Assembly: GCF_900496995.4 (NCBI RefSeq)
Contig: NC_044030.1
Coordinates: 74,504,687 to 74,568,686 of the forward strand
Origin: Aquila chrysaetos chrysaetos
Lineage: Eukaryota; Chordata; Aves; Accipitriformes; Accipitridae
DNA: 64,000 nt
Direction of reading: 5' to 3'
Both the position numbers and the translations under genes were made by a program. Positions 1-64,000 of this stretch are shown one piece after another (position 1 is the stretch's first letter; every line of letters starts with the position of its first letter). Under the pieces are notes generated by a model. It made no database searches. It was not told where the DNA came from and saw nothing but the letters and a program-made list of their open reading frames with translations.

Positions 1-3000
1 AGAAATTAATTTTAACTTCTCAAACAAAACAACACATATAGTTGCAAGCAGCATTCTTAAAAATGTTGTAACAAATAAGTTAAATGAAGTTGAGTACAAC
101 TGAAACTTCTCTAACCAGTTGCTGATAAATACAATCTGGACAATATTTTGCAAGAGTATTTATTGACAATATGCAACATCAGCTTTTGAGAGCTTATGAA
201 ATTGACTATAAGTATGGGCCCAAGCATAGGAAGCTAAAAAGGAAGCTTGAGAGATAGATTTCATGGAAATTTACATTTACATCCTCTTTTTTTGTGGAGA
301 AGTTATTGAGGGCTGAACTGCAAGGCAGCAGAATTGCTTAAACTTTTGTTGTTGTTTTGCCATGAACGCAGATGAGTTGTACACCTACCAGATTAGTGAA
401 CGTGGTTGTTTGGACGATAACATCATAAATATGGAAAGTGCAATTACTCGGAAGTATGGCTGGGTGGATATGCTTCAAATCCCTGTATCATTTCCCCAGA
501 GGACTGATGATACTGGTGTATGGTTCAAGGAAGGGAGGCTACTTTAACTGTGTTAGCAACTGAGTCTTGAGATGCAGCAAAGGTTTTCTGCACCAGCCAG
601 AGTAACCAAAAGTTTTGCACATGTCATCACAAAATCTTTGATTATTTGTTGTGCATTGAATTCTGGGTTGCTTAAGCTTGTACTGTCTTTGAGACAGGAA
701 TGAGAAAAACTGTGCATCTTTGTCTTTGCAGACAGTATGATTTGCATTCATAATTATATCACTATATATAAACCAAATAGTGAAAGTTTGTGGGTGAATT
801 ACACAGCATATCTGTCATCTTTACAGTTCCAGGTGTATAACTGGGATAGAAATTTGGCTGTTAGCCATCAGAATGACATGGCTTAACTAATGTGATCAAT
901 CTTGAAGCAGACTGAGTCAAAATTTTCTTTCTCAGGGGAACAGAGGCCACAAGATATGTTCTAGCCAGTTGATATGAGTATTATTATTACATTATTATTA
1001 TTAAACACTTTTTGCAGCAACCAGGAATGTCAAATAGGCTATTTGTATCCTTCACAAAGAAGAGATCTGAGGAGCAGCTTGTTCCTTTCTTCCTCCTTCT
1101 GTGGTTTTTCCATTAATGTATCCTTTTCCATTAATGTTTTCCATCCCTCCTCCAAGATAGTCAGCCCAAATTCCAGTAAAATGATCCCCATGACAAGGAA
1201 GCCACCTCTTTGCATGCTTCTGGAAGTGCCATTTTGTTGACTTGGACATTGCTGCAAACCTTTGCAAAATTCAGGCCTGCTAAAAACTTAACTTCTTCAC
1301 TTCTCACTATTAAATGAAGAAGAAAAAATATGAAAAGGACCTGTACTGAGACAGTACGGTATATGTATTGCACATACTAAAGTTAATGTACAAGGCAGAA
1401 GGTATCCTGCCACTTTATATTAAAAAAGTGAAAGTTAAGCCACTTTCCATTAAAAGCATAACATTTCTGTCTGCAAAAAAAAAGGTTCCATGCAACTGGC
1501 AAGATGATTTTGTAAGTCAAGAACAGAGTGAATGAGGACGGTAGTATTGAGAGTCATGCAGGAGACAGGAAACAATGAGGAAGCCAGAGGATGGTAGAGA
1601 GTCACTTGGTTTGAGAGTGGCAGCACTGATGGGGGTTGGAAGAATGGAGAAGCTAGGGTTTGCTGGACAGAGTGAAAGGATGTAGACAACAATAACTGAG
1701 GTGGAGGAACAGAGGAAGGGGGATAAGAGACAGATTTGTGGAGATTGAAATAGAACAGCCTAGGCAAAGAGACCATGAAAATAATGTATTTCCTTATGAT
1801 GCCTATTGTGATTATCTCAGGGGAGTAATAAGATTTTGTTTTTCCTAAATATCCTTAAAATTAAATTTTTTCCTCATGTTGAGAATACTGTAATTTCTTA
1901 TTACATTGTATACTTTATCACTGTGTGTCTTGCCTTTACGCCCACCCAACTTCCTACAGATCAGATGGTTACTGACCAACTGTAAACATTTTTATCCCTC
2001 TGCTTCGGAAGGGGCGATCTTCTCTATCTAATAACATTCAGAAGACTGAAGTAGAAAACAAATGTATTGTTGGAAGATACATTAGCTCCAGTCTTTCTGA
2101 TCCTGTCGCTACTGGAGTTTTACAGGTAGTAAGAACATCAAGATTACAAAACATCTAGTTGCTACACATTCAGCAAAATAGAAAAAAACTGTTTGTGGTT
2201 TGGTTTGGTTTTTTTAAATCATTCATATGGGCTGATATTTTTCACTAGAGGGTCTTTTATATAATATGAGGTTATTGAACTATGACTGTCATCTGTTAAT
2301 GAAAACTCTGATATTTCTGAAAAACTGAAAGGGAAGTAACGTAGAAACTATTAGCCTGGAAGGCAATAATAAAAAGGAAAATAGAAATATACAAAAAAAC
2401 AGATAAAAAGTTGTTGGTTGTTGGTTAGTAGATGGAAGTGAATGACCACTGAGTTGCATCAGCTGTCACTGCATGTTGAAAAGCCACACTGTATAAAGTG
2501 GTATGTAGTTAATACACTGGTTTACCAGAGTCTAAGAATTCTAGAGAATGAGCAAGATAGAATCTAAAATAGTTCTTTTAGTTCTTTTAAAGTATTTTTC
2601 ATTCTTGGTGATATATCTTATTTCTCATTGCAACTAATGTGAAAGCTTCTGACCAGCAAACTCATATTCAGGGATTATCAAATAATTATCAAGCTACTAG
2701 CTATTTTTGCTTAACACTGCTAGAATTAAAAAAGAAAAAAAACTATATTCTTTTCTTTCGTTCTTTATTTCTCTCAGTATTGATCATTTTGGCAGACTTT
2801 GCCCTCAAATTTATTATGACTAATAATTCTTTGAGTGTATTCAAGTAATAATATACTGCCTAGTAAAGAGAGTTGGTTGATGCATGTAACACTACATTCC
2901 TGGGCTTTCCAAACATCAGATACTGCTTAACTAATAATCTCAAGATAACCTATTTGGGTTTTAAGTTAACAACACTTGTAAGGATAAGTTTTCTCACATG

Positions 3001-3951
3001 GAATTTTGTTGTGTCTTTTAATTCTGAAAAAGAAAAAAGATACAAGATGTTTAATTCTGTTGACACTTTCTCATTTCTTAATAGGAAATTGTAATAGCTT
3101 TGCTGCACTGTGTTGAAATGTGTTCATTGTATAAAGAATATTTTGGTTTAAATCAGTTGAATTATTCTAAGTTACTAATGTTTTCTAAAATGATTAATTC
3201 CATCAACCAGAGACAATCACTGCATCTGTCACACTTTACAGACTATGTAAGACTTCGTGTAGATTTTATTTCTCCATTTGCATCTAGAAGGATGCTGAAA
3301 TTTTACAAATTTTAAATGGCATATCCCATCACTGAAGAGTTTGAGACTCTGCTAGCACTGTTTTTAGAAGACTTACTCTACTGGGAGAAAGGTGAGGTCA
3401 AAAGATATCACTAGATGTCTGTGTTTCCTTGTATGATGTGCTGGCCACGTCTTAAAACTTCATTCTTTTAATGAAACAGGACAAATTATGCAATGTCTTT
3501 ATAACTATGCAATCCAAAAAATATCGTCATGTAGGAAAAGTATAAACAAGGAATATAGAGACATGCAGGTAGTAAAACATGATTACTACTGTAAGACAAT
3601 TAGGATTGGCGGAACTTACTTGTGTGTCTTAACATTGTTGCTGTAATGAAGGGTAATTATATAGAAATCAAAATTGGAGCTGCAGTGATTGAAAACTTGT
3701 ATTTTCATACGCAGAGATGCTGGCAATTTGGGTTGTTTCATTTTGCTGTTAGACTTACGGTAATTACCTGAACACACTTGACAAGGCATCATTAAGTAGG
3801 ACAAAAAGAAAAATCTATCACCATCACATTAAAAAATACATTATGTAATGCTGAAAGCTACACTGGTTTTTAGGAAATGGAAAATTTTCTGTCTGATTTT
3901 AGTGCCTGTACTACTGCTCCCTTTTTAATCTGTGCTTAACTCTCCTTTCAG
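1..3951. other. AT-rich non-coding stretch
   Basis: No repeat family, RNA gene or convincing coding exon is recognised here. Small simple-sequence runs occur, such as an ATT-rich patch near 983-1003. A splice-like segment at about 3621-3680 on the minus strand is open in one frame but has a weak polypyrimidine tract, so it was not called. The composition fits intron or intergenic DNA. Confidence 0.5.
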
Positions 3952-4042
3952 ATACTGGAGGCTGAAAGAATCCCTAGAGTTTTTGAAACAAGCAATGTGA
4001 AACAAGTCCTCCTGCCCAAACCTCCTGACTGTGTGACATGGT
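3952..4042 (+). CDS. Candidate coding exon, plus strand (unknown gene)
   Basis: A 91-bp segment is preceded by a pyrimidine-rich acceptor (tctcctttcag, ending at 3951) and followed by the strong donor gtaagt at 4043. Only one of its three frames is open. That frame begins ILEAERIPRVFE and ends PKPPDCVTW, with one base left over (phase 0 to phase 1). Base composition is more even than in the flanks. I do not recognise the protein. A segment this short can be open by chance in 64 kb of DNA, and the better exon candidates lie on the opposite strand, so this may be a decoy or belong to a separate or non-coding transcript. Conservation between birds or RNA-seq junction reads would settle it. Confidence 0.3.
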
Positions 4043-7000
4043 GTAAGTCATTTAACCATTTTCCTTTGTAGATGATGAAAATTTACTGTTTTCTGTATTT
4101 TTAGGCATGCTGATGAAAATTTTATTTTAAAATTGAAGTTAATTTAGTACAGAGAAGCTGTTTTGAAAAAATTATAAAATGAAACTTTAATTCATTACTT
4201 TTCCAGCTAAAACTATTAATTAGATTTGTAATGCTTGCACAAATAATTTCAGCTGACCTGAGCCTGATGTATGTGAGACTGCTTATTGTTACTTTTTTTA
4301 CATTGTTACTTTATGGTTTTACAATGTTTTGAGCATTTAATATATATACCTGTTTAACAAGTAAAAGTTGTTATCGGCTGCAGTTTATAATCTTGTTATG
4401 TGCTTGATTGTGTTTTAAATCATTTAATTCTTTTGGAGCTGTGAATTATGATTTCAGTGTTTAAGTCCCAATGATCTGGGAGCGTTCTATTCACTAGTGG
4501 ATCCAGCAAAAGAAGTGATCTCACAGAAGAGAAGTCAACAAGTTCCGAGATACAAGATATAGAGAATAAAGGGAAATATCAAATAGAAAGTTCTTAGGAG
4601 AAAAGAAACTTTTAAATCTCTGTGTGAATCAGAAAAGGCTGACAAGTTTCAGTTCAGTGTCCATGTTAACACAGTATTAGCAGAGAATCTGCCTTTCAAG
4701 TAGAATATCAGCATCTTCCAACTGATCTGTGTTAGAATCTGATTAACATACATTCATAATAACTTAAGGATATAGGTAGTAGAATTTTCAGCGGAATTTC
4801 TTGGCAAGTTAAGATGGTAGATCTCACTCTGCAGTAGACAGGACATAAATACATTGTTTAAAGACAAGAATAGGATAACAGCTTGGAAATCCTCAGTAAC
4901 TCATATTTGAAAGTGGTGTTCGTAGCTCTAATGACTCCTTCAGATAGCTGGCAAGATGCATATTACCACCATATAAACTAGGACAGCCATTCACTTAAGG
5001 TTCTGACTGTAATAAAATAGCAGTTGTGATCAACATGTTATTTTATTTGTAACTTGGGTTTTGGCATTGGTTTTGATATCTTAACCTTAGTACAAATATA
5101 TTTTATCATTTATATCTTCATTCTCATGTGACTATTATTGTAAGAACTTAGGGATTCGGGGTTCTTCTAGAGTGGGTGTAAACATGAACTACCATGTAAG
5201 AATCTTGTTTTTAAACATGAACTAACCCTGAGTATGCTTGTATTCTTTTTGATTAATTAGTGTCTTTTCCTCTTTCTTATTCCTTCTTCTGTTGCAGAAA
5301 GCCTTATATCCACTTAACTTTGCTTTTGCTTTTATCTTGCCCAGTATGTGCTAGCCTCCAAAAGGAGTGAACTTGAAATCTTTGTTGTTTATTCACCAGT
5401 CATTCTTTTTAAAGAATTTAAAAACTAATGACATTAGTCATTATTCTTTTTTAAACATTTGTAGTGATTATTTTCTGTGTTTTTCAGCTGATGATTTTTA
5501 AGGTAGTTATGAAAATTAAGTTGCTTTCCTAACTATCAATTTCTTTTATCTGGTATGGATGTAAAACACATGATGCAAATAAAACTGTGTTTGCAGTTGT
5601 CGTCTGTTTCAGAATTTCTGATAATTGACTCTGGGGCTTTCCTGTAGGTCCTTCTTTGTCTGGTAACATTAGCTGTCTTTCTAAATGTAGTTGTATTTCT
5701 TATAAAAGTCTCACTCCCAGATGAGACGTCTGCTTCTGCATCATTAAGTTTTGAAATGGCTAATTAATGGTTTGGTTGTGTATTAAATTATTTTTTAAAT
5801 GTGTAAAATATTTTATAACAGTGTTTTCACAGAGCATTCATAATGCAAGGTGCTCATAGTCTTTACAGACTGAACACTCTTTTTAGCACTACTTTAAATA
5901 GCCTGTCATTTTCCAAAAGCCACTTGGTCTCTCTCCACTGTCTTACAGCTGCAATCTGTGCAGTTCAATCACCTATGTAAATAATAGCTTTCTCAGAATT
6001 GAAATGAGCAAATAATTAATAGTTTTTCATAGGCAATGTTTTATTCAAAGTAAGTTTTCACAAGTTTACAGAAAAGTTTGGGGTTTAGACTTTTTCTAAC
6101 TTATGAAACATGAGGAGACTAAAGCACAAAGAGTATTCACCAAATGCTCTTACTTTGATTAACTGTGGTTATTTTACTAGGCCTACTATATCTTGCTTAT
6201 CACTGTACTATCTTAGTATCTTAGAAAATTGATATTGTCTCTCTTACTGCATTCTTTCAAAGGTCCCAGTTTTCTTTACTAGTTAGTTATTTAATATGTC
6301 TGAAAGCAATAGAATTCATAGTTCTTCTGACTTCCCAGGGCTATTGACAAATATGGGCCAGACAGATGGAGAACACTTTCTGTTGGGTTTTTTGGGTGTT
6401 TAAAAACAAAACTAAATTAAACAAAACAAAACAAAAAGCCCCCCCCTCAAAACCCCAAACCCCACAATAATTTTCTTCACATTTTCAGCTCTACTATTCT
6501 TGAAGGTGGAAGGTCATTGTCATGAGACTGTTTTTGCACTTGTGCTAACCTGATCTTTTTTGTCATGTAAGCTTGTACACTTGAGATATTTGAAAGGAAA
6601 AATTGAATACTTGAATTTAACCATATTCAATAGGAGAATAATTATATGAGTGGAATGATGTGTTCTTGGTGACCTGTGTTGCTAAGAAACAAACTGCTGT
6701 GTTCTCAATTGATTAAATCCTCTTCTAAGTGTTTTTACCACAAGGTACATTTCAGTGCTTTATTCAGGCTCAGATATCTCAAATCCATTAACCATGAGGT
6801 CAAGCTATTATCTGCTTCTTTACTTCAGTCTTGCTCCATCTAATCTAAAATCACTCAGACACCTCTCCATGAACATCAAGTATAAAGTTCCAGTTCAACG
6901 GGACAAAACAAAACCCTTCCTTTTGCTGCAGACTTATCTCCCTCTCCTGTTTCTTGCCTTGATGCTGGCAATGTGTCTGTCACATGCTACTGGAGCCTGG

Positions 7001-7179
7001 ACGCCACCTTCAGCCCATTCTTGTTCCACAGTCATTGGTACTGAATTTGCCCAGTGCAAGCTGGGTTAGAACACATGTGGGCACATAGTGCATTTCTGTT
7101 AAATTAGCCACTGCACACAGGAAAAGATCTTTTAACAGCTTTTTGCTTTTATATTAGAGTAGTTGATATGTGGTCAGTG
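4043..7179. other. AT-rich non-coding stretch
   Basis: No gene or recognisable repeat is seen. There is a C- and A-rich low-complexity patch at about 6410-6470. The open frame at 6755-7069 (104 codons) has no splice context or coding-like composition and is treated as chance. Confidence 0.5.
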
Positions 7180-7386
7180 ATACTGATCACTGTATTCATT
7201 GTTTCCTTCTTCCTCACCTGTCTATATCCATTTCTATTCTTTCACGGTAGTTTTGCTCTTGATTTATGTGAAACTAGAAGTTTAATCCAAATATCTAACT
7301 CTAACCATTTGGAACAAATTATGTACCCAGAGAAGATCTGAAATTTATTAAGTCAGCCAAAACTGATAGAACATTAGAAATTACAG
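7180..7386. repeat. Local direct duplication, copy A (207 bp)
   Basis: This segment recurs almost unchanged at 8018-8201, in the same orientation and 838 bp downstream. Both copies begin with atactgatcactgtattc and end with agaaattacag. Copy A carries 23 bases (after ttttgctctt, starting gatttatgtg) that copy B lacks. Other differences are scattered single substitutions. The high similarity implies a fairly recent local duplication rather than two independent old transposon insertions. No terminal repeats or target duplications are visible. Confidence 0.9.
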
Positions 7387-8017
7387 ATAAAAGATCTGCC
7401 ACTAGAAAGTTACCGTGTCAGCATTGTTTGAACAAATTTAAACCAATAAAATAATTTTATGTAGGATCTATTCTATGCATTGTAGCACTGCGTAACTTTG
7501 ATGTAGTACAAGGAATTACCTGGCTAGATTTACTGTATAATTTTTTTTGCCTATACTTACTGAAGAATATTTCTAAAATAACACCTTCCTTATTCAGCTA
7601 CAGAACTGACATGTTTGTTTTCTCTTGTTTCACCATTTATCTTAATTACTTTTTCTGAAGTTTGAAAAACATAGCCTTATTCCATGTGTATTTATCTAAA
7701 ATATTGCTGCAGTTTGTAGTTTGTCACCATTTCATTTCTGTATCCACTTTTAAACTTGTTCCTAAACCTTTCACTATGGACCCCCAATGCCACCTCCCTC
7801 CCTCCCTTTCTATGCCAGCCATTATTGCCCACTTGTTGATTTTTCAAAGGGTACTTTTTTTTCTTTCTCTCATGTTGTCTTTCCCACTTGATAGGAATTT
7901 GTGTAAACATTCAGGAATCCCCTTATATCCCATGGCTTCTTACTATCACTTTTGCTCTGCTAGCTGCACAAAGTTCATAATGGTTTGATCAAGGTTTTGC
8001 TGAGATTACAGTTTATA
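7387..8017. other. Spacer between the duplicated blocks
   Basis: This is 631 bp of unique-looking AT-rich DNA. It contains a 108-codon open frame (7662-7988) with no features suggesting translation. No known repeat is recognised. Confidence 0.5.
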
Positions 8018-8201
8018 ATACTGATCACTGTATTCATTGTTTCCTTCTTCCTCACCTGTCTGTATCCATTTCTATTCTTTCACGGTAGTTTTGCTCTTAA
8101 TCCAAATATCTAAATCTAACCATTTGGAATAAATTATGTACCCAGAGAAGTTCTGAAATTTATTAAGTCAACCGAAATGGATAGAACATTAGAAATTACA
8201 G
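8018..8201. repeat. Local direct duplication, copy B (184 bp)
   Basis: Partner of 7180-7386, in the same orientation. It lacks an internal 23-bp segment and differs otherwise by a handful of substitutions (for example ctgtctgtatcc against ctgtctatatcc). Either B lost the 23 bp or A gained it. An outgroup bird would tell which copy is ancestral. Confidence 0.9.
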
Positions 8202-9908
8202 CCTGTAACATCTTGTGCTTATCAGTTAGTGCTGTATGGCTGTGACTTGTCAGCCATTAAACATTACCTTTTTTATCTTTCCATGTTGTTCTTAATTTGA
8301 TGTATTTAATTTATTATTCCCAGCCATATATTTTCAGGAAGTACAAATAACTTTATAGACCAGCTGTCACAATCTCAGCTACTTTTTGCTGACCCTCACT
8401 TCATGCTTACTCTGAAATATTTTTAGGACAAATATCAGAGGCTCAGTAGCTCTATTGATTTACAGTAGCAGTAATGCTTTTCCTCCTTAGGAAAAAAAAA
8501 AAAAAATTCCTGTGAAATCTTCATATTCCAGGCTAATTTGGGATTCTCAGCTTGTTTTACCAGAGATGATTCAACTGATCAATCATGACTTAGAGCACTA
8601 ATTTGGACATATGGCTTATGAAATAATGGAGGATTTCTGGCTTCTACTTGAACAAATCATGTGTTTCTGGGTTAAAATTTTGGGTTTGTTTCTCAATTTT
8701 AAGTTTCATTGGACTCATTTTGTTCTGGGGGTTCTGGATAGAAGTAAACACCATAGGCCACTATTATGGTTATTTCCAATGCTTGAAAGAGGCTAGATTT
8801 CATATTAGTTCTAAATTCAGTAGAAGTTGGTTGGTCCCGTTGTTCACAATAATAAGATAATGCTTCATTGACAGGCAAATGCAGGATCATGACAACCTCC
8901 CAAGCTCTGAGGTCAGAAGTTTTTTTCCACATGAAGTCTCACCTCCTTGGTTCTGTGAATGTTAGTAAGTTACATAGTGCCAGGGAATTTCCCTGCCCCT
9001 CGCTGGAAGTCGTGCTCACAATCCATATGGTTTTATTATTTGTACAAAGGAGTAGAGTTTTGCCCAGGTCATTGCTAAAAATTTCCAGAGTTTGGGAGTT
9101 TGTACAGGCTGTGGGTCATTCCCAGATGGCAGTTTGCTTGCAGACAACCTGTTTGGAAGATAATGGAATTTAGTAATATGGACTTGTTCTATTCTAGGGC
9201 AGTTAGTCTGAGTGCCAGAGAGTGGTACTGGGCACAGTTAAGTTATGAGTACAGCTGTAGCCTCTGAGTACCAAGTTTTGTATGTCTTGCCAAGCTCAGA
9301 ACTCAGTGGAAGACAGATTTTAGGTGTCCTTGCATTTCACGGCAACAAACTACATTTAATTAGCTGAGCACTGGAACATTGCATATACAGTTCTTGGGCT
9401 AGTGTGCTATATTTCTATGAAACTCAAGAATATGTGCATCTTTAAAATTGCCAGTGTCACAGATTACTCTATATTGATTTATTCTGAACATTTCTTTTCC
9501 CCTGTAATGAGTTACAGATTATAATGCTATCATTGTCTAATCAGCTTTTCTCTCTAGTGTGGGACTGTAGAATTTCCATGCATTTATTGTTTTTTAAAGT
9601 AGAATGTACAACCTAGAAAATCATCCAGAATTCATGGAATATTCCACATGGTCCTCCAGCAGTTATTTCAATGCCTAATTGTCAGTAATGTTGAAATTCT
9701 GCGCCTTACTTCTGTCCTGAATTTGTCTACGTTCAACTTCTAACCAGAGGACCTAATCGCACTTCTGCTTTTGAAATCTTTGTATATTGCCCATCATGCA
9801 CTTACCATGGGATAATCAAGATGTTTTTCAGCAGTTACTTAAATATACACTTAGCAGTTTCAACCATCCCTGAAATTTCCAGGAAATACTGAAATACTTA
9901 AATCCAGA
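8202..9908. other. Non-coding stretch
   Basis: No gene or repeat family is recognised. A poly-A run of about 15 lies near 8491-8505. The open frames around 8611-9173 overlap on both strands and look like chance. Confidence 0.5.
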
Positions 9909-9957
9909 GTGAGCAGCTGCATGGTGCTTAGTTGCTGGCTGGGGTTAAACCACGACA
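9909..9957 (+). mobile_element. 3' tip of an avian ERV LTR (49 bp remnant)
   Basis: This short piece reads gcatggtgcttagttgctgg...ttaaaccacgaca. It matches the 3' end of the LTR at 53082-53656 read on the minus strand (left end in window coordinates), including the conserved ggggttaaacc block. Only the terminal part is present and no matching 5' part lies upstream. It is therefore a severely truncated LTR or a rearrangement scar. Orientation is plus, with the LTR 3' end at 9957. Confidence 0.75.
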
Positions 9958-12900
9958 ACACACTGTGAGCATTTACAAATCAGATAACCTCTTTCTAATT
10001 CAGTGATAATAAAACAACAGAAGAACTTATCTGGGCCACTTTTCCTAATGCATTGGCCATTTCAGCTGAGAAAGCCGAGGAATTATTTTAATACTAAGTC
10101 ATTATAGTGACAATGTTAGATGACAAATCTCTGATTAGCCTGAAGAGGATAGACAGTTGACTACCTTGGTTAAGATGTGAGGTGAGGCTTACAAAATATG
10201 ATAGGCTTTGCAAGGTCCTGCATGATTCTCAACTTCCAAACTAGTTCACTGGGTATAATGTATGCCAGTCACTTTTTGAAAAAACATTTCAAAAAGTTAA
10301 AAAAAAAGTAAAATTGTCTCCCTGTTGTGATGTCATTAGTCGTATTTCCACTTTCCAGATTATTACTGCATTTTTTAATATGTTTCCAACTTCCACCAGT
10401 CGTCTTATATCACAAGCTGATGATTAATTCTTACTTCCATATCACATGTAAATGACATGCCTTGAATAAAGAATACCCTTAGACTGTGTGCTCACCAAGA
10501 CAAGAATTGTCATGGCTCCTGAGTTTCAGAAGTGTCCATCCCATATAAGGAATGTCTTTGTAAATAAGTAATAGCAAAGGGCTTAATATTAAACAGAAGA
10601 AATAGAATGTATGGAAGATTTTCACTGAGTTTAATTTTAGCATACAATGACTTGTAGAAAATAGCATTGAAGAATAGATTTTCAGCTGGGCCATACCCTA
10701 AACCTGGACATCACATGTGGCTCTGGATGCTGTGGAAACTGCAGCTGTGTTGTCAAGGAAACAGCCTTGTGCTCAGTAGGCAAAACCAATGAGGATTAAG
10801 CAAGGCTATATTATAGCTAAGCCTCTGTGACCTTATCAGGGATCAACAAGATCTGCCTGTTCTTCACTGTGCAGGTGTCCCTCAGGAGTGAGGGAGATAT
10901 ACACAGGCAAAAACATATATGCAATATACCTGATTTAAATGCCAGACCTGGATTATTCTAACAAGTGAATGCATTTCCCAGTTAGATGGATTAAAAGACT
11001 CCATTTGTGTAAGTAAAATGTTTATCTAAAATAGAACTAAATAATAGAAAAGAAGTTAATGTGACATGTTTTTCTGTAAGCTATGAAATGAGGAAGACGT
11101 AATTAAAGTATGATGAAGTCTGGAAGTATTTTTGATCTTTGTTGTAGCTTTACAATCAGGCTTAAATTCACACACAAGTATGCCGCTATAAAAAATGTTA
11201 ATTTCCCAATGATAAGAAACAAAGTTTTTAGAACACTGAGGTGCAGAATAGTTGTCAACAGTTTCAAGCACAGTGTTCTTCTTTAGTAAAAAGAATTAAT
11301 GCATGTGTCACTGAAGTAAAACCACACTCCACATACACATGTTATTTCATACCAGTTTTTTGTATCTGAAAGAATGAAAATCCAAATGGAACTGAGATAA
11401 GTAAGTGCAAGAGGAAAATGGCTAATAGTTTTTTGATGAGTGGGGAAGGAAGTTGAAAAAGTTGATTAAATTGCTCTCAGAAGTTAATTGTTTTCTGCTA
11501 AAACTTTAAAATATTTTTCCTTTTTGTTTCTAAAGGAAAATAGAACATTACACTTCAGTTGACGCTTCATAATACATAAGAATGAATGAATGAGCAACTA
11601 AAGTTTACGTGCTTTGCCAGAATCTCTGGAGTTTGTTGTGCTCTTCTTTTTTATATTGTCACGTAACATCAAAGGTGATTAAATGTCTTTCTTAATTAGC
11701 CCTATTATTAGTTTGCATGTATTAACCATTTATTTTTATTGTTTCAGTATCTCTTGTGGTGTTACATGCCCATTTAAAAAAAAATAATTCAGTCTTAGTT
11801 TGTCTGCAGATAATGCCAGATGAACCTTTTTCAATAGTGATACTGTCCCATGTCTTGTACAGAGAAGGGAGGAACTGAAGCAAACTGTGAAATGAGACAC
11901 ATGATTATCATAGTGATTTTCCTTCCAACATTACCTTGTGATTTATTTTCTTAGTGTTTTTTTACTACAGAGGTTAATCTAAACCTTCCAAAACCAATGG
12001 ATTTTGTCAGATTTTGATTATTCTTTCATGGATCCCACTCCTTTTTTTCAGTGCTTCTGCATTTCTTTCTTTTTTATATCTACTTATTTAAAATACCTGA
12101 TCTTTTTTTGCAGAATTACTGTTTTTACCATATCATCTAAGTTACAGAAAAATTCTGTGCATAAGATATTTCCTACTAAAGAAAGTTCAGACATTTTGCA
12201 GCATATCTAAGGCCATTATAGAAAACTTGAAATGGACCTGATTTCATTGCTTCATTTCTGAGAGTTGCCACTCTCCTGATAAGATTTTCTATCAGAACAT
12301 GAGGGGAAGAAGTGAAGCAAGGAGGACAGGGAAGACTTGGCTATTTCTGTGAGCTGAATATGATATCAGTCTCCTAAACTATATTAAATACACAATAGAA
12401 AAGTTAGAGATGAAAGCATAACAACATCAAAGTTGTTAGAATACATGCAGCATTTAGCTTAAAAAACTATGACTTAAGACCTTGCAGAGAAGTCCACTAT
12501 GATCCAAATATGCTTAGAGAAACAGAATATTAATATTCAAAATAAAAGGATTAATAAATGTGCTGTGCCTCCCCAAAAGTTTCTCCTTCCCATTCCTTCT
12601 TTCCTTATTAATTTTTTACTTTCAGTTTTCAGGTGGTTTTGTACTACTGTCATATTTAGTCACTTTAGTATCCGTGATTTCATCTTCTCATGCTTCTGCT
12701 TATTCCTTATGTGTCTAATAGTTATTTTGAAGGTCAGGTACAGAGCTGGATACTTTTCCTAATTTATTGTCTGCATCTTGACCTTTTTCCCCTCCTTGCA
12801 TTTTTCCTAATTTTGTACAGATATATCTGTCTTTATTCTTTCTTTGTCTGTCTTCTATCTGTAGCTTTATGGTCATTTTTCTTTGGTTTTCAATCACTCA

Positions 12901-13106
12901 AATCCATGCTTTTGTTAAATAGTCTGGATTCGGTAAGGAGTTTGATGTGAATTAAATATAATATTTAATCTAGAGCTCACTAATATGAATGACCTTGACC
13001 AGTTATCACCAATTTAGGGAGCAACAAGTAGAATCCAACTTCTTTTCTTTAAACCAACTAACTGCTTTAACAGTGTGCCAGTAAATTACTGCAAGTTATC
13101 TACTAC
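9958..13106. other. Non-coding stretch
   Basis: No gene or recognisable repeat is seen. Open frames at 12499-12950 are AT/TTT-rich and low in complexity, as expected by chance. If the minus-strand exons at 13-15 kb are real, this is downstream intron or 3' flank of that gene. Confidence 0.45.
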
Positions 13107-13211
13107 CTTGCCACTTTCTGGGATAATCTGCAATCCTGAACAATAGGCAGAGCAGCAGCAGTCTCTCTAGTTGGGTTATTTGTGGACAAATAGGCAGATG
13201 AGCCTTCCCCG
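13107..13211 (-). CDS. Candidate coding exon, minus strand (unknown gene)
   Basis: Read on the minus strand, a 105-bp segment follows a plausible branch point and acceptor (ctaactcactccataag) and is followed by a gtagta donor (13101-13106). Its open frame includes GEGSSAYLSTNNP and IVQDCRLSQKVA and looks like normal protein sequence. The exon begins one base short of a codon (phase 2). This agrees with the 14851-15092 exon ending in phase 2, so the two can be joined in frame. The donor is weaker than consensus. The protein is unrecognised. Either a host-gene exon or a fortuitous open segment is possible; the phase match raises the odds modestly. Confidence 0.35.
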
Positions 13212-14850
13212 CTTATGGAGTGAGTTAGATGCAGCCAGGACATGTCATCCCTCCTGTACATGTGCTGTGCAACTGATATGTGTGTGCATAACAAGTCTAA
13301 GATGTTCCTGATGCTATAGATTTACATCAGGCCATCTGTGCATGGCCCAAAACCATGTGTCCAGGTGTTCCAACTAGTGTATCACTTTTCTTCCATGTGA
13401 AATGCTGGTAAATATGATTTTCTCATTCCATTTTAAATTACTGGTGTAACTTTGGTCCATCTATTCTAAATGCCTTGTACCAAGGAGAGTTAATTTATTT
13501 GATCAAATTCAGACATGAATTCAGGAGTAGTCATTGGAAACATATTACTGTGAAGCCAGATTAATTCTGTAATATCAGTATGGAGGACACCAGAACTAGA
13601 CCTACAGTACTCTACTTACATCTAATTTTTCTTCATCTTTCATCTTATATAGCTATTTACAGTGCTGTAAAATAGAAGAACAGTCTTACCAAATCAAAAT
13701 GTTCACATTTGGCAGATATTTAACATTGAAAACAAAACCCCAGAAAAAAAATGAGGCTGTGGAAGACCTCAAGTGTTTAGGCTGCTATTGTCAAAGGGCC
13801 GAATGGAAGACTGTAGTCCTATGTTCTTCTCGATCTTTTGCATGTGAATTATATCCCCTTAGATTATGGTGCATTAATTCCATTGTTGTTATGAGACTAT
13901 GTTTTTTATAGGAATAAACTGTATTGTATTATTTTTACATTGTATTGTAATACTTTGAATGTGGTGCACTGTTCATAAGATATATACAAATCTGTACATT
14001 GGATGCTTTGTTTTTTCTAGTTTACCTTTAGACTTCTGATCTGATTTACACATTTAAAAGTAAGTTTCTCATAAGGGTAACTTAGTAGCCATAAACCACT
14101 TTCTGAAGAGGTTTTGATGAGTGAAACATTCAAACTTTTGTTGTGAACACACTTTTTCAGTTATGAAATCCAATTTTTTGATGGGTATATTAATCAACAG
14201 ATGTGTGGTTTCTTAAAAAAAATAACATGGCAATATGCTGTCACCCATCAGTTTTAAGTCAGACTGTCAGCCACAGTAGCTATCTGTGAACAAGGTAACT
14301 AAAGGCATTTGTAGTATGTATCTTTGTATCACTGCAATGATAGGTAGCAATAGATAATCCTAACAGAAATCAAGGGTATGACTCTTAACAACCAGCCAGA
14401 AGTACCTCATGCTTTTGCAAATTGCTTGCCCTGTTTTCCTGAAACTAATTGACATTTGTTGTATAGAAGATTATGCAAAATGCATACAACAATATTTTTT
14501 TTATTCCTCTGCATACTTGACTTTTTTTGTTGTTGTTGTTTGCTCCTTTAGTATTTATGTGTCTTTTGTATACAGAAGTAATAAAACAAATAGAAAAATA
14601 ACCAGCAGTAGGCTTTAAGATCTACAGATATTAAAAATCAGTTCACTGTGAGTGTGTTTTTTGCATAAGTGTGTATGGTTTTACATACTGATTTTCAATT
14701 TACAACCCAGTTAAACTTAGATGGACAACCAACCCAAAACTTCATTGTAAGACTGTTATCACTATGTTTGAATCCATGTCCTTCCTAAATTCAAATTGTT
14801 TGACAGCAGCAGTAGTTAATCATATTTAAGATGATTTTACTGAGGCTTAC
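13212..14850. other. Intervening stretch (putative intron)
   Basis: AT-rich DNA between the two minus-strand exon candidates. A short GTT run lies near 14529. No repeat family is recognised. Confidence 0.4.
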
Positions 14851-15092
14851 TGTGATCCAACAAGCCTCATACAAGCTGGACTGTGCTTAAGGTTGCTCCC
14901 CTGTGGCTCACTGCGTCTTCCAGGAGACAGCAGATGGCTTTCAAATACCGCATAGTAGCTTAGTGCCTTCTCCTGTGCCTGTTCACGTCTTAGCTCAGAG
15001 AGCAAGGAGGCTGCTGCAGAGGTACGAAACTGTGAAGTTGTAGCTCTGCACTGGAGGAAAGTGAAAGAGTGGTTCTCACAGCGGTCTTCTCT
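14851..15092 (-). CDS. Candidate coding exon, minus strand (unknown gene)
   Basis: This is the best exon candidate in the window. On the minus strand a pyrimidine-rich acceptor (ccttccctatttacag) is followed by 242 bp that stay open in one frame. A gtaagc donor follows (14845-14850). The frame starts in phase 0 with REDRCENHSFTFLQC, continues through a helix-like stretch (SLLSELRREQAQEKALSYY) and ends in phase 2. The other frames contain stops. GC content is clearly above the flanks and residue usage is protein-like, with many charged and polar residues. I cannot assign a family. The exon lies upstream of the 13107-13211 candidate in transcription order, and the phases agree. Alignment with other bird genomes or transcripts would confirm or refute it. 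Confidence 0.5.
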
Positions 15093-15726
15093 CTGTAAAT
15101 AGGGAAGGTGTTTCATTTCAGAATCAAGGTAGTTTGGCTTAGTATCTTGTGGAAGCTGTGTAACACTTGCCAGTAATACACAGCTTACTACCTCATCATT
15201 TCATTGTCAAACACTTTAAGAAAGGGGGTCTTTAGGGAAGCTTCAATGCCTGTTGGGTTTTTTGATCTCTTGTTAAGTGTTGTGCACTTTTTCAGATTAT
15301 TTATGGAAACAATGCAAAATGTGCATGTTTTCCATTACTACTTTTATTAAAAGCACCAGTGTTTCAGTTTAATATTTTAGAAGTGGTAGAACCAACTGAT
15401 TTGCTAACAGTCTTTGGTGTCTCCATTTCCAGTCTGATCTTGATAAAATCTGAGTAAATAACTGGTGATGCTTCCACCGAGAGATACAGTATCCTTTTGG
15501 AAGTAATAATGTTTGTCCTGTTAACAGACCTTCAGGTTGGCTGGGAAAATCACACAGAGGATCATTTGGATTACCGGTTCTGTTTTTTAAGGGTATTAAG
15601 AGGCCCACATCCAAGATGATGATTATTTCAGTGCTTGTTGCTTAGGATTTATACTGAGGCACATGGTTGCTAACACAAAACTGTTGTGCTTCCGTAGGAG
15701 GTATTTAAATCCTTTCAGAACAAGAG
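15093..15726. other. Stretch with ambiguous minus-strand open frames
   Basis: Between 15360 and 15614 two different minus-strand frames are open and each looks mildly protein-like. One ends in KSVGSTTSKILN before a stop. No donor of acceptable quality was found, so no exon is called. It could be part of the same minus-strand gene, or chance. Confidence 0.3.
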
Positions 15727-15835
15727 CATAGAAATGGCTGTACTGGGTCAAAGCTGTTAATTTGTCTGATATTGAGCCTATGATTGGAGTTGATAACCCA
15801 TTCTTCAGAGGAAAAAGGCAAGAATCTGTTGCATT
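15727..15835 (+). repeat. Possible ancient amniote interspersed repeat fragment
   Basis: The segment contains agaaatggctgtactgggtc followed by a diverged tract and cattcttcagagg. This resembles, from memory, an old interspersed repeat common in turtles, crocodilians and birds, whose consensus includes a catactgggtcaga-type block. Divergence is high and the edges are uncertain. The family is not named because I cannot confirm it by alignment. Confidence 0.3.
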
Positions 15836-17504
15836 TACAGAATAATCAGCTTAATAAAGAAAATGTCATGTTAGGTTCTCCCAGTCACTTCTTGTGAGGC
15901 TTCATTTATATGCGAAGACTCTGCTCTGTTGAGTTGGATGGAGAAAATGAAGAAAAGGTAAAAGTTACTTCTTAGTGCTGCTGGGCAAAGGAGAACATTA
16001 AGATTGGTAGACGGAAAAGGAAAGACGGACACCCATAGATTGACAATGACACAAGTAGCTGACAGTCTCTTCTGAATAGTCAGTATTTGATGGATGCTGC
16101 CTGGACAAAAATGAAGAAATTGGGTAAAATTCAGGATACAGTTTCAGGGAGGGGATATGATTGTGTCTGTCATGAGTGTGATGAGAACCTTGGATATATT
16201 GTAAGGGGAAGGAAGAGGCTTTGGGGATATTGATTGATGTTAATTATGTTTGCTGATACACAGCTTGTTAGGTAACAGCCATACAAGACCTATAGGATAT
16301 CTGAAGAGCGTCATGTTCAGCCGCTGACAGTAAACAAGACAAGAATCACAAGGCTGAGAAAAAGGGGGGTTTAAACATTTTTTCTTGTCAATTTTGAATT
16401 TACTGGTTTTTGGTTTCTGAGTAGTAGCAGCCTAGTTTATTTTCATTGTGTCATTTGTTGTTTTATCAGCCCACTTTCTAATTTACAGCGTCCAGGATTT
16501 TTTTTCCCTTTTGTATGGTAGTTTTTTCTACACCTCTCCTTATATTTTTAACATTATATTGCAAATTTCTGTCTGAACTTTCTTCTGCTATTTTTGTATT
16601 CTTCCTGTTTTCTTCTTTTTTGATATGTCATTCTTAGAACTGAAATCAGTATAACTAATATAGATATGTCTTTGATTTCTGTAGTCTGTATGAACACTGA
16701 TCATATTCTCTTCCATTCTAATTCTTATGACTTGTTTTTGCTTAAGCTTTTGAGCAACTTCAGGTATTGAGAAGAGGGGGTTCTTTCTTAGGTTTCTTTC
16801 TTAGTAGGTGCATTTGACTGCATCTCCAGTATATGCACAAGAAGATTTTTTCTTTCAGTGTCCACTGGGTTTAAAAAAAAAACTTACAAAAAGCATGTCT
16901 ATTTTTGGAAGATATTTAAATGGAATATATGCTGCTTCCTCAGGTATGAAAAACAGGTCTATTTAATAAAGTAATCATTTGTTACAAATGTAATACTTAT
17001 TATTGTGACTTCTTGTTGGCTTCTTGAAAGAATAATTCTGATTCTTTGTCCAAGTATATTTATCATATTTTTCCCATTCTTTTGCTCAATTGAAAAATAT
17101 TTCTATTTTAAACTTTTCCATTTTTGACCTAGAATAATGTCCATTGTGCAGTTTTGAAGTTTTGAGTGACCAAAGGTGGCACTCCATTTTTTTGATCTTT
17201 TCTTGAGCATCCAGTAACAGTACACATGATCATCTTTGTGACAGTTCATTTTCTTTCCTACCTGTATCTTATTTCTAATCTTATTTCAACTTTCTTTCAT
17301 TCTTGTTTATCTTCCTTATCTCTTTTCACTTCCTTGTGTTCCATTCTATGGATTACTTCACAAGTATAAGTTACTCGTGAAGGTGTCTAAGCTCCCTCTC
17401 GAAAATCTAGTGATGGGTGATACAATTCAAATCTTGGTATTGATGCAAAAAGGAAATACAATGCTATTAAATTGATTCTAATAGTTAAGTAAGAGGCACA
17501 CTAT
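15836..17504. other. Non-coding stretch
   Basis: T-rich and low in complexity in places. A near-duplicate ggtttctttcttag run lies around 16787-16807. No gene or known repeat is recognised. Confidence 0.5.
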
Positions 17505-17570
17505 TAGAATCATAGAATCCCTTAGATTGGAAAAGACCTTTAAGATCATTGAGTCCATTAATTCAGTCTG
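17505..17570 (-). mobile_element. CR1 LINE 3'-end fragment
   Basis: It begins agaatcatagaatcc and continues with ttggaaaagacctttaagat and catt/gagtcc. This is the reverse complement of the conserved avian CR1 3' terminus, including its ATTCTATG-type tail. The element therefore lies on the minus strand with its 3' end at the left. Only the last ~65 bp survive, as is usual for heavily 5'-truncated CR1 copies. No coding capacity. Confidence 0.85.
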
Positions 17571-20500
17571 AACCAACAGCAAAAGCAATAGTTGTGAGAG
17601 AATGGGGTAACTAAATCTCAAGATGCCATTCATTCTGTGTGTTTCTTTTTTGTATGATTTGTTATTTTTCTAAGATACTGCAAGAATCATTATTTTAATA
17701 AAATTGTCTGTTTTGTTGGCTTTTGATATTGATAGGTTGTAAATTTACACTAATAATTTACTTTGGAGGTGTGTTCCTTCAAAACTAGTGAGTACTTTTC
17801 ATTTAGTTTTGGCAATTTGCGACAGTTCATTTTGTTATTCTGTTCCAGATCTTCTACAGTCACATACATTTCAAACAGATTTTCCAGTATATCCCCTGTA
17901 AGGAAAACTCCTATTTTTTTCTGAAACCCTCTCACGGTGCCACTGAAAAGTCTTCATGGCACTTACAAGCAGATAAGATCTAAACTTTCCTTTTTGATGT
18001 CTTTTTAACAAGGCCACTCATTTAAAAATAATTTCCTTTTTTTTTAAATTAAACCCTATATTGGTTTGGTGGGGTTTTTTGGTTTTGTTTTTTTTTTTTT
18101 GCTTACATTGCCCATGAGATGAAGAATGTGGTGGACACAGTTACAGGTTAGCTTCTTAATCCTTAAGAATATAATTTTGAATCATGTCCTGTACTTTGTG
18201 GAGGACTAACTGAAGAGTTATTTCTCCTCCTATGGGTTTCCTGACTGGATTCACTGAAATAATCCATTATAGTATTATAAATTTTTGCCTCAGCAATGCA
18301 CCCCTGTGGAGTTTACCTGGTTTACGTTATTGTTTGCTGCTTGCTCTCAGCTTTCCTGGTCTCCCACAGTATGTCACAGTCTCTATCATCATCCTAGTCC
18401 CACCGTCAGTATTACAGTCTTAAAAATCCTGTGCTTTCTTACTTAGGTGAGGAATCCCAATCCATACTGATCCTATTTTCCTTATTAGTACAGTGAACTT
18501 GTTTATCTGTTTCGATTTAGGTATTTTAGCATTTAACACTACTCCTCTGTTGGAGTGAACAACCGTTTTTCCTATGTTTTGTGTACTGAACACAATAAGC
18601 ATTCCACTTACTATTTTTCTTCCACCATGTTTTTATATGTGTACAAAGTTATCAAACTAATTTAAAACCATTCATTCTGCTTTCGCCATTTTACTTCTTA
18701 ATTTTTTTGCACTTATGTGTTTTCATACATTTGGTAGTATATTTTGAGTTACCATGCCCTGTTTAAATGGGACTATATTGTTAACTAACCAATAAACTGA
18801 ATTCTTTCATATCTACAAAACAATTCAGATAAATATTTTCTTTTACTCTTAATTTCTTTACTTGCCCTTCACTTCCACCAGTACAATATAAACTGTATGA
18901 TACTGCTGTCTTAAAATTGAGTATGTCTAAGCCAAAATTACCCCATATTTGGTTGCTGTAAGATTAAAAAGAAAAGCAAATACAAAAATTAAAGGGAAGC
19001 AGTTAGATCAGAATTCTAAAGTCTGAGTGGAGAGCCACATATGTATGAATATGAAATGTTTATGGATTGACATATGTTTTGTGGGAGGAGGCTGCAATTT
19101 TCATCATGCATAGTAGGGACAAATTAATATTATTTTTGTAGGTGCACTAAGAAACATAATTATGCAATAGATCATACATGTTTCTACTTTTTTTTTTCTG
19201 GTATCTTGAGTCACTGTTCTATACTTTCAAGAAACTGAGAAGACTATGAAAGTATAGGATTTCCAATATTAAATAATGAAGGGTCTGCACAAAAAGTTAG
19301 AGGGAAATGCAGGAAATTTTTTTTTTTGCTGAATATTTATTAATTTCCTACTTTAAACATCCTCTGATTTTCTAAATACTGTAGCAGCCATTTCCTCCGA
19401 GAGTTTGAGACTATTTGCATTAAATGGTACAGTGATTTTCATGCTCAGTCTTATTTAGCATGCTTAGCAGTACATTAGATCTGAAGTAATGATGAACCAC
19501 ACAGTTACTGTTTTGTAATTTTAAACTCAGAGTATCTGGAAAAGACAAGATTTTAGCCTGGTGCTGGATGCATGAAACTCCCCCTTTCCATTACATTAAT
19601 GCAGAAAGTTTCCTTTTATGTAGCACTCTTTGGCTTGATTACAGCCTTCTGGAAATTTTTTTTGCTTTGTTTTCTTTATTGAGTGGAAAGGTAAGGGCAT
19701 TCAGAGAAGGATTTTTGGTTGTGTTTTGTGGTCTGTTTCATAACAAAAGAAAACATCAGTACAAGACAGTAGATCTTGACAGAGATAGAAAAAATCAAAT
19801 TACATGAATTCTCATTATAAATAGATGTCCAATTACAATGCAATAGCACTTGCTTGTGTCAAAATGAGAATTTATGTGATTACACACATTCAAAAAATCT
19901 GTATGCCATTACCATAATGAAAAAGCCATTATTTCTGTTCTAAAGCACTTCAGGAAACAAAATTAAGAGAGTCTGCCAGCACATTCAATTCATCCATCTC
20001 TCACATAAAATTGTACCCTATGTTTCCTAAGGAAATTGTGATTTTTTTTAAGTTTCTCCATGCAGATTTTGTAATAGAAAGTGAAAATTGGTGTTCTTGT
20101 CTAAAGCAAAATAGTTGTAAGAATTTCTCAAAACAAAGAGTATTGTTCTAGTCACTCCTTGGAATTAAAATTGTAAATGTTTCTCTCCCCGCTAGCCCCC
20201 TCATCTGTTTGTTTTCACAGGTATATTTGTCCCTGACCTTGTCCAGATTGACAAGGGAAGTTAAACTGCAAGCTCTTAGTATTTCTTTCCACACATCAGT
20301 GAGATGATGTTAGGAACACTAAATTGATCAATAGCTTAACTAACATTTAATTTATAAAAGGTATCATGTATGCCATTTTATAGTAAACAGTTTACTTAAT
20401 AATATGAAATTATTTTTTTCTGTCAGTAATTGCACTCACAGTATTTTTATTGTCTTAGATACCTTAATATTCATCCTGAGATCCTAGTGAGTATAATCAA

Positions 20501-21871
20501 GAATAAAATGTGATGTAAGAGGGAGGCTGAAGGGCAGTTAAATTATTTTATCAGGCAATATTGCCTAGCAGTGATTAATTTTCATTTGAACTTCCCTTTC
20601 TATCTTCTGTGTTCTTTGAAGATTCCTACATAAACCATAAAAAGTGTGTTGGCCTTACAGGTTGTATTTATTTCCTACTACAATATATACTTTTCATCCA
20701 TCCTTAATCTTTCCTTACTATTTTATTAAAAGAAAGTGTAACCCCATGTCTCATTCAGACTTTAGGTCCAAGTCTTAAGTTCATCAAGATGAACAAGATT
20801 CTCCCATTATTTTATGCTGGTCATGGGGGAAGAGTAGGGTCTCATGAAAAAAGGCTGGGTATCATACTCGGACATGAATGATACGCTCCTAGAGGGTATT
20901 TGCAGTTGTCTGTGATGATGAGCTTAGTTACTATCTCTCTATATTTTTTTCTGATTTTTTGCTGTTTGTCTCTCAATGCCTTCCCACTTGTTACTGGGAC
21001 TGCAATTCTTCTAAGTGTGGATACTTACAACAGGCTGTGTAGGCTCCTTCTTCATAGTCAGTGAAGAAATAGGCACTTCTCAGAGAAATTTGTCTTACCC
21101 TTTATCTAAAACAGGTAAGATGAGTCACATTCTGTGAGAGCCTGTTTGTCTTCATTGACCATATAGGGACCCTATATAGTTTAGCTACAACATCTGGTTA
21201 AGTGAGGTGAATCCTGATTTGTCATTCTGAAAGTATTATCTCTTAGGGAGCACACAATTGACTGAAAGTTCAGCTTGGTCAAACTCATTAAAGAGGGAAT
21301 ATTACTTCCTTGTTCCAACATAGGCAAGTAACAGTGATCTTTCTAGCATGTATTTTACTTGACAGAGTTGACTGTGTTTTGCTGTCCTCTAGCTGCCTAT
21401 AGTACTTTCAGGATTTCTTCTTCCAACTACAGATTTATCTGAATCTTCAGATTCACCGTTTTTACATTTAGAAAATCTTTTGCCTTCATTTCTCTTTCCC
21501 CACAGATGTTAATAAACCCTGAAACTTTGATACAGGCTACGAGTTAATGAATGAACAGTATATTTCCTCTTTAAAATATGTTAGTAAGATGTGGTACATG
21601 AAATAGATGTAGATACACTAACAACTTTCTAGGGTAGAATGGGAAATCCCCGGTCTTTTTTCTCTTTCCCCAGTTCTGGCCACAAATGTTGAGTTGCTTA
21701 CCTTGCACGTGAGCAGGGCCAGTTCACTAAAATGTCAGAAAACTAGCTTGGAAAACCAGAAGCTGTTTAACTCGTTAAATCTTTAATCTTGAGTTCACAT
21801 GGATCCTGGACAGTGAGACAGGGTGAGGAAACTGCATTACTGAGGGTGGGAAGAAAGGATCTGAATCAAAA
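17571..21871. other. Non-coding stretch
   Basis: No gene or repeat family is recognised. T-runs occur at 18087-18100, 19189-19197 and 19318-19326. A plus-strand segment at 21058-21114 has an acceptor, a CAG/gtaaga donor and one open frame, but it is only 57 bp and was left uncalled. Confidence 0.45.
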
Positions 21872-21927
21872 GCAAGAGGAACAGGGAAAAAGTGAGGAAG
21901 CAAGAGGAACAGGGAGAAAATGAGGAA
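21872..21927. repeat. 28-bp tandem duplication (two units)
   Basis: Two adjacent 28-bp purine-rich units start with gcaagaggaacaggga, followed by the beginning of a third unit (gcaagac). They differ at two or three positions. Likely replication slippage in a purine-rich tract. No function is suggested. Confidence 0.85.
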
Positions 21928-24900
21928 GCAAGACCTTTCCCTTTCAGCATTGTCAGACTGCTGATTTGTTCCACTCATAAAGTGAACTGTCATCTCCAGA
22001 TTTAATACAGCTGCTCTTCACTAAATAGAATAACTGAAGTTCATTTTGCTGTAATTTGCAGTTCCTTATTCTGCTGTCAGGATGCATACCTGTGTCTTAG
22101 CCCACCTGAGTTCTTATTTTGGGTGTGATTTATGAGATTCTGTATCCATTCTAAATAACTACATTTGCATCCCCTGTTTTTAGGTAATTTAAATTAATTG
22201 GTCTACTAATTAGGTCTTATAATTAAAGGACACTGACAAGGTATACCTAAGATAATAATATTCATGTTAATATTGAGCTTTATCAGTGCTAAGTTTCCAG
22301 TTATATGAACATAGTGAGAAATGAACTATAATTAAGAGCTATCTCGTGCATTTGCTTTTGTTCATCCCTTAGTAAATTCTGCTGTAAACTGGCTAAAGAC
22401 TCATATGAGAAATGGATTAATAGATGTGGAACTACACACAAAACCTAACTATTCCTAGTAGGCTTAAAAAGAGTTCAAGAAAAAAATAAATTTTTCCTAT
22501 TAAATAAAGCATGATATATGGTGATACTATTCTACATACAGAATTTTTAGTTCTAAGATAAAATCACTGTGTCTTAAGTTGCTGCAGTTACAAGGATTTC
22601 TTAATCTCTTCCTGAAGTATTTCTAAAAATTCTAATTGAAACATTACAAAATTGCAAAGATTAGTAAACACAAAAGAACCTTTTATTATGCTTAGTCATC
22701 ATCTAGATAAGCTTATTGTATTTTGTTGAGCAAATTATTTTAATTTAGAGATAACTAAAACTCAATGGAAATATTTTTCCTGTGATTATGGTGACTTATA
22801 GTGCATTTTGTTTCTGAAAGGATATGATTGTAAAACTGCTTCCATTGCTTTTTTGGAGGATTTTTATGTTTGCATGTTAAACTCTGTAAATGTCAACAAA
22901 GAAATAAGTATTTCTGATTACAACCATGGTAATATAAGGATAGTTCTTTCCCGCATACTGCTCAGTTGACATGGAAAATTCCTTCCTTAATGGAATCCTT
23001 AAATGTGCAGGTATTTTATATACTAGTCCAGCTGTTATTTCTTTGGCATGACTTCAGTAGGTTAGCAGTTATTCAGAAATGTTTGTTTCCATTGCAAAGA
23101 AATATTTTTTTTCTGCATTTAGTGGAGAATATAAGATGTGCATTTGGTGTTATGTCTGTGCATAGGCTTTTGATTGACCAAGTTTTTTTTGTGCATCTGA
23201 TTTGCTTAAAGTTGTACATTTGTAATTTCTAATTCCATTTTCACCACTGTGCTAGCAAAATAGAGAGTACTGTGAAGTTAGTGACTACATGTAATGAAAT
23301 ACGTCTACACAATTACCTTCATGTTATCAAAGAATATACGTATGTCTTTTATTGCTGGTACTATCTCTGGGCCCTATTGATGGTCATAGACATTGCACAA
23401 GAGCAGTGTGGTTTTTACAGTAACAAATTTTTAGACTAGCTGAGGGTTTGGCCTGAAAAGAAAAGATAAAGTTTTCATCTGCTGTAGCCTTTTGCACTGT
23501 AATTGCTGGATTCAGTAGTGGTCTTGCTCTGTGACTCAAACAGGAAATTTGGCTGCAGTGATGCTAGTGAGTTAGAGCTGGTTCCAACTGATTCCATTTC
23601 TTATCAATCCAGAAACTGCATGCATGTTACTTAATTCATGGAAGACATATTTCTTATAGTTGTGAGAGAAACATGATGAACTGGTTAACCAGAACCAAAC
23701 CAATGGGGCGCAGGGAGGAAAGAGTATAGCCCTTTCTGGGGTAAAAGGAAACTCCAAAAGAAGCTCCAAGATGTAAGTGTCAGTTCCTTCTGCTTCAAAC
23801 TCATTTGATGGATTTCTTTTTTTTTCTGAGAAGTAGTACACTTTGGTTTTGGAATTAAACAACATGCAGAAATTAAACACTTAAAGAGATACATGGATAC
23901 AGTGTTAATTCTTTTGCATAATCAGAAATACATGCAAGAGTATTAAAGAGGTGGTTGAAATCAGCTATGACAGGATATATTCCTTCTGGCAATTTTCTGC
24001 TCTCACGTCGTTGTTGTGCAGACTATAGTTATGAATGCAGAGAAGAGCTTTTGCACTCTGTTTTTCTCATCTTGAATTGCAGGGCTATTGTATATCCAAC
24101 AGCTAAAATGAGGATTGGTGGAAGTAGGTGTTTGAACATCACATCCTCCCAGCCTTTTCTGTCCCTGAGATTTGTCCATCCCTGGGCCTGCTTTTTCGCT
24201 CTTAGTGCTTTCTTCTATACCCATAGTTTTGATGTTCTCATACTTTAGACTCATGTTCCGACTGATTACAGGGACATACTGTTATGCTCTTATTAGCTGT
24301 ACCAGTCATTTGAGCCATATTGCTCAAAAGTTGAAGAGAACTCAACAAAAGTTCCTGTTTTGACAGAGGTTTTAGAAAACGTGGCCAAGCTGCACCTTAC
24401 CTGTCTGCATGGGAATGCTGAAACAGAAAAATATGACAAGACTTAAAGTGACATTGGTATACAGTAGCCCAGGGGCCTCTGCCACAAGGTTTCCCCTGCA
24501 AAAGCACTTCCTTTGCAAAACAGCCTTTACAGAAAACACTGACCTGTCTGCATCTTTCTATCTTTCATGATAGAAAAATGAAAGTGCCAGAAGATCTTAC
24601 CCGTTAGATCTGCTGACTGTCTCTTGTGAATAGCAGCTATGCTGGGCGGCAATTCCTGTGATTTGGACCCATTTATACTGCTTACAGGGAGTGAGATTGC
24701 CTAGTGGACTCAAATAACAGAAGTTGTAAGGGAAGGTAAATAGCAGCAGGAAAGGAAAAGAAGCAAGCTTGAAAAGTCTTCAGTGCACAGTCTGGCACAT
24801 AGAGGGTATACATATTCTTAGAAGCAAAGTAATGCTCAGAGAAGTAAGCTAAACTTATGGGAAGATAAGTAGATAGGAAGGGACTTGAGTTTAAGCAAAA

Positions 24901-27900
24901 CTCCAGAGCTCAACATTTAATTTTAATTAAATAATTTCATGATTGATTGGAATTAAAATCCAAGCTGCTGTGTATGTTGATGAGAAGGTGATTGAATGTA
25001 AATGCTCTCGAGATATTGTCAATAATTATTAACAGCTAATTATGTCTGAGAAAGGTTGGATGGTAGTAGCTGTCTTTTTTTTGAAGTGTCAAGATCATAA
25101 CTCAATTTTCTTTTTGAAAAGAGCATTTCATCTTCTCCTAAGAATCAAGTGTGAATGAAAACTGTAAGGTCCAGAAAGTTCTGTAATAAGAATTAATGTA
25201 AATTGGTGTTTCTGGGTCATTCCCTCCTAGGCAAAGTCAGTTGTTTTGAAAGACGTAGCATATTAACCACACAGAATTGCTTTATAGGCCTCATTAAACA
25301 GTGGTTGTGAGATCAGTGAGAGCTGGAAGGTCTCAGTCTTTCAATCCAAAAAGCTTACTGTGGTTCACTCAACCTTTGAACCCATCCACGGATGTCAAAT
25401 CCATTGTCCAAACTGTCAGTCTGGGGATTGGGTAGTTGATCACCCAGTGACCAAAGGACTGTCTGTAACATAACAGACAAGTTTACTGGCTGCATATATA
25501 AGTATGCAAAACTCACCAGTGATGTATAATTCCTGTTAACGAGATCTTACATCTGATCTCTAAATGTCCTGGGAGTCTGGAGAACTTGGAAAAGATGTAA
25601 CTCTTAAGTAGACTCAGCTTTTCTTCGTTCTGAGAGTTCACAGGTTGGCTGTTCTGGTCACTTTCTGTAATTTTCCCAGTTTCTTGCTTGTTGTGTTTTC
25701 ACTGAATTCAGCAGCTCTTTTACTTCTTTGAGCTATTATGCTATTTTCTTTATCTCCTCCAGTCTTGTTTAAGAAGTCATAAATCACTGTGGCAGCTGCT
25801 CATTGTCTTGTTACATTTTGGGTTCAGTCTAGGTTACTTCTCACTGCCAGGTGCTTGACCTACAAGAGCCCAGGTGGCAAAATCAGCTTTTCCTTTGGAC
25901 TGAATTATCTATGATTAATTGTCTCTTAGTGACAAGTTGTTCACTAAGGTAGAAACTGTCACCTAGCTTCCTCCAATTCCCATATTCATATACAACTCAT
26001 TTCTTGGTTTTGTTATTCTTTTTCTTTTGACAGTGCTGTACATTCAATGTGCATGGTTATACTTATTTTGGCTATATTAAGATAACAGAAGTTTATGAAC
26101 ACTTGAACACCCAAATAAAAGTATAAAAATAGACTACAAATTAAGAGGGTACAATGAATAGCCAAAATCAAAACTTCCCTTTTTATTTCTTTGTTTGGCA
26201 TTTGGGTTGAACATTTCTCAAGATCTTGGATTTATAATCTTTCTACATGCTTTTCTATTTCAGCAAACTGAAATGGTTAAGATTTCTAATACACGATCTG
26301 GATTAGATTCTGCATGAGTAATTTTAAAGGCATTTTTCTATTTCCATGTTTTCCAGCTGAAATAAGAAGTTACTGTAATAAAACTGTAAATCAGTCTCAG
26401 GCAACTATCTATATTCTGTAAGAGTTTGAATTGAGGGAGGGTTTTTTATCTAAACAAAGATGGCTTTGTTGAAAGTTTTGACTCTACTGAGAAAGACTTT
26501 AACCTTTTAAGTAATCTTATTGAAGCCAAAGCTCCCTGGTGTTTATCTCAATTAGATAATACATGTTAAATGACACGTTGTCTAGCATATGTCAGCTAGT
26601 ATGTCAGGTTGGGATTCTTTAAAAATCACCAGCTTTCCTAATGTCAAAAGGCAAACAAATTTTCTTTCAATTCTCTGACTTTCATTGTCTTGTCTCATGT
26701 GATATCATCATTTCCAAGTGTCATTTGGGACTGCCTGCGATTTTACCTTTAACATTAAGCTGGAAAAAAAGAACTTCTGAATTCCTCAGTAAATCATAAA
26801 GAGCCAAAATAAAATCCAATCACAAATCTTTTCCCTTACAAAATGTCATAAAATTCAGCTCTTAGAGACACAATGATGTAGGTAAAGAAGTCCAGATACC
26901 AGTGATATCAATATTTCAGCTGTTAATAGGCTGACCAACACTTTTGCATAGATTATACATTTAGCATTTGCCACAGAGATTCCTGTTGTTATTTTATTTA
27001 ATACCCTAAAAGGATGCATACTTAATAAGTAGGCTATTCAGGAAAGTGTGCTTTTCTTCTGAGAGAAATTAGTCAGATTCTCCTTACATAAATATAAATA
27101 AATATTAAGTCTTTCCTAGAACATTGTTTTGGTGCTTGGAACGATTTCAAAGGAAGCTGAGGATGGCTCAGCTCCTTTTAACATTTTGCCCACTTCACTG
27201 TTGAAAAGTGTATGCTTATAATGTGTATGTCTGTGTTACATGGCTAAAATTAGATGGGATTAATCAGGATCTTATTTTTCTTTATCCAAAGGACAGTGTG
27301 ATATGTTTGTCAGACCCAAAGAATTTTTAGGGGGTTATAAGAATATAGTAGTAAAAGATTAGGCTGTCAATAAATGATACCAAAATTACTGTGACACGGT
27401 TTTTCTGACTATGATATGCATGTATGTGCATGTTTGCATGCATACAGTATTCACTGTGTGTGTCTTGAGTAGTGCGTAGTTTATTCTGTAATCAGAGTAT
27501 TAGTTCAATCGTATTAGAGTTCTTTATACTCTGAGGGTATTCCCTTAATCCCATTCCTTTAGCATGCAGAAAATATGGCAAATACCAGTAATGAACATTA
27601 GGCTCAAGGAATAGTCCCTTCCTCTCCACCCCCACCTCTCCAGCTTTACAATTAAAGAGACTTTGCTTGAGCTTGAGGAAGAAACCAAAACCAAACACTG
27701 ACATTCTTAAAATTCACACACTTTTCTCTGCTGTCCTCTTAATTATTTAGCTCCATTTTACTGTTTGATACCATTTTACCAGCTCCAAATAACCATTTGG
27801 ACAGCTAGGAAGGTTACATTGCTGAAATACGTAAACTCACAGGCAGTACATATCATGTCTTATAGATTATCATACTTTCTTAGAATATGCAGCTTTGATG

Positions 27901-29521
27901 TTGTATAAAACACCACTTACAGCTTACTGATCATAACATATAAAAGTAAAATACCTGTTTATTCTTTCTCATATGTACTTTAAGTACAACATCAGTAGGC
28001 TTCCTATGCGTATTAAAAAGTTTCAGCATTCTTTTCTGCCAGGCAGTCAGTATGGCTGCATCTTTTTAAGTAAACTAAATGTGCCCAGGAATAATGGCTT
28101 GGAGGCCAACTGACATGAAATACTCTGTGTCCATACTTTTAAATTGTCTTGCCCTCCAAAACACTGTAGTTGCATGCAGACCACCTACTGGGACCAGTCC
28201 CTTGTGCAAGCTCCAGATTTGTATCCAGATCTGCAGTTCTTTGGGAGGCTAATGGATGACTTGGACCAAATCTGTGTCAGGGACCATTAAAAAATTTTAA
28301 CAGTATAGACAATGAGGTTCCAATGCTCAGGAATGTTCCTAGGTACACATATTCCTAGATTTACAAACATGGATGTAGGTAGACATTGCAACTTACACAT
28401 AGTAGTTTCAGACTGTAAAATTCAAGGTGATCTTGTTAGCATCTGAGTAATGTGTGATGTGGTTGTAAATCACTCGTGCACTTTTTGAATGCTGTTGACA
28501 TCTCTATTGAATTCTACAATAACTTCAGGTTCTGAGGAAAAAAGAAATTAATATATTCCATTTGCTATCTTCAAAAAGAATCAGATTGGCTACTTTACTG
28601 GCACATTTAGAAAAAAAATCAGCAGCTAAATTTTTTGTGTATGTCCTTTTACATTTCAATGGGTATGAATGATTTTACCTATCCATGATGCTTTCTAATA
28701 TATTAGCAAATATATTGTGAAATGTTTTGTTTTCTTCATCATCTCAGTAGTTGAGCATCTTATCGCAATCATTGCTGAATCTTGACTGAGAAACAAAATA
28801 AGACCTCTGAGTTTTGGCAGTACTTATTTAGATTTGTACATTAACGAAGTGAATATTAGGCAATGTTATAACTAATACCAGTCAGGATTTAGTGAAGGAT
28901 ACCTATCAGCTTACAGGGAATATTCCTGTAAAATAATTCAATTCTAGGCCAGTCATTTTGGCAGATCTGTAATGGAAAATAACTACAGCTTTAAAAATAG
29001 TAATTTTTCCAGTTCAAGAGCTGCAGGATTCCATCACAGCATCGACAACCACTTTAAAAACATGGAAGTGTAACTTACTGATGTAGTTTATGAATTTTTT
29101 AGCCATGCAAAATCAGGGATCTCTGTGCTGAAGAGTTAATGTTGCAAGCAGGCAGCATACAGTTAATTGAGAGCTTAACTGAGCGATATGGATCAGACTC
29201 TTTTCCTTTTCATGTTTTTTTCTATTCTAGCTGTTTTTTGCTTATGGTTTTGAAATTATTTTTTATTTAGGGAAGTTCTTTTCCAACTGTATACTTCATT
29301 ATACCTATATAGTGCGCTTTTCTGTTTCTTTTATACTAAAAATATTTTTAAACCATATGGATTTTGCTGCATTACTTAGTTAGACCTGCTAGTTTTACCA
29401 CAATGGAGACTTCTTGAGTTGTCTGTGATCCTCACCTTCCTTGTTCTTTTGTGTTTAGACAATTTCTCTATAGCACCTACAGCACTGCATTTTAATTTGG
29501 ATTTATTTTTCTTTCATCCAG
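21928..29521. other. Non-coding stretch
   Basis: Long AT-rich region with no recognised repeat or gene. Open frames of 60-100 codons on both strands overlap each other and show no coding signature. A minus-strand segment at 24401-24495 is open between splice-like sites but its acceptor is weak. Confidence 0.45.
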
Positions 29522-29606
29522 GACTGCAACCTCTGTCTTACAGCTTTCCATTACAGTGAGCTTCAGGGCATGAGGATGTTCTATCACAAGTGGCTGGAAG
29601 CTTTCA
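29522..29606 (+). CDS. Candidate coding exon, plus strand (unknown gene)
   Basis: An 85-bp segment follows a good acceptor (tttctttcatccag) and ends at a consensus donor (gtaagt at 29607). Only one frame is open. It starts DCNLCLTAFHYSELQG and ends YHKWLEAF, phase 0 to phase 1. GC is near 48 % against a much lower background. The protein is unrecognised. Its phase does not allow direct joining to the other plus-strand candidate at 3952-4042, so at least one further exon would be needed between them. It may equally be a cryptic exon of a non-coding RNA. Confidence 0.35.
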
Positions 29607-31459
29607 GTAAGTTGGATTTTGAATGAACAGAATTCATTAGTTCTTGCATGCTCAGGCTGCCCTTCTTTCTGTCTCTTCAGAAAGCGTGTTTATATCTTTT
29701 GGTGCATTCCAAACTAATGTGATCCTGTTTCACAGTTGTTCGTGTCTAAAATTCCTGTTTCCTAAGAATGCTCCTTCAACTTACACGTCAGAGCATTTCC
29801 TCCAAATGTATATAGCTGATGATTGCATTGTTTCCAGTGTCCAAGCAACGACCACCTCCTTTTTACCCCTTTTTGTCCTTCACAAAGAAGCTACACTGTT
29901 TTATACTAATACATATTAATTATCTTACTGATTCTCTGCTATATCAGTTCATAACAGGCTGATTGTACTTTCTGTACTGACTATATGAATAGATATAGGA
30001 GAGGCTCAGTGATGTTTGCTTGGACACTTGGTCTGGTGTCTGTAATACAGTGGCAGATAAACGTATTGAAATTTCTGGATAGTTTTTAAAGGGGACAGGA
30101 ACATAGACAATTATCATGGTGGGGGCCTACTAAACAATTAACCTAGAAAGATTAAGAAAAAAAAGCTTCTAATCAGCAACTAGTAGAATCATCTACCATT
30201 GCTAGTGATAGTGAAGTATTTTGAATACTCAAATATCTTTTGATGAAAGGAATACAGCAAAATAAAACCATCAGATTCCAAATTAGCAGACTTCAGCTCT
30301 GAAAATTAATATGTAATATTTCACAGGAGGTAGGTCTAAGAAAAGACTAAGGGAAAACTGGTATCACCTTAAATACAGTATACTATTACACCAACTACAC
30401 ACTCCTACAATGCAGAGGATAGACAGTGTAAAAACCAACAGCCCAGATAAATCCTAAGTTCGTGTTTGTTTGACCTCAAATATGAGAAGTAAGCACAAAG
30501 AAAGCAGAAGCTAGGTCAAATGGCAACAGATAAGTAGAAGAGAATCATATAAAAAACAGAAAAACTCAGTCAAATCCAGAACACTTGAAGCAATCAAAAT
30601 AAAAGAAACTACTGATTAATTAGACAGAAGTTAGTGGCTGTGTCTATACTGGTATATAAAATGAGCCAGTGACAATTCTGTAGCCCCAAGAATATGTGGT
30701 GCTACACATGGCATATCCATATAGCTAAACTCTCTATCCTCCAAAACAGTATGGCCTCGTCCTATGCTTGCTGCCTGTAGGGAACACTAACTGGTCCATG
30801 CTTCTTCCAAAACGCTCCTGTGCATCCGCTGGAAGAGTGCTGATTTGAACAGGCTAAAACTGGACCAGGAGTGTGCTAACTGTTAAACAGCATGGACAGG
30901 TGCATACTAGTGCTTGAGCTTGTGCCGTGACCTTATTTTGTTTACTGTAGTAAATATTGCTAGTGAGTCCTTTTCACATTTTACTGTGGAATGTATTTAT
31001 TTTCCATAGGGAGATCTTTACATGGCTTGCCTATCCTTTCCCTCAAGGGACCATTTTAATACAGCACATTTATCTTCCTGGGTTTAGTCCCTGGTTAAAA
31101 CCTTTGAATAGGAGTGAATCTTCCCTGACTTATTAACAGCATAGGGTCTTGGTTTTCTTATAAATCAAGGTTATCACCTTTCCCAAGCACAAGACATGAA
31201 ATGAGATGTGACTAAAAAGGACAATTTGGAAAATGTAAAATATCTCTCTGGTACAATAAGAGAAGTAAGAGAAAGACCAAGAGAATTTTAGTTCTCTAAG
31301 AAGTGAAAAGGCCAAAGATTTTAATTAGCTTTCATTAAAGAACTCAGTCTCAATGAGTTGCTGAATGCTGTTAATACCAAAAGGGAGAGCTAATGGTATC
31401 TGTTTAATTCTGAAGGAGAGAAATAGAACAATACAATCAAACTACTTAAAAATACCATG
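29607..31459. other. Non-coding stretch
   Basis: No clear gene. The A-rich tracts around 30450-30620 and 31330-31459 may be very old CR1 sequence continuous with the next element, but similarity is too weak to call. Confidence 0.4.
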
Positions 31460-32070
31460 AGGGGAACAAGGAGACGAGTGACTTAACAGCTCTGTCATGA
31501 ACAAATGGTGTCAAACCAGTTTGATTTCTTTCTCTGAGAGGACAGCAGACCTTATAGATAGAGAAACAGTAAATATTAGATATCTTGATTTTAATAAAGC
31601 TTTCAATGCTGTATCACATGCCATTTTTATAAGCTAGCAGGGAAACATGGTCAAGATTAATTTATGTTAGGGTGAAAACAAAAGTAGTTGGAAAAATCAA
31701 ACCAGAGGTAATTATCAGTGGTTCAGCATCAAAAATCTGTATCAAGTGGAGTTCTGTCTGCATCTGTCCTGTATCCAGTACTTTTCAGGATTTTTATTAA
31801 CATGCTTAAACATCAACTTAGAAAGTAAATAAATGAAAGAAAATTGGTGTGGTGGAGCTGCAATGGTAGATAATCCAAAATAGCCTTTAAAAATTTAAAT
31901 CATGTTATGAAAAAATAAGAGACAACATAACAAGAAAGGATGGAAACAAGAATTTAGGTAGGAAAAAATAGCCACGCAGCAATAGGATGGGGAAAAACTA
32001 AATACTAATTCTGCAAAAATAAAAGGAACCATAGACCGTAGCAGATCACAAGCTGAGTGAGAGTTAAGCC
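31460..32070 (+). mobile_element. Old CR1-type LINE, reverse-transcriptase part
   Basis: Diverged non-LTR retrotransposon sequence on the plus strand. Around 31568-31625 a broken frame reads YLDFNKAFNAVSH, matching the reverse-transcriptase motif YLDFxKAFDxVxH of CR1. Further on, ccagtacttttcagg and tttttattaacatgct match the stretch coding for the next conserved block, and accatagaccgtagcagatc appears near the right end. Many stops and indels show great age. The 3' part of what seems to be the same insertion resumes at about 32400. Confidence 0.65.
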
Positions 32071-32399
32071 TGTTAATTACTGTTTGGTGTGTTTCACTTT
32101 AAGTGTTTGAATATGAAATTTATTTGCACATTGAAACCATGATTTGTTTGCAAAAGAAAGATTTTCTGTTTTGCCATATGTTTCAGTTATTCTTTGCAGA
32201 TAAACATATTTTATCTGAGTTAGACATATGGCTACTTCCTGGTTTACTAGGAAAAACTATCATGTGTGAGAAGGGCAACTATGATGTTCGATATGAAAAG
32301 GAGTACAGTTCATAAGATGTGTATTTTTCCTTCTACTCTTCAACAATGGTAATGACTAAATTGAAGTATTTCATTCATTTTTTAAGTGTTTTCCTTCAA
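32071..32399. other. Unassigned segment between two CR1 parts
   Basis: About 330 bp that do not resemble the CR1 region expected between the flanking fragments. It may replace that region by deletion and insertion, or be CR1 that has decayed past recognition. It contains a 70-codon open frame (32103-32315) with no recognised motif. Confidence 0.4.
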
Positions 32400-32860
32400 G
32401 AAGAGTAATTTCAGAGAATCTAGGAGAAAGCAGCAAGCTTTGTCAGAAATCCAGAGAAATCTATGACAAGGGAAAAATTTGAATTCTTTGATTTTGAGAA
32501 GATAAGATAGGAGGATGATAGTAGAGGGGTATAAATTTTCAAATACTTAAAAGCCACTGCAAAAAGGAACAGGTTAATCTGTTTGTTCTCTGTCTGTGGT
32601 GCACAGAGCAAACAGTAATAGTTCCAAATCACAGAACAGGTTGTTTAGGTGAGAGATTAAGAAGACTTTCATGTAAGAGTTTAGGAAAGGTTATGGAGAA
32701 AGCAGAATTTTTTTAAGATTTGTAGATTTCTTGGCAGATTATGGAAATCCATCACTGAATCATTAACAGTAGGTTAGAAAAATGTCATTCAGGAATGAGA
32801 AAGCGCTTTAGTATTGAAGATACACCAGATGCTGTCTTAGGGCTGTTTCTGTCCCTATTT
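32400..32860 (+). mobile_element. Old CR1-type LINE, 3' part
   Basis: The plus-strand sequence follows the order of the CR1 3' region. It contains aaaaaggaacaggttaatctg, a gagagattaagaagactttc block, ggcagattatggaaatccat and a taggttagaaaaatgtcattcaggaatg block near 32770-32800. Divergence is high. It is probably the continuation of the 31460-32070 fragment. Confidence 0.6.
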
Positions 32861-33553
32861 TGCAGTGATTCTTAGGGTAAAGTTCAAAATTAAACAGCAA
32901 CACTGGCATAAGACCTTTCTATTTTTCAATATTTGAAGGTATATAATGTTTTCATTCAGTCTTCATTTCCCTACATTAAATTGCACTTTCTCTAGTCTTT
33001 CTCTACTTTCTCTTCGTAGATTGTTCCTCATTTTTTCCTGGTGATTTCAAGTCACAGAGCACTGCCTCTCTTTTGTTTTGACACAATTGACTGTGAAGCA
33101 AGACTGTAAACTGAATCGAGCAACTAACAAACTCTTATTTTGTGGAAGATCTGATCAAATGTGTAAGTTTTTTTCAGCTGGACCAGTTCCTAGATCCAGT
33201 TCACAATAGATCCTACAAAATAAATAAGCTGATGTAACTAAAGAGGCATGAGAGGGGAGGAAACAATGAGATGCAGGTTGTGATCAAAGGCATTAAAATG
33301 AGCACTGTCAACATCAAAATGTACATGGATCTGTGGGGTCAGACCCCTGTCCTCCCAAGCCATTTAAAAAATTCTGTCTATACATTTCCATATACTAGTT
33401 ATCAAGTATCTGTCATTGCTATTCTGAGAAGGTATAGGTTAAATTTTTATCCTAAAGATGTTGCAAACATCAATACCTTTGAGCCACACAATAACAATGG
33501 GATTGAAATTCCAGCTGTGGGCAACTCTGGAGAATTAGCTGCTAGTATTTTTT
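32861..33553. other. Non-coding stretch
   Basis: No gene is recognised. It runs from the decayed CR1 3' end into the flank of the younger CR1 on the opposite strand. An open frame at 33271-33555 is treated as chance. Confidence 0.45.
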
Positions 33554-33639
33554 GAATAGAATAGAACAGAATAGAATAGAATAGGATAGAATAGAATAGA
33601 ATAGAATAGAATAGAATAGAATAGAATAGAATAGAATAG
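33554..33639. repeat. AATAG pentanucleotide microsatellite
   Basis: About 17 copies of a five-base unit (aatag), with single-base variants near the left side, directly abut the 3' end of the CR1 element on its right. On the minus strand the unit is CTATT/ATTCT. The array is therefore an expansion of the CR1 tail. Likely polymorphic in length. Confidence 0.95.
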
Positions 33640-34500
33640 TTCAGTTGGAAGGGACCTACAATGATCATCTAGTCCAACTGCCTGACCACTTCAGGGCTTA
33701 CCAAAAGTTAAAGATTGTTCTTAAGGGTATTGTCGAAATGCCTCTTAAGCAGTGATAGGTTTGGGACATTGACTACCTTTCTAGGAAGCCTGTTCCAGTG
33801 TGTGACCACCCTCTCGGTAAAGAAATGCTTCCTCATGTCCAGTCTAAACCTCCCCTGGCGCAGCTTGAACCATTCCCATGCGTCCTGGCACTGGATGCCA
33901 GGGAGAAGAGCTCAGCACCTCCCTCTCTGCTTCACCTCCTCAGGAAGCTGTAGGGAGCAATGAGGTCACCCCTCAGCCTCCTTTTCTCCAGACTAGATGA
34001 ACCCGAAGTCCTTAGCTGGTCCTTACAGGACATTCCTTCCAGCCCTCTCACCAGCCTTGTTGCCCTCCTCTGGACGCATTCAAGTTCCTTAACATCCTTC
34101 TTAAATTGTGGGGCCCAGAACTGCACACAGCACTCAAGGTGAGGCAGCACCAATGCTGAATACAGCAGGATAATCACCTCTTTTGACCGGCTGGTGATAC
34201 CGTGTTTGATGCACCCCAGGATGGGGTTTGCCCTCTGGGCTGCCAGGGCACACTGCTGACTCGCATCGAGCCTGCTGCCGACCAGCACCCCCAGATCCCT
34301 TTCTGCAGGGCTGGTCTCCAGCCACTCCTCTCCCAGTCTATCCTTGTGCCCAGTGTTACTCCATCATAGGTGCAGAATCTGGCATTTGGACTTGATAAAT
34401 TTAGTTCCCTTGATGATTTCCCAATGCTCCAATCTATCTAGATTTCTCTGTCTTTACAAAGAAATGCATCTCTGCTTCCTAATTTCTTCAGCAGCAGTTC
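33640..34500 (-). mobile_element. CR1 LINE, 5'-truncated, with ORF2 C-terminus
   Basis: The best-preserved CR1 in the window, on the minus strand, with its 3' end at the left beside the AATAG array. The 3' UTR begins ttggaagggacctac and agtccaactgcctgacc. From 34288 down to 33932 a 118-codon frame stays open. It encodes the end of the CR1 ORF2 polyprotein, with [20 protein letters not shown] and the block [15 protein letters not shown], which identify the family. Upstream of this the frame is broken and the reverse-transcriptase core is missing through 5' truncation. The right-hand 100 bp are more diverged and the edge is approximate. Not able to move by itself. Confidence 0.93.
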
Positions 34501-36484
34501 AGTTCAACTGTCCTTCCTCTGGATGAGAATAATTTTTTATGTTTGAAAAAAATAGAAAGAATATATTTTTATATACACCTTAAGTGTTAGAATATTGTTA
34601 CAAGTAATCTTCACTTTGTTAAAACACCAACCAAGAAATGGTCATCTGTCTAAGATAAAATACACTTATCTGCTAACAGTAACTGATGCGTATGGGGGAT
34701 GGGGGAAAGAAAAACAACATATACTTGCTGAATATAAAGCATATTTTTCTAACAGAAATACAATCTTCATTCAGATATTTGAGATAAAACACTCCAAACA
34801 GTATTGAAGACATTGGCCATTTTTACCATTTCCAAGCTATAGCCTGTAACGACAATGCAGATATATAACAGATCAAGTGTGGTCAATCATACTGAAGTTT
34901 TAATTGGCATGAAACTAGGCCTAGTAAAACAGGACTGTACTACATTATATTGACAGTAGATAAGGAAATTACATAGTTGGATACATTGACTAGATCTGTA
35001 TCTTATTCCTTCATATTTTGAGTGACAAGTTGTACAGTGTGATTCACATCTTGTATTATACTTATGGCATATTATTATTGTAATTAAATATTTTGTAATA
35101 AAAGAAATTGATGCATCATATTTTTAAACCTTGCTCACAGATGCTGCAATATTTCTATGTTTTTAATCCCAAAGTACTGTGGTACAATGGCTACTTTTTG
35201 TAATTCTAATTAATAAGTAGACAATATTTGTCCTCTTAAAATCACTTTCAGTAGCAGATTAATTTGTTCAGTTATATTCATTAGAGAATTTCAGAAATAC
35301 ATGTAACTCCTTTATGTAGCAAATTGCTTTGTTTTAAAATGGCAAATTTTGTTAATTCCAACTTTCTTTTTTATTAAGTTATAGCCAAATATTTAGCTGT
35401 AGATGATGTTCGAGAGACAGAACTTGTAGAAAGAGATGCTAGAACAACTGAATCATTACAAATTAATGAAAGGGGAGAATCATACAAAGTACAATGAACA
35501 GAAGACTCCTAAAAAGCAGTGGGATAAGAATAGAGATTTTAGTATGAGAAAAGAGGTAAAAAAACCATATTGCCAAAGAAGGAGATATCAGAGCACAATG
35601 ATCAGGTAAGAAATGGTCAGAAATTGGAAATTTCACCATGAGATAATATTGCTTAAGTATACTGTAGAATGAGACTTGACACCAGCAAAGGTATTTAGGT
35701 GGAATAGGGGAAGTCATCACTGGAACTGGCCGGTAAAGGATAGCAAACATCAAAACTGCAGGCATCATCCTGAGCTCAAGTTAACATTGGCCATGCAGAG
35801 AAGTGGGCCTATTAACTCAAACTCAATGTCACACTAATGTCACTACACTACTTTTTGCTCATGTGTGGTCCATCCACTTTCTAGGTTAGCTGGACATGTG
35901 ATGGTCAGCATCTAGTATTGTAGACATGCCCTCTGCTTGGCTATCTGACTGTATGAAAGAAACCTACTTTGCTTTAATGATACTGTTTCTCTTCTGCTCT
36001 TGGGTTCTACGCTGTTTCTCTTCTTCACTTGCGTTCTTTAAATAAAAAAGGCCATCTGCCCAAGTCACTTACCAGCATCTTCTTTGAAATCACTTAAAAC
36101 TGTTTTTCTTTACAAAAATGAGAATTTTGGCAGCTCATCTCTTTAGAGAAAGGAAAAGTACATCTCTGTAATTTCATTTCCCTGCTAAAGCTTTTCAGAA
36201 AGAAGTCTCAGTTACATACAGTTATATACCTTATCTTAGATGTTAACTCTTTTCTCTTACACCTTTAAAGTTTCATGTCTTAAAACCTAGTTTTCCTTAT
36301 AGGTATTTTCTGTAATAGTTTTGTGGAAAGATACTGTACAGTTGCACGACTCAGTGTAAAGTGTGAGATATAAATACTGTTTCCTGAATATACAGTAGTA
36401 CATACAGGTTTTCCAGTGGCATGGAAATAGACATGCACAGACAAATGTACTATGGATTCCTCCAGTAACTGGCCTTAGGCAACT
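34501..36484. other. Non-coding stretch
   Basis: AT-rich DNA without a recognised gene or repeat. The minus-strand open frame at 35463-35768 has no motif or splice context. Confidence 0.5.
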
Positions 36485-37014
36485 AGTCTAGCCAGTAGTT
36501 GCTGCTGGATCCCCTGGTCTCCCAGTTGCCTCATACACTGACACACACATGCAAACGGCTCTCTTCACTAAGCTGGTCCAAACTTATGATCTTACTGGTA
36601 GCTAACTCCAGTAGACTCCATGGTTTCTCCATGAGCTGGTTTGAACCTTCTGGCCTCCCCAGTACTCAACTTTCAGATCCCATATGGTCTCTCCAGTATC
36701 CAGCTGCCCCTGGGCCCTACTCTGAGGAGGAGTCTGGAAAGCAAGGGGGTCTGCTCGGAACCTCATGACCCAACGGGAGGGATCTCCTTCTTCCCTGAAT
36801 TGATGTATATGGTTACATGGTTTACAGAAGTAGTCTTATGCCAATTCCTGTTGTGAGAAACCCCGCCACCTACTACCACGCCTCCCCAGTTCAGTTTGCT
36901 TCTGTCATGAATAAAATCTTTAACTGATCGTTTGGTGTCCTTTCACCTTAATTTAGCCCGAGGCAATTTCGAATTAAACGGGATTCCCTGAACTGTCCAG
37001 TCTGGGTCGTGACA
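36485..37014 (+). mobile_element. Avian ERV LTR (probably solo), plus strand
   Basis: The right part is LTR-like and familiar from bird genomes. It has ttgtgagaaaccccgccacc, then a canonical AATAAA signal at 36910-36915, and a conserved tail with cccgaggcaatttcg and aattaaacgggattccctg ending gtcgtgaca at 37014. The left part contains loosely repeated ctccagta / ctggt motifs, as in the U3 of this family. No primer-binding site or internal genes follow, so it is most likely a solo LTR. The left edge is uncertain and I could not identify a target-site duplication. ERV class is not assigned. Confidence 0.7.
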
Positions 37015-38984
37015 CCACTCCAGTACTTGAGTCCCAAACCTTTTTTTTTTTTCAATATTCTGAACATTTTTGGTTACCTTAGTATACAGAAGAGCACAGA
37101 TACCGTGTGTCTTTATTTTTGCACCACATTTTCTAGTATTTTTTTGAATTTCAGTACTCTTTAGCCTTGTTTTTTTCCAAGATCTAATTTTTTTTCTCTG
37201 TGTTTACTCAGTATTCAGATTGTTTCATTCAAATTCTACCTAGGGCGTGTCTGGGGTTTTTTTGTTCAATGATGGCTGTATTGGTATGCAGAAGTTGTAA
37301 ACTACTTAATACTGGTCAGAGCAAGAAGGTGAAAATTGGATCACTTTTAATAATCTTGTTAATAACAAGGTTTGTTATTAAGTAAACAAGGATATCTAAA
37401 AGATAAATATGTGCAAGGATAGCTTAATAAAATAGAACCCCACAATCAGGAATTTCCCATAGACATAGGTAGTACCAGCAATGTGCTACTAACATACATC
37501 AGTGTGCATACATTCTTTGAAATTAATCCCAATGTGGTGCACAAACAGTTACACAAAAACAAGCAGATCATCTCAGACCCCACACAATATACTGTCAAAG
37601 TATGGCAAGGGAGTATTATAGACAAGTGCTAGCAGTAGTTGAATGAGAGCTCCCACCAATTTTTCTCCTTGCAGAGAGCTGAAGGACCAGATAGGCTATT
37701 AGTTTGTTTTCACATTTAGACAGAAGCATTCTTTCATAACTGCAACTAAGGAAAGTTGGCAGGTTCTTAAAGGAACAATGTGAAGGGCACCCACACAAAT
37801 TACTCTTGAACAAAAGAAAGAGGCAGTTCAATAAAAGACCAATTTGGCTAAATCATGAGTTCTTCACTGACTGAAGAACATGAAGATTGACCTGAGAAAG
37901 AGAGAGTCACATAAAAGGTGGAAACTAGGTCAGACTACAAAGGCTGAATAGAAAATTAATAGCATATACATGTAGAGGTCAAATCCAACACATCAAGTTG
38001 CAGAATGATATACAGCTAGTCTTTATTTTCTCTGCTTCGTTGTCTAAAAAGGCAATGTTATTTCACCAAATTATTTCTATTAACATAGATCCTATTTTTA
38101 AAAGATGGCCTTTTTTCTTGAAAATTGCATGGGATGCATAAAATAATTCTCAGCTAGTACATGTCAAAGAAAGTCAAAATGTGAGACTAACATCCTGAGG
38201 GAGAAAATTGTTCTTCTTGGGTTTTTTAAGTATTTTCCGGTTAGTATGATCTGATGTTTCACAAATAAATATTTTTATTGTAATAAACAGTATCAAACAG
38301 AATCCATGAAGAACAAAGGTTCTACATGGAACCTTCTAAATTATTCTAAATGATTGACTGAAAAACTGTATATTAAGTAGTCAGTTTAGCCAACCTGTGT
38401 GGGAAATGAAAAAACAATGAGCAGAATTTATGGGTGAAAATACAACTTTTGTCAAAATCTCCCATAGACATTCTACATTCCTGTTAGAAAAAAAAAATAT
38501 TGTATTTTCAAAAGCATATACAGAACAGAGAAGGACCAGTAAAAAATCTGTATGTCTTTGTTTTTTTAAATATCTAAAGCAAAGTACCTCCTGGTACTTC
38601 GCTTGAGAGATACTTCAATCTAGTCTATTAGCAGGAAAATGAACTCATAATAAGGATATTTTCCAAAGCATTATTTCTGTGAGGCATTTTAAATAGATGA
38701 CTCCAGAGAATTAATTCATATATTTAATCCACAAACGATGAATGAGGGCAGTTTTGTATAGATAAAAATGTTCTTCAATTGCATATTACACTTGTAAAGG
38801 CAGACTTACAAATTGACATAGACAGGTAAATACTTTCCTATGCCTATGAATCAGGTGTACTGATATGTAGACTATCTGTCTATGTATTGCGTGCAATAAT
38901 TTAAGATAAACAATTGCAGCTGTAATTGTCTGCATCAGGTGCCTTAAAATCATAGTAAAAGGCCAGCTTTTTCAAGAACAATGG
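37015..38984. other. Non-coding stretch
   Basis: Begins with a short T-run right after the LTR end. No gene or repeat family is recognised. Confidence 0.5.
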
Positions 38985-39135
38985 GAAAAACTCTTCAACA
39001 TTGCTTGGAAACGTAGACCCTCTGTTACTAGATGTCTTTGAGAACAGGTTAGAAAAGTATTTTTTGCAAATGACTTTAGTACACTTGTTTATACCTTTGA
39101 ACTGAAGAGTGGTTTAAAGGGACCTCAGAATATCA
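38985..39135 (+). mobile_element. Probable old CR1 3' fragment
   Basis: Contains ttagatgtctttgagaacag gttagaaaa, the order seen in the CR1 3' untranslated region shortly before its terminus, followed by weakly similar sequence. Diverged and short; edges approximate. Confidence 0.45.
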
Positions 39136-40639
39136 ACTGTGCTCTGTGCTTAATTGTGTAAAATTGAAAACTTTACCCCATTCCACAGGTTGGATTTTTG
39201 CTTTTAAAAGCAAGAAACAGACTGAGTATTCTCCAAAAGCTTGGTTGCTCCTGATTTCCTCACACAAGGTGATTTGGCCTATACCTTAGATCTTCCATTT
39301 CAAAAGCATTTCCTGTCTCTTGTATAAGAGGATAAGAGGAGAAGGCAGCCAATTTCATACATCAATAACTTCATTATCATCTCTCTGCTAATGAAGTGGT
39401 GTGCATATGTCAAATACTGCACATCTGTTGTAAAGGGTGCTGAGAACAGAATATGTTGTAGTCTTTCAAAATTCTGTTAAGACTATGAACGTAAAGCTGA
39501 GGTTTGTAACAAAGGAGTAAACCTATCACAAAACCACATTCATATCTTTGTCTCCATTTAATTATCTGTGCATATCAGCAAACTAATAATAACAAAGGGC
39601 TTTGCTAAGAAACCAGTATTTTGATTCTGTACAACTAAAGCACCTTCTGCAGCAGATAAGCTTTTCACAAGGAATCTCGCTTATCTTTGTAAGAAAGCTT
39701 CAGATTGCACAATAATGAAAGATTATGTAGAACTGGAAAAGCAACATAACCTACCATAGACAAGCATTGAAAAGTGAAACTTGAGATGCCAAATTATATT
39801 TGAAAACCAGAGTGTGTGCCTACGTAATTATAGTTTGTTTTCCTCTGCCATTTTGACATACATAGGATGAAAATCTCTTCTCTTTTCTGTGCAACAGACC
39901 TATTGAAATGGAGATCATGCTATTAGACTGTTAGCTTTACCATCCTGAAGTGAGAAGCTATAAAGAGTTTTAAAACAAGAAACAAGAAACATTCTCAAGA
40001 AAAGAATCATTTAAAAAAAAAAATCTGATTCTGTAACAATAATCTACAATTCTAGAAACCTAAAGTTTCTGCATAATGATGAGACACTGTTTTGAACTAT
40101 TACCACAGAAATTCCATAAAGTTTGTGTGTATATTCTATCAGGTATTGAGCACCTATAACTTCTTCAGCTCATCTGGGTTGGTCTTATATGCTGCCGCTT
40201 ACTGTTCCTGAGCACCTGGGAATTATTTTTCTAGCTCCTTATACCCATTGAATGAAATGCTGTCAACTGGATTCTTGCCTAAACCAGGACACTAGCTCCT
40301 GAAGCTCATCTAAATGCCAGCAGGGAGTGTGGCCATGTACTCTCCATCATCCTAATGTGTCGGTGCTTATCTTCTGCACCAGAAGTTCCCTTGGCATGTA
40401 GCTGTGCATACCCAAACATGTTTAGGACCATTTGTTCTACAGAGGTGACTTTTTCTTCCATTAGGAACATCTAGTATCTATAGCTCAGGTAGCATTGGTA
40501 GACATAGTAGTGTTCTTGCCCCTATTGCCAGTGCTGGTTTTACTTTCTGACCATCTAGTAGTGGTCAAATGTAAATACTCCCATCAGTGAACTGGGTGAT
40601 GACACTTCAGCATTAGCACATTTACAAAAGGTAGTAAAT
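39136..40639. other. Non-coding stretch
   Basis: No gene is recognised. 40140-40420 has slightly higher GC but no identifiable motif. Confidence 0.45.
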
Positions 40640-41290
40640 TAGGGGTGAGGTCAGGCTGAGAGGACAAGTGGCAGAGTTTCAACCCAGACGATACTTAATA
40701 AACTCAAGGAGTGCACCAAAAGAAGGCTTTCTTCTTAGAGAAGACTTCTGCATCCAAGATGGAATAACCTCATGGATCAGTACAGGCTGGGAATGAGCTG
40801 GCAGGGTAGCAGCCCTGTTGAAAAGGACCTGGGATTTATAATGGATGCCAGGTTGAACATGAGCCAACTGTGCACTCTTACTGTGAAACAGGCAACATTG
40901 TGCTATTTGAGGGGGAGGATAACTGCATCTGTACTGCTGTGTTCCCCAGTACAAGAGAAATGTCAACAAACTGGAGCAGAGGGTCCCTAGGATGGTTAGT
41001 GGATTGGAGCATATAATGCACAGGGAGATCCTGACGGAAGAGGGTTTGTTTAGCCTGAAGAAGAAAAGGTTAATGGGGGATCTAGTTATATTCTTCAATT
41101 ACCTAAGAGGCCTGACTCTTCTAAAAAGTGTATAGTGGGAGAAGGCTGTGGTCAGAAGTTGCAACAAGGGAGATTTGGATTGGACATAAGGAAAAAATAC
41201 TGAGAGAGAGTGCTTAAACACTGGATTGGTTTAGCTAAAGGGGCTGTTATCTGCATCTTTGCAATTCTCAAAGGCGCCTCTCTCCATTGA
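40640..41290 (+). mobile_element. CR1 LINE fragment with broken ORF2
   Basis: Plus-strand CR1. Short ORF2 pieces are visible in shifting frames: a tract coding MDQYRLGMSWQ, then VEKDLGFIMDARLNMSQLCT (as in the CR1 block [18 protein letters not shown]). These are followed by cagtacaagagaaatgtcaac, gggtccctaggatggttag and a gaagaagaaaaggttaatggggg block equivalent to LEKRRLrGD. The order matches the C-terminal part of ORF2. Stops and deletions make it a fossil; for example the block coding for VQFWAP is shortened. More diverged than the copy at 33640-34500. Confidence 0.85.
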
Positions 41291-44200
41291 CTCATGAGAA
41301 ACTAGGGACTTATCCTCTCTTCTAAGGTCAGAAGGTTGATTTTAGATTTTATTTATTAGAGAAGCAGTACCTTAAATGGATGCTTAAATTGAGCAGAGCA
41401 TGTTTGGCATTAGGGGAGTACAGCAATAATTTGATTTGAAGAAATTGCTTTTGCTCCCTTTACACTTTATTTTCTATGTACTACGTTTTCTGTAATTTTG
41501 TGATGGTAGTTCCTTACTCTTTTCTAGGAATAATTCCATGAGAAACAGCACAAGCAGACAAAATTAACATTATTTTTTCTATTTGCTTCTAACTGAGAGT
41601 GATTCATAAATAATCTTACTAGGCTTTGTATTTTTAATGATTTTGCCCAGAATTTTTTAAGTATTTATGGAGGTTTTTTCAAATATGTAGTTCTACTGAA
41701 AAAAAAATTTATTGTTATGCATAAAGAGAAAGGCATGTACATTCAATAAAAATTCTTATTTTAGATTAAAGAAAACAATAAAATATAAAAATGAGCTGCT
41801 GTCCCTGCAGATAGGCAATCTTACTGGGATATTAAAGCTCAAGTACCAAGAAAACAAACATACTTCATACCCAAGTTCTACTTGTCAGAGTGCTTTGAGT
41901 GTACATTATATTGTTTATTTGCCATGTGGTTTATTTTCTTGAGCAAATTATGTGAAGCTACTGTTTTCCCAGTCTCTAGAATCTGTCTCTTCAGGTCATA
42001 CAATTGTAAAGTTCCATGTGTTAATTCCTTCTTTTCAGTGTGTGGTTTGTAAGAAATTGTCACAGCCATTATCATTGCTAGTTTTCTACCATGTGGCTGT
42101 CTTTGTCTCTTTGCAGAATTCAGTTCTTTGTATTAATATGCAGAAAAAAAGCTCAAAATCGAAGTAAGGATACCCCACTAATAAAACATTCTTCCAGTTT
42201 TGAACTACTACAATAGAACAGCATCAGTTAAAAACATGAATTAGGCATTGTAACTATTTGTTTCTTGTTAACAAACTATCACATACAAAACTTGATTGAC
42301 TCTTAGGAAGAAAAGTTAGTAATTACCACCGAGAGAGACAATTATCATCATTATGGACAAGTTGTTTTTTCTTGAAATTATGCCTATCACTGATAGTGCA
42401 CAAAGAAGGGGGAAAAAGGGGGGGAAAAAATGGAGAAAAGGATAGCTAAGTAAAAATTAATTATTAGTAATTATGTCAGTATTAAACTGATCAGCTAGAA
42501 TGCTTTTAGTATGCTGATGGTCCTTGTGTGATTTCTTCTAACTAAAAAGTATGATTCTGGTCAAGAGGTGAATCAGTCCCCCCAGATAATCCTGAATAAC
42601 AATTAAAGTATTTTTGTTGAAAATAATTAAGTGGAAAATTGGACAGCCTTGATAGGAGAGAACTATTTCCAAATTTCCTATTTGGGATCCCGTATGACTC
42701 TTAACGATGATGTAACATGATTTTGAATAGCAATATATTTTTCAGAAGTGAGCATTATTTTCTATTTCATAAAGGATTTAATACACCTAATGGAAATAAT
42801 TCTTAAGGGAGAGTTTTCTTCTAATACATCTCATAATATGATGTATTATATCGTATTATATGATATAGATGATATGACTTGGAAAACTCTCAATTTAAAA
42901 AGGCAAAGATTTTTCAACTTTATTGGATAGCACAGCTGTCAGGCCCAGAAGTTAGAGCAGAGACCTGAGATTGTTCTGGAGCAAGGAACACAAATACATT
43001 CAGGCACACTTCAGAAAAGATCTTTGAGTAGCCATTATACTACAGTCAGGGTTGAACTTAAACATCACTCAGGAGGCACTGCTCGTGGGCATCGGGCTTG
43101 CACTGATGGCCATCAGTAGAATACCATGGAGAAGTACATTAGGCCAAGTTCATAACTGAACAGATTACAGAATCAGAAGGAATCTCATCATCATTACATA
43201 GTTCTGCCTTCTACATATTACATACTTTATTGATTTCACATACATCTCCTCATCTACTTCAACAATTTCTGATTGATTTAGGGAGCAAACAACTCAAGAC
43301 ACAGTTCTAACACTTCTGCATATGATGAGGCTAAAAAAGTAAGAACATAAGGAGGGCAATACTTAAAATACACTTTTACAGCTACTGCTCCTTAGACAAT
43401 CATGGAAGTTAGAAATTAAGCATTATTTCTGTTTACTGTCTTTTAAAAAGCTGTATCTATCTGCCCTAAAATAATGGATGGGACCATTTCTTAGAATATT
43501 TTAAGAGACTGAATCAATTTAAGATAGATTGTAAATAACTAGAAGACAAGTCCTTTGAAAACCTGTTTTTATTACCACCTCTTCCTCTATTCGTCTTTTC
43601 GGACAACATGAAATTCTGTTGGATGTACTGTGCTAATTAGATGTGGAGTTTTGTGGAAATGTATTCTGGTTTAGAAATGTAGGCGGGCTTTTTGTAACAG
43701 TAAAAATATCCAATAAGAAACTACTTATTGTGTGACAGTGTAACTTCAGTTATAGATCAAAGAGATTAAAACTGTTAAACTCTGAAAGGGTTGGCTGGTC
43801 TGTCACTTATTTCCAGTACAGAGAGACCATATTACTGTGTAAATGCTACTTTGTGTTCATGGCATCATTGTTCATCAGTTAGATCTAATGTTGTTAACCC
43901 AGTTTTGTATTTGTGCATCTCACATCAACCAAGCTGTTGTGATACAGGAATGTTGTTGTTTATAATTTAAGCAAAAAAATCTCAGTCAGGATGAATATCA
44001 TCTTTATTTCATGAATGTTCCCACGAGAAGAAAACATATTTCTAGACAATAGATAGAGTTTACTGTTTTTCCCTTTCTCTGCATGATTAAATTGAAGGGA
44101 CAGAGTTTGTGACACAGAAATATGAAAAATAATGAATTGAAATACAGATAGTGGATGTGGTAACCATTCCTTCCACCATGTTCCAATTCTGGTTTAATAG

Positions 44201-44929
44201 TAACCATAATTAAACTATGTGCCAACTGCGAGAGAATGAGATACTCAGTGAAGGCATCCATGAAAGCTATGGGTTTGTTACAAGTCCACAATTAAAAGAG
44301 ATAGGAACATTTCACAGATTTCTTTAGGAGGTAGTCAATTGATCAAACATGGCTCAATGAAGTAGGAGACTGCCACGTTGTACAATAATCCCATCCAAGA
44401 AAAAAGAATTATTTTATCTGTATCAACAGATAAACTCAGCTGACTGTCCCAGCCTTGTACAGCTGAATATGAATTCACAGGGGTTTATAGGGCAAGTGAT
44501 ACAAGGCTGAATTAGATAATATTACATTTAATGTTCATTCTGTATTAAAAAATATATCAAAGGATTTTGTATGTATATTGGACATCATGAGACAAGGATG
44601 ATTCCTGAAGAACAGCTCTCAGTGATGACAGGCATATTCCTTATAGTTATGTAAATACCAAAAATGTGCTTATAATTTCAAAATAAAAATAAACATGTGG
44701 AAACAACTTCTGTAAAACTAGAGTATCTGGTTAATTCATTTGTTCCTTAATTCTTTCAGGCTTTATAGGATTTTCAGTTTTCTTCAGCACGGTTAGAGCT
44801 ATTTAGGTCTTTGCATTGTACCTCACTTAGTAGGAACCCAGTTTTCTCTCTTATACCAACACAGATAATGAGTTGCACTGGCTGCAGGCATGAGCAAGTG
44901 TGGTAGATGGAATACTTCATCACTGGTTA
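41291..44929. other. Non-coding stretch
   Basis: No gene is recognised. Contains a G/A-rich patch (42407-42440) and an AT-rich palindromic patch near 42838-42870. A weak CR1-like trace lies at about 43165-43200 but was not called. Confidence 0.45.
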
Positions 44930-45200
44930 AAGGACAACTTCCACACAAGATCAGAAGTGACCTCACTTCTAGCAGAAGTCCTGCCTGCCACAGGCTTACC
45001 CCAGAAAAGTGTCGGGTCCCTCACGACCGGGCAGTCATCCCTTCCTTCGCTCATGTCAGCTGCCGCTTGGCCACCGTCAGTCACACCCGCGCGATCTCCG
45101 GACTCCCTGTGACTGCCTGGCTCCTGGAGCCGTGCCTGCTTGCCAGTGTGGTGGTCCATGCACACAGAGGCCACACCGACTGAGATTCCATTGTGTGACC
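44930..45200 (+). repeat. Array of ~140-bp units, forward orientation (possible Maverick-type TIR)
   Basis: A GC-rich island whose sequence can be lined up with the arrays at 56830-57110 (same orientation) and with the reverse complements of 45575-45860 and 61290-61730. Landmarks are gatcagaag... followed by gtcctgcctgcc and ttaccccagaaaagt. A second, more diverged unit follows about 140 bp later, with gccgcttggccaccgtcagt and gcgatctccgg. Similarity is moderate. With 45575-45860 it forms an inverted pair about 1 kb across. Open frames here are by-products of GC richness. Confidence 0.5.
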
Positions 45201-45574
45201 ATCCGCTACGTGTTAATACAAAGATCATCAGCATGTCTGAGGGTAAAAAAGACTGGGGATTTCTGTGGCAAATGGCAGTCTCACATATCCCAAGAACAGG
45301 AGTGCAAGAATAGGGTCCCCTAAGTGCAGACTGCTGTGGAGGTCTGGGGAATGGTTACAACGGCACAAGGCCCTGGCTATTAAAGTGATTGTGGTTTTGT
45401 TTGAGAGGTGCAAAGGATCTGTGGAAAAGACTCACAAATGTAATGGCTGGAAATGTGGTATGTGTTAAGAACAGATTTTGAAAATAAACCAGCTTCAGTG
45501 CTTTTTGTCCAGGACCAAAAATCCAGAAAGAGGGAATACATGGGAAAATACTCCATGTATTTTTGATGACATGG
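45201..45574. other. Central segment of the 45-kb inverted pair
   Basis: About 370 bp between the two oppositely oriented arrays. It holds a 67-codon open frame (45265-45468) ending CNGWKCGMC that I do not recognise. A perfect 9-bp hairpin with a 9-base loop lies at 45535-45561 (arms aatacatgg / ccatgtatt). Confidence 0.4.
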
Positions 45575-45860
45575 AGTGTACGCAGAATGTCCTGGACTTG
45601 CTGGCCTCGGCTACTTCTGGGTAAATGAGAAGGCATGGCTTCAGCTGCCAGCCCACCACAGGCCATTCTCAGATAGCATGGGCTACAGCTCTGTCAAAAT
45701 GGTAGCCACCATGGGCTAAGGACATCCTGGTCCTAGGGCTCCTTGCTGTACTTCTGGGGTGAACCTGCTGTGTGACGAGGAAAGGGACAGGACTTTTGTG
45801 GCACATGGGTGACGTGAGAGTGAGTGAGTGGCCATGGCACCTGCCATGTCTTCTCTTGTA
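45575..45860 (-). repeat. Array of ~140-bp units, reverse orientation (possible Maverick-type TIR)
   Basis: Two units are read on the minus strand. Each contains acccagaagta or accccagaagta; the corresponding plus-strand tacttctgg occurrences at 45612 and 45749 are 137 bp apart. Between them lie the plus-strand blocks cttcagctgccagccca and tgtcaaaatggtagccacca. The same blocks occur in the right-hand array at 61390-61560. This supports a shared repeat family. Confidence 0.65.
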
Positions 45861-46090
45861 TGACAAATGTCCTGTAAGTACATTTTGTCTGTCTCTAAAG
45901 AGACATCAAAGGGTTTTGGCTGCTGCTTCTTCCGAGGAGATCATGGTAAGGAAAGTAGGCAGCAGAAGAAAGTATCATTCTCTCTGTAGTTCTATGCATT
46001 CTTATTCCTATTTTATTTCTTACATTCTTTCCTCTACATTTAAAAAACAGAGGCTTGCCCTGTTTGCTTTCCTCCATTTTTTGGTTGTTT

Positions 46091-46141
46091 GGGGGGGGAG
46101 AGGGAGCGGGGGGGCGGGCGAGCAGAGTGGGAAGGGTAGGG
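46091..46141 (+). other. Strong G-quadruplex motif
   Basis: Six runs of three or more G (lengths 8, 3, 7, 3, 3, 3, plus a final GGG) are packed into 51 bases, the first four separated by loops of one to three bases. This easily satisfies the usual G-quadruplex rule on the plus strand. It lies just right of the 45-kb inverted arrays and inside the longest open frame of the window (45772-46413), which is probably not coding. No CpG-island promoter is evident. Confidence 0.85.
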
Positions 46142-48494
46142 ACAAACAGACACAACTCCTATACAAAGTATTACTGTCCAAGGAAGGCTGGAGATTTTTG
46201 GTAGATAACAGCTATGGGAAAGCAGGGGGAAGGGAAAGACAGGTTGCAGTCTCCTCATATGCCCCTTCTATCTCACTGCCTGACATGGTCCTTTTAGGAT
46301 TTTTCTCACCTGTAAAGCCCTTTCCTGAAACCTTACTGCTTCCTTTTACTGATTCCTCCAACTTCTATCTTCTTTCCTGCCTTTCTCCCAATGCTACGTG
46401 CTTCCTGCTCTGACACTATTTTGCTCTTTTTGACAGCAGTGAAATTCTGTTCTGCCTAAATATCAGAAGTCTGATGGAGCTCCAATGTAGAATAACTTCA
46501 CTGAGGTTGATGAGGTTTTACCAATACAAATGTCGTTATGTTGAAAATAAAGTTAGGCCCTTGCTCTCTTAATTTACTAAACCTTCCTTTCCATAAATGA
46601 TCTGTTGATGTTAAGGACTGCTGTTTGGAATTTAATAGCTTATTGTAACAGATTCCAAGCCTACAAACTTTTCTAAAATCAGTCTTCAGAAATGAAGTTA
46701 TTATGCTTCTAGACCAGCCAAAGAGGAATCTTTCTGTGCTGACTATAGGGGCAGCTTAAGATCCTGACCTAAACCAGATTTCTAAAGTGGATACACCAGT
46801 TACGTGACATGGGATTAGTCAAGTTGATAATCCCTTTCAGAGACTGGCCAAGCTCTATTCTACAAGTAGCTATGCTTTTTTTTTACCCTATTGAAAATCT
46901 GCTCCAATTTTTCATACTCTGATGGTTATTATCCTTTGAGTTTACTGCCTGATTATATTTGTGTTCTGTTTCTACCTGTTGTTTTTACTCCAGCATTGTT
47001 CCTTAGCCTAAATAGCTACTGGACTTTTCCAGTGCTTCCTCTCTTTTGTATTTATAGATGTAAATTACATTTATAGGGACATGCAAGTGCCTGTTCCATT
47101 TTCTGCCTCAATCTTTACTTTGCCACATTAAACCAGCCCAGTACTCTCAGTCACTTTTTAACAGATAGGCTTTAGAGCCTTTACCTCATCTTGGTGACCT
47201 TTCTTTTCTCCTGTCCTAATTTGAAAGAACCTTTCTTGAATGTGGGTGACCTGTGTTCTGTGCATATGAGATCTTACTACTACCTTAAAATATTCTCCTT
47301 AATCCAGTGCTCCTAAGATAACAGTTATCTTTTCTTGGCAGTATTCCACCAGAGGCTGAGTGTGCTTGCAGAGACTTGCCTGACTGGCTTGAATACTGCT
47401 AGTAGTGTAGCCACAGGCACACAGTGCTCGTTAAAAGCTGAAAAAACTAACTCAAAATCCTGGGGAAATAATTAAGAACTATCTCACACTGCACTGCTGG
47501 CTGCCACAGTTACCAACGTTGCATTATGTCAGCTAGCTATAAACTGGATAGAACAGGTATAAATGTATAAAGTTATTCTTGTTACCAGATCTCAGTGATA
47601 GTTCTTAACTCTCATCCCTCATCTTTCACTAAATCATTAGTGATTTAGTTTTTGTTCTCTTTTTCCTATCAACCAGATTCCAGGGGTATAAAGCCTATTT
47701 TTTTTAGGGGAAAATGTACATGCAGACCTTAACATCATACGCTCCTCTTACAGAAATTAAGATGGCGATGGTGTGGACAGTACTTCTTGATTCACCTTCA
47801 TTTTGAAAATCTCTTCCCTGGGCAGGATCTTATCTCTCTCTTCCCCCCTTCCCCGTTTTGATCTCCCTGTGTTTAGCAGAGGCAAGCAGATGCAGAAATA
47901 AAACAATCAGCTGCAGCCTGCTACATCTTTTCTGGCTAGTGAAGTACCTGTTAGGTTCTACCTTCTGTTCCTTTTCTCATTTCTGAGGTGATAGCATCTT
48001 TTTAAGCACACATTTCCTATTTACCAGGAGCAGTTTCATCCCTTTCAATACAGAGAGTCACTGGTGGAATTTACTCAGAGCTGGCTGAATGCTGTAAGCA
48101 TGTGATCAATTTTAGGGCATAGTTTTATGATACAATCAACGGAGTCTTTACTGCCAGCTATGCATTCCGTTCCCCTATTGCCAGCATTTGTTTGACCTCA
48201 GAGCGAGCCTGTTCAGAATTTTACAAGAAGAGGAAAAAAAAAAAAAGAATTGTCTTCCACCAGTGTAGCTCCCTAAACTATCTTAACTTGGAGTCAGATG
48301 GATAACACAGCACACACGATGGATGGAATGGAGCAACACAGGTGGAGGTGCAGAGTGAAACTGTTCCTCTCAGCAGCAGCTGGCAGTTAGTGTAGCCCAA
48401 ACCATCCTGAAGAAACACACCTGAAGTTTTACAATCTCTGTGGGTAGATCACAAGGTATGTTTGAAAATGTTTGTCTGTCTTGCCAAGAAACTG
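46142..48494. other. Non-coding stretch
   Basis: No gene or repeat family is recognised. Pyrimidine-rich patches occur around 46320-46400 and 47840-47860. Confidence 0.5.
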
Positions 48495-48530
48495 TTCATA
48501 TGATTCATATGATTCATATGATTCATATGA
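48495..48530. repeat. Nine-base tandem repeat, four exact units
   Basis: Four perfect copies of ttcatatga in a row. Each unit contains the palindrome CATATG. Probably polymorphic. Confidence 0.95.
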
Positions 48531-51500
48531 TTGTTTGAAATAGTCTGCAGAATGTCTGTTTGGTCAAAAAATGTGAACAGTTCTGACCTTGACTGGAGAG
48601 ACTTGACTCTAATAACAACTTAACATCCACACCACAGAAATCCTGCTTCATTATGAAGAAGAATGTTCTTGCTCAATCTTCTTGCTTAAAAGAATTTTCA
48701 CTATACATGCATGCATTTTATTTTCTATTCAGTTCATTGGCATGAATACAGAGAAGTTAAAAATGTGATTCAGTGAAAGCATTAATAAAAATATGTAAAA
48801 TTATTTTCAGTTAAGTAGAGGTGGATGGCTAGAGAATAAATGAGTATGTCAGTAAAATTCAAAGCCCTATCACATAATCTGAAACTCTTTTCAAATCACA
48901 GGAAAAAGCTAACAAAATTACAAGAAAAGATCTTTTTTTCTTCTGTTTAGTCAGCTTTTTAATGTAAAACCAACACCTTTCATCCTGTTGTAAAAATAAT
49001 TTATTTTTTCTGCTGTTCTAGAATATAAAACATGGACTACTGGTGCACAAAGAGTATTATGGATGCAATTATGTTGAAGGGGTATTAGTTTTCCCTTAAA
49101 AAAAAAATTAATCCTAGGCAATAAGCATTTAAAAGGAGCCACAACAACCTGTAGAGTACGTAGCTGATGCTTAAAAACATTCTTTTTCTGCTGATGCATT
49201 CCTATGCTCCAGAGTACACCTCTCACCTTTAAAGCTGTCACACTCCAAACATTGCTTGCACTGAAGAGAATCACTGTTTTGCCTTGAGCAAGGAACATAA
49301 GTGTTGCAAAACTGACTCCTCCTCTAATGGGGAGAGCATGTACAAGTACACAGAGTTGTATTTCTCCTAGAGCTGCCAGGCTGAATATTTTGCAGTCAGA
49401 GCTGTAAACCTCACAGGCTTTTTCTTTGTTTATCTTTCTACTTTGGGGTCTTTTTTCCCCCCTTTCTTTCTGGATTCTTCTTTTAATGTATGTGAAACTC
49501 TTTCACATGCTGGATTTTCACGTCCTTGTTCAGGAAGCATTCATGCATTGACATGGGTCAACATAATTTTCGTTCCCAGGCAAAAGTAAGTACAGCAGTT
49601 AAACCTGATCCTACTGTATGTTTTTCTGACTATAAAGGGTTCTGTGTCGTTGTATAAAGGACAGAGTAGACTGTAGATCTATTAGCAGCAATTAAAAACT
49701 TACAAAAAAAGTAAAATCAGTTCAACTTAATATGGTATGCTAAATATTGTATGGCTCACATTCTGAAAAAAAACCATTTCTACTTGCCAGTCAGTGGTCT
49801 CTTTTAAAATACTGAAATAAGCTGGGCACAGATATGCCACTCCTTCTATATGTTTTTGTAAAATGACATTCAGGATTGTGTTTATTTTTTTAAAGCATTC
49901 TTAATGCACTTGGTAGTACTAATCTCATGATATTACGGCTTTATATGATTTATGTTCACTAAATATACCTTATTTATGTCATTCATTAATGAAAATATGC
50001 TGGTTGGGGAAATAAACCTCCTGGAGCTCCCGTAACTGCCATCAAATCTTCCACTATCTCATGTTCCCTAGCTATCATTTTATTCTTCCTGTGCTACCCT
50101 CTCCTACATTTGCATATACATTCACTAGTTACCAGATCCTGTTGTGGGTAATTATCTTCAGAATTCTTTGATATTGGCAGAGACTGGCAGTCAAAGGCTG
50201 AAGGGAAACCGATCTCAGAGAGAAAGGAAAGAAAAGCTGGTAACTGAGCTGGCGAGGAGTAAAGAAAACGGTGTGATTTGATCCTGAGATCATCTTTTTA
50301 GCCAATTTTCCCTGCATTCTGTTGAAACACTGTACTGTCATCATCTGTAATATTTTCACTATTCCAGCAGTCACCTGGGAATTCATTAATAGTCTGGGAA
50401 TGAATACAGTTTCCTTTGCTGTGAGTTCCCTCTAGAGAGCGCAGCAGCCTGCAAGACAGTGTATGGATTCGGTGTCCGTATTGCCAGCTTAAGCTTTCTG
50501 CTGCAGAAATGCTATGCTGCAGCTATCAGTCTTTTCTTCTTTTGAGAGTTGGCTTGCTATTATTGAGCTGAACTAGGCACTCCCTTCCCCAAGGCAGGCA
50601 GATGGATTGCCCAGGCAGTGAACAAGTTCAAGCAAAAAGTAATGCTTAAATGTCGCATAATTAATTCAGCCATTTACCACATGCACTTTTCATGGCACCG
50701 AGTATCTATAGAAAGTCTGTGGGGTGAGTGCACATCGGTCTTCTGTGATGAAGTACAGACTAGTTAAAGTCTGACACAAGGATTAACATAGACCCTCATT
50801 TGGCATGGAGCTTGCAGGTCTTGAAGGAAAACAAAATGTAGAGAAATGCAGTTAGTATAAAGGCAATGAGGAGCAAAAACTGGTAGGTAATCCTAGCATT
50901 TTTCATGTTGTTAAAATTGAACTGGAAATCTGCCAGACTAAATTTTCCTGTGAAAGACAAGATGCTTTGGCAGGGCAATGTTTTCCAGTGGACTGAGCTC
51001 AGGAGGATAGTTCAGGTCTAAGAATTTTCATCTTTATTTTTGAGAGGGGCTTTATATGCTTTTAAGCTATTTCCATTGGATTGTCATCTTTTTTTGTTGC
51101 CCAGGTAAAGATCCTTTTTAAATGTGTCGAGCTTTCCTGGCTCCAGCTGAGTTAACACCCATAGCAAATGAAGCTCTGCTATCAGAAACAGGGAGCTCAG
51201 GAACAAAGGTGGCTTTTGAAAGCTCTGGCCTTCATTTAGAGATTGTGGAAGTCTGACTTTTACACATTCCTTACTGCAGTGAAGAAAATGGAGTTCAGCC
51301 ACTTCCTTCAAGCTTCATCAGGATTTCAGTCCAAACTTCTAGTCTCCCAGGCTTGTGTTCTTCACCAGAATTAGATGCAGGTTAATTACAGACTCATAAA
51401 ACCATAGAAATATTTCATTCCTGCTACCTCATGGTTTTGTCTTGTTTGAAGCTAATAATCTGGTACTTCCCGACACCCAAATTCACAAACTTTGTTTTCT

Positions 51501-53076
51501 ATATATTTATGTACCTGCGTATACATATATGCATGTCAATACACTTTTTATCCTTCAGGCAGGATTTTGTTAGGGCTTTGTCCCAAACTCTTGCTATGCA
51601 GTACCCTTCTTTCAAAGATCTATGCCACCTTGAAAACCTTAGTTTTCTGTGGCTTCAGCTTCAGCACCACTTTTGGTTCCCATTTACTCCCCCAGTACAG
51701 CTGCCTTTCAGAGAGGTTGTACGACTTCACAAGGTAGGATCAAAGGGCAACTCTGCCTGTACTGTAAATTCTTTGTTGTACTAATTAATTGGACTAATCT
51801 AATGCTCTAATAACTTTGCTCTAATAACTTCACTCATGAAGACCTTCTCATTGACCTTTTCCTGACTGGTCCCTACACTTCTGGGGGGATGCCTTTACCC
51901 CCTGGTTTAGTCCCCATTCTTCTTTAGCTCTGATTGCTGTCACATTTCCCCTCAGCCTGGCTCTGAGTTAGAAATCTCCTGTCATATGACGCTGTACTTA
52001 CTCCTGCTGCATGGGCAGCTAGGCTAAACTTAGTTCATTTGAGGCTGGTCTTAACCATTTAAAAGAACTGGCTCATGTTATTTTAATACCTTTTACTGAT
52101 TGGTCAGCTGTAGCTGTACCTATTCTGCAGTCCTCCCCCCACCCCAAGTTATCATTGTGGAGCATTTTAATTAAACATTATGAAATCAAGGATTCAGATT
52201 TTTTAATGAGCTAAATAATGAGAGAAGAAAGGTTTCTCACTTTCTCGCCCTTCCTCCTTCCTATCTTTTTTATTGCCTGGCCTTACTAAAGAGGTCATGA
52301 CATTGCTCTGAGAGAATAGTATCTCACAGTTCTGGTAGATACTGGTTGGTAATGGTTCTATTTAACATGACCTTTAATCCTTGTAAAAACTGACTTGCTG
52401 AGAAACTTTCATATCCAGTGGACTTTTTTTACAGTCACTCTTTAGCTCTAAAACTTTATCATAACTTCCAGTAGAGCCACAGGTGATTCTGTTGGAAAGA
52501 ATATCTTTGCAGACAATCTAATTGGACTTCTATATAACTGATTTTTCAGTTCCTTGGCAATACTGAAAACTGCTTTTGAAGAAATTAAAATTATCAGGTT
52601 TTCTTAACTGTGTTTTGGCAAACTGAAAAGACAAAACTTCAGGTTGAACAAAGCATTCAGCTAATGCTGTCTAACCTGAAAGAAACCCATTTCATTTTAA
52701 AGCTTTTTTTTTTTTTAAGAAATAAAGTGAATTGTGAAACTGTCATATTAAAAATGTAAAAGTTTTCTTCATAAAAATCTGTGATGACTGATTTCAGTGT
52801 TTCAGAATATTGTCTAGGTTTTCTTTCTCTTCTGAAACACTTTATTAATGTTGATACAGCTTATTTAAATGTTTCAGCTCATTTTAGCCTGCGTGTCTGG
52901 ATAAAAGTTCTAACCAAAAATTTCACTCAGTGTAATTTAAATCTCTGCTTTTCCTTTTCTAAGATTTACTATCAATTTTGGTATGTCTGGACTAGTACAA
53001 TTGTTATTCTGAGAATCTTGTGACTACCTTTCAAATTGTTGTTTGTCTGTTACGATTAAGAAGGAATACCTTCTAA
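48531..53076. other. Non-coding stretch
   Basis: No gene is recognised. The 115-codon minus-strand frame (48951-49298) and the 117-codon plus-strand frame (51431-51784) lack motifs. A 34-bp minus-strand segment at 49227-49260 is bounded by good splice-like sites but is too short to judge. Confidence 0.45.
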
Positions 53077-53661
53077 TCACGTGTTGTGGTTTAACCCCAG
53101 CCACCAACTAAGCACCACGCAGCCACTTACTCACTCCCCCCCCACCCAGTGGGATGGGGGAGAAAATTGGTAAAAGAAGTAAAACTCGTTGGTTGAGATA
53201 AGAATGGTTTAATAGAACAGAAAAGAAGAAACTAATAATGATAACACTAATAAAATGACAACAGTAATAATAAAAGGATTGGAATGTACAAATGATGCGC
53301 AGTGCAATTGCTCACTACCCGCTGATTGACGCCCAGTTAATCCCCGAGCAGCGATCCCTTGCCCCCACTGCCCCCAGTTTATATACTAGATGTGACGTCC
53401 CATGGTATGGGATACCCATTTGGCCACTTTGGGTCAGCTGCCCTGGCTGTGTCCTGTGCCAACTTCTTGTGCCCCTCCAGCTTTCTCGCTGGCTGGGCAT
53501 GAGAAGCTGAAAAATCCTTGACTTTAGTCTAAACACTACTTAGCAACAACTGAAAACATCAGTGTTATCAACATTCTTCTCATACTGAACTCAAAACATA
53601 GCACTGTACCAGCTACTAGGAAGACAGTTAACTCTATCCCAGCTGAAACCAGGACATCACG
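53077..53661 (-). mobile_element. Solo ERV LTR with 5-bp target duplication
   Basis: A complete LTR of 575 bp (53082-53656) on the minus strand. Read that way it starts TGTCCTGGTTTCAGCTGGG and ends ttaaaccacaaca. It is flanked by the exact direct repeat tcacg (53077-53081 and 53657-53661). On the minus strand it has a TATATAA box (53379-53385), an upstream TGACGT-type CRE/ATF-like site (TGACGTC on the plus strand, 53393-53399) and an ATTAAA polyadenylation signal (53208-53213). The spacing fits U3-R-U5. No internal viral genes are attached, so it arose by LTR-LTR recombination. I recognise the sequence as a widespread avian LTR family. The 5-bp duplication suggests an ERVL-like (class III) integrase. 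Confidence 0.93.
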
Positions 53662-54681
53662 CAAGTGCAAGGACTTCATGAGACTTGCAGCTGTTGCATC
53701 CACCATCAAAATCTTTCTCCCACTTTTTCGAGTGTGAATATTGATAAACGCCAAAATGATCTAGTCATCTCACCTTACTTGGGACATCACATCCTACTTA
53801 TTTTTGGGTTAGGAATTGCAAACTGTTACTGTCCTTTGGACTTAAGTCAAATTCCATGACAGTTCTCTACAGCTAATCAACAGAAGTTTTCTTAAGGAGT
53901 AATTCAATTCATTGTGTATAGCAAGTAACTTCATATTCCCACAAGCAGCCCATGTTTGGTAGAATTCTGTACTGATAGTGATGATTTCTATATGTGCTAT
54001 ATTCTTCTGGAATTTTCTCTTGCAGTAAAAAAGTTTTGTATTTTGAGTTACAGGATAGCTGGTGACCTTACAAAGGTTTTGTTTAATCTTTATTTCAAAA
54101 TAAACTATGTAGGATGTTTCAGTTTGAGGATTCAGAAGAGTTTGGATCAGAATTCTTAAAATGAGAAATCAGGAAGCACTGAACCGTGAGGAAATTTTTA
54201 TCAGTTTTTGACTGTATGACTAAGGACTCTAGTTGTAACTACAATGATTCAACTGAAAGATATATCTGGAGGTTAAATCTGGGAAAACATATGATAAGTT
54301 TACTTTCACTTAAAAATAGATATCCTTTTTTCCATCAAATTCAAACATTCAACTCAAACTACTTATTGTAAGAGCATTTCTTAGGATATACATTAAAGTG
54401 ATTAGAAAAAGGAGAGAAGAGAGACAAAACAATCAATTTTGTCTCAAATTATAGTATTCACAAACACAACTCACTGCCATGGAACGGTTCAAGTTGAGAT
54501 CTGCAGTAGTTCAAACTTTGAAAATCTTCTGCAGGACTGCAGGTTGGTTTTTGCAACCTGCTTTATTATGCATATTTTTCCATATTTCACTGAAAATTGT
54601 GAAATTGGCAGATAAGAAAAAAAAAACAAACTGAAAAATCATTGCAAAGATACAAACAAGTGTAAATCTCAAAGCACTTAC
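53657..54681. other. Non-coding stretch
   Basis: Unique-looking DNA after the LTR. Open frames of 60-70 codons have no motif or splice context. Confidence 0.45.
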
Positions 54682-54751
54682 TCGTCACCATAGTCCAGGC
54701 TTCTTGTCTTATGTCATGGGCATTGGGAGGGACAGAGTATTCCAGAAGTAT
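54682..54751 (-). CDS. Candidate coding exon, minus strand (unknown gene)
   Basis: Read on the minus strand, a 70-bp segment follows the acceptor gcttatgtgttgcag and is followed by the consensus donor gtaagt (54676-54681). One frame is open and reads ILLEYSVPPNAH then DIRQEAWTMVT. The other two contain stops. It enters in phase 0 and leaves in phase 1. The protein-like composition and both strong splice sites make it a good candidate. I do not recognise the protein. It lies on the same strand as the 13-15 kb candidates, nearly 40 kb away, so it could belong to the same long-intron gene, but the phase (1 leaving, 0 entering) means further exons would lie between. Confidence 0.45.
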
Positions 54752-54839
54752 CTGCAACACATAAGCATTTCAGAATAGTGCTTAGAAGCTTCTTGAATAT
54801 GTATGCTCACATGTCCACATATGGTACCTGTGGAGAATG

Positions 54840-55080
54840 CGTGAGGTGCCTGTCAGGTGCTCTGGTGCCGTTGGATGAACTCTGCAACACGCTCTGTGGG
54901 GCAGCTTGAACCCAGACTACCCCTGAACACAGGAACCATTATTGCCCTACCTGCAGCATGTACCTGCCAAGCGCAGCTGTGGCTCTGCCTGATGACCTCT
55001 CCTCTACCGCATATACCCCCATACCTTGCAGCAGCATATGACCAACCAAGCAGAGGAGTCTGGTTAGACTCCTTTTAGGG
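54840..55080. other. GC-rich segment, unidentified
   Basis: About 240 bp with clearly higher GC than both flanks, including a 73-codon open frame on the plus strand (54857-55078). No LTR ends, CR1 blocks or protein motifs are recognised. It may be a decayed retroelement part. Confidence 0.3.
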
Positions 55081-56829
55081 CAGGCTGGCATAATGCACCA
55101 AAAAGGAGCTAGGGGATTATTTTACATTTCTAAGAGACCACTAGATTATTTTTTATTTTTGTCTTTCAAAGAGCCAAGGGCACTCTGCTTTATTTTTATT
55201 GCTGTCTCTTCCTGCCCTGCTCTAGGCTGCTGAATTAAAAATGTGAAAGAATGAAAATTTGAAATAAATGTTAAAAATACGGTTTTCTGAAAGATCTCTG
55301 CTGTTCAGGATTGCACTTAGGTGAGTCCTATCACCTTTGTAAATGGGTTAGATTATCATTATGATCCCTCTAGCTTTACAGTTAATGATATCTGAAAAGA
55401 TCTCTTTCAGCACATTGTTGCACCTGCTATAATTTGCTTTCCTTATCTTGAGAAATTTTCTTATCTCCTGATTTTCAACACCCTGATGACCTGAGGTAAC
55501 CAGAGTTTTTTAGCATGGCAAATCTCTTAGCACATTCATTGTTCCCTCAGCGTGAAAACATTCCATATTAATAGTACTTTTAAATTGTCACATTTCCACT
55601 TCCGGTGAACATGTGATACATAACATTCCCTGTGAGCAAGTATGTACTGGTTCATAAAAACATTCAATAAACTCAGCACTGATAATTTCTCAAAACTTTC
55701 AGTCCTCTAACTGGAGCAAGAACAATCAGGAACAAGCATGACATGAAAATGGAAGTTTTATAATTTAGGACAGAATAATCTGTTTGATGAATAGCACATT
55801 TTGGATGCTTCTGTATGGTGTGACCCTTCTTCCTTGGAGGAGACAAGAGATGGCCTTTGGAAAAGCAAAGATGACTTGTAGCCAAATCTACAACTGCTCA
55901 CAGCTTGATCCAAAAATTGGATTGTTTCTGTTGCTACTTCTTCACCCCTGAACATTAGCTGGGAAATCATGAGAGTTCAAGGAAGCCAATCCCAAGAGAG
56001 GAGGCTTTTCCTTAAAAAGATTGATTTTACTTAATCATGATGCAAAGAGAAAATAAACAATACACTTCAGTTATGATAGGGGAAAGTCATGTGCTGTGGT
56101 GATATGAAAGGTAGGTAGATCATGATTGTGTGAGTAAAGAATAAAAATAGCAAAAATATCTAAAAATACAAAAAATAAAAGGTACATACTTTAAGTTAAG
56201 AGTAAAGATTAGTTTAAAAAACATTAATAGAGAAATTACGTATTAAGCTGAAAGTTTTAACTAAACTACCAGGTTTAACTAAACTACTAAACTACGAGGT
56301 TCAGTGACAAGGTCTGGGCATCTGAAGGTAGGATTCTCGTATGGCCCCTTTGTTTTAAGTAATAACATAAAGTATCTTTATCTATATAAGTTAATTTGTT
56401 ATGATCATACCATTTTGTCTTAATATAAGGAAGATAAAAATACTTTGTTGGCTATTTGGCAGTCAAGATATTTATTCTAATCTTCTCTCTCCAGGGAAAG
56501 CCCTATCTCATGTGTCTTATATCATCACTATACCCTAATCATCATATATTTGCTTAGACTAAGTAATGCCAAATTAACCAAACCAGCCTGTAATAATTAC
56601 TAATATATGTTAAAATACTACTCATGTGTAAATCCTCTCTCCAGTGATTATTATTTACTGTTTCCTAGATTATTTTATGTCAAATACCTCACTTCATTCC
56701 TTGTTTGAGTGGTAGCAACATAGATGTCTATTGTGATTCAGAAAGATAAGGAGAGCGTGAAGAAAGGCTACAACCAAGGGAAATGTCTTTAGTACCAGTT
56801 AAAGAAGAACTTTGATACAACATGGTGCA
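55081..56829. other. Non-coding stretch
   Basis: AT-rich DNA with no recognised gene or repeat. A small internal duplication of taactaaactac-type sequence lies near 56260-56295. Confidence 0.45.
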
Positions 56830-57110
56830 GGCCCCATTCCCCCGACTTTTGCTGGAAGACCTGCCCCTCAAAAGTCTGATGACCATAGTCCCAAGAAGCC
56901 CTGCCCCCTTTTCCAGCCATATGACCCACTTCACCCAGAAGTGTATCAGATCCTTCAGGCCCAGGAAGTCCTCCCTTTGTCCGTAAGATTCACCATTTTG
57001 ACATAGTCATGGCCATACCCCATGTGATCTCAGAATCCCCTGTAATTGCTGACAGCTGAAACCCTGCCTTTTTCTTTACCCCAGAAGTATGTCAAAGGCC
57101 CTCATATGTA
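56830..57110 (+). repeat. Array of ~145-bp units, left candidate terminal inverted repeat
   Basis: GC-rich sequence in forward orientation. Its blocks reappear in reverse complement at 61290-61730: aagccctgccccc..ttttcc followed by catatgac; cattttgacatagtcatggc; catgtgatctcagaatcccc; gacagctgaaaccctgcctt; ttaccccagaagtatgtc; and ggccctcatatg at the inner edge. The cagaag landmark occurs at 56937 and 57083, so the unit is about 146 bp. The inner edge runs into a TA-rich tract, as it also does on the right side. Polintons have terminal inverted repeats that often contain tandem sub-repeats, so this is a candidate left end of the element. Confidence 0.6.
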
Positions 57111-57245
57111 TATATGTATGGGTTTGCATAAATACATACATATGTATGTATACATATACATACACATATATATGTGTGTGTGTATAAAGATACATTTGAG
57201 AGTGTACAAAGCATATAAATGTATATTCATACATAGTTACACTTC
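57095..57245. repeat. TA/CATA-rich simple repeat
   Basis: Impure tract of tatg/tata/catac units, including tatatgtgtgtgtgt. It sits at the inner edge of the left array. A similar TA-rich stretch (61195-61290) lies at the inner edge of the right array. Confidence 0.85.
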
Positions 57246-58082
57246 TTAATAAATATGTAAGGACTGTATTTATAAAGTGTATAAAAATGTTTAATAAGAG
57301 ATAATGAAATTAAGTCAAAATTGAATGTAAATAGAAAGAAAATTAAATAAAAGGAATGTACAGTTGAAGGGTGTGGGAGTGTGTCAGAGAGAGTGGGGGC
57401 CCATGAAAACATTTGAATATGCACTGGGCAAAGGCCTGTGAAGCTAACCAAGAGACTGTCACCCAGCCCCAGCTCATCCAAAGAACAGACCAGACCTGTG
57501 AATCTGACATACAGTATTACTGGGGCAGCCCTTCAACTTTGACCTGTGCTAGAAAATAGAGGTAACATTGCTTACTAAACTAGAAAGCCAGAACAAAAAA
57601 GCAGCTCCATAGGAACATGTGTGTAGGGACACCTACACCCCAAAGGGTTTTCCTAAAATGTGTATTGGAAAGAAGACTGGGCTGGGATTTTGGAAACAAA
57701 AGTTTGTTGGAGTGGGTGGGAGGCAACTTCTGCCTACAACTCAGTGTGCTCACAACTACTTGTAATACCATGACAGGGATTGGGCTGCATGTGTTCCCTT
57801 ATCCTTATGTTGACGTGGATTTTATAGCACTTTTTGAAAACATAATCCTGGCTGATTACATAGAAGACAGAATTATTCTGTGAACTGTTTTTGTTCCTGC
57901 CTAGGATGCAGGATTCAAAAAAAGGACAACGCTTAAAAAAGAAAAACAGCTTTGAAAGAAAAGCAACAGTGACAGTGAGAGACAGGTCACCATCACTCCA
58001 ATGATCAATTAATAAATAAAGTTTCATTGAACATGACTTAAATTGATTGTCTAATGTTTGTTTTCCTATGTGTATGTAGTAG
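57246..58082. other. Segment between left array and integrase relic
   Basis: About 840 bp with no recognised Maverick gene. An 88-codon plus-strand open frame (57617-57883) and two minus-strand frames lack known motifs. This would be the place for a 5' flank or for remains of a deleted gene. Confidence 0.4.
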
Positions 58083-59090
58083 CAGCATGTTGCTAGATTG
58101 CAGTATCTGTTGAAAGATATTTACTATGCTCCTGGAGAAGTGGGAAGCCTTGGGGATGTAAATCCCCTTTGTGAAACAGCCAGGAGTCCTGTTGATCTGA
58201 ACAGAAACCAGGTGGCCACATGGCTTGTAAACCAAAACGCTTACAACATACATAAGACAGTGAGAGCACTTTAGAAGTAGCAGGTATTTGTGGTATATTC
58301 TAAACACAGTAACAGTGTTTGGCTTATTTTAATGATGATGAACGTATGATCTAAAAGTGCCTGGACTGTGTGTCTAAAAGGCAGAAGGGGTTCTGAAATA
58401 GCTGAGGCTTTTTTGCTGCCTCAGTAGTTACAGACCAAGCAGGGAATGCATGTTTTTAAACCAGCCTTTAGACAAACTGTTAAAGTAGAATAATTTTCAC
58501 TACTTTGTTACTAATAATGAAGTAGAGGCCTCTGTCACAGATTGCTTTAACAGGATGCTAGAAACCAAGACGTGGGGATGTTTTACAGCATGCGGTTACC
58601 ATTTGCTACATCAATGTGTTACTGGTGTTTATAATAAAGAGCTGTAACCACAGCTCCCACAGTACTGTCATACTCAGACCTGTGGATGTGAAACCTCCAA
58701 GCTCTGCAAGGATTTGGAAAACCATGTCTGGAAATTGTGGTAAAATTAGAGTAAATATTCCTCCACTCAGATACGAAGATCATGTGAGGATGTCTACAAC
58801 AAAAGAAAGATTTGACAACAGTTATGAGCAGATGTTCACAGACAGTAGCTGAAACTGTGAGAAAGGGTCAGATACCCATATACTGCTTAATAGACAACAG
58901 TCATCAAGCTGTCAAGGGGACGTTTTATTCCGATGAACTTTAAGAAGTGAACACTGTTGAGGACAGAATCTGCAAAATTGAAAAGCTTCTAGGAGTAAAA
59001 AGGCAAGGAAGGAAGAAACAGCTGTTTGTAAAGTGGTGTTGCTGGCCCTAGAAATTTAACAGCTGGATAAAAGCCTTCTCAAGTCCATGA
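58083..59090 (+). pseudogene. Maverick/Polinton integrase, disrupted
   Basis: A retroviral-type DDE integrase relic covering almost the whole gene (about 1.0 kb) in four pieces. Piece 1 (58083-58274) holds the N-terminal block with LKDIYYAPGEVGSLG and NAYNIHKTVRAL, ending at a stop. A poorly matching tract follows, with TDQ at 58430-58438 as a possible second catalytic Asp. Piece 2 (58492-58647) holds NNEVEASVTDCFNRMLETKT, the block carrying the catalytic Glu in the family (ASVVERFNRTLK-type). Here the Glu position reads Asp. Piece 3 (about 58649-58852) includes PVDVKP, RIWKTM and EDHVRMSTTKERFDNSYEQ, the post-core region. Piece 4 (58914-59090) is the chromodomain-like end with GTFYSDEL, ICKIEKLLG and LFVKW, interrupted by stops at 58941 and 59049. 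At least three frame changes occur. In the intact family the enzyme inserts the element into host DNA. Confidence 0.88.
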
Positions 59091-59865
59091 TGTTTAGCAG
59101 TTGGAGCCAGAGTGGGAGAAAAAGAAGGATAGCAAACTGCGGTTTTTACATCATGCTCCCCAACAATGCTTGCACCAGAATTTCCCCACAAAACACCAGT
59201 TTGAACTTTACCAAACAGCTATTCAAAGCCCCTGGGAGCTGTCAGGCCAGTGGGAGGTGGGCTTTGCAGAAATACAATACCCAGACAGCTGGAATAATAT
59301 TAATAGTGCTGCTGGGTAAGACATGGCATTATTCTTTGTGGCAAGTCCATTATCCATCCATATGCATATTGCTGGAATATATAAACACTTCTTAGTTCCA
59401 ACAACAGACCTTTAACTGGTCTGTTAACCAGCCACAGGCCTGGTCTTCAGTCCTGCAATTAGGAAAACAAAGCTTAAACCAGATGAAAATTCATATACTT
59501 TTCGTGCAGCTGGGAAGCTAGTGATTTTTTGGGAAGCTTCTCTTGTGGTTGCCAGTGGCAGTTTCCCTTTTCAGCTGACATGCCTGGAAGGTTTATCTCG
59601 ATCTACCTCTACACAAAAACTTGTTGAGCACCAGCAGGTTGGAGATTTATTGGTCCCATTATCATGCTGTGTTCTGGCAAATGGTAATAGCAGTGAGATC
59701 ATTACAGTGACACAGTACAAACTGCATTATGTGCCAGTGAACCAACCTCCTATCGATACAGGCAGCACTGAAATAAATATAAATGAAAACAACCACATCT
59801 TATTTCACAGTGGAAAGGAGATTGTGAAATCGCATCTGCTGCCCTGGAAGGTTGTGGTATTTTAA
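59087..59865 (+). pseudogene. Maverick/Polinton penton-like minor capsid protein, disrupted
   Basis: Remnant of the second capsid gene. The first block (about 59141-59225, frame starting with the ATGATG at 59087) reads FYIMLPNNACTR and PQNTSLNFTKQL. After a frameshift the next block (about 59236-59305) reads ELSGQWEVGFAEIQYPDSW, the signature GxWEVGLxEIxYPxSW of these proteins. The last open frame (59521-59865, 114 codons) contains QQVGDLLVPLSC, LHYVPVNQPPIDTGSTEINI and FHSGKEIVKSHL, matching the conserved C-terminal half (HYxPV...EINIxxxxGxxxxFxxGKxIVxLHF). The tract between is poorly conserved. The ATG overlaps the integrase stop. In the family this is a jelly-roll protein of the virion vertex. 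The penton assignment rests on recalled family knowledge; the Maverick origin is firmer than the precise virion role. Confidence 0.82.
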
Positions 59866-59961
59866 GAAAGGACACCATCACGTAGCAAAGAATAAGTAGT
59901 AAAGGGAGTAGTAAACGAATTAAAAGGACCCCTCCTTGTACATGAATTATTAAAGAGCCCA

Positions 59962-60200
59962 GGTGGAATAGAAGGTATATTCTACAGCCTCTTTTCAAAA
60001 GCTCTATCATTTTTCTAAAGGAGTTTGGAAATTTTTAAGCCACACGTTAAAGCATGGCTGAAAACATGGCCAAAGATGTGATCGGATGTGTATCCCAGGA
60101 TGTTGTGGCCAAGTTGCAAACATTGGCAAAGCAGGAGGTCTTGGGGGTTGTTGAGAGACACGTCACAGCCCTGAAGGGACGGCCTTCCTCAGACCCTTAA
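59962..60200 (+). pseudogene. Small Maverick virion-type protein, remnant
   Basis: Two pieces in different frames. 59962-60018 reads GGIEGIFYSLFSKALSFF before a stop. 60054-60200 (48 codons, from ATG) reads MAENMAKDVIGCVSQDVVAK and continues to a stop at 60198. Maverick/adintovirus genomes often have, between penton and major capsid genes, a short glycine-rich and hydrophobic then basic protein with a GxGxxFxxLFR-type start. Position and the first block fit, but similarity is short, so this is tentative. Confidence 0.4.
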
Positions 60201-60377
60201 AAGGAAATGAATGGGTAATGCCAGGCTGCATTCCAGCCACAAAAAGTAAAAGAATAACAAACCCTACTGCACAATGGAAAAGAAACAAGAAATCCCAAGG
60301 AAGAAGGGCCATTCTTCCACTAGAAAAGGAGATCTATTTTAACAAGTCTGATTTTTCTTCATGGCTGCTCAGAATAA

Positions 60378-60630
60378 CATACCAAACACAAACTGGACTC
60401 ATTTGAAGTGGCCCCAATGCAGACAAGCATCAAGAAGATCTTGTTCATTGAGATGCCATTACTTTCAGCTGTAACACAGTTTGCCCCCCTGGACTTGAAT
60501 GGGAAAGATTGTGATGGTCTGAACAACTGTGCTGGATCTCTGCTGCAAAATCGCTGAAGAAAAGAGTGAGTCTGATGAATTACTTGTTGGCGCCTACTTT
60601 CAGCCACCTGGATGTTACATTGAGAGGCAT
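60378..60630 (+). pseudogene. Maverick/Polinton major-capsid-like gene, N-terminal remnant
   Basis: The first block (60378-60557) reads KHKLDSFEVAPMQTSIKKI and then MPLLSAVTQFAPLDLNG, followed by a stop. This resembles the conserved start of the hexon/major-capsid-like protein found in Mavericks (KSELDLFxxPPTQTSI, then a PLSAL and PIEF region, then LNNT). The second block, in another frame (60587-60630), reads LAPTFSHLDVTLRG, matching the LxSxFSQVDVxLxG segment that follows. After that I cannot follow the gene, so roughly the last three quarters are missing or decayed. The protein family normally forms the capsid facets. Assignment to major capsid is from recalled family knowledge and should be tested by profile search. 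Confidence 0.72.
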
Positions 60631-60639
60631 CCTCGTTCT

Positions 60640-61165
60640 GAGTTTGTAAGCCACAGTCTGCTATGTAAGGTGTAGGTGACCTGGAAGTTGCCTTCAGGAG
60701 TTTATCTTCTGTCCTAACAGGAGACATGGTTACTGCTGCATCAGGTTCAGGAGAGGTTCAGGAGGCCAATTGGTAAGTGTAATCCCCTGCCCTTGTCATG
60801 CTGCACAATTTGGTTTTGTTTCAGAAATCCCAACCCAATTATCATTTATCCGATGGATGTGGTCTTTTGGGGAAAACCCACTGGGAACTTTTCTTAGTGC
60901 CCCTACACATGTTCCTGTAAAGTTGAATTTTTGTTCTAGTTTTCCATTTTCGTAGGCAATGTTACCTGTATCTTGTAGCACAGCACACAGTCCAAAGACT
61001 GCCCAAGTAATACTGTATGGTGATCTGGTTAGTTTTTCAGCAGCCTTGTTAACTGGTGGTCCCATAACTGTATTTTCTTCTTATATATTTTTTCCTATTC
61101 ATATATAAACCTTGTTAATTTCAGTACCTCTTTATAAACTTTTATAGGTAAACTTTTGGAAATAT
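60640..61165. other. Distal part of Maverick interval, unassigned
   Basis: Expected location of the rest of the major capsid gene, but no conserved block was followed with confidence. On the minus strand a 89-codon frame (60796-61065) contains TGNIAYENGKLEQKFNFTG and looks mildly protein-like. I do not recognise it. Confidence 0.35.
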
Positions 61166-61290
61166 AAGTTCATTGAGAGAGAGAGAGAGGGAGATAAAGT
61201 GTATGTATGCATTTATACATATTTATATACTCCTTTCTATATATATTTCTAGAAATATTTACAAGGCTATACATCACATGTATCAAGAAT
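61166..61290. repeat. GA run and TA-rich tract
   Basis: gagagagagagaggg at about 61174-61191, followed by TA-rich sequence with tatatata-type stretches. It mirrors the TA-rich tract at the inner edge of the left array. Confidence 0.8.
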
Positions 61291-61730
61291 ATATGGGGGC
61301 CCTTGAGAAGCTTCCAGGTGACCGGGAAGGCAGGATTTCAGCTGCCAAATGATCACAAGGTGCACTGAGATCACAGGGTTTATACCATTAACAAAATGGC
61401 AGCTGTGACAAAATGGCAGCCGCATGCTGGGCAGAGGGAGGACATTCTGCTCTCGCTATACTTCTGGGTTGACCAAGGCGTGGCCTCATCTGTCAGCCAA
61501 TCCCAGGAAGTGGTGATATCACATGCGTTACAGCGGTGTCAAAATGGTGGCCGCACATGGGCACAGCGATGTAGTCTGGGGAGGCCTGACCTAGCTGGGG
61601 AGATAAGCCAGTCACATGACCGGAAAACGGGGGGGCTTCTGGGGCAGAGGGGTCATGTGACCACAAGGGGCTGGACTTGCAGCAGGCGCGGGGCACTTGC
61701 CCTGTCTTGGCTTGTGTGAAATTGTCCCGA
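61290..61730 (-). repeat. Array of ~150-bp units, right candidate terminal inverted repeat
   Basis: Reverse-complement counterpart of 56830-57110. On the plus strand the landmarks cttccaggtgacc (61311), cttctgggttgacc (61461) and cttctggggcag (61636) are 150 and 175 bp apart. Between them are aaaatggcagc-type blocks and gatcacaaggtg / gatatcacatgc. The outer portion aligns with the left array over ggtcatgtgaccacaagggg and the gaagccc / ttttcc blocks read in reverse. Outside about 61730 and left of about 56830 similarity fades, which marks the approximate outer limits of the pair. Confidence 0.6.
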
Positions 61731-62505
61731 CCTTTCCCAGAATCTGAAAGAGGACAGGGGAAAAGGGAGACAAAACCTTTTCTTCAGGCAACAGAATAGC
61801 CAGTCTGCAGTTTCTGTAGTCTGTTCACGGTTAGTACCTCTGCGCTTCTGTTGGGTGAAGGTTTTTAACTGTTGGATCTGCTTAGTCACAAGAAGGAAGA
61901 AAATTGTAACAAAGATAATTTAAATTTAACAGATGTGACTTAGGGGCAGCAGAGTGAAGAGTAGCTTTTATGATCATTGTGCACATTTCAGTTAATCATC
62001 CATTCTTAGGCAGTTAAAACTGAGACACCCGTACCCTCTGCGTGTAGATCACTTCATCATAAACTGCTGGAAGACGCTGAAATGAATATATGAGAGAACA
62101 TGGATATAAGTAACAGCAACATAGGTTCCGGCCAAAAAGAATCTTCTCAAAGCACTCCAGTTTCCTTCTAAAGAAGGCCAACAAGTCTCGGGGACAGAAG
62201 GGCAGCAGTGATGTCATATGTCTGCACTGTGGTCAGGCTGTCAATACAGTTTCATGAAATTTTAATAAATTAGCTAGAAACGCATAGTCTAGATCAAACT
62301 ACTGTGCTCGTTGTGCAGGTCGTTGGAAAACCATTTACAAGCAGGTATCAGTGGGTCACTGTCAAAACAAAAGGACAGACTGAAAGCGGCTTCACAAGAC
62401 TAACTCCTTCGTGTGGCAACATCAGTATTTCATTAGTGACATGGCTAACATTATACCTAGTGTATTTACTAGACAACAGTGAAAGGAGAGATGCTTCCAG
62501 TTTAC
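61731..62505. other. Non-coding flank
   Basis: No repeat is recognised. On the minus strand a 42-bp segment at 62035-62076 has a good acceptor and an in-frame open reading, but only a weak gtacgg donor. It is noted as a very tentative microexon. Confidence 0.35.
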
Positions 62506-62600
62506 TGGAGAAGAGGAAGAGGAAGATAAGAGGAAGAAAAAGAGAAAGAAAGAGAAAGAGAGAAAGAGAAAGAGAAGAGAAAGATAAAAAGAGAAAGAGC
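62506..62600 (+). repeat. Homopurine (GA/GAAA) tract
   Basis: About 95 bases of almost pure A and G, interrupted only by three T residues (near 62526, 62584), built of aagag/gaaag units with mirror symmetry. Such tracts can adopt triplex (H-DNA) structure. The charged open frame it creates (62304-62633) is a consequence of the repeat. Confidence 0.9.
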
Positions 62601-62889
62601 AGTTATTTTGATATGTTGCTGTATTGTTTCTGATGAAAAGTTACTCAGTAGAAACAAGAGCAAGGTGCTGCTCTGAAACACAGATACTCAATTGCACAAA
62701 TACAGGAAAGAGGTAACAAGGATTCAGTAAGGTTTTTTGCATAAATAGGGGTTGTAATGGTACACAAGAGGAACAGGAGTCACTAATGTCATCCTGCTGT
62801 GCAAAAAGTAAATACCATGCCAGGATTTATAAACAGTGGTCTGGTTTGAGGTGTGCAAAGTGATTCTTTTATTCCCTTGAGTATTTTCA
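62601..62889. other. Non-coding stretch
   Basis: No gene or repeat is recognised between the purine tract and the CR1. Confidence 0.45.
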
Positions 62890-63362
62890 AGGCCTCAACT
62901 AAAATATTTTGTCGTTCTGAGGCACGGTGCTTCAGGAAAGATAGGCAGGGGGTCTGCAGGAGAGTAACAAGATTTAGAGGTCTGGAGAATGTGGCATATG
63001 AGAAAATTAATCAAGACTAATAAACCTAAATAAGAGAAGACGAAGTGATCAAAGTAGTGTTTCTTAGCTCTGCAGAGAGGCAGGAGTAGTCTGTTGTTTT
63101 CTTGCTTTTAGACTGCAAGAGAAGTACTTGGATTAAGTTGCAGCAAGGAAGATACAGATCAGATATTAAGAACATTTTAATAATAAAGATAATAAAGCAG
63201 CAGCCTACATTGCCTAAGGAGATTGTGAAATTCCCCCAACTGGAAATTTTTAAGAACAGATTAAGCAAATCTCAGGAATGAGATTGGCGCTGTTAATCAC
63301 TCCTTGGGGCACTTAGATGGTCTAGATGACCTCCTGAGACCTTTTCTAGCCTATGATTTATT
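62890..63362 (+). mobile_element. Old CR1 LINE 3' end
   Basis: Plus-strand sequence follows the CR1 3' region to its terminus. It has cttcaggaaagatagg, agagtaacaagatttagaggtctgg, then ttgcctaaggagattgtg, aactggaaatttttaagaacag, and gatggtctagatgacctcctga with ccttttctagcctatgattta as the degraded tail. The order matches the family end to end. The copy is diverged, 5'-truncated and without open frames. Confidence 0.8.
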
Positions 63363-63566
63363 GAGAAACTTTTATGCATTAAATTATATAGGTTTCACAT
63401 TCGTTGAAACAGGAACCATATCTTTTGTATTTGTACAGCACACAGCAAAGCAACCCAAGGCTAGAGATTGTAGCGTTTATAGAAACTGTATAGTAGTAAT
63501 GGTATCTAATCATTGTGTTGGAACATAACTGTAAAACTGTGAGTCACTGTGCTATCAGTCATGCAT
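63363..63566. other. Short non-coding interval
   Basis: About 200 bp between the CR1 end and the start of the ERV-derived repeat. No feature is seen. Confidence 0.5.
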
Positions 63567-64000
63567 TGGGTTGACCCTGGCTGGCTGCCAGGTGCCCACC
63601 AAAGGCATTCTATCAATCCCCTCCTCAGCTGGACAGGGGAGAGAAAATACAACAAAAGGCTCATGGGTCGAGATGAGGACAGGGAGATCACTCAGCAGTT
63701 ACTGTCACAGGGAAAACCAACTCAGCTTGGGGAAGTTAGTTTAGGCTCAACTTAACTCCCAGTTTCTCTGTTTTCTCCCCCCTGAGCGGTGCAGGGGGAT
63801 GGGGAACGGGGGTTGTGGCCACTTCATCATGCATTGTCTCTGATGCTCCCTCCTCCTCACACTCTTCCCCTGCTCCAGCGTGGGGTCCCTCCCACGGGAG
63901 ACAGTCCTCCATGAACTTCTCCAACCTGGGTCCTTCCCACAGGCTGCAGTTCTTCACGAACTGCTCCAGTGTGGGTCCCTTCCATGGGGTCATGGCCTCC
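63567..64000 (-). mobile_element. Avian ERV-derived LTR/internal repeat, cut by window end
   Basis: The left edge reads tgggttgaccctggctggctgccaggtgcc, the familiar reverse complement of an avian LTR 3' end, followed by caccaaaggcattctatcaa and ggtcgagat. Further right it passes into a C-rich tract (cccctgagcggtgcaggggg) and then a 45-bp minisatellite. I recognise this arrangement from many bird genomes as an ERV-derived repeat. Orientation minus. It continues past the window, so its other end, target duplication and completeness cannot be judged. The junction at about 63735-63750 looks like an internal deletion relative to the form I remember. Confidence 0.75.
63871..64000. repeat. 45-bp minisatellite within the ERV-derived repeat
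   Basis: Units begin at 63871 (tgctccagcgtgggg), 63916 (cttctccaacctggg) and 63961 (ctgctccagtgtggg), exactly 45 bp apart. The array runs off the window. Because 45 is divisible by three, a minus-strand frame (63736-63993) stays open and shows a 15-residue repeat (LEQFVKNCSLWEGP / LEKFMEDCLPWEGP). Whether this is ever translated is unknown. Confidence 0.88.

Follow-up and report, generated by a model that had tools for sequence, protein, structure and literature searches.

Vertebrate Mavericks (Polintons) are built on a recurrent plan. According to the available part of the survey PMC8097293, one of their modules carries the polymerase and lies on the strand opposite to the second, which comprises integrase, minor capsid, PW, major capsid and protease, both modules pointing to the centre; intact copies measure 12.7–24.6 kb (near 17 kb) and have terminal inverted repeats of 46–1447 bp. 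In birds, only degraded Mavericks are reported, as far as the available text of PMC8097293 and PMC9683012 goes. According to PMC8097293, such copies are found in several orders and form ortholog groups in palaeognaths and penguins; the accessible portion of PMC4992247 describes Polinton remnants on chromosomes 2 and Z of the chicken that are conserved in the turkey. Integrations on human chromosomes 7 and 8 have also been published (PMC9683012), and the same source, in its available part, calls the reason why Mavericks died out in birds a mystery.

The locus considered here lies in a stretch of 64,000 nucleotides of Aquila chrysaetos chrysaetos (the window; C37:74504687-74568686), searched within the 1.23-Gb genome. 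The plus-strand segment 58083–60672 and its flanking inverted repeats very probably constitute a decayed Maverick/Polinton relic. Including these repeats, the element extends over ~56.8–61.7 kb of the window, with ~5 kb between the outer repeat ends, and the parts kept are, from 5′ to 3′, the left repeat, an integrase with chromodomain, a minor capsid, a probable PW, the start of a major capsid and the right repeat. The preliminary description reported plus-strand fragments in the order integrase, chromodomain, penton-like and major-capsid-like protein, and they are found in that place and order; the span that it gave, 58083–60630, stands for the coding part but overlooks the flanking inverted repeats. 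The several frame changes and stops that it mentioned are also seen. All gene remnants between 58083 and 60672 (plus strand) are broken by them, the stop-free pieces being short and the frame switching several times. The features are as follows, with E values for matches in the whole genome and at related loci, among them L050 (C29:4.155 Mb), L051 (C18:0.33 Mb), L052 (C29:158 kb) and L054 (C29:4.43 Mb).

56811..57701, plus strand: left terminal inverted repeat; firm over 56933-57701, the outer 56811-56936 weak (score 31.6).
58083..58271, plus strand: integrase N-terminal piece, 63 aa; 17 genome matches including self, 16 non-self, best of these E 8.5e-15; L052 1.1e-19, L051 5.5e-8.
58489..58849, plus strand: integrase pieces in two frames (58489-58644, 58562-58849); L052 E 6.6e-12 and 2.1e-25, L051 5.9e-8 and 0.17.
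58788..58940, plus strand: integrase C-terminal piece; L052 E 5.4e-12, L051 2.2e-7.
58944..59048, plus strand: chromodomain piece; L052 E 3.3e-10, L050 5.2e-8, L051 1.5e-6.
59098..59862, plus strand: minor capsid (penton-like) remnant, a single frame with three stops; pieces 59098-59316 and 59428-59862 (145 aa), the latter with 21 genome matches including self, 20 non-self, best of these E 3.9e-23; L050 1.7e-28.
59896..60015, plus strand: probable PW-like remnant; weak matches directly after the minor capsid in L050 (E 0.005), L053 (0.022) and L054 (0.002).
60051..60197, plus strand: piece adjoining the PW-like one; without placed match in the other loci, assignment unconfirmed.
60378..60672, plus strand: major capsid N-terminal remnant (60378-60554, then 60515-60646 and 60523-60672); nine genome matches including self, the eight others at E 4.4e-6, 0.003 and, for six, above 0.05.
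60785..61728, minus strand: right terminal inverted repeat; firm over 60814-61469, alignments to two other loci stopping at 61728 and 61726.

The locus shares with the Mavericks of PMC8097293, as the available part of that survey presents them, the order integrase, minor capsid, PW, major capsid as far as kept here, as well as long terminal inverted repeats, whose size is inside the published range; its degraded state is that of the bird copies. It differs from them by its length of ~5 kb, outside the range of intact Mavericks, by the missing polymerase module and most of the major capsid, and by end motifs that are unrecognisable. The chicken and turkey remnants, in the accessible portion of PMC4992247, are likewise degraded Polinton fragments in birds, one of them on Z; there, however, the Z remnant kept the polymerase, whereas the eagle locus keeps integrase and capsid pieces. 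With the Mavericks of human chromosomes 7 and 8 (PMC9683012, available part) the relic has in common that it is old, gene-poor and inactive, but those were dated by orthology across placentals and this one by repeat divergence, and different genes are kept. What is new is a well-supported further example, degraded avian Mavericks being already known.

The names minor capsid and major capsid are assumed here from gene order and the preliminary description. Neither Pfam (rve and capsid families included) nor PHROGs gives a match over cut-off for any of the ten window pieces scanned, and a PDB sequence search returned nothing pertinent. The sole pertinent Pfam hint is Chromo on 58944-59048, with 13.5 bits and E 0.068, under the cut-off of 25.1. 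Structure prediction for the 145-aa minor-capsid piece gives a mean pLDDT of 29.9. Open-frame length was rejected as evidence, since 20 out of 200 6-kb Markov sequences contain a frame as long as the longest one here (145 aa). The Maverick/Polinton identity proposed at the outset is upheld by gene order, copies elsewhere in the genome and repeats. A lack of significant profile matches, which the preliminary description named as a ground for dropping its reading, is literally what Pfam and PHROGs show for the window pieces, so that the case rests on the copies elsewhere in the same genome.

Chromodomain integrases occur in LTR retrotransposons, and Chromo is the only Pfam hint, two points that would suit an LTR retrotransposon with a chromodomain integrase and chance open frames downstream of it. 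This is nevertheless highly improbable: the flanking repeats are inverted, with no same-strand match between 52.0–58.3 kb and 60.6–64.0 kb, and the downstream pieces recur with the integrase, in order, at other loci. Pfam finds no reverse transcriptase among the ten window pieces scanned.

The Maverick reading gains from the arrangement of the genome matches. In counts that took matches up to E 10 and included second-stretch integrase and overlapping minor-capsid matches, 9 of the 20 non-self minor-capsid matches (four loci) lie ≤10.5 kb downstream of an integrase match, for 0.0014 expected, and half of the non-self major-capsid matches (4/8) lie ≤2.5 kb downstream of a minor-capsid match on the same strand, for 0.00016 expected. 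Most of the latter are weak individually, two of the eight being below E 0.01. Grouping of matches within 15 kb, leaving out self matches, the left repeat of the locus, two second-stretch integrase matches and two overlapping minor-capsid matches, yields 33 clusters outside the window locus; ten of them carry more than one kind of Maverick piece and, as matches up to E 10 were again taken, some single-match clusters are due to chance.

Individual loci reproduce parts of the order found in the window. In L051 and L052, integrase pieces are followed by the chromodomain and the first minor-capsid piece, colinear with the window and with E values down to 2e-25 in L052; in L051 the colinearity runs on into the 145-aa minor-capsid piece (E 2.8e-15). 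The 3′ part is found in L054, where minor capsid (E 7.7e-23), PW piece (0.002) and the first and second major-capsid pieces (2.7e-10 and 0.005) come in order, while in L050 the chromodomain and the minor capsid are accompanied by a weak PW match. Downstream of the minor capsid, over 2.8 kb in L050 and 2.9 kb in L053, no major-capsid match is found in order. Altogether, 21 of 65 piece-locus pairs reach E 1e-5 or better in five loci (L050–L054) that were chosen for carrying a piece match, some pieces overlapping, as compared with 0 of 260 reaching E 1e-3 in the shuffled-piece control (best 0.002). Pfam detects no rve in the better kept integrase pieces of L051 and L052 and nothing pertinent on the pieces of L050–L054. 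Relatives in the same genome that co-locate far above chance and are colinear support the Maverick reading.

Viral-contig searches with the element pieces as queries gave no relative. Two viral contigs reached E 4e-6, a value relative to the candidates of that search only. In L002 the matching frame, of 89 aa, faces one of 562 aa on the other strand, and the match is taken as chance; a frame equal in length and score is present in L001. L002, with its 562-aa frame, is presumably a phage. Five further viral contigs, with only 12 residues in common with the window, were read as phage and discarded.

A genome search for DNA_pol_B_2 yields 12 matches, six of them over the Pfam cut-off, including one that passes only together with its neighbours. 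At C29:2.90 and C29:3.20 Mb, which are apparent duplicates, matches over cut-off (E 0.001) are separated from integrase relatives by ~5 kb and share the strand of the integrase, unlike in most published Mavericks. The sole convergent arrangement of the published type is that of C37:57.02 Mb, where integrase, minor-capsid and major-capsid matches on the minus strand (57016-57021 kb) face a plus-strand polymerase match (E 3.2) within 4.2 kb. At C27:11155-11181 kb, four DNA_pol_B_2 matches are spread over 6 kb, with the best E value of the genome (1.4e-6), and a weak major-capsid match is 20 kb off.

None of the 12 matches falls at the window locus, where no protein-primed DNA polymerase B is thus found, and a Pfam scan of ten open reading frames at and beyond the 3′ side of the locus (eight from L019-L020, two from the window) for the lost module gave nothing pertinent. 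Since the polymerase has been lost from the locus, the element is classified by descent as a deleted Maverick relic and not as a complete Maverick. The major-capsid remnant stops ~0.1 kb before the right repeat, which, with the size of ~5 kb, points to an internal deletion. An integrase-carrying element would have got into the germline long ago and inserted at this locus; a deletion, before or after insertion, took the remainder of the major capsid gene and everything up to the right repeat, polymerase module included.

The two end repeats pair with each other. Alignment of 56933-57701 with 61469-60814 gives 461 identical positions in 599 ungapped columns, with 227 gap columns and a score of 152.4, as compared with at most 60.4 among 60 random pairs; a weak outer extension (score 31.6) takes the pairing to 56811 and 61721. 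The ends given are approximate. The end zones show no convincing pair of AGT or AG end motifs, and the search for a 6-bp target duplication in them gives five shared 6-mers for 3.7 expected. The flanking inverted repeat is non-coding, and a minus-strand frame in the right repeat was rejected as coding (mismatches of 0.22, 0.24 and 0.26 by codon position over seven loci, two of them duplicates).

The inner part of the repeat has few copies genome-wide (eight matches including self and the left copy), a rarity that speaks against the idea that the fragments are Maverick but are flanked by copies of an unrelated dispersed repeat. So does the position of three of the six other matches (two of them apparent duplicates), which have the expected orientation and precede integrase relatives by 0.55–1.2 kb; C14 adds a weak fourth, with an integrase match of E 0.001 nearby. 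The idea draws on the remaining two, at C27:5.9 Mb and C4:3.87 Mb, which have no integrase match in 1.5 kb on either side, and on a related gene-free pair in the window, and is on balance quite unlikely. A decayed Maverick/Polinton is supported as by far the best reading by the module order, the recurrence in order, the DNA_pol_B_2 matches near integrase relatives and the long inverted repeats. The gene-free pair is the following.

44835..45932, no strand assigned: gene-free pair with similarity to the Maverick end repeats, membership uncertain, 11 kb upstream of the fossil.

Within it, the segment 45594-45913 matches the right repeat at 75.1% identity (293 columns), and 45536-45932 matches the left repeat at 76.8% (340 columns). 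The left stretch, 44995-45137, resembles the repeats less (blastn E 3.6e-7; alignment score 51.8). Aligned with each other, the two stretches score 36.1, inside the random-pair range. A single further repeat match, of 115 bp in L021 (E 0.001), turns up in the surrounding 294 kb, which include 2.2 kb of N. The pair could be a derivative consisting of repeats alone; alternatively, it could point to a repeat that is not Maverick-specific. It is conceivable, though rather doubtful, that deleted Mavericks such as the one at this locus, or bare repeats such as the pair, moved or multiplied as non-autonomous elements by means of the proteins of intact relatives in an ancestor of this bird, leaving a small family on Z and elsewhere. 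Among 12 of 78 literature titles on such elements, none on non-autonomous or internally deleted Polintons in birds was found, which does not prove their absence, and the words nonautonomous and non-autonomous are not used in the available part of PMC8097293.

The divergence of the repeat pair (K2P 0.277, bootstrap 0.231–0.327) suggests, at assumed rates, an insertion tens of millions of years old. If the repeats were identical at insertion, a rate of 1.9e-9 per site and year gives 61–86 My, and rates of 1.2–3.0e-9 give 39–136 My. These ages are to be taken as orders of magnitude, in view of the assumed rates, the many gaps in the alignment and the bias of local alignment towards similar columns.

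Three of the five DM-domain matches in the genome, whose size fits a bird, are on contig C37 (88.2 Mb), clustered in 107 kb at 58.28–58.38 Mb. Because this cluster is presumably DMRT1-3-2, C37 looks like the bird Z chromosome. The cluster of Maverick matches at C37:57016-57021 kb is ~1.3 Mb from the DM cluster, and may correspond to the Polinton remnant of chicken Z. Among the matches listed (at least 150 rve matches; 2634 candidates), many rve and many Maverick matches are on contigs C27–C31, which might be W-linked.

Elsewhere in the window, a 143-aa open frame on the minus strand (33935-34363) is what we take to be the end of a CR1 LINE polyprotein. At the right end, a dispersed repeat (63560-64000) has matches in L020, L047, L049, L050 and L053, and is presumably retroviral. 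Rfam and tRNA scans of the window gave no match.

As no intact frame is present, the relic most likely has no protein function today. Retention by the host for regulatory or other use finds a precedent in the conserved Polinton fragments that PMC9004415, in its accessible part, reports in mammals, but is hardly credible for a relic with so many stops and frame changes.

The locus is a genuine fossil Maverick, ordinary in kind, and tells more than the preliminary description suggested, as its two end repeats can still be recognised and the genome retains several relatives. It adds to the published picture of bird Mavericks and does not alter it. A copy with both end repeats, together with ten other multi-piece loci in one genome, provides a datable point, and presence or absence of the relic in other birds would bound the last activity of these elements.
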